A stretch of 38,644 bases of DNA from Bacteroidia bacterium (GTDB taxonomy: Bacteria > Bacteroidota > Bacteroidia > J057), in the NCBI GenBank assembly GCA_019695295.1, contig JAIBAH010000032.1, positions 1 through 38,644 on the forward strand, given 5' to 3'. Positions 1-38,644 of the stretch are shown here, piece by piece. The position numbers and the translations under genes were made by a program. Within the stretch, counting starts at the first letter, position 1; each line of letters opens with the position of its first letter. The notes below the pieces were generated by a model. That model was not told the origin of the DNA. It searched no databases and was given only the letters and a program-made list of their open reading frames with translations.

Positions 1-2
1 GA

Positions 3-152
3 AACAAATCACTCAGATACTGGGATGTCTGGAAAATTGTGAGTGTAATTTTTCATAAAACGTATTCGGATGAAAACAGAGCGGGGTGCTTTCATTTTGA
101 AGGTGTTCCGGTTTTATTTATTCTGTCGCCGGAAAAATACACCCGATTCTGA
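3..152 (+). CDS. C-terminal tail of an unidentified protein (partial)
   Basis: An open frame enters from the left edge and runs 49 codons to a TGA at 150-152. The visible tail contains the stretches RYWDVWKIVSVIF and FEGVPVLFILSPEKYTRF. I do not recognise a family. It lies on the same strand as the prenyltransferase, 70 bp upstream of it, so it may belong to the same transcription unit. The other two forward frames close early. With so few residues visible it could also be a chance open frame. Confidence 0.4.
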   Translation, partial: NKSLRYWDVWKIVSVIFHKTYSDENRAGCFHFEGVPVLFILSPEKYTRF

Positions 153-194
153 GCGATTTCCGGTTAATCTCATTCTTCTTAAGTTATTTTTTAC

Positions 195-202
195 TAAATT
201 TG
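195..202 (+). promoter_or_regulatory. Bacteroidota -7-like element TAAATTTG upstream of the prenyltransferase gene
   Basis: TAAATTTG fits the TAnnTTTG -7 consensus and lies 20 bp before the ATG at 223. No TTG-type -33 box is seen at the usual distance, so this is a weak prediction. Confidence 0.3.
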
Positions 203-222
203 CATGGAAATTATATAAGTGA

Positions 223-1092
223 ATGAGAAACTACATCGAATTGATGCGGCCGCATCAGTACATAAAAAACCTTTTGATTTTTTTTCCTGCATTTTTCGGG
301 TTTTATTTTTTTCATACTGATGTCATGCTTCGTACAGGAGTGGTGTTTCTGGGTTTTTGCATGATGGCAAGTGCGGTCTATATCATGAACGATTATCAGG
401 ATAGGGAAGATGACCGTAAGCATCCGGAAAAAAGCAATCGTCCGCTTGCGGCGGGTACGGTCTCCCCCTCAAAGGCACTGACACTGATGGCGGGGTTGTT
501 TTTTACGGGGTTGATAATGATAGGTGCGGTGAATACCCAAAGCCTGTATTTTACGCTGATTTATTTTGTGCTGAATATTGCTTATACATTCCGGCTGAAA
601 CACATTGCAGTGGTGGACATTGTGGTGCTTGCACTGGGTTTTGTACTGAGATTATACATTGGTGCCCAAATCGGCGGGATAGAATTATCCATGTGGATTA
701 ATCTGATGACTTTCCTGCTGGCATTATTTTTGGGACTTGCCAAAAGACGAACAGATGTTTTACTGGCTGAAGAAGGGCATAAAGTACGGCGAGCAATTGA
801 CGGTTACAATCTTGAGTTTATCAATGCTGCAATGACGATGATGGCTTCTGTTGTTGTCGTTGCCTATATTTTTTATACCATTTCACCAGAAATTCAAACA
901 AAATACAGTAGTCAGTATTTGTATCTGACCGTTATTTTTGTACTTTTGGGAATTCTGAGGTATATGCAGATTACTTTCGTTGAACAAAAAAGCGGAAACC
1001 CTTCCAAAGTATTACTGAAAGACTTGTTTCTTCAGTTAACGATTCTGGGTTGGGTGACTACCTTTTTTGTAATGATTTATTTAAAAAAATAA
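223..1092 (+). CDS. UbiA-family prenyltransferase, decaprenyl-phosphate phosphoribosyltransferase-like
   Basis: This 289-residue integral membrane protein has about eight hydrophobic segments. The signature of the UbiA superfamily, in the form used by decaprenyl-phosphate phosphoribosyltransferases (Rv3806c type), is at residues 56-76: NDYQDREDDRKHPEKSNRPL. N56, D57, D60 and D64 would bind Mg-pyrophosphate, and the KSNRPLAAG segment is typical of the subgroup. Known relatives transfer phosphoribose from PRPP to a polyprenyl phosphate at the cytoplasmic membrane. In Bacteroidota the glycan that would use the product is not generally established, so the exact acceptor here is inference. Length matches the family (about 290-300 residues). 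The ATG at 223 is followed directly by the conserved LMRPHQYIKN. It sits 8 bp upstream of the HD-domain gene and is probably cotranscribed with it. Confidence 0.85.
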   Translation: MRNYIELMRPHQYIKNLLIFFPAFFGFYFFHTDVMLRTGVVFLGFCMMASAVYIMNDYQDREDDRKHPEKSNRPLAAGTVSPSKALTLMAGLFFTGLIMIGAVNTQSLYFTLIYFVLNIAYTFRLKHIAVVDIVVLALGFVLRLYIGAQIGGIELSMWINLMTFLLALFLGLAKRRTDVLLAEEGHKVRRAIDGYNLEFINAAMTMMASVVVVAYIFYTISPEIQTKYSSQYLYLTVIFVLLGILRYMQITFVEQKSGNPSKVLLKDLFLQLTILGWVTTFFVMIYLKK

Positions 1093-1100
1093 CGTTTTAT

Positions 1101-2252
1101 ATGTTTCCATTGCCTGAACAATACATCGAGTTGCTGCAGCGTACGCCTCAGAATCCCCGGTATCACGCCGAGGGGAATGTGTATATTCATACGCTCAGGG
1201 TGCTTGAGATGTTTGAGGAGTACAAGGCAATGAATGAGGTGAGCGGGGAAGATTCGGAGGTATTATACTGGGCTTCCATACTGCACGATATCGGAAAACC
1301 TTTCGTAACCAAATGGAAAGAAAACCGCTGGACTGCTAAAGGTCATGAAGACGCAGGGGTACCTCATGCGAGGGAAATTCTTTTGAAACAAAAAGAAATT
1401 TCGACCAAACAGCGCATGAAAATCCTGAATCTGGTAAGATGGCACCACATTCCCCTCAACTGGATGCTCAATCAGGTACCGTTATCACAGTTTTATGCAA
1501 TATCCACTTCCGTTGATTTAAAGCAGGTGGGATTATTTGGCTCATTTGATATCAAGGGCAGGGATTGTCAGAAAAAAGAGGAGATTGTCAAACTCTCAGA
1601 AAGGTTCAATGCTGAAATTATTCCCAGCGTGGATTCCTTCAGCGGCTCTTATGATTATCTCTGCTATCAGTACGGAGGCTTAAATCTGAAACATAAAAAT
1701 GCACTTTGGGATGCATTCCGGCTAAAAAATCCGGATTTATGGTCAAAACTCATCAAGGCTACTCATGCTGAGACGGTTCAGCCTGTATTTCAGTGTATTA
1801 TCCCGATTGGGATTCCCCATGAAAAAAAGCTGGATTACTTACAAATGCTTTATCCCAACGCGCTCTTCATGTCGGCAAAAGCCTGGGCGATGGATGGAAA
1901 ACTTCCGGATAACGCTTTTGAAAGGCAGCGAATTCTTACTACTTTTCAGCATCATCTTTCCATGTATGCCCGCCAAAGCAGGGTGGTAGTACTTACCGGA
2001 AATCATATCATTGAGGATACCCGCAATGAGTTGGTAAATATCGTAAAAAACCTCAGGGGAAAACTTTCCTACTACTTTTTTGATACCTTGCTGGAAGACG
2101 CAGTAGTGGATAATCTGAGCCAGCCCAACCCAATTCCTGAACCCGAAATAAGACTTGCGCATAAACTGCTGCGGTACCCTCACCCGTGGGAGTCTCATGA
2201 GTGGTACATCGTAACCGATATGACAAAGCCTGATTCAGAAAGAATCCTTTAG
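1101..2252 (+). CDS. HD-domain phosphohydrolase fused to a degenerate polynucleotide-kinase-like domain
   Basis: The protein is 383 residues from the ATG at 1101. An in-frame ATG at 1050 lies inside the upstream gene, and its extension carries no recognisable sequence. Residues 25-120 form an HD metal-dependent phosphohydrolase domain with likely ligands H30, H62-D63 (in HDIGK), H82 and H115-H116, as in the HD domain of bacterial tRNA nucleotidyltransferases. Residues 228-371 resemble the P-loop kinase that follows HD domains in many HD/PNK-like proteins, including the tail HKLLRYPHPWESHEWYIV. The Walker A position, however, reads GIPHEKKLD (237-245) instead of GxPGSGKS, and the usual DATN motif reads LTGNH. 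The kinase half is therefore probably inactive or repurposed. Substrate unknown; a nucleotide or RNA end is the family-based guess. It follows the prenyltransferase gene by 8 bp. Confidence 0.75.
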   Translation: MFPLPEQYIELLQRTPQNPRYHAEGNVYIHTLRVLEMFEEYKAMNEVSGEDSEVLYWASILHDIGKPFVTKWKENRWTAKGHEDAGVPHAREILLKQKEISTKQRMKILNLVRWHHIPLNWMLNQVPLSQFYAISTSVDLKQVGLFGSFDIKGRDCQKKEEIVKLSERFNAEIIPSVDSFSGSYDYLCYQYGGLNLKHKNALWDAFRLKNPDLWSKLIKATHAETVQPVFQCIIPIGIPHEKKLDYLQMLYPNALFMSAKAWAMDGKLPDNAFERQRILTTFQHHLSMYARQSRVVVLTGNHIIEDTRNELVNIVKNLRGKLSYYFFDTLLEDAVVDNLSQPNPIPEPEIRLAHKLLRYPHPWESHEWYIVTDMTKPDSERIL

Positions 2253-2277
2253 TCTTCCGGATATAAACAAGCAATAA

Positions 2278-2314
2278 AAACGGCTGCACCCGAATCCTTC
2301 AGGAGCAGCCGTTT
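2278..2314. terminator. Bidirectional terminator hairpin
   Basis: A perfect 10-bp inverted repeat, AAACGGCTGC (2278-2287) and GCAGCCGTTT (2305-2314), has an 18-nt loop. It lies between the converging HD-domain gene (ends 2252) and Omp28-like gene (ends 2334) and carries A/T tracts on both outer flanks, as expected for a shared factor-independent terminator. Confidence 0.8.
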
Positions 2315-2333
2315 CTCTTGCTATTGACATACA

Positions 2334-3191
2334 CTAAGGTAACAGAATTACTTCATCTGCTTGTCTTACTGTACTGATTCCTACATCTTTACGATGAATA
2401 AATGCTACGATATGACATTTGGCAGGGTCTATCACCGATGGAAGGGTGTAAGTATAGTTTTTCGTGAAGGTATAATCCAGGGGTACAACAGTAGTACTGA
2501 TTCTGTCCCCGTATAAACCGTTTACACTCCCCCGAAACATGCTTTTATGATCATAATGTTCGATATGCACCCCGTTGGAATCCTGTTCCCCTACCACTCC
2601 GTCCTCAATCACATATACACTGAGGTATTCCTGATCGGTACCTTCGGTAAGGAATTTACCGTCCACAGTAATCGAAACATTGCGGTTGGATGCATTATAA
2701 GTAGCAGAAAGTTCTACCTCTGCCTCAGCCGGTTTCTCCAGTTCTGCAGCTATTACTGAAGCCCAGATTTCTTTGCTGTAAAAAGGGGTGGAAGAACCCA
2801 CATCCGGAACCCGGTTTATAAGTGCCACAGGCACAAAGTCAATCAGGAAATCCGCCGCAAGCTGAGTGCCTTCGGTAGTACGGTAATCCGCTGAGGAATA
2901 ATTCCCGGCAATATTGGGTTGTGCAAGGGTACCTGCATGAACGGCTACAATCACCAACTGGTCATTATAAGTATTTTTTTTGAGGTTATGCAATGCTTTC
3001 GAAGCGTCAGGACAGTTTTTGCACTTGAATCCGGTAAACTCTTCTACGAGAATGGTTCGTTTTACATCCCCGCCGCCGCCTCCACCACCACCACCGTTCT
3101 GAGTGAAAGGAGCATCAACCTGATCACATCCTGTCTGAAAAAACAACACGGAAAGCAATCCAATGGAAATAAAAGGGATAAATCTGTTCAT
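2334..3191 (-). CDS. Omp28-related thioredoxin-fold outer-membrane lipoprotein
   Basis: This 285-residue protein has a lipoprotein signal peptide with the lipid-modified cysteine expected at C22 (FFQTGC). A run of nine glycines (33-41) follows and probably acts as a flexible tether. Next is a thioredoxin-like segment with a CxxC motif, EEFTGFKCKNCPDA, with C57 and C60. The Omp28 group of Bacteroidota shares this plan: a thiol-redox-fold domain after a lipobox, then a beta-rich C-terminal part. Location is expected at the outer membrane. A redox or binding role is inferred; no partner is encoded nearby. It lies 120 bp downstream of the TolB-like gene on the same strand and may be cotranscribed or use the weak promoter in that gap. 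Confidence 0.75.
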   Translation of the reverse strand: MNRFIPFISIGLLSVLFFQTGCDQVDAPFTQNGGGGGGGGGDVKRTILVEEFTGFKCKNCPDASKALHNLKKNTYNDQLVIVAVHAGTLAQPNIAGNYSSADYRTTEGTQLAADFLIDFVPVALINRVPDVGSSTPFYSKEIWASVIAAELEKPAEAEVELSATYNASNRNVSITVDGKFLTEGTDQEYLSVYVIEDGVVGEQDSNGVHIEHYDHKSMFRGSVNGLYGDRISTTVVPLDYTFTKNYTYTLPSVIDPAKCHIVAFIHRKDVGISTVRQADEVILLP

Positions 3192-3219
3192 AATAATCTT
3201 CCGTTAAATAAAAAGTTAT

Positions 3220-3227
3220 CAAAATTA
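3220..3227 (-). promoter_or_regulatory. -7-like element for the Omp28-like lipoprotein gene
   Basis: The plus strand reads CAAAATTA, so the minus strand reads TAATTTTG, a match to TAnnTTTG, 28 bp before the start codon. No -33 TTG is seen at the expected spacing. The region is AT-rich, so a chance match is possible. Confidence 0.28.
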
Positions 3228-3311
3228 CAAATTATTTTCAGTAATATGGAAATATATAATTCTGTATTACTCAAATATATCGAAATTCTACCCAAATGGG
3301 TTGGCTTGCCC

Positions 3312-6300
3312 TTAGAAAGCCCTTCCCAGCGCAAGCGTAATGACCGGACTCTGAATCGTATTATCATCCACTCCCCACGCCACATCCATTCGTGCCGTAT
3401 AATTCAGCAACTGTGTTTTGACTCCGGAGCCGAATCCCATCAGAAAAGGACTCTTGAGGGTTTGGAGCTGAACGGTAACCGGATTTCCGTAAATTGTCTG
3501 TAAGTCTGTAGGGTTTTTCTGGGAAAAAGGATTGCCTGTTCTCCATACTGTTCCCACATCAAAAAAGGGAATTAACTCCCAGTCAAAACGGGGTTTTGCA
3601 TTCAGTACAGGCCGGGAAGTTCGGGAAAGGGGAATTCTTAAATCCCAGTTGGTGAGCAGATATTTGTTTCCGTTCCGGGCATTAAACCAGAAACCCCTTA
3701 CCGGCATTACAAATTCCTGAAATGCAAAGTCAGTTACATCCATACTGAGTTTTCCGGTATAAGCCGGGCTTCCCGGCCGGTTTCTTCTGAGAATTCCCAA
3801 AAACCAGTTGTCAATTCCTCCCATATAAAACACCTGTTTTCTGTCTCCAAAGCTAAATGCTGACTGAAAATTTCCGGCAAGAACAATATTTTTCCAGATG
3901 GGTTGATAATGCCTCGCCGATAAGGAGAAGGTCTGAAAATTGTTTTGGGAAGAAGAAAACGTATTACAAAAATTCATTTCTGCATGAACCACGTTTCCTT
4001 TCCATGGATAATCCTCTTTCAGGGTGAGATTACTGAAATCTGCAAACAATGCAGTAAGCCCTGCGGTGCGTTTTTCATCTGAAAGGGAGGTGGCATAAAC
4101 CAGCCTTAAATCCTGCTTGTTAATTGAGTGAATCGCCTGAGAAAAACCTACCTGTAATTTCGGGGAAACCGGCCAGGTTACTCCTGCTTTTCCATATAAG
4201 TTCGTAAAACGATAGGCCAGAGAATCCAGTACGGATGCCGAAAACGCCTCCTGCTGATACTGACGAATCCAGCCGCCGGATTCTATGAAAAAATCGGGGC
4301 GAAGTTTCTGGTAATTATAACGGACTTTTGCGTCTGAATTTCCAAACTGAATAAAAGGAAGCATATTAAAATAGGGCGTAACGGATGCAGAGATTCTGTG
4401 ATGGTGCTGTAAATCATGAAATCCTGCCCCAAACATTACCCCTGCACGGGGCACTGCATGATATACGAGGCTTGCCTGCAAATACTCTGCCCTCCACTGA
4501 TTCTTAAATTTCTCTCCCCGGCTTACCCTTAAATCCCGCCATTCGGGCTGATTTTTCAGGATAATTTCAGGCATTTCGCTTTCCTTTTTTTTGTTTTTAC
4601 CTGTTTTTGCCGTATGATTATCCGGGATATTATCATCAAAAATATAATACCTCAAAGGCGTTTCAGTGCTGTCTTTTTCCCCCTCCCAGGGAGTAAGGGA
4701 AGGCTCCTCACCGGGTACAGACTCTTTTTTGTTCTGATTCAGTAAGGCCAGAAATTCCTGGCGGAAAGCCGTGGGATTTAAAGGGGAGATTCCCGATTGG
4801 GGAAGGTCAAAAATGCAGGGAGAAGGAACCCCGTTTTTATAAGTAGAGGCTACCATTTTTTGCCCCAGAACGCCCGGTTGCCAGTAATCCAGTCCGCATT
4901 CGGTTTTGGTAAGAGGCTCAGACACCCCTGTAAAGAGATTTCGTCTGTATAAATCCCATAATCCTGATTCATCTGAGAGATAATACACTTCATAACTGTT
5001 GGGATTCTGAGGCAATCTTTCCTGAATATTGGGGGTTCGGGTAATAAAAGTCAGGGTATCCGTTTTTTCGTTTACGTTAAGTGCTACTATATCATACAAT
5101 TTTGTAAAATAATCCCATTGAGGTAACTCTTTGGCGTTCAGAAGATTGGTGTCCCGGTTAGAACAGAAATACAACACATTGTCATCATAGCTCCAGGCTG
5201 GGTTTACGTCATCGTATAAATCGTTGGTTATTTTGCGAAGGCCTGAAAAATCGGAATTGCCTGTCCAGATATCCGCTTTCCCGTCCTGCATCGCGGAGAA
5301 TGCGATTTTTTTACCATTTCCGGAAAACGCAATATGCTGAATCCGTTGTACCGAAGAATCGGTAAAAGCCAGAGTTGTAGTAGCGGAAGCCAGGTCATAG
5401 GACCAGAGTTGCCATTGGTCTTTTTTATAAACGGTGTAAATCAATTGGTCTCCCTTTGGAGTCCAGGCAAGTGCAAAATCCGTTTTTTCCTTTTCGGGGG
5501 TATCGTTTTTGTACCCGAATTTTATCCCGGTATCCTTGAAGGTTTCTTCGGTGAGGTCATAAGTCCATAAGGAATAAACCCCGTTTTTTTTTACATATAA
5601 AGCCAGCATATTCGTTTTTTCTGCAAAAGCAAAAGAACCGGAAGTATATCCTTTGGGCAGGGAAAGTGTTTTTGCTTCAGGAAGAGCGGAAATTTCTATC
5701 CGGTTTTGCCCGAGTTCGTCTATATGTTTTACCAGAAACTCATTCCATCTTTCTGTAAAAATCCTGAGCGGAATTCCCAGTACTCCCACAATGGAAGTCT
5801 CTACCGAGTGAGTGATTTTGGACAAATATACCAGCTCCGCAAATTTTTGAGGTCCATATTCATGAGCGATGAAAAACCAAACCGATTTACGGATTATACT
5901 GGCTCCCTCATCCTGTCCCTCCAAAGCCTGTAAAGTAAATCTGCCTCCCTCCATGCTTTGCAGCAACAATTCATCTCTGTAGGTCCATCCGTTCGCTACG
6001 AAATCAGTAATGCCTTCATAAAACCAGGAGGGCTTAAAGTTCAGCAGTTCATTCTGAATTACATTAGGCAAATCCTGTCCGTACTCAAATTCTTTCAGGA
6101 TTACCGAAGAAACACTGTGTTTTACCACATTGTATAATCGGGCGGGGTCATCCGGCACCACAACGGCAGCATCCAGTTTGGGAAGGGGAATAATTCCATA
6201 GGGATAATACCCGTCATTGGGCTGGAAGTGATAATTGGTGAACATCATTTCGTGCGGATGGTTCACCAAAACGAAGATATACCGGGATGAGGGTTTGTAA

Positions 6301-6518
6301 TCATATAAAAAGCCCAGCTCTCCCCTTGCCATTTCCGCATATTTTGCCACACGGGTTGCCATGGCCTCATTGCCGGATTTGTAATACACATCAAAATGTT
6401 CAGAAGCGACAAATTCATTGAAGTCCGTACTCCTGAAAGGCTGAAAGGGCGCTTGTCCCCGGAGGCTTGTCAGGAGCAGGGTCAGGAAAACTAACAGGTA
6501 AAATGAAAGGTGTTTCAT
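3312..6518 (-). CDS. Three-module secreted protein: peptidase-MA-like domain, TolB-like beta-propeller, outer-membrane beta-barrel
   Basis: This 1068-residue protein begins with a signal peptide (cleavage near residue 22, after RGQA). Residues 35-270 resemble peptidase-MA/gluzincin-type domains (PSWFYEGITDFVANGW at 163-178). The region where HExxH should lie reads KHSVSSVILKEF (about 133-144), so the zinc motif is missing. Residues 280-560 contain PD40/TolB-like propeller repeats, for example KKIAFSAMQDGKADIWTG and DDVNPAWSYDDNVLYFCSN. A charged low-complexity linker follows (595-660). Residues about 675-1068 alternate like beta-strands of a BamA-like outer-membrane barrel and end in a terminal phenylalanine (GRAF), the usual barrel end signal. 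Homologues in Bacteroidota are often named TolB-like translocation proteins, but nothing here links it to the Tol-Pal machine. Function is not known. Confidence 0.7.
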   Translation of the reverse strand: MKHLSFYLLVFLTLLLTSLRGQAPFQPFRSTDFNEFVASEHFDVYYKSGNEAMATRVAKYAEMARGELGFLYDYKPSSRYIFVLVNHPHEMMFTNYHFQPNDGYYPYGIIPLPKLDAAVVVPDDPARLYNVVKHSVSSVILKEFEYGQDLPNVIQNELLNFKPSWFYEGITDFVANGWTYRDELLLQSMEGGRFTLQALEGQDEGASIIRKSVWFFIAHEYGPQKFAELVYLSKITHSVETSIVGVLGIPLRIFTERWNEFLVKHIDELGQNRIEISALPEAKTLSLPKGYTSGSFAFAEKTNMLALYVKKNGVYSLWTYDLTEETFKDTGIKFGYKNDTPEKEKTDFALAWTPKGDQLIYTVYKKDQWQLWSYDLASATTTLAFTDSSVQRIQHIAFSGNGKKIAFSAMQDGKADIWTGNSDFSGLRKITNDLYDDVNPAWSYDDNVLYFCSNRDTNLLNAKELPQWDYFTKLYDIVALNVNEKTDTLTFITRTPNIQERLPQNPNSYEVYYLSDESGLWDLYRRNLFTGVSEPLTKTECGLDYWQPGVLGQKMVASTYKNGVPSPCIFDLPQSGISPLNPTAFRQEFLALLNQNKKESVPGEEPSLTPWEGEKDSTETPLRYYIFDDNIPDNHTAKTGKNKKKESEMPEIILKNQPEWRDLRVSRGEKFKNQWRAEYLQASLVYHAVPRAGVMFGAGFHDLQHHHRISASVTPYFNMLPFIQFGNSDAKVRYNYQKLRPDFFIESGGWIRQYQQEAFSASVLDSLAYRFTNLYGKAGVTWPVSPKLQVGFSQAIHSINKQDLRLVYATSLSDEKRTAGLTALFADFSNLTLKEDYPWKGNVVHAEMNFCNTFSSSQNNFQTFSLSARHYQPIWKNIVLAGNFQSAFSFGDRKQVFYMGGIDNWFLGILRRNRPGSPAYTGKLSMDVTDFAFQEFVMPVRGFWFNARNGNKYLLTNWDLRIPLSRTSRPVLNAKPRFDWELIPFFDVGTVWRTGNPFSQKNPTDLQTIYGNPVTVQLQTLKSPFLMGFGSGVKTQLLNYTARMDVAWGVDDNTIQSPVITLALGRAF

Positions 6519-6562
6519 ATTGGCTTTATCCGTAAATTCAGTCAGATACTACAGTTGAAAAA

Positions 6563-6570
6563 CAAATATA
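6563..6570 (-). promoter_or_regulatory. -7-like element for the TolB-like/barrel gene
   Basis: The plus strand CAAATATA gives TATATTTG on the minus strand, fitting TAnnTTTG, about 44 bp before the start codon at 6518. A TTTG lies 16 nt further upstream (plus-strand CAAA at 6587-6590), shorter than the usual 19-20 nt. Confidence 0.4.
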
Positions 6571-6644
6571 GGAAAAATTTTTCACTCAAAAAAACCAATC
6601 TTTTTTTTAGATACCTTCTCCAAGTTTCCCGTCCCGGATTTCCC

Positions 6645-6674
6645 TTGTTTTTTCCTTTTTTTCCCCTATCTTTG
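6645..6674 (+). promoter_or_regulatory. Bacteroidota promoter for the membrane-protein/radA unit
   Basis: TTG at 6645-6647 is followed after 19 nt by TATCTTTG at 6667-6674, an exact fit to the TTG-N19-TAnnTTTG promoter. The predicted transcript begins near 6680, only about a dozen nucleotides before the ATG at 6693. This supports 6693 rather than upstream in-frame ATGs as the start. Confidence 0.7.
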
Positions 6675-6692
6675 TCTCTTCAAATTTATAAA

Positions 6693-7208
6693 ATGAAAAC
6701 CATTTATATCATTGCTTTATTTTGTGGAATTATTGGCGCAATTGGTTTGCTTTTTCCGGTAGCGGATTTGACACTCAATACCAATATTCCCTTGCTTTCA
6801 GGAATATTAAAAGGGAAATCACTTTCCCTTACGCTTGCTGATATTGGTGGTTATGCGTGGATTTTGCCCGTTTTGACCGGAATAATGATTGTATTTAACC
6901 TGATACTGATTTTTATTCCTGTAAAAAAAGGAAGTCTGATTCTTTCTGTGCTTTCGGGTTTATGTTTACTCTCTTCCGGTATTCTGATATGGCAGATTTA
7001 CCATCAGTCACAGGAAAAGGAATTTATTAACCGGATTATGGCGCTGGCAACTCAGTATTTTCATCTGGATTTACTGGGAATCTATGCGCAGATTCAGCCA
7101 TTTCCGGCTACCGGCTTCTGGATTACGCTTACCGGCTTATTCGGGGCGTTGATTTGTTCATTGGTTTCAGTTTTTAAAGAAAAATCTACTCAAAACATTT
7201 CTGAATAA
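6693..7208 (+). CDS. Small four-helix membrane protein of unknown function
   Basis: This 171-residue protein has four likely transmembrane segments: about 4-22, 53-75, 80-100 and 142-163. The loops are short, and the polar stretch at about 103-130 contains YHQSQEKEFINRIMALA. The reading frame stays open upstream to 6510, but the canonical promoter just before 6693 and the poor sequence of the extension argue for the ATG at 6693. I do not recognise the family. It lies 36 bp upstream of radA on the same strand and probably shares its promoter; a functional link to DNA repair is not implied by the sequence. Confidence 0.7.
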   Translation: MKTIYIIALFCGIIGAIGLLFPVADLTLNTNIPLLSGILKGKSLSLTLADIGGYAWILPVLTGIMIVFNLILIFIPVKKGSLILSVLSGLCLLSSGILIWQIYHQSQEKEFINRIMALATQYFHLDLLGIYAQIQPFPATGFWITLTGLFGALICSLVSVFKEKSTQNISE

Positions 7209-7244
7209 GCAATCTCTCATATATTTAACATTTAAAAAAATCGG

Positions 7245-8612
7245 ATGGCAAAGCTAAAAACAGTATATTATTGTCAGGAGTGCGGAACACAGTTTCCCAA
7301 ATGGCAGGGACAATGTACTGCATGCAAAACGTGGAATTCCCTCGTGGAAGAAGTAGTGGAAGCGGGTGCGGGTAAATCCGGCAACAGTTCTTCCCTGAAT
7401 CTTCGCTCTGAACCTAAAACGCTGGACAAGATTGAGTTACATGCGGAGCACCGACTCGTAACGCTTGATAATGAACTGAACCGGGTATTGGGCGGAGGAA
7501 TAGTGCCGGGAAGTGTGATTTTACTGGGAGGGGAACCGGGTATTGGAAAATCTACCCTTTTGCTTCAGCTTGCGCTTCAGCTTTCTCCCCTCAGGGTTTT
7601 GTATGTATCCGGAGAGGAGTCGGAGCAGCAGATAAAAATGAGGGCATCACGGATTCCCTTTTCCAACCCCAACCTGTATGTGGCTTCGGAAACCCAGATT
7701 GAGAATATCCTGGCTTTTCAGAAAGACCTTGTGCCTCACGTCATCGTCATTGACTCTATTCAAACAGTTTACAGTGACTCTTTTGAGTCGGCTCCGGGCA
7801 GCGTCACTCAGGTAAGGGAAAGTGCGGCAAAGATTATCCGGGTGGCAAAAGATAAACACATTCCGGTTTTTATGATTGGACATATCACCAAGGAAGGCAC
7901 GATTGCCGGGCCAAAAGTACTGGAGCATATTGTAGATACAGTACTGACTTTTGAAGGAGACCGTCATAACAGTTACAGGGTAGTCAGAACCAATAAAAAC
8001 CGGTTTGGAAGTACGATGGAAATCGGGATTTATGAGATGCGTTCAGATGGTCTGAGAGAAGTCAGCAATCCTTCCGAAATTTTTCTTTCCGCAGGGACAG
8101 AACCCTTCAGCGGTGTGGCAATCACCGCTACGATGGAAGGAATGCGGCCGCTTCTGATTGAAATGCAGGCGTTGGTTACCCCGCTTACTTATGGAAATCC
8201 CCAGCGTTCCGCTACGGGTTTTGATTTAAGGAGGCTCAGCATGCTTCTGGCAGTAATGGAAAAAAGATGTGGATTTAAACTCGGTACCAAGGATGTTTTT
8301 ATTAATCTTGCCGGTGGTATGAAAGTAGAAGACCCTGCGCTGGACCTGGCTTTGGTTTGCTCCATTGTCTCTTCGCTTCACGATATCATCATTCCTCAGA
8401 CTACGGTTTTTGCCGCAGAAGTAGGCCTCTCCGGAGAAATACGCCCCATTACCAGAATAGAACCCAGAATCGCAGAAGCAGAGAAATTAGGGTTCAAAGA
8501 AATATTCGTGGCGTCTTCTCAGCTGAGTGATTTGGATAAAAAATTCGATAAGATACAAATCAAAGGAGTGGGTAAGTTACAGGATGTATTTCCGCTGGTA
8601 TTTCAGGGATAA
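7245..8612 (+). CDS. radA: DNA repair protein RadA (Sms)
   Basis: This 455-residue protein has the full RadA architecture. The N-terminal zinc finger uses C10, C13, C24 and C27. Walker A is GGEPGIGKS (95-103). The RadA-specific KNRFG motif is at 251-255. A Lon-protease-like C-terminal domain runs from about 290 to 450. RadA is a hexameric RecA-like ATPase that drives branch migration of recombination intermediates and helps process stalled forks. No key residue appears to be missing. The ATG at 7245 gives the expected MAKLKTVYYC start. It probably forms one transcript with the small membrane-protein gene upstream; a hairpin overlaps its stop codon region. Confidence 0.97.
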   Translation: MAKLKTVYYCQECGTQFPKWQGQCTACKTWNSLVEEVVEAGAGKSGNSSSLNLRSEPKTLDKIELHAEHRLVTLDNELNRVLGGGIVPGSVILLGGEPGIGKSTLLLQLALQLSPLRVLYVSGEESEQQIKMRASRIPFSNPNLYVASETQIENILAFQKDLVPHVIVIDSIQTVYSDSFESAPGSVTQVRESAAKIIRVAKDKHIPVFMIGHITKEGTIAGPKVLEHIVDTVLTFEGDRHNSYRVVRTNKNRFGSTMEIGIYEMRSDGLREVSNPSEIFLSAGTEPFSGVAITATMEGMRPLLIEMQALVTPLTYGNPQRSATGFDLRRLSMLLAVMEKRCGFKLGTKDVFINLAGGMKVEDPALDLALVCSIVSSLHDIIIPQTTVFAAEVGLSGEIRPITRIEPRIAEAEKLGFKEIFVASSQLSDLDKKFDKIQIKGVGKLQDVFPLVFQG

Positions 8613-8635
8613 ACAATCATTTATTGGTTTATCCC
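8606..8635 (+). terminator. Hairpin at the end of radA
   Basis: A perfect 9-bp inverted repeat, GGGATAAAC (8606-8614) and GTTTATCCC (8627-8635), with a 12-nt loop, overlaps the radA stop codon. There is no U-tract behind it, so it could end transcription weakly or only stabilise the 3' end. Confidence 0.4.
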
Positions 8636-8721
8636 CCCTGATTTATCAATGCTCTCCGGTGGGAAGCCTTATAAATTTCATTCTTTAAAAAAAATAATTA
8701 TCCGGATAAGTATATTTATTT

Positions 8722-8729
8722 TAAATTTG
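8722..8729 (+). promoter_or_regulatory. -7-like element upstream of the 3-hydroxyanthranilate dioxygenase gene
   Basis: TAAATTTG fits TAnnTTTG and lies 36 bp before the ATG at 8766. No clear -33 TTG is present at 19-20 nt. Confidence 0.38.
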
Positions 8730-8765
8730 TAAAGTAATTGTCAATTCACATAAATACATATAATT

Positions 8766-9296
8766 ATGCCTAAATTTCCAATACATAATCTCAAAGCATG
8801 GATAGATGAAAATCGCCACTTACTGAAGCCGCCGGTAGGCAACAAAGTCGTTTATACTGAAACCGAAGACTTTATTGTAATGGTTGTAGGAGGGCCTAAT
8901 GTAAGAACAGACTATCATTATAATGAAACCGAGGAGTTCTTCTATATGGTTGAAGGAAATATGACACTCCGGATTCAGGAGGAGGGAAAAGCGGTGGATA
9001 TCCCGATAAAGGAAGGCGAAATATTTTTATTACCGGGGAAAGTCCCTCACTCTCCGCAAAGAGAGGCCGGAAGCATAGGGATTGTGATTGAACGTATCCG
9101 GGACGAACGACATACAGATGGATTGCAGTGGTATTGCGGTTCCTGTAATACGTCATTATACGAAGAGTATTTTAAAATGGAAAATATCATGACTCAAATG
9201 CAGGGGGTATTTGAGAAGTTTTACAGGGATGAAGACGCGCGTACCTGCAAAAACTGCGGAGAGGTGCTTACCCCTCCGGAGAAATACCGTTCCTGA
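8766..9296 (+). CDS. nbaC: 3-hydroxyanthranilate 3,4-dioxygenase
   Basis: This 176-residue cupin cleaves 3-hydroxyanthranilate to 2-amino-3-carboxymuconate semialdehyde, the last enzymatic step of the kynurenine route before quinolinate (NAD) or of tryptophan breakdown. The iron ligands line up exactly with the characterised bacterial enzyme: H51, E57 and H95. Substrate-binding arginines are at R47 and R99 and an acid is at E109. The C-terminal rubredoxin-like second metal site of the bacterial type is present as C124-x2-C127 and C161-x2-C164. Length is normal. The other kynurenine-pathway genes (monooxygenase, kynureninase) are not in this window. The next gene is a short-chain dehydrogenase with no evident pathway link. 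Confidence 0.95.
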   Translation: MPKFPIHNLKAWIDENRHLLKPPVGNKVVYTETEDFIVMVVGGPNVRTDYHYNETEEFFYMVEGNMTLRIQEEGKAVDIPIKEGEIFLLPGKVPHSPQREAGSIGIVIERIRDERHTDGLQWYCGSCNTSLYEEYFKMENIMTQMQGVFEKFYRDEDARTCKNCGEVLTPPEKYRS

Positions 9297-9379
9297 TACA
9301 TATTTCCTGACAACTATTTTTTTTGGCCGTGGAAAAATTCCAATCACAGACCCCAATGGCCAAGATAATTCTATACAAA

Positions 9380-10222
9380 ATGATAATGGAAAAAAACCTA
9401 AATGTCCAAAACATTGAAAAGACAGATTCACTCTTTGCAGTAATAACAGGTGCAAGTATGGGTTTGGGAAAGTGCTTTGCGCTGGAGCTTTCAAAACGAA
9501 AAATTAATACAATCCTTGTCTCTTTGCCGGGAGAGGATATTCATCGGGTTGCTGAGGAATGCAGAAAATACGGGGTTGAGTCACTGTATATAGAAACAGA
9601 CCTCACCCAAAAAGAAAATATCCTGAGCTTCACAGACTGGCTGAATGAAAATTTTAATGTCAATATTTTAATTAATAATGTGGGAACCGGAGGCACTGCG
9701 GTATTTCATAAAACGAGTTTGAAATATATAGAAAATATCTTGCATCTGAATATCATTACCCCTTCAATGATTACGCATCAGTTACTTCCAAACCTGATGC
9801 GTCAGGATTCTTCCTATATATTAAATGTATCCAGCATTGCATCTTTTTCCCCCATGGGATTTAAGACTGTGTATCCTGCGTCCAAAAAATTCATACAGTA
9901 TTTCGCCAGAGGATTACATCAGGAGCTCAAAAATACAAGTGTGTTTGTAAGTGTTGTACATCCCGGACCGATGATAACGAATGAAGAGACCCGGGTAAGA
10001 ATCGGACAGTATGGCATTTTCGGCAGATTGGGTCTCCTTACACCTGAGGGAGTAGCGGCAAAAAGTATAACCGAACTTTTTAAGCGAAACCCCTATATCG
10101 TACCCGGTTTATTTACTAAACTACAATGGATTGTCATGATGTTAATCCCGGTGAAGTTTAAACTACCGATTCTTGCAAGGCTACTCAATAAAGAAATCCG
10201 GCTGGGATTTCACAGAGACTGA
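9380..10222 (+). CDS. Short-chain dehydrogenase/reductase (classical SDR)
   Basis: From the ATG at 9380 the protein has 280 residues; a second ATG at 9386 and an upstream TTG at 9323 are in frame. The nucleotide-binding motif is TGASMGLGK, and the NNVG motif stands where NNAG is usual. The catalytic set is Ser in NVSSIAS and YPASK (Tyr and Lys), followed by VHPGPM. This is a complete classical SDR using NAD(P)H. The C-terminal part is hydrophobic (WIVMMLIPVKFKLPILARLL) and suggests membrane association, as in 17-beta-hydroxysteroid/3-ketoacyl-type SDRs. Substrate unknown. It follows the dioxygenase gene on the same strand by about 84 bp and ends before a strong terminator. Confidence 0.85.
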   Translation: MIMEKNLNVQNIEKTDSLFAVITGASMGLGKCFALELSKRKINTILVSLPGEDIHRVAEECRKYGVESLYIETDLTQKENILSFTDWLNENFNVNILINNVGTGGTAVFHKTSLKYIENILHLNIITPSMITHQLLPNLMRQDSSYILNVSSIASFSPMGFKTVYPASKKFIQYFARGLHQELKNTSVFVSVVHPGPMITNEETRVRIGQYGIFGRLGLLTPEGVAAKSITELFKRNPYIVPGLFTKLQWIVMMLIPVKFKLPILARLLNKEIRLGFHRD

Positions 10223-10262
10223 AATGGTTTGCGTTTCTGCCGCTTTCTTTGATATTTACAAC

Positions 10263-10297
10263 AAAAAGAAGTTGCCCGAAACAGGCAACTTCTTTTT
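10263..10297. terminator. Strong bidirectional terminator between the SDR gene and lpd
   Basis: A perfect 14-bp stem, AAAAAGAAGTTGCC (10263-10276) and GGCAACTTCTTTTT (10284-10297), has a 7-nt loop and built-in T/A tracts on both strands. It lies between the converging genes ending at 10222 and 10317. Confidence 0.92.
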
Positions 10298-10316
10298 TTG
10301 TGTTTTAAAAGCTAAT

Positions 10317-11702
10317 TTACAGGTGAATACACTCGTTGTATGCCTGTGCAGCAGCTTCCATTACGGCTTCAGACATCGTAGGGTGAGGGTGAATTCCCTT
10401 GATAATTTCATGGGCAGTAGTTTCGAGTTTTCTTGCCATTACAATTTCAGCAATCATATCTGTCACGCCAGCACCGAGCATATGACAACCCAGGAGTTCG
10501 CCATATTTGGCGTCAAAGATAATTTTTACAAAGCCTTCATTTTTTCCGGACGCACTTGCTTTTCCGGAAGCCGAGAACGGGAATTTTCCTACTTTTATTT
10601 CGTATCCTTTTTCGATAGCCTGTTTTTCGGTCAGCCCGACAGAAGCTACCTCGGGGATACAATATGTACAACCCGGTATATTGCCATAATCCAGAGCATC
10701 CACATGCATATTGGCGATTTTTTCTACACAGATAATCGCTTCATGCGAGGCCACATGCGCCAAAGCCGGCCCGGGTGTCATATCTCCGAATGCATATATT
10801 CCCGGTACATTGGTGCGGTAAAATTCATCTGTCCACACTTTCCCTTTTTCAACCTTGATTCCGAGTGCTTCGAGTCCCAGGTTTTCCAGGTTTGCCACAA
10901 TTCCCACAGCAGAAAGCAGAATATCTGCTTCGAGTTTTATCTCTCCTTTGGCTGTTTTTACGGTAGCTACTACTCCATTGCCGGAAGTGTCCACAGCGGT
11001 AACTTCGGCATTGGTCATAATATTCATGCCTTTTCCTTTGTAGATTCTTTCCAGCTGACGGGAAACTTCCTCGTCCTCTACCGGCAGGATTCTGTCCATG
11101 TATTCAATCAGGGTAACTTCTGTTCCCATTGCATGATAAAAATAGGAGAATTCGGTACCGATAGCGCCGGAGCCAACCACAATCATCTTTTTCGGCTGAA
11201 CGGGCAAAGTCATCGCTTCACGGTATCCGATGATTTTTTTTCCATCTACAGGCATAGCAGGCAGGCTGCGGGTGCGGGCACCGGTTGCCAGTAAAATGTG
11301 TTTTGCTTCGTAAGTATTCACAGAACCGTCAGCCGCGGTTACTTCTACTTTTTTGGCAGGAGTAACTTTGGCAGTACCACTGAGAACCTCAATTTTGTTT
11401 TTACGGAAAAGATAATTAATTCCTTTACTCATTTTTCCGGCTACGTCCCTGCTTCGGGAAACTACCGCAGAAAAATCCTTATCCACACCAGTATTTTTCA
11501 GTCCGTATTTTTCTGCATGAAGAAGATATTCATATACTTCCGCACTCTTTAGCAGTGCTTTGGTAGGAATACAGCCCCAGTTAAGGCAAATGCCTCCGAG
11601 ATTTTCCTTTTCAACGCAGGCTACTTTCATCCCTAATTGTGCGGCACGAATTGCTGCTACATATCCTCCGGGGCCACTCCCGATTACAATAACGTCATAC
11701 AT
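10317..11702 (-). CDS. lpd: Dihydrolipoyl dehydrogenase (E3)
   Basis: This 461-residue flavoprotein disulfide reductase reoxidises dihydrolipoamide in the 2-oxoacid dehydrogenase complexes and the glycine cleavage system. The FAD-binding GSGPGG motif is at 8-13. The redox-active pair C39/C44 lies in GGICLNWGCIPTK, the NAD-binding motif is GSGAIG, and the second FAD contact is YAFGDM. The C-terminal His-Glu pair is in HPHPTMSEA (H440, E445). All catalytic residues are present and length is normal. No other complex subunit is encoded next to it. A 183-bp gap separates it from gyrA upstream, so it likely has its own promoter, although I see no consensus match. Confidence 0.96.
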   Translation of the reverse strand: MYDVIVIGSGPGGYVAAIRAAQLGMKVACVEKENLGGICLNWGCIPTKALLKSAEVYEYLLHAEKYGLKNTGVDKDFSAVVSRSRDVAGKMSKGINYLFRKNKIEVLSGTAKVTPAKKVEVTAADGSVNTYEAKHILLATGARTRSLPAMPVDGKKIIGYREAMTLPVQPKKMIVVGSGAIGTEFSYFYHAMGTEVTLIEYMDRILPVEDEEVSRQLERIYKGKGMNIMTNAEVTAVDTSGNGVVATVKTAKGEIKLEADILLSAVGIVANLENLGLEALGIKVEKGKVWTDEFYRTNVPGIYAFGDMTPGPALAHVASHEAIICVEKIANMHVDALDYGNIPGCTYCIPEVASVGLTEKQAIEKGYEIKVGKFPFSASGKASASGKNEGFVKIIFDAKYGELLGCHMLGAGVTDMIAEIVMARKLETTAHEIIKGIHPHPTMSEAVMEAAAQAYNECIHL

Positions 11703-11848
11703 AAGAAATGATAAAATTTTTAAGGTTTATTTTTTTTCGTAATACAAACCAATGATTTGCGGATAATGTTCAATCCTGTACGGGGAATCCGGGGATTGCA
11801 AAGATTACCGTTTATCTCAGGGTTTATACACTATTTTACATTTGAAGT

Positions 11849-11863
11849 ATTATATATTATAAT
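11849..11863. repeat. AT-only palindrome in the gyrA-lpd gap
   Basis: ATTATATATTATAAT has 6-bp perfect inverted arms around TAT. It sits 23 bp beyond the gyrA stop codon, in the otherwise featureless 11703-11885 gap. It may help end gyrA transcription, but an AT-rich palindrome of this size can occur by chance. Confidence 0.25.
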
Positions 11864-11885
11864 GTATCTTTTCGGATTTATTCAA

Positions 11886-14489
11886 TTACTCAGCGGGAGT
11901 TTCGGTACTCTCCACAGTATCATTCGTATCGGAAGCGGTTTCATTCATCACTACTTCTTCCTCCTCTTCTTCTTTTGCCACACTCGTCACTGCCGCAATT
12001 TCATCGCCTTCCCTCAAACGAATCAGCCTTACTCCCTGAGTTGCTCTTCCTGTTTCGGAAATCTGAGAGGATTTCATCCGGATAGTAATTCCATTTTTGG
12101 TGATAATCATAATATCTCTGGATTCGTCCACTTTTTTAATGGCAATCAGGCCTCCGGTTTTATCTGTAATATTCATAGTACGAACGCCTTTTCCACCCCT
12201 TCCGGTAATCCGGTACTCCTCAATACTACTTTGTTTACCATATCCATTTTCAGAAACCACCAGCAAGTTGCCTTCATTGTTCTGAATCGTAACCATTCCC
12301 AGTACATAATCATTTTCGTCATCCAGACTAATCCCTCTTACACCGGTAGCAGTACGTCCCATATCCCTTACCCTGTCTTCAGGGAAACGAATCGCGCGTC
12401 CGGAGCGCACAGCAATGATAATATCGCTGTTTCCGTCAGTCAGTTTTGCTTCAATCAGTTCATCTCCCTCATTGATATTAATCGCATTAATTCCATTGGT
12501 ACGCGGGCGGCTGTAAGCCTCAAGGCTGGTTTTTTTCACTACCCCCTTTTTGGTCACCATTATGATAGAGTGATTTTCGATAAATTCCTTGTCGTCAAGG
12601 TTTTCTACGGTCACAAAAGCCTTTATTTTATCCGTAGGGTCAATCTGAATCAGGTTCTGAATAGCTCTTCCTTTATGGGTTTTGTCTCCTTTGGGAATTG
12701 TATATACCTTTAGCCAGAAACATCTGCCCTGCTCGGTAAACACCAGAAGATAATTATGGGATTTGGTAGAGAAAATATGTTCGATAAAGTCAGAATCTTT
12801 GGTTCCGGCTCCTTTGACGCCAACGCCCCCTCTTCCCTGCACCTTGTATTCTTCCATCGGAGTACGTTTTACATAACCCTGATGCGTAATCGTAACGAAT
12901 ACATCTTCGTTTTCGATCATGTCTTCCAGATTGATTTCTCCGTCAGCATGCACAATCTGAGTGCGTCTTTTATCGCCGTAAGCGGCTTTTACATCGGCAA
13001 GCTCTGTTTTAATGATTGTCATTCTCAGTGCTTCATCTGCCAGAACAGAAAGATAATAGTTGATTTTAGAAAGGATTTCTTTGTACTGATCTACAATTTT
13101 ATCTCTTTCCAGGCCGGTAAGACGCTGCAAACGCATATCGAGAATCGCCTTTGCCTGAACTTCTGAGAAAGTAAACCCGTCTGTATCTCTTTCGGTTTTA
13201 TCTTCTTCCATGATAGCACTCTGAAGCATAAAGTTATTATAAGTTTCAGAAATCCATGGCTGCTGGGATAAGCGGTTAATGGCCTCATCCGGGGTTCTTG
13301 AGGAACGGATGATTGCAATCACAGCATCGAGATTATCAAGGGCTACGACTAACCCTTCCAGAATATGGGCTCTTTTTCTGGCTTCTTCCAAATCGTATTT
13401 GGTACGTCTGATTACAATCTCATGACGATGATCCACATAATGACGAATCATGTCTTTAAGATTCAGTGTCATCGGGCGACCTTTTACCAGAGCTACATTG
13501 TTGATACTGAAAGAAGTCTGAAGCGGTGTAAGCTGATATAGCTGATTCAGTACCACGTTGGCACTTGCTTCTCTTTTGATATCCACCACGATTCTCATCC
13601 CGTCTCTGTCGGATTCGTCATTTACGTCAGCAATGCCCTCTATTTTTTTCTCACTGATTAGCTGGTCAATTTTTTTAATAGTATTGGCTTTGTTTACCTG
13701 ATAAGGGATTTCTGTAATGATAATCTGCTCTCTGTCGTTAGGGGTTGTAATAATTTCTGCATTGGCACGGATTACCACCCTTCCTCTTCCGGTCGCAAAG
13801 GCTTCATATACTCCTGCTGTTCCGTAAATCGTAGCCCCTGTCGGGAAATCCGGTGCTTTGATATACTGACACAACTCATCAATAGTAATATCCCTGTTGT
13901 CAATAAACTGAATAATTGCATCCACTACTTCCGAAAGGTTGTGGGGCGCCATATTGGTAGCCATCCCTACAGCAATACCACTCGTTCCGTTCACCAGCAA
14001 ATTGGGGATTCGGGAAGGTAATACCGAAGGTTCTGTAAGCGAGTCGTCAAAGTTAGGCCTGAAGTCAACGGTATTTTTGTCAATATCCGAAAGCATTTCT
14101 TCCGCAATTTTCTGAAGGCGGGCTTCTGTATAACGCATTGCCGCAGGATTGTCTCCGTCAATAGAGCCAAAGTTACCTTGTCCGTCCACCAGGGGATAAC
14201 GTAAAGACCAGGGCTGAGCCATACGAACCATTGTATCATACACGGCGGTATCTCCATGAGGATGATACTTTCCAAGACATTCTCCCACAATCCTCGCCGA
14301 TTTTTTATAAGGGCGGTTATGTGAAAGTCCCAACTCACTCATACTGTATAATACCCGCCGATGTACAGGCTTTAGTCCGTCCCTTACGTCCGGTAAAGCA
14401 CGGGAAACGATTACCGACATTGAATAATCAATGTAAGCATGTCTCATTTCCTCTTCAATCATCCGCGTTACAATTCTTTCGTCATTCAT
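11886..14489 (-). CDS. gyrA: DNA gyrase subunit A
   Basis: This 867-residue type IIA topoisomerase subunit breaks and rejoins DNA, with GyrB supplying ATPase energy for negative supercoiling. The start at 14489 gives [20 protein letters not shown], the family N-terminus; the frame is open to 14570 but the extra 27 codons are unlike the family. The catalytic tyrosine is Y120 in AAMRYTEAR. The quinolone-resistance region reads [11 protein letters not shown], with T81 at the position of E. coli S83 and D85 at that of D87. The C-terminal half carries the DNA-wrapping beta-pinwheel with GRGG repeats, including the gyrase-type box at QGRGGVG, so it is GyrA rather than ParC. It ends in an acidic tail (EEEEEE and further acidic residues). 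gyrB is not in the window. Confidence 0.96.
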
Positions 14490-14535
14490 ATTCAAACAAT
14501 TATAATAATAGGATTCCTTTTCTATAAATAGTGCG

Positions 14536-14543
14536 CAAATATA
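14536..14543 (-). promoter_or_regulatory. -7-like element for gyrA
   Basis: The plus strand CAAATATA gives TATATTTG on the minus strand, about 46 bp before the ATG at 14489. No -33 TTG is found at 19-20 nt. Its position just upstream supports the shorter GyrA start. Confidence 0.4.
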
Positions 14544-14751
14544 CGACTTTTTACCGAATTCTTGATACATTATAATTACTCTATTTTCTTACATAAATCC
14601 CCATGAAGGATTCGTGCAAAAAAGAAAAAAACTTACATGCCCGATTTTTATAAAAAAACGTAACGAAAAATATAAAAACAGGACTTGTTAGTTAATATTA
14701 TTACATAAAAGTATATTTTTTGCATTTTTTTTAAAAAAAATTATACAAAAA

Positions 14752-14783
14752 TTTGGATAATAAAATTTTCTTACATACCTTTG
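14752..14783 (+). promoter_or_regulatory. Bacteroidota promoter for the secreted protein at 14815
   Basis: TTTG at 14752-14755 is followed after 20 nt by TACCTTTG at 14776-14783, a good match to the -33/-7 consensus. The start site is predicted near 14789, leaving a leader of about 25 nt. Confidence 0.65.
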
Positions 14784-14814
14784 TACCATCAAATCAGATA
14801 AATCTAATCATCAG

Positions 14815-15486
14815 ATGAAAAAATATATCATAATTCTCGCTTTTTTCTTTTCTTTACACGCAGGATTTGCTACTAATTATTATTTTTCTGGTAATGAAGA
14901 TAATAATTATAATAACCCTTCCAACTGGACTCCGTCTTTTCCCGGAAATATCATTCACGCAGAGGACGCAGTTGTTTTACAGTCTGATGTAAATATTGAT
15001 GGGGTAATCGAAATAAACGGTTCTGTTGAAGTTGCAGTGGGAACCTCTTTATTCTCAGGTTCAAACGGAATCAAAATCGGGAAAAACGGCAAGATGGTGA
15101 ATAACGGAGAAGTAACTCTTTATTTTCTTGAAAATGCAGGCTTTTTTGAAAATCAATCTATGGGAATCCTGAAAGTAAATACCTGCATTATCCGTAAAGA
15201 AGCTACCTTAAATAATCTTTTTTCTGCAAGAATCGCTTCTGAAGAAATCCTGAATGAAGGAACCTTTAATAATTACAGCAAATGCTTAACAGCGAAGCTT
15301 TCCAATAAATCGGATATCTTTCAGTTTTCAAAAGCAAACATGAATGTAAACAATCTTTTCGAAAAATTCCCTAACAGCAATATTATTCCTTCCGAATTTG
15401 CAGTCTTTAATGCGAAGGAAATAAAAAATCATCTGGATACAAACGGTAGTTATTTTGACATGTTTTCATCCAGGGCCGAACTTTAA
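14815..15486 (+). CDS. Secreted protein of unknown function, probable short beta-helix
   Basis: This 223-residue protein has a clear signal peptide (MKKYIIILAFFFSLHAGFA, cleavage near residue 19). The mature N-terminus, with NNYNNPSNWTPSFPG, resembles the openings of Bacteroidota surface adhesins that contain a W-x-P pattern. Residues 45-170 show short repeating V/I-x-I-N-G-type strands with many N and G residues, consistent with a small right-handed beta-helix. No T9SS sorting domain is present, so the destination is periplasm or an unknown exporter. The gene is visibly more AT-rich than gyrA or the next gene, and it has its own promoter and terminator. It is therefore a single-gene unit that might have been acquired. 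Function unknown. Confidence 0.75.
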   Translation: MKKYIIILAFFFSLHAGFATNYYFSGNEDNNYNNPSNWTPSFPGNIIHAEDAVVLQSDVNIDGVIEINGSVEVAVGTSLFSGSNGIKIGKNGKMVNNGEVTLYFLENAGFFENQSMGILKVNTCIIRKEATLNNLFSARIASEEILNEGTFNNYSKCLTAKLSNKSDIFQFSKANMNVNNLFEKFPNSNIIPSEFAVFNAKEIKNHLDTNGSYFDMFSSRAEL

Positions 15487-15508
15487 CCGAATTAATTAAG
15501 TTATTCTG

Positions 15509-15543
15509 AAGCGACACCGGTAAAGGGGTCGCTTTTATTTTTT
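15509..15543 (+). terminator. Factor-independent terminator after the AT-rich secreted-protein gene
   Basis: The stem AAGCGAC (15509-15515) and GTCGCTT (15528-15534) has extra inner C-G pairs and is followed by a T-rich tract to 15543. The T tract ends immediately before the ATG at 15545. Confidence 0.8.
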
Positions 15544-15544
15544 A

Positions 15545-16228
15545 ATGATAGCGCACTCTATGCTGTACCGGATATTATTATACTTTATTGCAGGCCTGTT
15601 GGCGGTGTCTCTTCATGCACAGAATGAAGATTGCAAGGTGAAGGAATCGGATTTTGTCCCCATTATTACCCGCTTCAATCCTTTTTTTACGGATCATAAA
15701 TGGCTCGATTTTACCAAACAGGAAACCGCCCGTATGGATAAAAACCGGATTCTGATTATCTCTCAGGACGGATGTAAACGCCATCATAAGGTTTTTACCT
15801 TATACCTGAAAAACGGAATAGCTGAAAATACAGATAGCTTCTGGATAAGGGAAACGATTTCGTTATTTCGTTCGGTATATTATCAGGACAAAACTTTTCG
15901 TTCTTTTCAGAAAGAATTTGAAGATTTGTTCGAGGAAAAATTTCTACAAACGGGGGTGAATCAGGAATTCAACTTCCCCGTAGGAACCCGTAACTTCATC
16001 TGTGAGGTTGAGGTTCCTGACGACCCTGAAAATGACCCTGTAATCCGGGTAAATATGATAGAGTTTGTATTTGAGGAGAAAGTAGTAGAAATGCGTAAAT
16101 CCAACGCTAAGGACGACGGGTGGTTCGTATCACCTGCCTCCGCACCAAAAACAGAAGTTCCGGCTCCGGTTTTGAATACTCCTTTACCGCCTCCTACCGT
16201 CCCTAAGCCGGGAAAAGGCAAGAAATAA
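15545..16228 (+). CDS. Secreted protein of unknown function with proline-rich tail
   Basis: The protein is 227 residues from the ATG at 15545; an in-frame ATG at 15560 gives 222 residues with a cleaner signal peptide (MLYRILLYFIAGLLAVSLHAQ) and is equally or more likely. The mature part is acidic and mixed alpha/beta with no recognised motif. It has one cysteine after the signal (C in NEDCKVKESD), a second in DGCKRHHK and a third in FICEVEVP. Residues about 198-227 form a Pro/Lys-rich tail (PAPVLNTPLPPPTVPKPGKGKK) typical of envelope-spanning or wall-contacting segments. The gene begins directly at the end of the upstream terminator, so its promoter is unclear. It converges on the DUF2461 gene with a 7-bp gap. 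Function unknown. Confidence 0.65.
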   Translation: MIAHSMLYRILLYFIAGLLAVSLHAQNEDCKVKESDFVPIITRFNPFFTDHKWLDFTKQETARMDKNRILIISQDGCKRHHKVFTLYLKNGIAENTDSFWIRETISLFRSVYYQDKTFRSFQKEFEDLFEEKFLQTGVNQEFNFPVGTRNFICEVEVPDDPENDPVIRVNMIEFVFEEKVVEMRKSNAKDDGWFVSPASAPKTEVPAPVLNTPLPPPTVPKPGKGKK

Positions 16229-16235
16229 GGAGCGG

Positions 16236-16907
16236 TCAGTCTCTGCGGATTGCTTTCCTTAAAAAGGTATTCAGAGGATATTGTGTTCTGAAAACCGATA
16301 CCGCCATTTCCAGCAGATTGCCGGACTGAATGTCTTCATCCGAAACTTTATGCAATACATACATATCTTTCATCGAAAGAAAGTCTGCATAGGGATGATC
16401 TTTTGAATATCCTTTGGGAGCACCTTTGAGCCTTTCTCCCTGAAGGGTTCCAAAAGTAGCAATAAACTCCGGGTCGGAAATAATGCGGGTAAGTTCCGCT
16501 CCGTTTTCATCTGTGTATTCCCTTATTTTCCGGAGGGTTTCTGCTTCGGGCATATAAATTCCTCCTCCCATAAAATTCCCCTCCGGCTCAAGGTGCAGAT
16601 AGTAACCCACCTGTCCTACTTCTTTGCCTGATTTTGAGGCGATGTGTGCGCCAAGATTGATTTTATAGGGCGATTTGTCTTTAGAGAATCGTATATCCCG
16701 GTTGATTCTGAACAAGGTTTTGGAGGGGTCGATTCCCTCAATTTCTGAATCGAATGCACTGATTTCTTCAATGATTGCACCCACAAACTTTACGAGGTCT
16801 TTCCGGATTGCATCGTAGCGTTTCCGGTTTTCATCAAACCATGTTTTATGGTTATTTCCTTTTAAATCAGCAAGAAAGAAAAGCGTGTCTTTATGCAGCA
16901 TAAACAA
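16236..16907 (-). CDS. DUF2461 (TIGR02453) family protein
   Basis: This 223-residue cytoplasmic protein has the family landmarks: FLADLKGNNHKTWFDENRKRYD near the start, the central TLFRINRDIRFSKDKSPYK and the later GGGIYMPEAETLRKIREYTD. No catalytic role has been established for the family, to my knowledge. The first ATG (16907) abuts the stop codon of the pentapeptide gene with no gap; a second ATG at 16901 is equally plausible. This points to translational coupling in the rlmB, pentapeptide, DUF2461 series. No signal peptide or membrane segment is seen. Confidence 0.88.
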   Translation of the reverse strand: MFMLHKDTLFFLADLKGNNHKTWFDENRKRYDAIRKDLVKFVGAIIEEISAFDSEIEGIDPSKTLFRINRDIRFSKDKSPYKINLGAHIASKSGKEVGQVGYYLHLEPEGNFMGGGIYMPEAETLRKIREYTDENGAELTRIISDPEFIATFGTLQGERLKGAPKGYSKDHPYADFLSMKDMYVLHKVSDEDIQSGNLLEMAVSVFRTQYPLNTFLRKAIRRD

Positions 16908-17408
16908 TTATGAAAAAAAAGTGTGTTCGGTGGCTGCGCCGTCAAAAGAGGCATTTACATGAGAAGAAGAAGCAAAATGGGCATGCTGCAAATCAGAAGC
17001 ATGAAAACGCGTTCCGTTGAGAGAGGTGTTCCGGAAGTTGGCGAAAGCCAGTTCAGAATAGGAAAAATCCACCTCATCCAGAATTGCGCCTTTCCGGAGA
17101 TAGTGCGTAAAATGCCGGGGAAGGTGTGCTTCGACGACCTCAATTGCCCCGAAATGTGCGCCTGTACCCAATACATGCGAGCAGTTGGCACCGGTAAAGT
17201 CGCTGCTGCACATACAGGTATATTCCAGATTGGCTCTTTCGAAGTTGGCGTTCCGGCAATTTACATTTACTAATAAGGCATCGCATAATTCGGATTCTCT
17301 GAAGTCCATTCCCGAAAAATCGAGATAAATATCCGGATTTTTAATCCGCCATTCATTAAATGCGGATACATCGGAAATCAAGAGTTGATATAGTTCCTGT
17401 GTATTCAT
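16908..17408 (-). CDS. Pentapeptide-repeat protein
   Basis: This 166-residue protein has two blocks with the A(D/N)LxX-type five-residue periodicity. Residues about 29-80 include MDFRESELCDALLVNVNCRN and NFERANLEYTCMC. Residues about 110-165 include DEVDFSYSELAFANFRNTSL. Between them is a non-repeat insert rich in His (HLPRHFTHYLRKG). Such proteins fold as a right-handed quadrilateral beta-helix; some mimic DNA and protect gyrase (Qnr/MfpA), but many have other or unknown roles. Qnr-type proteins are longer (about 215 residues) and this one has an interrupted helix, so gyrase protection is not supported. It lies 46 bp after rlmB and its stop touches the start of the DUF2461 gene. Confidence 0.82.
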   Translation of the reverse strand: MNTQELYQLLISDVSAFNEWRIKNPDIYLDFSGMDFRESELCDALLVNVNCRNANFERANLEYTCMCSSDFTGANCSHVLGTGAHFGAIEVVEAHLPRHFTHYLRKGAILDEVDFSYSELAFANFRNTSLNGTRFHASDLQHAHFASSSHVNASFDGAATEHTFFS

Positions 17409-17454
17409 TTTTTATGTTTTTAGCGTAACGATAATTTGTTTATTCCCTGACGAT

Positions 17455-18213
17455 TTATTTCCCTTTGCCGGCGGATACGAAATCTCTTTGTCTGACTACT
17501 TCCGAGAGAATCATTCCGGTAGAAACAGAGACATTCAGGGATTCAATTTTTCCTTTCATCGGGATTTTTACTTTTTTCTCTGCAATTTTGATGACGGAAG
17601 GAGAAATTCCTTTTTCTTCTGACCCAAAAACGAGACAAACATTTCCGGTAAAATCGGCTTCATAAAATGTTTCTGCGGCTTTTTCGGTACAGGCTACTAT
17701 CCGGATATCGTAAGACTGTAAAAGATAAACAGCGTCCAGTACATGATTTTCCCGACAAACCGGAAGATGCATCAGAGCCCCGGCAGAAACCTTCATTGCG
17801 TCGGCATTCAGGCTTGCACTTCCGGATACAGGCAAAATCACCGCATGTGCGCCCATACATTCTGCTGTCCTGACGATAGCGCCCACATTCCGTACGTCCG
17901 TTATGCTGTCAAGCAGAATCAGCAATGCAGGCTCTCCGGATTTCTGAATCCTGATTAATACTTCTTCCAGTGGCTGATAGATGATTTCTGACATCTGAGC
18001 AATCACACCCTGATGGTTTCCGGTAGTGGTCAGTGTATTGATTTTTTCAACCGGGACAAATTGTAACGGTACTTTTTTTTCTTCTGCCAATGCCTTCAAT
18101 GACTGAATTCTGTCATTCTGTGTATTTTTGGATACCCAGATTTTCTCTATTTGTTGTCCGGCCCTTAAGGCTTCTGTAACAGTATGAATACCATACAATA
18201 AAGATTGCTTCAT
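17455..18213 (-). CDS. rlmB: 23S rRNA (guanosine-2'-O-)-methyltransferase RlmB, TrmH/SpoU family
   Basis: This 252-residue protein methylates the 2'-OH of a guanosine in the peptidyl-transferase region of 23S rRNA (G2251 in E. coli) using S-adenosylmethionine. Residues 3-80 form the L30e-like RNA-binding substrate domain (LLYGIHTVTEAL). The SPOUT trefoil knot follows with motif 1 at 109-118 (NVGAIVRTAE), motif 2 at 196-204 (FGSEEKGIS) and motif 3 at 225-233 (SLNVSVSTG). All three are intact and the length is typical. TrmH-type tRNA methyltransferases share these motifs, but the N-terminal domain favours RlmB. It heads the minus-strand series with the pentapeptide and DUF2461 genes. Confidence 0.9.
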   Translation of the reverse strand: MKQSLLYGIHTVTEALRAGQQIEKIWVSKNTQNDRIQSLKALAEEKKVPLQFVPVEKINTLTTTGNHQGVIAQMSEIIYQPLEEVLIRIQKSGEPALLILLDSITDVRNVGAIVRTAECMGAHAVILPVSGSASLNADAMKVSAGALMHLPVCRENHVLDAVYLLQSYDIRIVACTEKAAETFYEADFTGNVCLVFGSEEKGISPSVIKIAEKKVKIPMKGKIESLNVSVSTGMILSEVVRQRDFVSAGKGK

Positions 18214-18229
18214 ATTTTTTTTATTGATT

Positions 18230-18260
18230 TTTTATCTTATAATTAAGATTTAAGATAAAA
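18230..18260. repeat. 10-bp inverted repeat between rlmB and the metal regulator gene
   Basis: TTTTATCTTA (18230-18239) and TAAGATAAAA (18251-18260) are perfect inverted arms separated by 11 nt. A further TAAGAT copy lies in the spacer (18244-18249). The position, 17 bp before the rlmB start in a divergent promoter region beside a DtxR-family regulator gene, fits an operator. It does not match the known DtxR or MntR boxes I can recall, and it could equally be an mRNA hairpin in the rlmB leader. Confidence 0.5.
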
Positions 18261-18307
18261 TTTGCTTCAAAATTACAACGGAAATTTCAATAAATAAAAT
18301 AAAAACA

Positions 18308-18339
18308 TTTTGATTTTCCCCGTTAATTGTTTACTTTTG
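18308..18339 (+). promoter_or_regulatory. Bacteroidota promoter for the DtxR/MntR-family regulator
   Basis: TTTTG at 18308-18312 is followed after 19 nt by TACTTTTG (18332-18339), matching both elements of the consensus. The predicted start is near 18345, about 20 nt before the ATG at 18367. Confidence 0.7.
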
Positions 18340-18366
18340 ATGATTCATTCCTAATACCGTTGACTT

Positions 18367-19026
18367 ATGAAACATACACAAACCGAAGAGAATTACCTTA
18401 AAACCATATTTCACTTTTCAAACATTGGAAACGAGTCTGTTTCTACCAATAATATCGCAAACGAACTGGGGACAACACCGGCCTCTGTAACGGATATGAT
18501 TAAAAAACTGCATGAGAAAGACCTCGTGAATTATATCCCGTATAAAGGGGTCACACTCACAGAGCAAGGGGAAAAAGTAGCTTTACACATCATCCGGAAG
18601 CACCGTTTATGGGAAGTTTTTCTGGTACAAAAGCTGAATTTTTCCTGGGATAACATCCATGAAGTGGCTGAAGAACTGGAACATATAGAGTCGGCTGAAC
18701 TCATTAAAAGATTAGATGCCTTTCTGGGCTTTCCCCGGTATGACCCTCACGGTGACCCTATTCCTACTGAAGAAGGGGTGATTCTGCACAGAGATACTGT
18801 TTGTCTCACAGAGGTAGAGGCGGGTGCCGTTGTGACCCTCGCCGGAGTGCAAAGTACGCATGCTCCATTTTTGCAGTATCTGGATAAAATCAAACTGGGC
18901 ATCGGCAAAAAACTCATTGTCAGAGAAGTTTTACCTTTTGATAATGCGCTTCAGCTGGATATAGATGGAAAAGATATCGTTGTAAGCGGAAATATCGCAG
19001 AAAAACTCCTTGTCATCAAAGAGTAA
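18367..19026 (+). CDS. DtxR/MntR-family metal-dependent transcriptional regulator
   Basis: This 219-residue protein has an N-terminal winged helix (about 5-72; recognition region TTPASVTDMIKKLHEKDLV), a dimerisation/metal domain (73-130) and a C-terminal FeoA-like SH3 domain (about 145-219). With DtxR numbering the metal residues are strikingly conserved: H79, E83, H98, E105 and H106. Position 102 is Glu instead of the Cys of iron-sensing DtxR, and Glu occupies position 8. That pattern resembles manganese-sensing MntR, so Mn(II) is the more likely co-repressor, with Fe(II) possible. Targets are probably metal uptake genes elsewhere; none is adjacent. It is divergent from rlmB and converges on the DUF2480 gene with a 2-bp gap. 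Confidence 0.92.
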   Translation: MKHTQTEENYLKTIFHFSNIGNESVSTNNIANELGTTPASVTDMIKKLHEKDLVNYIPYKGVTLTEQGEKVALHIIRKHRLWEVFLVQKLNFSWDNIHEVAEELEHIESAELIKRLDAFLGFPRYDPHGDPIPTEEGVILHRDTVCLTEVEAGAVVTLAGVQSTHAPFLQYLDKIKLGIGKKLIVREVLPFDNALQLDIDGKDIVVSGNIAEKLLVIKE

Positions 19027-19028
19027 AC

Positions 19029-19517
19029 TTATAAAGGTACTGTAGAGCAAGGCTCGCCGTAGCTGATTTTTTTGGCAAAGGGTTTTAGCCTTTTGGTTAC
19101 TTCTACATATACTGCAACCGGTAATGCGATGTCGCTACAGCCTTTAATGACTACGGGCTTTCCGGAGTATTCTGAAAAATCAAGGGTGTCCATTGCTTTA
19201 TTAAGCAGGTATAAATCCAAATTCGGTACGGAACCAAACACAAAGTCTTTGGCTACTCCGGAAAGCCGGGTAGCTATCAGCATATAAGCCCATACGGGAA
19301 CGATAGCATCAGCACTACAGGTTACGGCTACGTACTTATCCTGATACTGACTCCATTCATGGGCCTGAATGAAAGTGCGAAAGTCTTTTTCTCTCAGGAT
19401 TAATCCCTGAAATAACTGGTCTTTTATGTCCAGTACGACCCTTTCTCCCGTCGGATACAACGTTTCTATTTTAAATGTAATGAGCGGGCTTTGAGTTACA
19501 CGGTTAATTATTTCCAT
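19029..19517 (-). CDS. DUF2480 family protein
   Basis: This 162-residue protein matches the Bacteroidota-restricted DUF2480 family through GERVVLDIKDQLFQGLILREKDFR, the central VAVTCSADAIVPVWAYMLI and the terminal KKISYGEPCSTVPL. No function is assigned to this family. It is soluble, without signal peptide or membrane segment. Two cysteine-containing conserved segments (TCSADAIVP and KGCSDIALPV) look like duplicated halves, suggesting an internal pseudo-repeat or a conserved thiol site; that is an inference. It starts about 60 bp after the terminator of the CotH gene, so it needs its own promoter, which I could not identify. Confidence 0.85.
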   Translation of the reverse strand: MEIINRVTQSPLITFKIETLYPTGERVVLDIKDQLFQGLILREKDFRTFIQAHEWSQYQDKYVAVTCSADAIVPVWAYMLIATRLSGVAKDFVFGSVPNLDLYLLNKAMDTLDFSEYSGKPVVIKGCSDIALPVAVYVEVTKRLKPFAKKISYGEPCSTVPL

Positions 19518-19576
19518 ACTTCAGATAAGCTGTTTTTAAGTTTGGCTGGGTATTCTTTTATCAAAAACCCGAAAAA

Positions 19577-19610
19577 CAGCAGAAAGTTTAGTGTAAAACG
19601 CTTTCTGCTG
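19577..19610 (-). terminator. Terminator of the CotH-kinase gene
   Basis: A perfect 10-bp stem, CAGCAGAAAG (19577-19586) and CTTTCTGCTG (19601-19610), has a 14-nt loop. On the minus strand it is followed by a T-rich tract, so it serves the gene ending at 19632. Confidence 0.82.
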
Positions 19611-19631
19611 CTACCGACGGATTACCTCCCT

Positions 19632-22103
19632 TTATTTTTTGACTATTTTCATCAGGCCTTCTTCCTCCCCGGTTCTGACCTTGAGGAAGTAAATCCCCTG
19701 AGACAACCGCTCAACCGGAATCTGAATGGATTGGTTCCCTTTTTCGACTATGTATTCCGCCATTGTTTCTCCCAAAGTACTGTAAAAAGTCACAGATACA
19801 TCCTGAAGCACCGGAACCGGGAATGTCAGATTCAGGATGTTGCCGACCGGATTAGGATAGATAACCGGGCTGTTTTCGGGAGAAAGAGATACAATCCCGA
19901 CCGGCATTACCACAAAAACAGAATCAGTATAAGTAGCCTGACATCCAATGGAATCCGTTAAGGCAAGGGTTACAGTATGCCATCCGGCCGAGAGAAACGT
20001 GACATTAGGGGATTGCTGATAGGAGTTCAGGGTATAAATAGAATCTTCGAGTGTCCAGTGGTACAGCTGAGCTGCGGTATCGGCGGGGGTAAAATTCCAT
20101 AACGGGCTATTGGGACCGGGGTTGGAAACAGCGGTAAAGGATGCGTTGGGCTGAGATACAGTTACATCAATAGAATGAAGATTGTAGCAACCGTATTCAT
20201 CTTTGGTTTCTACCACATAACTGCCACTTTGGTAAAGGGTAATCTGAGCCGAATCGCTCCCCGGAATCCAGTTATAGGTATATCCCGGGCCAATATCGGC
20301 ATTGAGCAGGCTTCCCGCACAAATCGTAGTATCTGCTGGCAGCTGACTAACAGGAAGACTTACATTTTCTACTCCCAGAGTCATATCTATCCAGTTTAGC
20401 CGGCGGTTTACATAGGATTTGAGGGAGTCAATCTGATCATCATAAGTAGCACTTCCCAACTCATTCCATACGGTAAAGTTCCTCGCCTGACTTTCATATA
20501 ACCGGGATTTCAGCGTATCTATCATTACCATAAAGGAGTCATTGCTCAGCGTATTTTCCCTTAGACTAAACCAGCGGCAGGCAAGTTGTTTCCGGTAAAC
20601 CGGGTCTTCCCACATCCTCGACCACCAGAATGGAAATGGCCAGTAGGAATGGGTAATTTCCCATACCCAGCCATCCGTAGTACCCGGGTTGTCATAGTCA
20701 AAGGCGCGGTCATAGTCCCATGGCGGACCGATATGAAGCTGATTTCCGTCGGTTACTTTTTCCTTGTATAAATAAGTACTTCTGCCATAACTGTCATAGT
20801 TTACGCTAAATTCGTTGCAGATTAAAAAGTCTATAAAAGATTTGACAGAGATATACTTTCTGTATCCCTCCAGTGAATCCAGAAAATTAGTACCGTTAAG
20901 CACATTCTCAAAACTATCCGTATAGGACTTTATATAATCATGCTGAAGGGGGTGAATATCCGTTACCTTGGGATAAACGTGCTTAAACTCAACGTCCAGA
21001 TTACAGGTAGCACTATTAATCGGCAGATAGGCAGAAATCCAGTCGGCGGGGTCACCGTTTATATTCATTTCTATGATATATCCGCCGGTCAGTTCGGCAC
21101 CTGTAGTATCCGAAGGGGTTAATTTTGCGATATCCACTCTGTTTGCATTCCTTTTTACTTTTTCTGTCAGTGAATACACTCCAATGTATTCTCCATTCAA
21201 AACCAGTTCACAAAACCGGGTTCTTGGTGCATATCTTCCCATCCTGCGGGACATTTCATAAGTAATGGTATTTTTCATCAGGGTATGATCCAGATATTCG
21301 GCTTTGAAAATCCAGTCATTTTCTGAAGGCATCCCCAGTAAAGTAGTATCTATTTTATTTCCCAGAGAATCAATCAAATCGAAATCATAGTTTTTTTTGG
21401 GATAAGAAGGGCCGCTAAATCCCTGAAGCTCTGTCAGGATATCTCCTTCATAGGCAAAATTTGTCTGGTTGGTATAATTCCGGATACCGGGGCCATTGTC
21501 TATAATCTGAAGATGTGCCAGTACCTGAGGGTCATTGGGAATCTGAACTCCGTTTGTGTTGATAATGGCAATGGGGAGATTACTGGAAGTAAACATAAAA
21601 GGAAAAGCCGGATTATTTCCGAAGGTAATTTGCCAGTCATGAAGGATTCCGATATCCTGACCTGCCATATCCCGGCAGGCAAGTCTCCATACCCCGTTGG
21701 GATTTTGACCGTTATTTACATTTCCCAATACTCCATTGGCTGCAAAAGTTCCGGTAAAGGGTGCTGAAGTTGTGGACAGGGCCGGATAAGTCGTATCTCC
21801 GAGGCAGGTATTCACAAAATTGTCCTGATCTCCTCCGATTCCGGCAAATAAAGTAGCCGTAGTACCATCCGGTGATATCAGTTTCACTTCCATATCTGCG
21901 TCCCAGGTGTGTGTCATATTCAGACATACCACCTCAACCCCAAAAAAAGTATCAATGACAGCCGGCAGTCCACTTACTGGAATATCAAAATAAACAGTAG
22001 GTCCGGCGTCGGGAATTGTATCGTTGAATGTTCCGGAAAATGTCTGTGCCTGAGTTATTTTAACCCCCAGAACTAAAATCAAAAAAAGTAAAAACTTTTG
22101 CAT
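19632..22103 (-). CDS. Secreted CotH-type kinase with N-terminal P-domain and T9SS type A sorting domain
   Basis: The protein is 823 residues from the ATG at 22103, which gives a good signal peptide (MQKFLLFLILVLGVKITQAQ); upstream in-frame codons lack one. Residues 24-162 resemble a proprotein-convertase P-domain (HTWDADMEVKLISPDG, GVWRLACRDMAGQDIG). Residues about 180-575 are a CotH kinase domain. It has DWIFKAEYLD (K267, likely ATP lysine), ELVLNGEYIGVYSLTEKVK (299-317), NEFSVNYDSYGRSTYLYKE and the metal-binding IGPPWDYDRAFDYDN (458-472). Residues about 590-735 are Ig/PKD-like. Residues 745-823 are a type A sorting domain (PVIYPNPVGNILNLTFPV, GIYFLKVRTG). CotH proteins are atypical protein kinases that phosphorylate secreted or spore-coat proteins. 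This one would be exported by T9SS and act on the cell surface; its substrate is unknown. Confidence 0.88.
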   Translation of the reverse strand: MQKFLLFLILVLGVKITQAQTFSGTFNDTIPDAGPTVYFDIPVSGLPAVIDTFFGVEVVCLNMTHTWDADMEVKLISPDGTTATLFAGIGGDQDNFVNTCLGDTTYPALSTTSAPFTGTFAANGVLGNVNNGQNPNGVWRLACRDMAGQDIGILHDWQITFGNNPAFPFMFTSSNLPIAIINTNGVQIPNDPQVLAHLQIIDNGPGIRNYTNQTNFAYEGDILTELQGFSGPSYPKKNYDFDLIDSLGNKIDTTLLGMPSENDWIFKAEYLDHTLMKNTITYEMSRRMGRYAPRTRFCELVLNGEYIGVYSLTEKVKRNANRVDIAKLTPSDTTGAELTGGYIIEMNINGDPADWISAYLPINSATCNLDVEFKHVYPKVTDIHPLQHDYIKSYTDSFENVLNGTNFLDSLEGYRKYISVKSFIDFLICNEFSVNYDSYGRSTYLYKEKVTDGNQLHIGPPWDYDRAFDYDNPGTTDGWVWEITHSYWPFPFWWSRMWEDPVYRKQLACRWFSLRENTLSNDSFMVMIDTLKSRLYESQARNFTVWNELGSATYDDQIDSLKSYVNRRLNWIDMTLGVENVSLPVSQLPADTTICAGSLLNADIGPGYTYNWIPGSDSAQITLYQSGSYVVETKDEYGCYNLHSIDVTVSQPNASFTAVSNPGPNSPLWNFTPADTAAQLYHWTLEDSIYTLNSYQQSPNVTFLSAGWHTVTLALTDSIGCQATYTDSVFVVMPVGIVSLSPENSPVIYPNPVGNILNLTFPVPVLQDVSVTFYSTLGETMAEYIVEKGNQSIQIPVERLSQGIYFLKVRTGEEEGLMKIVKK

Positions 22104-22131
22104 ATTAATATATCCTGTGTCATTTTTTTGA

Positions 22132-22139
22132 CAAAAGTA
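22132..22139 (-). promoter_or_regulatory. -7-like element for the CotH-kinase gene
   Basis: The plus strand CAAAAGTA gives TACTTTTG on the minus strand, 28 bp before the ATG at 22103. It supports this start. No TTG at -33 is visible. Confidence 0.42.
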
Positions 22140-22153
22140 ATTATACTTTTTTA

Positions 22154-23032
22154 TTATTCCCACGACTTCAGATTATTTCTGTCAAAAACACATTCTGCGG
22201 AATAAAAAACCCCGTCAAACCGGTTGCTGTACCAGGGACTGAGGTCCGGTCTCATATGGGGGTTCGTCAGAACATGAATATCCTGAGCCGGCATCCAACT
22301 TTGAGCTATGAGGAAAATTTTTTCTCCGGTGTCCGTATTTTGGGCAACGTCGGTTACAATAACACAATGACCGGGAGAACCTCCGTAAATCACTACATCG
22401 CCCGCCTGAATATTTTCCCAGTCTGCTTTGGGTTTTAACTCCTTGTCAAGGGAAAGTGTTCCGGAATACATAAATACCAGGTCCATATACCGCCTGAAAG
22501 TTCCATAGGAATTGTCCGGTTTCTCCTTTTTTTCCCACTTTACAGTACTTCCGTTTATCACCGCTCTGTAGCCCTCTGCGTATTTGGTGTATTCTGCCAG
22601 ACTCCCGCTTGTAAAATGAAACTGAATTTTATCAAACTGACCGGTTTTGTAAAAATATTCAGCCCTCAGTCTCATGACAGCATCAGCACACTGCTGCAAG
22701 TCTTTTGTCCCTACATCCAGATTGATGACCGCAGCATATACGTCCTGAGGCTCTTTTAGCTGCCCGTTAAACAGCAACGCTTTGGTTCCATCCGGTTTTA
22801 ACTCCAGATTCCTGAGATATTCTGCAAAAGAACCGGAAGCTACGGGCACTCTTGAAAAGCCTTCCGGTAATAAAAACCGAGTTCCAATCGTAGTGCCTCC
22901 CGGATTTATCCAGTACGGTTTTTCTTTGTGTTCCGCTACTTTGGCGGATTGTTTTTCTTCTGCCTTTGAAGTACAGGCAAAATATCCTGTGCTGCCGAGG
23001 GATAATGTGAGGATGAGCAAAAATTTATACAT
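22154..23032 (-). CDS. DUF4846 lipoprotein, NlpC/P60-like
   Basis: The protein is 292 residues from the ATG at 23032. That start gives a lipoprotein signal with the lipid cysteine at C20 (GSTGYFAC); the frame is open to 23194, but the extension overlaps the divergent gene and lacks a signal. The body matches DUF4846. C115 lies at the start of a helix (LQQCADAVMRLRAEYFY), and a later GDVVIYGGSPGHCVIVTDV contains H222. The Cys plus GD...PGH arrangement resembles circularly permuted or divergent NlpC/P60 cysteine hydrolases that cut peptidoglycan peptides; this activity is inference. It is divergent from the amino-sugar kinase/RapZ gene and lies upstream of the CotH gene on the same strand with a 50-bp gap. 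Confidence 0.82.
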   Translation of the reverse strand: MYKFLLILTLSLGSTGYFACTSKAEEKQSAKVAEHKEKPYWINPGGTTIGTRFLLPEGFSRVPVASGSFAEYLRNLELKPDGTKALLFNGQLKEPQDVYAAVINLDVGTKDLQQCADAVMRLRAEYFYKTGQFDKIQFHFTSGSLAEYTKYAEGYRAVINGSTVKWEKKEKPDNSYGTFRRYMDLVFMYSGTLSLDKELKPKADWENIQAGDVVIYGGSPGHCVIVTDVAQNTDTGEKIFLIAQSWMPAQDIHVLTNPHMRPDLSPWYSNRFDGVFYSAECVFDRNNLKSWE

Positions 23033-23160
23033 ACTTTTTTTCTGACTAAAACGATTGAGCAAATGAAATAGTATCTTAATATCCGGAGCAGGGAAAACGT
23101 TTTTTCCAGCCTTAATGAATTTTGATGATAGCAGGAGAATAAAAATCTCAGGAAAACCCC

Positions 23161-23168
23161 TATTTTTG
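23161..23168 (+). promoter_or_regulatory. -7 element almost touching the AmgK/RapZ-fusion start codon
   Basis: TATTTTTG fits TAnnTTTG and ends 5 nt before the ATG at 23174. If used, transcription would begin at or within a few bases of the start codon, giving a leaderless or near-leaderless message. No clear -33 TTG is seen. Confidence 0.4.
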
Positions 23169-23173
23169 CATTC

Positions 23174-24628
23174 ATGAATGAAACCGTGACTCAATATATC
23201 AGCGAAACTTTCCTGGAATGGAAAGGAGAATTGCCCGAAAAGGTAGAAAGCATTGCCCCCGCCGGTAGCAGCAGACTGTATTTCAGAATTTTCTTTTCAG
23301 GAGGACAAACCTGCATTGCTACGTATAATCCGCTTCATATTCCTGAAAATGAAACTTTTATTTATTTTTCACAACACTTTCAGGCCAGACATCTTTCTGT
23401 TCCGGAAGTACTTTATATTTCCAATAGCAAAGACTTGTATTTTCAGACGGACGCAGGGGAAAGCGCTCTTATGGACTTACTGAAAAAGGAACTTCATTCG
23501 GATAAAGTTTATCAGTTTTACCAAAAAGCACTCAGTCAGCTTGCCCGGATTCAGATAGCAGGAGATGAAGGACTGGATTACAGCAGATGCTACGGCCCGT
23601 CTCTGTTTGATAAAGACGCTATTTTATATGATTTGAATTATTTCCTGTTTTATTTTGTCAATACATTGGGGATTCCCTATGATAAAACGCAGCTTCTCGA
23701 TGATTTTGAGCTTCTTGCCGAATTTTTAAGCAGGGAAACCCATCAGTATTTTATGTTTCGGGATTTTCAGAGCCGGAATATCATGGTCAATGGAGAAAAT
23801 CTTACCTTTATTGATTATCAGGGTGGAATGAAAGGCCCGCTTCAGTATGATGTAGTCTCTTTGCTGTGGCAGGCCAAAGCAGCACTTCCCGGAGAATGGA
23901 AAAGCAGCCTTCTTGATTTTTACTTCAGTGAAGTAAGCCGGCTTACTCCGAAGCCCATTGATAAAACCACTTTTTATCAGAATTACAATGGGTTTGTCCT
24001 GATTCGTATGCTTCAGACTTTTGGTTCATACGGATTTCGGGGGTTGTTTGAGCGGCGGCCTTATTTTCTTTCAGCCATTCCCGCAGCACTTGCACAGCTC
24101 AGGAGTTATCTCAGCAGTACAGAAATTCCGGTACGTACACAGATACTTGAAAAATTGCTGCACCAGATTACTTCGGATGAAATCAGAAAAAAATTTGAAT
24201 TTCCGGTAGCTTCCTCCGAGAGTAAACTCACCGTCCGGATTATGAGTTTTGCGTATAAAAACGGGATTCCGGCGGACTCTTCCAATAGCGGAGGCGGTTT
24301 TGTGTTTGACTGCCGGGCCTTGCATAATCCCGGCAGATACGAGCCTTATGCAGAACTGACAGGAAGGGATGAAACCGTGAAGCAGTTTCTTCTGACTCAG
24401 TCTGTGATGCCTTCTTTTTTGCAGAATGTATATACCATCGCAGATATTTCAGTGCAAAATTATCTCGAAAGAGGCTTTGAAAACCTGATGATTTGTTTCG
24501 GATGTACGGGGGGAAAACACAGAAGTGTGTTTGCTGCCGATAGCTTAGCCAAATACCTCAAGGATAAATACAACGTCAGAATTGAACTGCTTCACAGGGA
24601 AAGAGGATGGGAAAAGGAAATCCTGTAA
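23174..24628 (+). CDS. AmgK-like amino-sugar kinase fused to a RapZ C-terminal domain
   Basis: This is a 484-residue two-domain protein. Residues about 15-310 form an aminoglycoside-phosphotransferase-fold kinase resembling AmgK, the anomeric N-acetylmuramate/N-acetylglucosamine 1-kinase. The catalytic loop is FRDFQSRN (D197, N202), the metal aspartate is D214 in FIDYQGG, and GPLQYDVVSLLW follows as in AmgK. Residues about 351-484 match the C-terminal domain of RapZ (DCRALHNPG at 379-387, GCTGGKHRS at 443-451, LLHRERGW). In E. coli this domain binds glucosamine-6-phosphate and RNA and adjusts GlmS levels. The gene lies 23 bp before a MurU-like nucleotidyltransferase, the partner of AmgK in peptidoglycan sugar recycling. 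A role in MurNAc/GlcNAc salvage with sensing by the fused domain is inferred. Confidence 0.85.
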   Translation: MNETVTQYISETFLEWKGELPEKVESIAPAGSSRLYFRIFFSGGQTCIATYNPLHIPENETFIYFSQHFQARHLSVPEVLYISNSKDLYFQTDAGESALMDLLKKELHSDKVYQFYQKALSQLARIQIAGDEGLDYSRCYGPSLFDKDAILYDLNYFLFYFVNTLGIPYDKTQLLDDFELLAEFLSRETHQYFMFRDFQSRNIMVNGENLTFIDYQGGMKGPLQYDVVSLLWQAKAALPGEWKSSLLDFYFSEVSRLTPKPIDKTTFYQNYNGFVLIRMLQTFGSYGFRGLFERRPYFLSAIPAALAQLRSYLSSTEIPVRTQILEKLLHQITSDEIRKKFEFPVASSESKLTVRIMSFAYKNGIPADSSNSGGGFVFDCRALHNPGRYEPYAELTGRDETVKQFLLTQSVMPSFLQNVYTIADISVQNYLERGFENLMICFGCTGGKHRSVFAADSLAKYLKDKYNVRIELLHRERGWEKEIL

Positions 24629-24651
24629 TTTTTAAAAAAAGCTGAAAAAAT

Positions 24652-25374
24652 ATGAAAGCCATGATACTTGCCGCAGGACTCGGCACAAGAATGCAGCCGA
24701 TTACCCTCACCCGGCCCAAGGCGTTGGTTGAGGTAAAGGGAAAAACGATGCTGCAGCGAAATATAGAATATCTGAAAGCCGCAGGTGTGACAGAAATCGT
24801 TGTCAATGTACATCATTTTGTGGAGCAAATCATTGAGTTTATCCGCTCAAATAACGATTTTGGTGTCCGGATTCATATCTCAGACGAAACGGATGCCGTA
24901 CTGGAAACCGGAGGCGGACTCAAGCGGGCTCAATCTTTTCTGGAGGAAGAACAGGCCTTTATCCTGATGAATGTAGATATTCTGACGGATTTATCCCTTA
25001 CGGATATGATGGCGTTTCATCAAAATCAAGCAGATGCACTGGCTACCCTTGCGGTAACCCAAAGAGATTCTTCCCGGCTTTTGCTTTTTAATCCTGAAAA
25101 TCAGCTGAAAGGCTGGAAAAATGAAAAAACCGGCGAAAAAATTATCCTCAATGCGGATGAGTCATGCCTTGTCTCCAGAGCGTTCAGCGGAATACATATT
25201 CTTTCTTCCCGTATTTTTTCCCATATGAAATCCGAAGGAAAATATTCCATAATCAATACCTATCTGGAACTTGCGGAAAAGTTTCCCATTTACGGATATG
25301 ACCACAGCGAAGGAATATTTCTGGATGTAGGCAGGCCGGAAGTCATTACAGTAGCCGAGAATCTGATTGAGTGA
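24652..25374 (+). CDS. MurU-like sugar-1-phosphate nucleotidyltransferase
   Basis: This 240-residue protein has the sugar nucleotidyltransferase signature AAGLGTRMQPITLTRPKAL (G9-L25, with K23), the metal aspartate in LMNVDIL and a second metal site in FLDVGRPE near the C-terminus. Its length and lack of an acyltransferase tail fit MurU (N-acetylmuramate-1-phosphate uridylyltransferase) and related short enzymes rather than GlmU. Immediate location behind the AmgK-like kinase (23 bp, same strand) strongly favours UDP-MurNAc or UDP-GlcNAc formation in cell-wall recycling, bypassing de novo synthesis. Mannose-1-phosphate guanylyltransferase is an alternative from sequence alone. It ends before a short hairpin shared with the converging DinB-like gene. 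Confidence 0.86.
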   Translation: MKAMILAAGLGTRMQPITLTRPKALVEVKGKTMLQRNIEYLKAAGVTEIVVNVHHFVEQIIEFIRSNNDFGVRIHISDETDAVLETGGGLKRAQSFLEEEQAFILMNVDILTDLSLTDMMAFHQNQADALATLAVTQRDSSRLLLFNPENQLKGWKNEKTGEKIILNADESCLVSRAFSGIHILSSRIFSHMKSEGKYSIINTYLELAEKFPIYGYDHSEGIFLDVGRPEVITVAENLIE

Positions 25375-25387
25375 AGCCAGGGGATTT

Positions 25388-25406
25388 AAAGCGTTTTTTA
25401 CGCTTT
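25388..25406. terminator. Short bidirectional terminator after the MurU-like gene
   Basis: The 7-bp stem AAAGCGT (25388-25394) and ACGCTTT (25400-25406) has a 5-T loop and is followed by a T-rich stretch. It sits in the 33-bp gap between converging genes ending at 25374 and 25408. Confidence 0.6.
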
Positions 25407-25407
25407 C

Positions 25408-25953
25408 TTATTTCTTTTTTCGGATTTTCCGGTTGTATTCTTTGGATTTTCCTTTGGGGATACTAAGGGTATTCCATTCCTGGCCTTTGATACATTTAGC
25501 GAGGTAAACAATCTGCCCTACATGATAAGCGATATGGGCGAGGCTCCGGACTAAAGCCTCCGGTACAGAGTGAGGCTCGTTTCTTATAAAAACAATGCTG
25601 CTCAGGTCTCCTTCCGTTAGTTCGGAAAGGGCTTCTTCCAGTACCCTGAACCCCTCATCCCATAAAACCTGTAATTCCTCCTTTGTCATCTCAGTCTCTT
25701 CAAACTCTTTATCTCTTTCTCTTTCGGGTTTTTCGCCGTCTGAGGTCAGAAAATCACTGAATCTGGAACACAGATTGCCATGAATATGCTGAATAAGCAC
25801 TGCAATGGAGTTGGATTCCTTGTCAGGGGAAAAGTGAAAATCAGGCGTATCAAGTTGAGCAAACGTGTTGTTTCCCATAGCTTTGTATCTTTGGAAAGTG
25901 TCTTTTACTGTGCGAACAAACTCATTTGCAGGAGCGATTTCAAACGTTTTCAT
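25408..25953 (-). CDS. DinB-superfamily protein (DUF1572-like)
   Basis: This 181-residue protein is predicted to be a four-helix bundle of the DinB/YfiT superfamily. Metal-binding histidines are visible in LIQHIHGN (first site) and in SLAHIAYHVGQIVYLAK (second site), in the spacing of DUF1572 proteins. These proteins are thought to be metal-dependent enzymes, some acting with low-molecular-weight thiols, but this subgroup has no proven reaction. It ends with a very basic tail (GKSKEYNRKIRKKK). It has no operon partner: the upstream neighbour is divergent and the downstream one convergent. Confidence 0.82.
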   Translation of the reverse strand: MKTFEIAPANEFVRTVKDTFQRYKAMGNNTFAQLDTPDFHFSPDKESNSIAVLIQHIHGNLCSRFSDFLTSDGEKPERERDKEFEETEMTKEELQVLWDEGFRVLEEALSELTEGDLSSIVFIRNEPHSVPEALVRSLAHIAYHVGQIVYLAKCIKGQEWNTLSIPKGKSKEYNRKIRKKK

Positions 25954-26029
25954 ACAATGGAATTAAATGGGTACCGGCCGTAAAAATATGATTTTTGTGT
26001 GAAATCCAAATAAAAAAGAATAAAAATCT

Positions 26030-26037
26030 TACTTTTG
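26030..26037 (+). promoter_or_regulatory. -7-like element for the isoprenoid-synthase-fold gene
   Basis: TACTTTTG matches TAnnTTTG, 38 bp before the ATG at 26076, without a clear -33 box. An AAGGAG sequence (26069-26074) lies only 1 nt before the ATG, too close for a normal Shine-Dalgarno role. Confidence 0.42.
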
Positions 26038-26075
26038 AGGAAAATTTTATTTTTCAAAAAAAAGAGTAAAGGAGA

Positions 26076-27083
26076 ATGATTCAGATTATCCGGGATTTTA
26101 TACGGGTTTTTTTTCGGTTTGGGAGGGAGATTCTGATTCAGGAATTTCACATCCGCAAAACCCTGAAGCCGCTTCTCCACCGGTTTTTGATAAAGGGAGA
26201 TAACACTTTTACCGAAAAAGACATCCGGCGAATGTGTTATTATGCCCGCTTTGTCCCGGCTGTGTCCGGAGCCGCTTACGGAACTCTGGTGAACCGCTCT
26301 CTTACCACAACAGAAAGACGGCTGATGCTGCTGCTGAGCGCTGCTGCACCGGTTTTTGATGATTATTTTGACGATAAATCCATGATGGCTTCCCGCCTGA
26401 AAACGATGATTGAAAACCCTCAGGCCTGTATTGCCGAAAACGCCAAAGAAAAAATATTTCTGAACCTTCTCTGTACCATCAGCGAGGGCGTAAAGGATAT
26501 GGATTTCTTTATGGAAGTCTGCCGGAAAGTGTATCAGTCTCAGGTGGACGCCCTTATGCAGGAATCGGCAGACACTCCCGCCGAAACGCTTAGAAAAATC
26601 ACGATGGACAAAGGCGGGTATTCTACATTGCTGTTTATTACCCTGATGGAGTATCCTCCGGTAAAGGGTGACAAGGAGGCAATTTACTATTTTGGCGGAA
26701 TGGTTCAGTGGGTAGATGATATTTTTGATGTATATGACGATACCCGGGACGGAATCCGGACACCGGCAAGCACAGCCGGAGATATCATAGAACTCAGGGC
26801 TGAATTTGAAAGCGGATTAATGGAGCTCCGGCGGTTGTTTATGAACCTGGACCTTCCTGAAGGGCAAAAACAGCGTTTTCTGGATTTACAATGGTTCTTC
26901 TTTACAAGGGCATTTGTTTGTCTGGAACAGTTCAGCAACCTGGAAAAGCAGTATCCGAAACCCTTTAAGCCCGATAGGTACACCCGTAAAGACCTCATTT
27001 GTGACATGGAAAAGGCCTCAAATATCATAAAATGGCTTAAATATTTTTATAATTGGAAAGAAACTTTAAAATCTTGTGATTAA
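26076..27083 (+). CDS. Class I isoprenoid-synthase-fold protein, function unknown
   Basis: This 335-residue, largely helical protein has two Asp-rich motifs in the spacing of class I isoprenoid synthases: DDYFDD (95-100) and QWVDDIFDVYDD (211-222). The latter contains the QxxDDxxD element shared by prenyl-diphosphate synthases and squalene/phytoene-type enzymes. A KGG motif (179-181) precedes the second site, as expected for a diphosphate-contacting residue. Both motifs appear intact, so metal-diphosphate chemistry is likely. Overall sequence is not that of a standard FPP/GGPP or phytoene synthase, and it has an amphipathic basic N-terminus (RDFIRVFFRFGREI). It may be a terpene synthase or head-to-head prenyltransferase; the product is unknown. 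A two-component system starts 37 bp downstream on the same strand. Confidence 0.7.
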   Translation: MIQIIRDFIRVFFRFGREILIQEFHIRKTLKPLLHRFLIKGDNTFTEKDIRRMCYYARFVPAVSGAAYGTLVNRSLTTTERRLMLLLSAAAPVFDDYFDDKSMMASRLKTMIENPQACIAENAKEKIFLNLLCTISEGVKDMDFFMEVCRKVYQSQVDALMQESADTPAETLRKITMDKGGYSTLLFITLMEYPPVKGDKEAIYYFGGMVQWVDDIFDVYDDTRDGIRTPASTAGDIIELRAEFESGLMELRRLFMNLDLPEGQKQRFLDLQWFFFTRAFVCLEQFSNLEKQYPKPFKPDRYTRKDLICDMEKASNIIKWLKYFYNWKETLKSCD

Positions 27084-27084
27084 T

Positions 27085-27098
27085 CCGTAAATTTACGG
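27085..27098. repeat. 14-bp perfect palindrome before the response regulator
   Basis: CCGTAAATTTACGG lies between the stop of the isoprenoid-synthase-like gene (27083) and the response regulator ATG (27121). It could be an operator or a small hairpin; there is no T tract to make it a convincing terminator. Confidence 0.45.
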
Positions 27099-27120
27099 GC
27101 TGATTTATGCATCAACCAAA

Positions 27121-27810
27121 ATGAATATACAAGTTTTAATTATAGAAGATGAGCCAAAAACCGCTCAGTCTCTGAAACAGGGACTCGAGGAATACCACTA
27201 TGAAGTGGACCTTGCCTATGACGGACATTTCGGGCTTCGGCTGGCAAAAGAAAAAAAATACGACATTATAGTTACTGATATAATACTTCCCTATTTAAAC
27301 GGGATTGAGATTTGTAAAGAGCTGAGAGGGCTGGGAATACAGACCCCCATTATTATCCTTACCGCCCTTGGTAATACCGATGATGTGGTGATGGGATTTG
27401 ATGCGGGAGCCGATGACTATCTGACCAAGCCCTTTGAATTAAAAGAACTGCTCGTCAGAATAAGGGCACTCCTTAAACGTTCGAGTAATGCACCCTTGCC
27501 GCCCAATATACTCAGAACCAAAGAAATAGAGGTGAATCTCGACACCCGGCTTGTACTGAGAAACGGCAAACGAATCGAACTCACCCCCAAAGAATTTGCA
27601 TTACTTGTGTTTTTTATACGACACAGGGGAAAAGTGGTTTCTAAAAGTGATATCGCCGATAAGGTATGGGACATAGATTTCGATACGGGAACCAATGTAA
27701 TAGAAGTCTATGTGAATTATCTGCGAAAAAAGATAGACAAAGACTTCGAGAAAAAACTCATTCATACTCAATTTGGACTGGGATATGTTTTTAAAGATGA
27801 TGAGCAGTAA
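27121..27810 (+). CDS. OmpR/PhoB-family response regulator
   Basis: This 229-residue protein has an N-terminal receiver domain with acidic pocket E9-D10-E11, phospho-acceptor D53 (VTDIILP), T81 and K103 (LTKPFE). A C-terminal winged-helix DNA-binding domain spans about 130-227 (RIELTPKEFALLVFFIRHRGKVVSKSDI and VIEVYVNYLRKKI). All phosphorelay residues are present. Its stop codon is 3 bp before the histidine kinase ATG, so the two form one unit. Targets unknown; the isoprenoid-synthase-like gene just upstream is a candidate for joint transcription or regulation. Confidence 0.95.
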   Translation: MNIQVLIIEDEPKTAQSLKQGLEEYHYEVDLAYDGHFGLRLAKEKKYDIIVTDIILPYLNGIEICKELRGLGIQTPIIILTALGNTDDVVMGFDAGADDYLTKPFELKELLVRIRALLKRSSNAPLPPNILRTKEIEVNLDTRLVLRNGKRIELTPKEFALLVFFIRHRGKVVSKSDIADKVWDIDFDTGTNVIEVYVNYLRKKIDKDFEKKLIHTQFGLGYVFKDDEQ

Positions 27811-27813
27811 AAT

Positions 27814-29217
27814 ATGCAGATACGGACAAGGCTGACCTTACAGTTTTTCGGAATTGTAGCGGGCATTTTATTGTGCTCGTTGCTTGCTGTATATTCTGTA
27901 TCTTCCCGTTACAGGGCAGACGCATTTTATATCCGGCTCAAGGAAAAAGCCATTACCTATTCCAATATCAAGCTGGATGAATCCAAAAAGGATTCTAACC
28001 TTATCGTTATCATCAACCGAGCCAAAAAAGACGCAATCTATAAAGAATATGTAATCCTTTTTGACTCCCTTGGAGGAGAAGTATATCCCAATAAGGAACT
28101 TGTACCATTTGAAAAACCCCCCTGGCTGGAACTGATTCAACAACAGAAATGGATTCCCCGGATTATAGAAGAAGGAGAGAAAAAGTTCAATGTAGGCGAG
28201 TATGAAATCTACGGTTTACTGTACCGGGACAAGGAATGTAATGACGTATATGTAACAATTGCGGGTGCGGTGGACTTGTTTGGAAGGGGAGAAATCCGGA
28301 ATCTGCGCAATACTCTCATACTGGTTTTTTTTATTGTGATATTCGCTTCCTCCATCCTGGGATGGCTATTTGCAGGGAAAGCACTTCATCCTATTCTTAC
28401 TGTAATCCATGAAGTAAATACGATTTCGCCCGCAAAACTCAGTCAGCGGCTGGGAGAGCCCGAAAACAAGGACGAAATCTATCATCTGATTAATACGTTC
28501 AATAATCTCCTGAGCAGAATCGAAAACGCATTTAAAATTCAGAAAACCTTTGTGGCCAATGCTTCCCACGAACTAAAAAACATGCTCACAGTAATCACTT
28601 CTCAGCTTGAAGTAAGTGAAATGAAGGAAAGAAGTGTAGAAGAATATCAAAAAACAATACACTCCATCTTTGAGGATATCAAAAACCTCAACGAGGTATC
28701 CAACCGGCTGCTGGAGCTGGCAAAAATCAGTGGGGAAAACTCCTCTGTTCCGTTTACTCCCATCCGGATTGACGAGGTGGTGTGGCAGGCCCGTGCTGAT
28801 GTTCTCAGAAGAAATGATAAATACCGGGTGAAAGTAGATTTTGGCGACTTTCCGGAGGACAGTGCAGATGACGGCCTTACCATATCTGGCAACGAAGCCC
28901 TCCTAAAAACTGCTTTTCTGAACCTTATGGAAAATGCCTGTAAATTTTCCTCTGCTCACGATGTAAGTGTAAAAATATATCAGAAAGAAAAACTTACATT
29001 TGTAGATTTCACAGACACAGGCAGCGGAATCCCTGAAAAGGACTTACCGTATATCTTCGAACCGTTTTACCGCAGCTCGAATACCCGTACCACCAAAGGT
29101 CACGGAATCGGGCTTTCGCTTGTGGCCGCTATCGTGAAACTTCATAATGCCACGATTGAAGTAAAAAGTAAATTATATCAGGGCTCCACGTTTAAAATAA
29201 CCTTTAAAAGGAATTGA
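27814..29217 (+). CDS. Membrane sensor histidine kinase
   Basis: This 467-residue kinase has TM1 at 8-30, a periplasmic sensor of about 135 residues without a recognised fold, TM2 at 168-189 and a HAMP segment (190-243). The dimerisation domain carries the phospho-acceptor H252 in ASHELKNMLT, and the ATPase domain has N374 (N box), DTGSGIP (401-407) and GHGIGLSL (429-436). In the H box the usual Arg-Thr-Pro is replaced by Lys-Asn-Met, an unusual but not disabling variant. It is the cognate kinase of the response regulator encoded 3 bp upstream. Its stop codon abuts the stop of prfB on the other strand without any spacer. Confidence 0.94.
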   Translation: MQIRTRLTLQFFGIVAGILLCSLLAVYSVSSRYRADAFYIRLKEKAITYSNIKLDESKKDSNLIVIINRAKKDAIYKEYVILFDSLGGEVYPNKELVPFEKPPWLELIQQQKWIPRIIEEGEKKFNVGEYEIYGLLYRDKECNDVYVTIAGAVDLFGRGEIRNLRNTLILVFFIVIFASSILGWLFAGKALHPILTVIHEVNTISPAKLSQRLGEPENKDEIYHLINTFNNLLSRIENAFKIQKTFVANASHELKNMLTVITSQLEVSEMKERSVEEYQKTIHSIFEDIKNLNEVSNRLLELAKISGENSSVPFTPIRIDEVVWQARADVLRRNDKYRVKVDFGDFPEDSADDGLTISGNEALLKTAFLNLMENACKFSSAHDVSVKIYQKEKLTFVDFTDTGSGIPEKDLPYIFEPFYRSSNTRTTKGHGIGLSLVAAIVKLHNATIEVKSKLYQGSTFKITFKRN

Positions 29218-30310
29218 TTATGAATCTCTTCCATACAACATAAGGAACGCTGTAATAAAGTCATCCAGATCCCCGTTCAGTACAGCAGTCGTATCTCTTT
29301 TTTCCACCCCGGTCCGTACATCTTTTACCCTGCTGTCGTCCAGTACATAGTTCCGGATTTGAGAGCCCCACTCAATTTTCATTTTTCCTTCCTCCACTTT
29401 AGCTTTCTCTTCATTCTGCTTTTGTAATTCCATCTGATAAAGACGGCTTTTTAACAGCTGAAGGGCCTTGTCCCGGTTTTCGTGCTGAGAACGAGCCTGC
29501 TGACATTCCACAACAATGCCTGAGGGATGATGTACAACCCTTACAGCAGTTTCTACTTTATTTACATTTTGTCCTCCTGCTCCGCTTGCGCGATAGGTGT
29601 CCCAGGTTAAATCCGCAGGATTAATGACAATTTCTATTTTGTCATCTACTTCAGGATAAACAAAGACAGAAGAAAACGAAGTCTGACGTTTTCCCTGAGC
29701 ATTGAAAGGACTTACCCTCACAAGCCGGTGCACTCCGATTTCGCCTTTGAGATAGCCATAGGCAAACTCCCCTTCTATCTCCAGCGAAACACTTTTGATT
29801 CCGGCGGTGTCTCCTATTTTCTCATCAATAATACTGCACTTATAGCCATGCTTTTCAGCATACATAATATACATACGCTTGAGAATATCCGCCCAGTCCT
29901 GTGCTTCTGTACCGCCTGCTCCGGCATTGATTTCCAGAATGCAGTTCAGCCTGTCCTCTTCTTTGGAGAGCATATTTCTCAGCTCCAGCTTTTCCAGCAC
30001 CTCTATCGCTTCAAGGTACGCAGCATCTACTAAAGCAGCATTATCCTCAGATGGCTCTTCCCGGTAGAATTCATAATACAATTCTATATCCTCAATTTTT
30101 TTACTAAGGGTTTCATAAGGCTCAACCCATAGTTTTAATGACCCAATTTCCTTCATAATCACTTCTGCCCTTGCAGAATCAGACCAGAAGTCAGGCTCAT
30201 GTGTCAGCATTTCTTTGTCTTGTATCTCCTCACGCTTACGAGCGATGTCAAAGATACCTCCCCAGAGCGAAAGCTCTCTCTTGAACATCTTTTAATTGTT
30301 CAGTAGTCAT
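29218..30310 (-). CDS. prfB: Peptide chain release factor 2, expressed by programmed +1 frameshift
   Basis: RF2 recognises UGA and UAA stop codons and triggers peptide release. The coding sequence is split. Frame 1 starts at ATG 30310-30308 and encodes [20 protein letters not shown], then stops at TGA (30250-30248). Skipping the T at 30250 continues in the +1 frame from GAC (30249-30247) as [10 protein letters not shown] to the stop at 29218, giving 363 residues against 365 in E. coli. The slippery context GGGGAGG-TAT-CTT-TGA-C matches the known autoregulatory site, including the internal Shine-Dalgarno-like purines and CTTTGAC. SPF (200-202) is the RF2 stop-codon-reading motif and GGQ (245-247) the hydrolysis motif. 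Low RF2 levels favour the shift, giving autoregulation. An in-frame ATG at 30288 would omit the true N-terminus. Confidence 0.95.
30246..30262 (-). promoter_or_regulatory. Programmed +1 frameshift site of prfB
   Basis: On the minus strand the site reads GGGGAGGTATCTTTGAC. CTT in the P site can slip to TTT when the in-frame TGA is read slowly, and the GGGGAGG upstream acts like a Shine-Dalgarno sequence that promotes the shift. The layout follows the classical RF2 signal. Confidence 0.93.
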
Positions 30311-30541
30311 TTTTAGTAAATGTGTTAAAAAATAAATTAAAAATTTAAAAATCAGGCGCAAAAGTAGAACGTTTTTTTTGATTTTCCTATTTCTGCATGG
30401 ATGAAATCCTTTTACCTGCAATAAAGGCTTTGTACGGATGATGCTCAATACCGTTTTATTTTTCCCTGAAACCCCCAAAAAAATATTTTTTTCAGGAATA
30501 AACAGAACCTTTTTCAAAGAGTGTCGTATAGAAACCTATTC

Positions 30542-30559
30542 ACTTTGTAATTCAAAGTA
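30542..30559. promoter_or_regulatory. Candidate operator, copy 1: ACTTTGTAATTCAAAGTA
   Basis: The first 17 bp form a palindrome with 8-bp arms and one mismatch around a central A. It lies 23 bp before the ATG of the membrane-protein gene at 30583 and overlaps a near-consensus -7 element (TCACTTTG, 30540-30547). A copy identical at 16 of 18 positions is found at 31635-31652. The winged-helix protein encoded between the two sites is the obvious candidate ligand (inference). Confidence 0.55.
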
Positions 30560-30582
30560 ATTTGAAAAAAAGTACAATAAAA

Positions 30583-31221
30583 ATGGATAACCAAAATCAT
30601 ATTCAGACACTTGCAGAAATCCGGGCACTGATGGAGCGTTCCTCCCGCTTTATTTCCCTGAGCGGGCTTTCAGGGGTGATTGCCGGAATTGCGGCTCTTG
30701 CAGGGGCAACTGCAATGTATGCCCGGCTGGGCCTTTTTTCAGAGGGGAAAATCACCTGGTCTATCAACCGGATTCTTATGGAGGAAACCGATATCAGAGG
30801 ATTATTTTATTTTTTTCTGACAGACGCGTTCCTTGTACTTTTTACAGCACTTGCCGGGGCTTTGTTTTTTACTCACAGGCGCGCCATCAGACAAGGTCAG
30901 TCGCTCTGGAGCAAACTTTCGTTCCGGCTTGGGGTTAATCTGTTTATTCCGCTGATTACGGGAGCTGTTTTTTGTTTCCTGCTTTTGCTTCACCGGGATG
31001 TGTGGCTGATTGCCCCCGGAATGCTTATTTTTTATGGACTGGGTCTTGTAAACGGCAGTAAATATACGCTGGAAGATATTCGTTATCTGGGATATTGTCA
31101 GATTGTACTGGGGTTACTGGCAATGGCCTATCCTCAATACGGCTTACTCCTGTGGGCATTGGGCTTTGGAGTGCTTCACATTCTTTACGGCATTATGATG
31201 TGGAAAAAATACGGTCAGTAA
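30583..31221 (+). CDS. Six-helix membrane protein of unknown function
   Basis: The protein is 212 residues from the ATG at 30583; an in-frame TTG at 30562 is less likely. A short cytoplasmic-type N-terminus with IRALMERSSRFISLSGLSG leads into about six transmembrane segments: 24-46, 74-96, 114-137, 141-158, 167-182 and 184-205. This opening (MERSSRFISLSGLSG) is one I associate with Bacteroidota proteins encoded beside winged-helix regulators. No enzymatic motif is seen. The regulator gene follows after 38 bp and a DUF4173 gene after that, suggesting one functional module. A palindromic candidate operator lies just upstream. Confidence 0.78.
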   Translation: MDNQNHIQTLAEIRALMERSSRFISLSGLSGVIAGIAALAGATAMYARLGLFSEGKITWSINRILMEETDIRGLFYFFLTDAFLVLFTALAGALFFTHRRAIRQGQSLWSKLSFRLGVNLFIPLITGAVFCFLLLLHRDVWLIAPGMLIFYGLGLVNGSKYTLEDIRYLGYCQIVLGLLAMAYPQYGLLLWALGFGVLHILYGIMMWKKYGQ

Positions 31222-31259
31222 ATGATAGATTTAAAATTACAATTTTATAGGTTTATGGA

Positions 31260-31559
31260 ATGAAGGAGATTATTGATAAATTAAATAAAGCATTTGACCA
31301 CCGGGTAAGGCTGGGAATCATGTCCATTCTCATGGTAAATGAGCGGGTGGATTTTGGTACATTCAAGGAAATGCTGGATTTAACAGACGGTAATCTTGCA
31401 ACGCATATTACTGCACTCGAAAAGCACGGATATCTGGAGGTTCAGAAGCAGTTTATCGGCAAAAAACCCAATACATCCTATGCTGCAACTCCGGAAGGAA
31501 AAACGGCTTTTCACGAACATCTTGCCGCGCTGGAAAGCCTGCTGAACAAAAATCAGTAA
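31260..31559 (+). CDS. Winged-helix transcriptional regulator (small, HTH_34-type)
   Basis: This 99-residue protein is a single winged-helix domain of the PF13601/ArsR-MarR-like kind. DHRVRLGIMSILM forms helix 1. FKEMLDLTDGNLATHITALEKHGYL holds the helix-turn-helix. The KKPNTSYAATPEGKTAF stretch is the wing, followed by a C-terminal dimerisation helix. There is no effector domain and no cysteine, so any signal would come from dimerisation or a partner, perhaps the membrane proteins on either side. Two near-identical palindromes flank it, before the first gene and before the DUF4173 gene, consistent with a repressor controlling both. It is probably cotranscribed with the upstream membrane protein gene (38-bp gap). 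Confidence 0.88.
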   Translation: MKEIIDKLNKAFDHRVRLGIMSILMVNERVDFGTFKEMLDLTDGNLATHITALEKHGYLEVQKQFIGKKPNTSYAATPEGKTAFHEHLAALESLLNKNQ

Positions 31560-31634
31560 CCCCGGAATATCCGGCGAACAGACTCCTTTTTTATTAAAAA
31601 AATAATATCACAGTTAAATTTTTTTTGTCTTTAT

Positions 31635-31652
31635 ACTTTTAAATTCAAAGTA
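31635..31652. promoter_or_regulatory. Candidate operator, copy 2: ACTTTTAAATTCAAAGTA
   Basis: A palindromic 17-bp core with one arm mismatch ends 6 bp before the DUF4173 ATG at 31658 and overlaps a -7-like TACTTTTA (31634-31641). It differs from the copy at 30542-30559 at only two adjacent positions. Confidence 0.55.
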
Positions 31653-31657
31653 CTTTT

Positions 31658-33202
31658 ATGATTCAAACCACACGTTCTGTCATCGCACCTGCACTGGTAT
31701 TAATCGGATACCACACCTTATTCTGGCATCAATGGCTGGGATTAAACAGTTTATTGTTTTCGTTGCTGACATTCAGCGTTTTGTTTATCGTAAGGCCTGA
31801 GAGCCGCACCTCCAGAGCCGTTTGGGTGACAACATTGGGGGCCCTGATTGGTGCCGGAATGATTGTGTATTACAATACGCTCAATAGCAAGATACTGGGA
31901 GTGCTGATGTATATGACGGCAATTGGATTCTGGCTGCAACCCCGCCTGTACTTCACGGGATTTGCCCTGATGACCTACCTGACTGAAATTTTCAAGGAGA
32001 TTCCCCTGAGTATTTTAGGGCGACTCCGCGGGCTATTGAGCAAAGACAGGCAGACCTCCTCCCGTAAAATCACTTTTGAGTATATTTTTATTCCTGTGCT
32101 GATTATCGGAATATTCTTTGGGATATACATTTACGCAAACCCGGAATTCAGCCGGATATTTACCCTGATGCTGAATCGTGCAATAGAATTCTTAGAGACG
32201 CTGGACTGGTCATGGTTTCTCTTTATGTTTACCGGCATTGGGATTTCATCGGTTATTTTCTGGCAAAGCCCAACCCGGTACTGGCTGATGCGTCAGGGCC
32301 GAAAGCAACTGGCATTAATCCGTAAAAGAACCAAAACCTATCCCAACCGGCTTCACACCGGACTGTACCACGAATTCAGAATTGCGATACTGACCCTGGG
32401 CGGGCTTAACCTGCTTCTGCTGGCGGTAAACCTTACGGATTTATACTATGTATGGCTTCATTTTGACCGGTTTCGCCCATCAAACTTTACGCTCTACGTG
32501 CATGAAGGCACTTATAATCTGGTCATTAGCATTCTGTTGGCGATGGGAGTAGCGTTGTATTTTTTCAGAAAAAATCTGAATTTCTTTAGTAAAAATCAAA
32601 CACTCATTACGGTTACTTATCTGTGGATTGCCCAAAATGCATTTTTGGCGATGTCAGTAGGGATGAGAAACTTCCGTTATATAGAGCATTTCGGGCTGGC
32701 ATACAAAAGGGTGGGATTAATTCTTTTCCTTATTCTTACCCTTTTCGGGTTATTTTCTCTGTATCTGAAAATAAAAAATAAAAGAAGCAATTTTTTCCTA
32801 TTCGTTACCAATTCCTGGGCACTATTCGTAGTCAGTATCCTCTCTGTATGCATTAACTGGGATATGGTAATTACACGCTACAATCTTACAATGCCGGTAA
32901 AAGCGCAAATGGATATTCACTTTCTGATTTTTGAAATGTCTCTTCAAAATACTCCGCTTTTAGTAAAGCATCAGGACTTAATTGCAGAAAAAGGGAAAGC
33001 AGTTTATGGTAGTCCGGAGGAAGTGAAAAAACTTATCCGAAACAAAATGAACCAATATATTGAGGTAGTGGAAAAAAAACAATCATGGCAATCCTGGAAT
33101 TATACTTATCTTCATCATTATCAATACTTAAAACAAATTCAATATGAGACAACTGCTGATAATCTGCCTTTACCTTCTGGTCGTATTCAGGAGAAGCACT
33201 GA
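31658..33202 (+). CDS. DUF4173 multi-spanning membrane protein
   Basis: This 514-residue protein has about eleven or more transmembrane segments covering residues 8-430, with a soluble C-terminal part (about 430-514, ending in a His/Tyr-rich stretch). The central NLLLLAVNLTDLYYVWL and VHEGTYNLVISILLAMG, and the later NFRYIEHFGLAYKRVGL with MPVKAQMDIHFL, are landmarks of DUF4173/DUF4153 proteins. No biochemical function is known for the family. The 98-bp gap from the winged-helix gene contains a palindrome matching the one in front of the first gene of the cluster, so it is likely coregulated from its own promoter. A 31-codon open frame overlaps its 3' end. Confidence 0.85.
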   Translation: MIQTTRSVIAPALVLIGYHTLFWHQWLGLNSLLFSLLTFSVLFIVRPESRTSRAVWVTTLGALIGAGMIVYYNTLNSKILGVLMYMTAIGFWLQPRLYFTGFALMTYLTEIFKEIPLSILGRLRGLLSKDRQTSSRKITFEYIFIPVLIIGIFFGIYIYANPEFSRIFTLMLNRAIEFLETLDWSWFLFMFTGIGISSVIFWQSPTRYWLMRQGRKQLALIRKRTKTYPNRLHTGLYHEFRIAILTLGGLNLLLLAVNLTDLYYVWLHFDRFRPSNFTLYVHEGTYNLVISILLAMGVALYFFRKNLNFFSKNQTLITVTYLWIAQNAFLAMSVGMRNFRYIEHFGLAYKRVGLILFLILTLFGLFSLYLKIKNKRSNFFLFVTNSWALFVVSILSVCINWDMVITRYNLTMPVKAQMDIHFLIFEMSLQNTPLLVKHQDLIAEKGKAVYGSPEEVKKLIRNKMNQYIEVVEKKQSWQSWNYTYLHHYQYLKQIQYETTADNLPLPSGRIQEKH

Positions 33203-33239
33203 CCGGCGTAAACGGATAGCCCGGCGTTCACTGTTTTAA
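33144..33239 (+). CDS. Possible 31-residue single-span membrane peptide overlapping the DUF4173 gene end
   Basis: An ATG at 33144 opens a +1-shifted frame that overlaps the last 59 nt of the DUF4173 gene and ends at TAA 33237-33239. The peptide has a hydrophobic span (LLIICLYLLVVF) followed by a strongly basic tail (RRSTDRRKRIARRSLF), the shape of small membrane regulators. There is no Shine-Dalgarno site, and a short overlapping frame can arise by chance. Confidence 0.28.
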   Translation: MRQLLIICLYLLVVFRRSTDRRKRIARRSLF

Positions 33240-33275
33240 GCCCCCTTCATTCAAAACAATCTGCCGTAAAAGAGC

Positions 33276-33311
33276 CCGGTCTCTCTGAACGAATTGTATT
33301 AGAGAGACCGG
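33276..33311. terminator. Bidirectional terminator between the DUF4173 and PKD-repeat genes
   Basis: A perfect 11-bp stem, CCGGTCTCTCT (33276-33286) and AGAGAGACCGG (33301-33311), has a 14-nt loop. Short T-rich tracts follow on both strands. It sits between converging genes. Confidence 0.8.
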
Positions 33312-33337
33312 AGTTTTATGAAAAACCTCTAAATTGT

Positions 33338-36300
33338 TTAGCGCACTAAAGTGATTGTTCCGTTGAATTTCTGGCGGTTTCCGGAGAATCCCATAATTTC
33401 TATCAGATAATGATATACATCTTCGGGTACATCTTTTCCTCTGAATGTGCCATCCCAGCTATTTTCCATGATACTGGAATTAAACATCTGCTGACCCCAA
33501 CGATTTACAATGATGATAGAATAGGTCGCAATATAATTTCCCTTCACTTCAAAAAAATCATTATGGCTGTCTCCATTGGGTGTGAAGGCATTCGGAATAA
33601 AAATCTGTGCATCTGCTGATAAACAGGCAAGATTGGAATAGCTGACAACGGAAGTGTCATTTTGTTTGTATGCTCTCACCCTAAAGCAGTTTTGGTCCTG
33701 AATTGAATTAGGTCCGGCATCAACAAAAACCGAATCAGAAGCCGGTACAACACCAATATCTGAGAAAGTAGAATTGTTTTTATTGAATAATTCTACAACA
33801 TAGTGACTTACGCCCGAAGGCCAGTTACGGTAACGATTCCAAGTAATCGTAGAAGAATTTCCCAGACGTGTCGCAGAAGCAACGATGTTTCCACCGGTAT
33901 ATCCCGTAAGAGGCGTTATATCTCCACAACTATCTACTACCTGTATTCTGTAAATATGCCGCTCACCAATACTTACATTATCAAAGTAATTAATTGGGAT
34001 GGAAGGAGCGGTAAATAGTGCAGCCTGATTAAAACTCATTCCGTCATCGTCGCTTCTTTCTATCTTCAGAAGCTGTACTTTGGTAATGGTCGGAGGAATA
34101 ACCCAGTTTACAGAAATATTCTGATTATTGCTTACCGTCACAAGACTTACATCCATCGCATTCAGTGCGGTAGAATGAAGCGCTATTTTTTGAGTGGTAT
34201 CACTCCAGGATGTATAGTTGGTCCCCAATTCAAGGGCTTCGATTCTGTATTTATACAATACCCAGCAATCCAGATAACTATCGGTAAAAGTAGTAGTATT
34301 CCCGGAAACGCTATCCACAAGGACCATACCGGCAGGAGAATAGTCCTGCACCCTCCAGATTCTGTACTTATCCACATTCCAGCCCGTATAAGGAGTCCAG
34401 TCCAGTTGAACTGCGTCCTGTAACGGAACTGAAGAGACATTCATCAGACAATGCTGTGTTCCATTCAGGGATTCTGTACCGCAGTGATTGCCCGTTACAA
34501 CCATATAGCAGTAGTTGTTCTGATAAGCCGCAGGAGCGAAGTCCGTAAATACTGTATCGGTTATACTTCCTGTCGTTGCAATTAAAGTGAGGGGCCCACC
34601 ATTATCTGAACGTAAAATTTTATAGTACCCGAAGTCATTGATTACATCCTGATAAGCAGAAAAGATAACTTTCACGGAATCATCGCTGACTACGGTTGCG
34701 GTATAAATATCCGGAGAAGGAGGCTGTACATTGGGAATCAGGTACATATAATCATTTTTAGTTACAGTATCCTTACAGCCGTTGGCATCCGTAATAATCA
34801 GGGAAACATCTATCAGGCCCGGAGAGGTATAATTATGGGGAGAAGTGGGAGTCGTTACCGTATTACTGCTTCCATCCCCGTAATCCCATGTCCATGAGGT
34901 AACTGCTCCTGAGCCAGGGGTAGAGGTATTCGTAAATACCACATTTACCGGAACACATGCAAAGATACTATCTGCCATAAAATCAGCTATGGGTGGCGTT
35001 TCTACTGAGATAGTAGCCGTTACCGGCATAATCACCTGACATCCGGCTGCGTCCCAAAGAGTCAGTACCGGCTGATAATTACCCGGTACATAATAAATAT
35101 TCGTTGGGTTTTGAAGTCCGGAGGTATTACCGTCACCAAAATTCCACTCATAAGTAACCACATTTTGTCCATTGGCGTTGAAATATATCGTATCGCCCGG
35201 ACAAGCCTGAGCCGGCGTAATGGTATAAGGTGCAACCGGACCATCTATATGAATCATGGAATTCTGAACGAGGGTATCCTGGCATCCGGCATCCGATATT
35301 GCAATATACGTTACGGTATAATCCCCGGGGATTGTATAGCAGTGGTTGGGATTAGACAGGTTAGAGGTTCCTCCATCTCCAAAATCCCAGAGCCAGCCGG
35401 TAATATTAAAGGGAGGAGAAGGAAATGGATTGAAAATCGTACATAAAGGAGGGCAGGTTGCCGTAACGCCTCCTGCCGCAGCAAAGTTTGCATTTACTGA
35501 TCCTATTGTAATCATATTATTGGCAGTATAGGAGTCTGAGCAGCCCTGAATATCTGTAATCGTCAGCGTAACGCTATAACTTCCGTTTTGATTATAACTA
35601 TGAGTAGGCGTGGGAGTAGATAAGGTACTTGACCCTCCGTCTCCGTAACTCCACTGATAATAAGGCCCGGTACCGGCTCCGGTGGAAGTGCTCGTAAACG
35701 TAATGGGGTTATTCACACAGTTTACAGGGTAGTTTGCTATAAAAGAAGCCTGAGGGTCATTGATTTGAATATACTGAGGCATGACCATTTCCGAAATACA
35801 TCCGTTGGCATCCAGCACGCTGAGAGTAACATCATACACGCCACCGGTTGTATAAACATGGGAAGGATTCTGAGTACTGGAGGTATTGCCGTCCCCGAAG
35901 TCCCATGACCATTGCACAATCGGTACATTTTGTACTGTATTATCCGTAAATTGAATGGTAGCAGGCACACATCCGATAGTGGTATCAGTGTCAAATGCTA
36001 CCGGAAGCCCGTTCATGTCAATATAATCTGTAAGGGTAAGTGTATCCTTACAGTTGATACTGTTGGTCACAATCAGGGTTACGGTATAAAGCCCGGGAGT
36101 AGTATAAGTATGTACAGGATTGGTCTGGGTAGAGGTAGTGCCATCGCCAAAATCCCATAAAGAACCCGTTATATTGGAGGAAATATTAAAGAAGAAAATA
36201 CTGTCGGGTGCACAGGTTTGTACCTGATTGGCTGCAAAGCTTGCCTGAGCCGGAATTAACTGAAAGGGTTTGGAGGAAGTTCCCGTACACCCGTTGGCAA

Positions 36301-38341
36301 CATCTGTTACCGTAAGCTGCACATTAAATATCCCCGCCGAATTATAGGTATGACTACCCGGGCTTGCGGTTGTTGAAGTAGTACCGTCTCCGAAATCCCA
36401 GTAGAAAGTACTGGTTGCCGGATTGTAGATAGAGGTGTTGGTTATGGTAACCGTTTTGGGCGCACTGCAACCGGTATTTGGCGTAAGCAAAAATTTAGTA
36501 ATGGGTGGCTTGATATGAACAAAATCCGTTTTTATCAGCGAGTCTTTACACCCCTGATTATTCACCACAAGTTTCACATCAAACCAGCCGGTATCCTGAT
36601 AGGTATAAGTAGGACTAAGGTTGGACGATTGTCCTCCGTCACCAAATGTCCACTGATATGAAACCCCTGCACCGGTAGGGGTACTTTGGTTGGTAAAAGT
36701 AATGGGAGTAGAAGCACATACATCAATTGCATTGGCGGTAAAATTAACGGTGGGCGGAGTTCCTATTTTAATATAATTCGTTTTGACAATCGTATCTTTA
36801 CAGCCCAGGCTGTTTTCAACATACAATACCACTGTGTACTGACCCGTAGCCGAATATGTAGCCGAAGGATTCTGCAATGAGGAAGTAGTAGAATTTCCCA
36901 GATTCCAGAACCAGGAAGTAATCGGGCCGGTGGTAGAAGTACTCTGATCTACAAAATTCATAGTGGAAGGTACGCAGCCCAATGGAGAAGGAAGGGCTGC
37001 AAAATCTGCAACCGGCGGTTCAATATGGATATAGCTGGGTTTGGTCAGGGTAGTACTACAGCCCGCAGAGTTTGTGACCGTAAGAGAAACAGTAAAATTA
37101 CCGGTATTCTGATAAGTAAAGGTAGGATTCTGAAGGGCGGAAGTAAACCCTGGTACCCCAAAATTCCATGAGTAAGAAGTAGCACCTGGCGCACTTGCTG
37201 TAAAGGAGGCCGAATGCGGGGCCTGACAGGATACGGTATCCGCCGAAACAAATGAAACAGTTGGACTGTTCAGTACCTGAATACTGATACTCGCATTACT
37301 GGTACAGCCCGATATATTGTCGGTCATTGTTGCCGTTATGGTGTAATTTCCAGCGTTGTTGTACGTAAAACAGGGATTGGCTCCTGAAGCAGTTGCGGGA
37401 GTTCCACCTCCGGAAGACCAGCTGATAGTATTCAGTGCCATCTGAGACCAGGTCAGGCAGACTGGCGAACCGGCACAAAACTGAGTTCCCCCTCCCTGAA
37501 TTGCAATAGACGGCGGACTTTGGCCTACCTGAACAGCGTTCGGAAGGGTATAGGTTACAGAGCATCCGCTTTGCGTTACCACATGTGTAACCGTATAGGT
37601 TCCATTGGCCGTATAGGTATAGGACGGACTTGCCTGAGCAGAGGTTTGTCCATTCCCGAAGTTCCAGCTATGGGTAATCCCCGTGCCACTGCCTGTCCAG
37701 TTGAAACTCACAGGAGAGGAGGTATTACAGACCACAGAAGGGGATACTGTGAAGTTGGCGGAAGGAGGAGCATTAACCGTGATATAGGCCGTCTGTGTAA
37801 TAAAGTCCTGACAACCATTAATATCTGTTATGATTAACGTTACCGGAAAAACGCCTGGTATGTTATAAACATGGGATGGATTTGCAATAGTAGCGGGTGA
37901 AGTACCATCTCCAAAGTCCCACAGATAAGTGGCTATCGGTCCCGAACCCACTACACTCTGATTGGTAAACTGTACGCTCTGTCCGGTACAGATTGCCAGC
38001 GGACTTGCCGTAAATCCCACCGTTGGGGGAGTAAACACATCAATATAATTGGTCCTTATTACTGTATCAAGGCTTCCATCAGTATATACTACATAAAGCG
38101 TAACGGTATAATTACCCGCAGTAGAATACTGTGTAGTGGTACTTGTTACATTACCGGCTGTTTGCCCATTCCCGAAAGACCATGAGTAAGATTGGACATT
38201 GGTGCCTGATGCCTGAAAAACAGCGGTGAACGGGGCACACCCGGCAGAGTCAGATGCTGTAAAGGTGGCCTGACTTTTAGCAGTTAAAGATAAAAAAACA
38301 GTAATTCCTGCAAAAAATAAATATTTAATATAATGCTTCAT
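33338..38341 (-). CDS. Giant PKD-repeat cell-surface protein with T9SS type B (CHU_C) sorting domain
   Basis: The protein is 1667 residues from the ATG at 38341; ATGs at 38347 and 38374 are in frame but upstream of the signal-peptide core (MKHYIKYLFFAGITVFLSLTAKSQA). I count about 14 tandem PKD/Ig-like repeats (roughly residues 25-1240). Each runs about 80-95 residues, with a WDFGDG-type motif, a YTVTL-like strand and a conserved Cys near the start and near GCKD. Three fibronectin-III-like domains follow (about 1250-1565), and finally a type B gliding-motility C-terminal domain (IFIPNAFTPNGDSHNDFF through NRWGQQMFNS and WDGTFRGKDVPEDVYHYLIE). The protein would be exported by T9SS and anchored or released as an adhesin-like stalk. 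Ligand unknown. It is alone on its strand here. Confidence 0.92.
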   Translation of the reverse strand: MKHYIKYLFFAGITVFLSLTAKSQATFTASDSAGCAPFTAVFQASGTNVQSYSWSFGNGQTAGNVTSTTTQYSTAGNYTVTLYVVYTDGSLDTVIRTNYIDVFTPPTVGFTASPLAICTGQSVQFTNQSVVGSGPIATYLWDFGDGTSPATIANPSHVYNIPGVFPVTLIITDINGCQDFITQTAYITVNAPPSANFTVSPSVVCNTSSPVSFNWTGSGTGITHSWNFGNGQTSAQASPSYTYTANGTYTVTHVVTQSGCSVTYTLPNAVQVGQSPPSIAIQGGGTQFCAGSPVCLTWSQMALNTISWSSGGGTPATASGANPCFTYNNAGNYTITATMTDNISGCTSNASISIQVLNSPTVSFVSADTVSCQAPHSASFTASAPGATSYSWNFGVPGFTSALQNPTFTYQNTGNFTVSLTVTNSAGCSTTLTKPSYIHIEPPVADFAALPSPLGCVPSTMNFVDQSTSTTGPITSWFWNLGNSTTSSLQNPSATYSATGQYTVVLYVENSLGCKDTIVKTNYIKIGTPPTVNFTANAIDVCASTPITFTNQSTPTGAGVSYQWTFGDGGQSSNLSPTYTYQDTGWFDVKLVVNNQGCKDSLIKTDFVHIKPPITKFLLTPNTGCSAPKTVTITNTSIYNPATSTFYWDFGDGTTSTTASPGSHTYNSAGIFNVQLTVTDVANGCTGTSSKPFQLIPAQASFAANQVQTCAPDSIFFFNISSNITGSLWDFGDGTTSTQTNPVHTYTTPGLYTVTLIVTNSINCKDTLTLTDYIDMNGLPVAFDTDTTIGCVPATIQFTDNTVQNVPIVQWSWDFGDGNTSSTQNPSHVYTTGGVYDVTLSVLDANGCISEMVMPQYIQINDPQASFIANYPVNCVNNPITFTSTSTGAGTGPYYQWSYGDGGSSTLSTPTPTHSYNQNGSYSVTLTITDIQGCSDSYTANNMITIGSVNANFAAAGGVTATCPPLCTIFNPFPSPPFNITGWLWDFGDGGTSNLSNPNHCYTIPGDYTVTYIAISDAGCQDTLVQNSMIHIDGPVAPYTITPAQACPGDTIYFNANGQNVVTYEWNFGDGNTSGLQNPTNIYYVPGNYQPVLTLWDAAGCQVIMPVTATISVETPPIADFMADSIFACVPVNVVFTNTSTPGSGAVTSWTWDYGDGSSNTVTTPTSPHNYTSPGLIDVSLIITDANGCKDTVTKNDYMYLIPNVQPPSPDIYTATVVSDDSVKVIFSAYQDVINDFGYYKILRSDNGGPLTLIATTGSITDTVFTDFAPAAYQNNYCYMVVTGNHCGTESLNGTQHCLMNVSSVPLQDAVQLDWTPYTGWNVDKYRIWRVQDYSPAGMVLVDSVSGNTTTFTDSYLDCWVLYKYRIEALELGTNYTSWSDTTQKIALHSTALNAMDVSLVTVSNNQNISVNWVIPPTITKVQLLKIERSDDDGMSFNQAALFTAPSIPINYFDNVSIGERHIYRIQVVDSCGDITPLTGYTGGNIVASATRLGNSSTITWNRYRNWPSGVSHYVVELFNKNNSTFSDIGVVPASDSVFVDAGPNSIQDQNCFRVRAYKQNDTSVVSYSNLACLSADAQIFIPNAFTPNGDSHNDFFEVKGNYIATYSIIIVNRWGQQMFNSSIMENSWDGTFRGKDVPEDVYHYLIEIMGFSGNRQKFNGTITLVR

Positions 38342-38644
38342 AATCATTTGGTTAAACAGCGTTGCAAGATACAAATAATATTATACCGCACAAGTATTTT
38401 TTTCAATCAAAAACCGTACTATACTTTTAATTATTTCGAAAAAACATAAAAATAATAATCCAATTTTTATACTAAACCCAAAGCGAACATTTTTACAATA
38501 TGTTTTTATTCTTGCTTTATTAGGACTTACGCATTTGGGGGAAATAATTATTTGTTAATAAATCGAAAAGACTTAAGTTGCGGACAAATTTAGAAAGAAA
38601 CAATAAGATATGCAAATCAATTACGCCAAATATTCAGAATATTT
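38342..38644. other. AT-rich region upstream of the PKD gene, to the window edge
   Basis: These roughly 300 bp contain no complete gene. No convincing promoter for the PKD gene is found; a -7-like element with one extra spacer base (minus strand TATTATTTG, plus 38372-38380) is the best candidate. The right part holds a possible insertion-sequence edge, entered separately. Confidence 0.5.
38523..38644 (+). mobile_element. Possible left end of an insertion sequence (very tentative)
   Basis: GGACTTACGCA at 38523-38533 resembles the terminal repeats of several IS groups in environmental bacteria. About 80 bp further a start codon at 38610 opens a frame (MQINYAKYSEY) that runs off the window edge, the layout expected for a transposase gene behind its terminal repeat. 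The other end is outside the window, so neither the repeat partner nor a target duplication can be checked. Confidence 0.22.

Follow-up and report, generated by a model that had tools for sequence, protein, structure and literature searches.

A fusion of an AmgK-like kinase with a RapZ C-terminal domain in Bacteroidota, a candidate bifunctional enzyme of MurNAc salvage

Gene organization of the locus

The window analysed here is the whole stretch of 38,644 nucleotides from a Bacteroidia bacterium (contig JAIBAH010000032.1). On its forward strand, positions 23174-24628 form one open reading frame of 484 amino acids (aa) that joins an AmgK-like kinase to the C-terminal domain of RapZ (RapZ-C), with no interruption across both domains. 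Pfam identifies an APH domain (PF01636) at aa 56-251 (41 bits against a cut-off of 23) and PF22740 at aa 352-476 (115 bits against a cut-off of 27); the kinase part as a whole comprises aa 1-335 (23174-24178, + strand) and the RapZ-C domain is encoded by positions 24227-24601 (+). The AlphaFold2 model of the whole fusion has a mean pLDDT of 94.2 and a pTM of 0.88, suggesting that the kinase and RapZ-C parts are both ordered; modelled alone, RapZ-C gives a pLDDT of 91.5 and a pTM of 0.87. PF22740 is single-copy in the source genome, and PF03668, the N-terminal P-loop domain of RapZ, has zero matches across that whole genome. The fusion is genuine, neither a chance product nor an assembly error, since a fusion of the same kind recurs in 27 of the 296 Bacteroidota genomes sampled.

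Downstream of the fusion, across a 23-bp intergenic spacer (24629-24651, +), lies a gene for a MurU-like sugar-1-phosphate nucleotidyltransferase of 240 aa (24652-25374, +). Its top NCBIfam model is NF045761 (MurU), the best among 36 matching families with a score of 145 bits, which is under the equivalog cut-off of 250. The two genes adjoin in 21 of the 27 fused loci in the sample (in the other six, MurU is elsewhere in the genome), and MurU lies within the locus in 52 of the best 80 of at least 592 relatives from a scan of genome contigs. The fusion gene and the MurU-like gene probably form one operon.

Upstream, a divergent DUF4846 gene (22154-23194, -) has a listed TTG start that overlaps the start of the fusion; a later ATG, followed by a lipoprotein-like signal, is the likelier start. 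Next to it, positions 19632-22163 (-) encode a secreted CotH kinase-like protein with a P-domain and a C-terminal sorting domain. Further downstream, positions 26076-27083 hold a 335-aa open reading frame with no Pfam or NCBIfam match, immediately upstream of a response regulator gene.

Kinase part

The kinase part has the APH fold with its catalytic residues intact, and its nearest named family is AmgK. In the catalytic loop RDFQSRN (aa 196-202; 23759-23779, +), R196, D197 and N202 are the same in all 91 fusions compared, as are D214 and Q216 of the metal-binding motif IDYQGG (aa 213-218; 23810-23827, +). The top NCBIfam matches are both AmgK models (NF045759 and NF045698), whose equivalog cut-offs are not reached by the fusion (61 bits against 550 and 25 against 500); AmgK models likewise come first in NCBIfam for the kinase parts of the seven relatives that were scanned. 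The top PDB structural match of the fusion is 3csv (E 6.7e-14), the sequence of which scores 240 bits against NF045698. No HAD model was matched by the fusion in the NCBIfam scan.

RapZ C-terminal domain

RapZ has been studied as a GlcN6P-sensing RNA adapter in enterobacteria, and the conservation of its pocket domain extends well beyond them. The RapZ-C model superimposes on the C-terminal domain of E. coli RapZ (5o5s) with a Z score of 19.7 and an rmsd of 1.7 over 123 residues; structural matches other than RapZ all have a Z score of 7.4 or less. A preliminary description of this DNA had proposed an AmgK-like kinase continuous with RapZ-C, the loss of the normal RapZ P-loop domain and a MurU-like gene 23 bp downstream, and had suggested comparing the structures of both domains. 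Each of these proposals is borne out: APH and PF22740 (115 bits) are found in one 484-aa frame whose catalytic residues are invariant, AmgK and NF045761 are the best NCBIfam models for the two proteins, PF03668 is found nowhere in the genome, and the structure comparison leads from the kinase to 3csv (AmgK-like by NF045698) and from RapZ-C to 5o5s.

In E. coli RapZ, the loop C247-S254 lines a pocket in which malonate or sulphate is held by T248, G249, H252 and R253 together with H190 (PMC5737377), and H190 is essential to activity (PMC9841335). The corresponding loop of the fusion, CTGGKHRS (aa 444-451; 24503-24526, +), is a phosphate-binding loop of the CX5R(S) form. Among the 78 RapZ-C domains in which pocket residues were counted, C444, T445, G446, G447, H449 and S451 are found in all and R450 in 77; the sole exception, from a metagenome-assembled genome (L099 1067-1480), has His in place of the loop Arg (CTGGQHHS). 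The sequence NPGR (aa 385-388; 24326-24337, +) aligns to N188-P189-H190-W191 of E. coli RapZ, and there the picture is different: all 78 relatives have Gly at the H190 position, and 77 of them have Arg or Lys at the W191 position. Four of the five pocket residues are therefore kept and H190 is lost; the phosphate loop is preserved and the remainder of the pocket is remodelled. The positions of K194, R211, R238 and K251, which form part of the sRNA-facing basic surface in E. coli (PMC9841335), are mostly unconserved in the Bacteroidota clade, which makes RNA binding by these domains unlikely.

Distribution in Bacteroidota

RapZ-C was found in 36 of the 296 genomes, fused to the kinase in 27 and as a split form in nine. 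The best 80 of the at least 592 relatives in the contig scan span Chitinophagaceae, Saprospiraceae and Bacteroidales (e.g. Phocaeicola coprophilus). The kinase clade is present in all 36 RapZ-C genomes, and so is the MurU clade, including an orthologue of the MurU-like protein described here; at a comparable E-value, MurU was found in none of 34 RapZ-C-negative genomes. Kinase, RapZ-C and MurU are one unit, hereafter the module. No earlier description of the fusion was found in the literature searched; it is a widespread variant of the AmgK-MurU route, unstudied as far as that literature shows.

In seven of the nine split forms, kinase, RapZ-C and MurU are adjacent in that order. The other two, in genomes G271 and G180, have a RapZ-C gene alone, distant from the kinase, and no MurU adjoins the kinase (L149 5086-5493 and L150 5073-6122; L151 4938-5336 and L152 5214-6188). 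At L037 3682-5103, the kinase and RapZ-C reading frames are 6 bp apart and a congeneric genome (G124) carries the fused gene; this locus is probably a recent split of a fused gene. Beside the split forms of one family (L031-L036, family f4), the other strand carries genes for small membrane proteins that resemble exosortases by eye only.

Co-occurrence with recycling genes

AnmK makes MurNAc-6-P from anhydro-MurNAc. On the catabolic route MurNAc-6-P is consumed by the etherase MurQ, which links MurNAc to the GlcNAc-6-P/GlcN6P pool; on the anabolic route of Pseudomonas, MupP dephosphorylates it, and AmgK and MurU then act. Deletion of murQ in E. coli K-12 leads to a build-up of MurNAc-6-P (PMC5371407). 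The exo-muramidase NamZ is a source of free MurNAc.

AnmK alone was rejected as a marker of the module (26 of 36 RapZ-C genomes against 181 of 260 others). MurQ was found in all 119 tested genomes with AnmK and without RapZ-C (39 and 80 in two sets) and is missing from 13 of the 26 with both AnmK and RapZ-C, the source genome among them. In the search that covered the 39 and the 26, nearly all genomes also gave weak matches, mostly in reading frames as long as GlmS (about 610-630 aa), and these were left out of the MurQ count. AnmK without MurQ was thus seen only together with the module (Fisher p 9e-12 by genome); by family, the pattern occurs in 7/9 against 0 of at least 40 (p ~4e-7). The association is not strict: 10 of the 36 RapZ-C genomes are without AnmK and 16 keep MurQ, so RapZ-C is not strictly tied to MurNAc-6-P made by AnmK.

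MupP (NF009696) is over its cut-off in none of the 36 RapZ-C genomes, a strict cut-off that Caulobacter, reported to have MupP, also fails to reach. The source genome has no MupP match at E<=1e-8; its four HAD_2 proteins, one of which is a beta-phosphoglucomutase by model, were rejected as candidates with at most 30 bits against 359. NamZ is present in 35 of the 36. The preliminary description had placed the locus in peptidoglycan recycling and advised surveying its co-occurrence with MurU-like and MurNAc-6-P recycling genes. The surveys agree with that placement: MurU accompanies RapZ-C throughout, the module replaces or accompanies MurQ (AnmK itself being uninformative), and NamZ adjoins kinase-MurU pairs of the family described below.

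Only two lineages were found in which a kinase-MurU pair lacks RapZ-C. In genome G009, which is without AnmK and MurQ, MurU follows immediately upon the end of the kinase. In family f18, the pair is divergent in sequence and NamZ adjoins it (by Pfam in G169; by position in G010, G048 and G110); no f18 genome is among the AnmK matches. Where the pair is without RapZ-C, no AnmK-made MurNAc-6-P is therefore to be expected. Two f18 loci on the reverse strand (L154 1606-6210 and L155 1141-5745) contain the kinase, a MurU-like protein with hexapeptide repeats, NamZ and a sodium:solute symporter; it is possible that this operon serves the salvage of free MurNAc.

The Cys-X5-Arg-Ser loop

The Cys-X5-Arg-Ser loop of RapZ-C has the form of the CX5R signature of Cys-based phosphatases. 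Judged from neighbouring proteins, CX5R[ST] is expected 0.004 times per 125 aa, and C-x2-G-x2-R-[ST] is absent from 685 such proteins. Sequence homology to these phosphatases was rejected, a PDB profile search having given only RapZ and two weak unrelated matches. In structure comparison the dual-specificity phosphatases tie with phosphofructokinase and P-loop folds (DUSP1 and DUSP10 at Z 5.1-5.3 and an rmsd of 3.2-3.4 across 86-89 residues, with unrelated folds scoring alike), which is no proof of a phosphatase fold.

Mutation of the loop Cys in E. coli RapZ (C247A or C247S) abolishes activity; its authors state that the SH group of C247 may have a catalytic function, and describe density in crystals with GlcN6P as "likely a chemically transformed product" (PMC9841335). 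The same mutants also lost RNA binding (PMC9841335), so that the phenotype is suggestive only and need not mean catalysis. A comparison of the loop with CX5R phosphatases was not met in the literature searched: the word "phosphatase" is absent from PMC9841335, and no paper combining RapZ with tyrosine phosphatases and the P-loop was found. We raise the tentative idea that RapZ-C domains, perhaps including that of canonical RapZ, act through their Cys as phosphatases of amino-sugar phosphates and make up a class that has gone unrecognised. In Bacteroidota, one such domain may have been combined with a salvage kinase, yielding a bifunctional enzyme that converts MurNAc-6-P to MurNAc-1-P.

Proposed function of the module

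Leaving aside any catalysis by RapZ-C, the unit of kinase, RapZ-C and MurU is very probably a MurNAc salvage module. Our fuller reading, to which we give a rough probability of 0.4, is that Bacteroidota have an anabolic MurNAc salvage route in which RapZ-C does the MupP step. AnmK would convert anhydro-MurNAc to MurNAc-6-P; the CX5R(S) loop of RapZ-C would bind the 6-phosphate and its Cys attack the phosphate, releasing MurNAc; the fused kinase would phosphorylate C1 to give MurNAc-1-P; and the MurU-like enzyme would make UDP-MurNAc, bypassing MurA and MurB. That the sugar is MurNAc is itself inferred. This reading draws on the architecture and its conservation, the co-occurrence of the three parts, the intact kinase motifs, the invariant loop and the restriction of AnmK without MurQ to genomes with the module. 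Our confidence is held down by the RapZ-C genomes that lack AnmK or keep MurQ, by the near-universal NamZ and by the inseparability of the parts: kinase, RapZ-C and MurU are nearly always together, so the MurQ pattern is not assignable to RapZ-C alone. The strictness of the MupP cut-off and the occurrence of other HAD phosphatases in RapZ-C genomes also count against this reading.

A close rival, for which a tentative case can likewise be made, is that RapZ-C is a non-catalytic sensor: on binding GlcN6P or a different amino-sugar 6-phosphate, it would adjust the activity of the fused kinase and so keep salvage and de novo synthesis in balance. Fusion to the target, or a gene next to that of the target, is common among regulators; the pocket residues T248, G249, H252 and R253 persist; and RapZ-C is retained in the ten AnmK-less genomes. 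Against this, every relative has Gly in place of H190, on which the activity of E. coli RapZ depends (PMC9841335), and neither the AnmK/MurQ pattern nor the invariant Cys is predicted by sensing alone. The loop and that pattern point to a catalytic role at least as well as to a sensor, and the phosphatase reading accounts for more of the data. GlcN6P sensing by the kinase through RapZ-C, as proposed in the preliminary description, is not supported in that form, given the remodelled H190 and W191 positions and the absence of MurQ from half of the RapZ-C genomes with AnmK.

It is distinctly less probable that RapZ-C is a non-catalytic oligomerisation or scaffold domain, one that keeps the kinase dimeric or tetrameric and serves as a docking site for MurU. 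The E. coli domain dimerises alone, D182 being needed for its self-interaction (PMC7073468), the equivalent D379 is invariant, and kinase, RapZ-C and MurU always co-occur; however, the most conserved residues form the phosphate-binding loop and no interface, some RapZ-C genes are split off and, in G271 and G180, even unlinked, and there are kinases without RapZ-C (G009, f18). Least probable of all is that another nucleotide sugar is made (e.g. with GlcNAc or a glycan sugar as the starting point) and the likeness to AmgK and MurU misleads: NTP transferases are a broad family and both proteins score well under the equivalog cut-offs, but AmgK models rank top for the kinase part in all relatives scanned, and NamZ (beside the f18 pair and in nearly all RapZ-C genomes) and the link to MurQ absence point to MurNAc.

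If bifunctional salvage is correct, it would explain muramic acid recycling in many MurQ-less Bacteroidota and name the missing phosphatase, and it would offer a chemical reading of the unexplained findings on C247S and the transformed ligand in E. coli RapZ. The pathway in which RapZ-C is found here lacks one defined step, and its hosts are without the RNA-handling half of RapZ.

Comparison with known systems

With Cys-based phosphatases (e.g. dual-specificity phosphatases), the likeness consists of the Cys-X5-Arg-Ser loop, with Gly at Cys+3, and its location, in the structure of the related RapZ, at a phosphate-binding pocket; RapZ-C differs in having no detected sequence homology to them, and its structural likeness is at the level of unrelated folds. 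RapZ of E. coli (YvcJ in B. subtilis) has the fold of the C-terminal domain and the CTGG-x-HRS loop in common with the Bacteroidota fusion. The latter differs in lacking the P-loop N-domain, in the joining of RapZ-C to a kinase, in the replacement of H190 by Gly and W191 by Arg or Lys, and in the loss of several RNA-facing basic residues.

The f18 pairs resemble the module in having a related kinase beside a MurU-like gene. They differ in being without RapZ-C and AnmK, in their longer nucleotidyltransferase with hexapeptide repeats and in the adjoining NamZ.

A further close parallel is the AmgK-MurU-MupP recycling route of Pseudomonas putida, P. aeruginosa and Caulobacter. Relative to that route, no MupP is over cut-off in the 36 genomes, the kinase carries RapZ-C, and the Bacteroidota proteins are far under the AmgK and MurU equivalog cut-offs. 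As in that route, the kinase and nucleotidyltransferase are encoded together, and AnmK occurs without MurQ in half of the AnmK-bearing RapZ-C genomes, the source genome included. The AmgK-MurU route underlies intrinsic fosfomycin tolerance in Pseudomonas, and the same may hold in Bacteroidota that carry the module.
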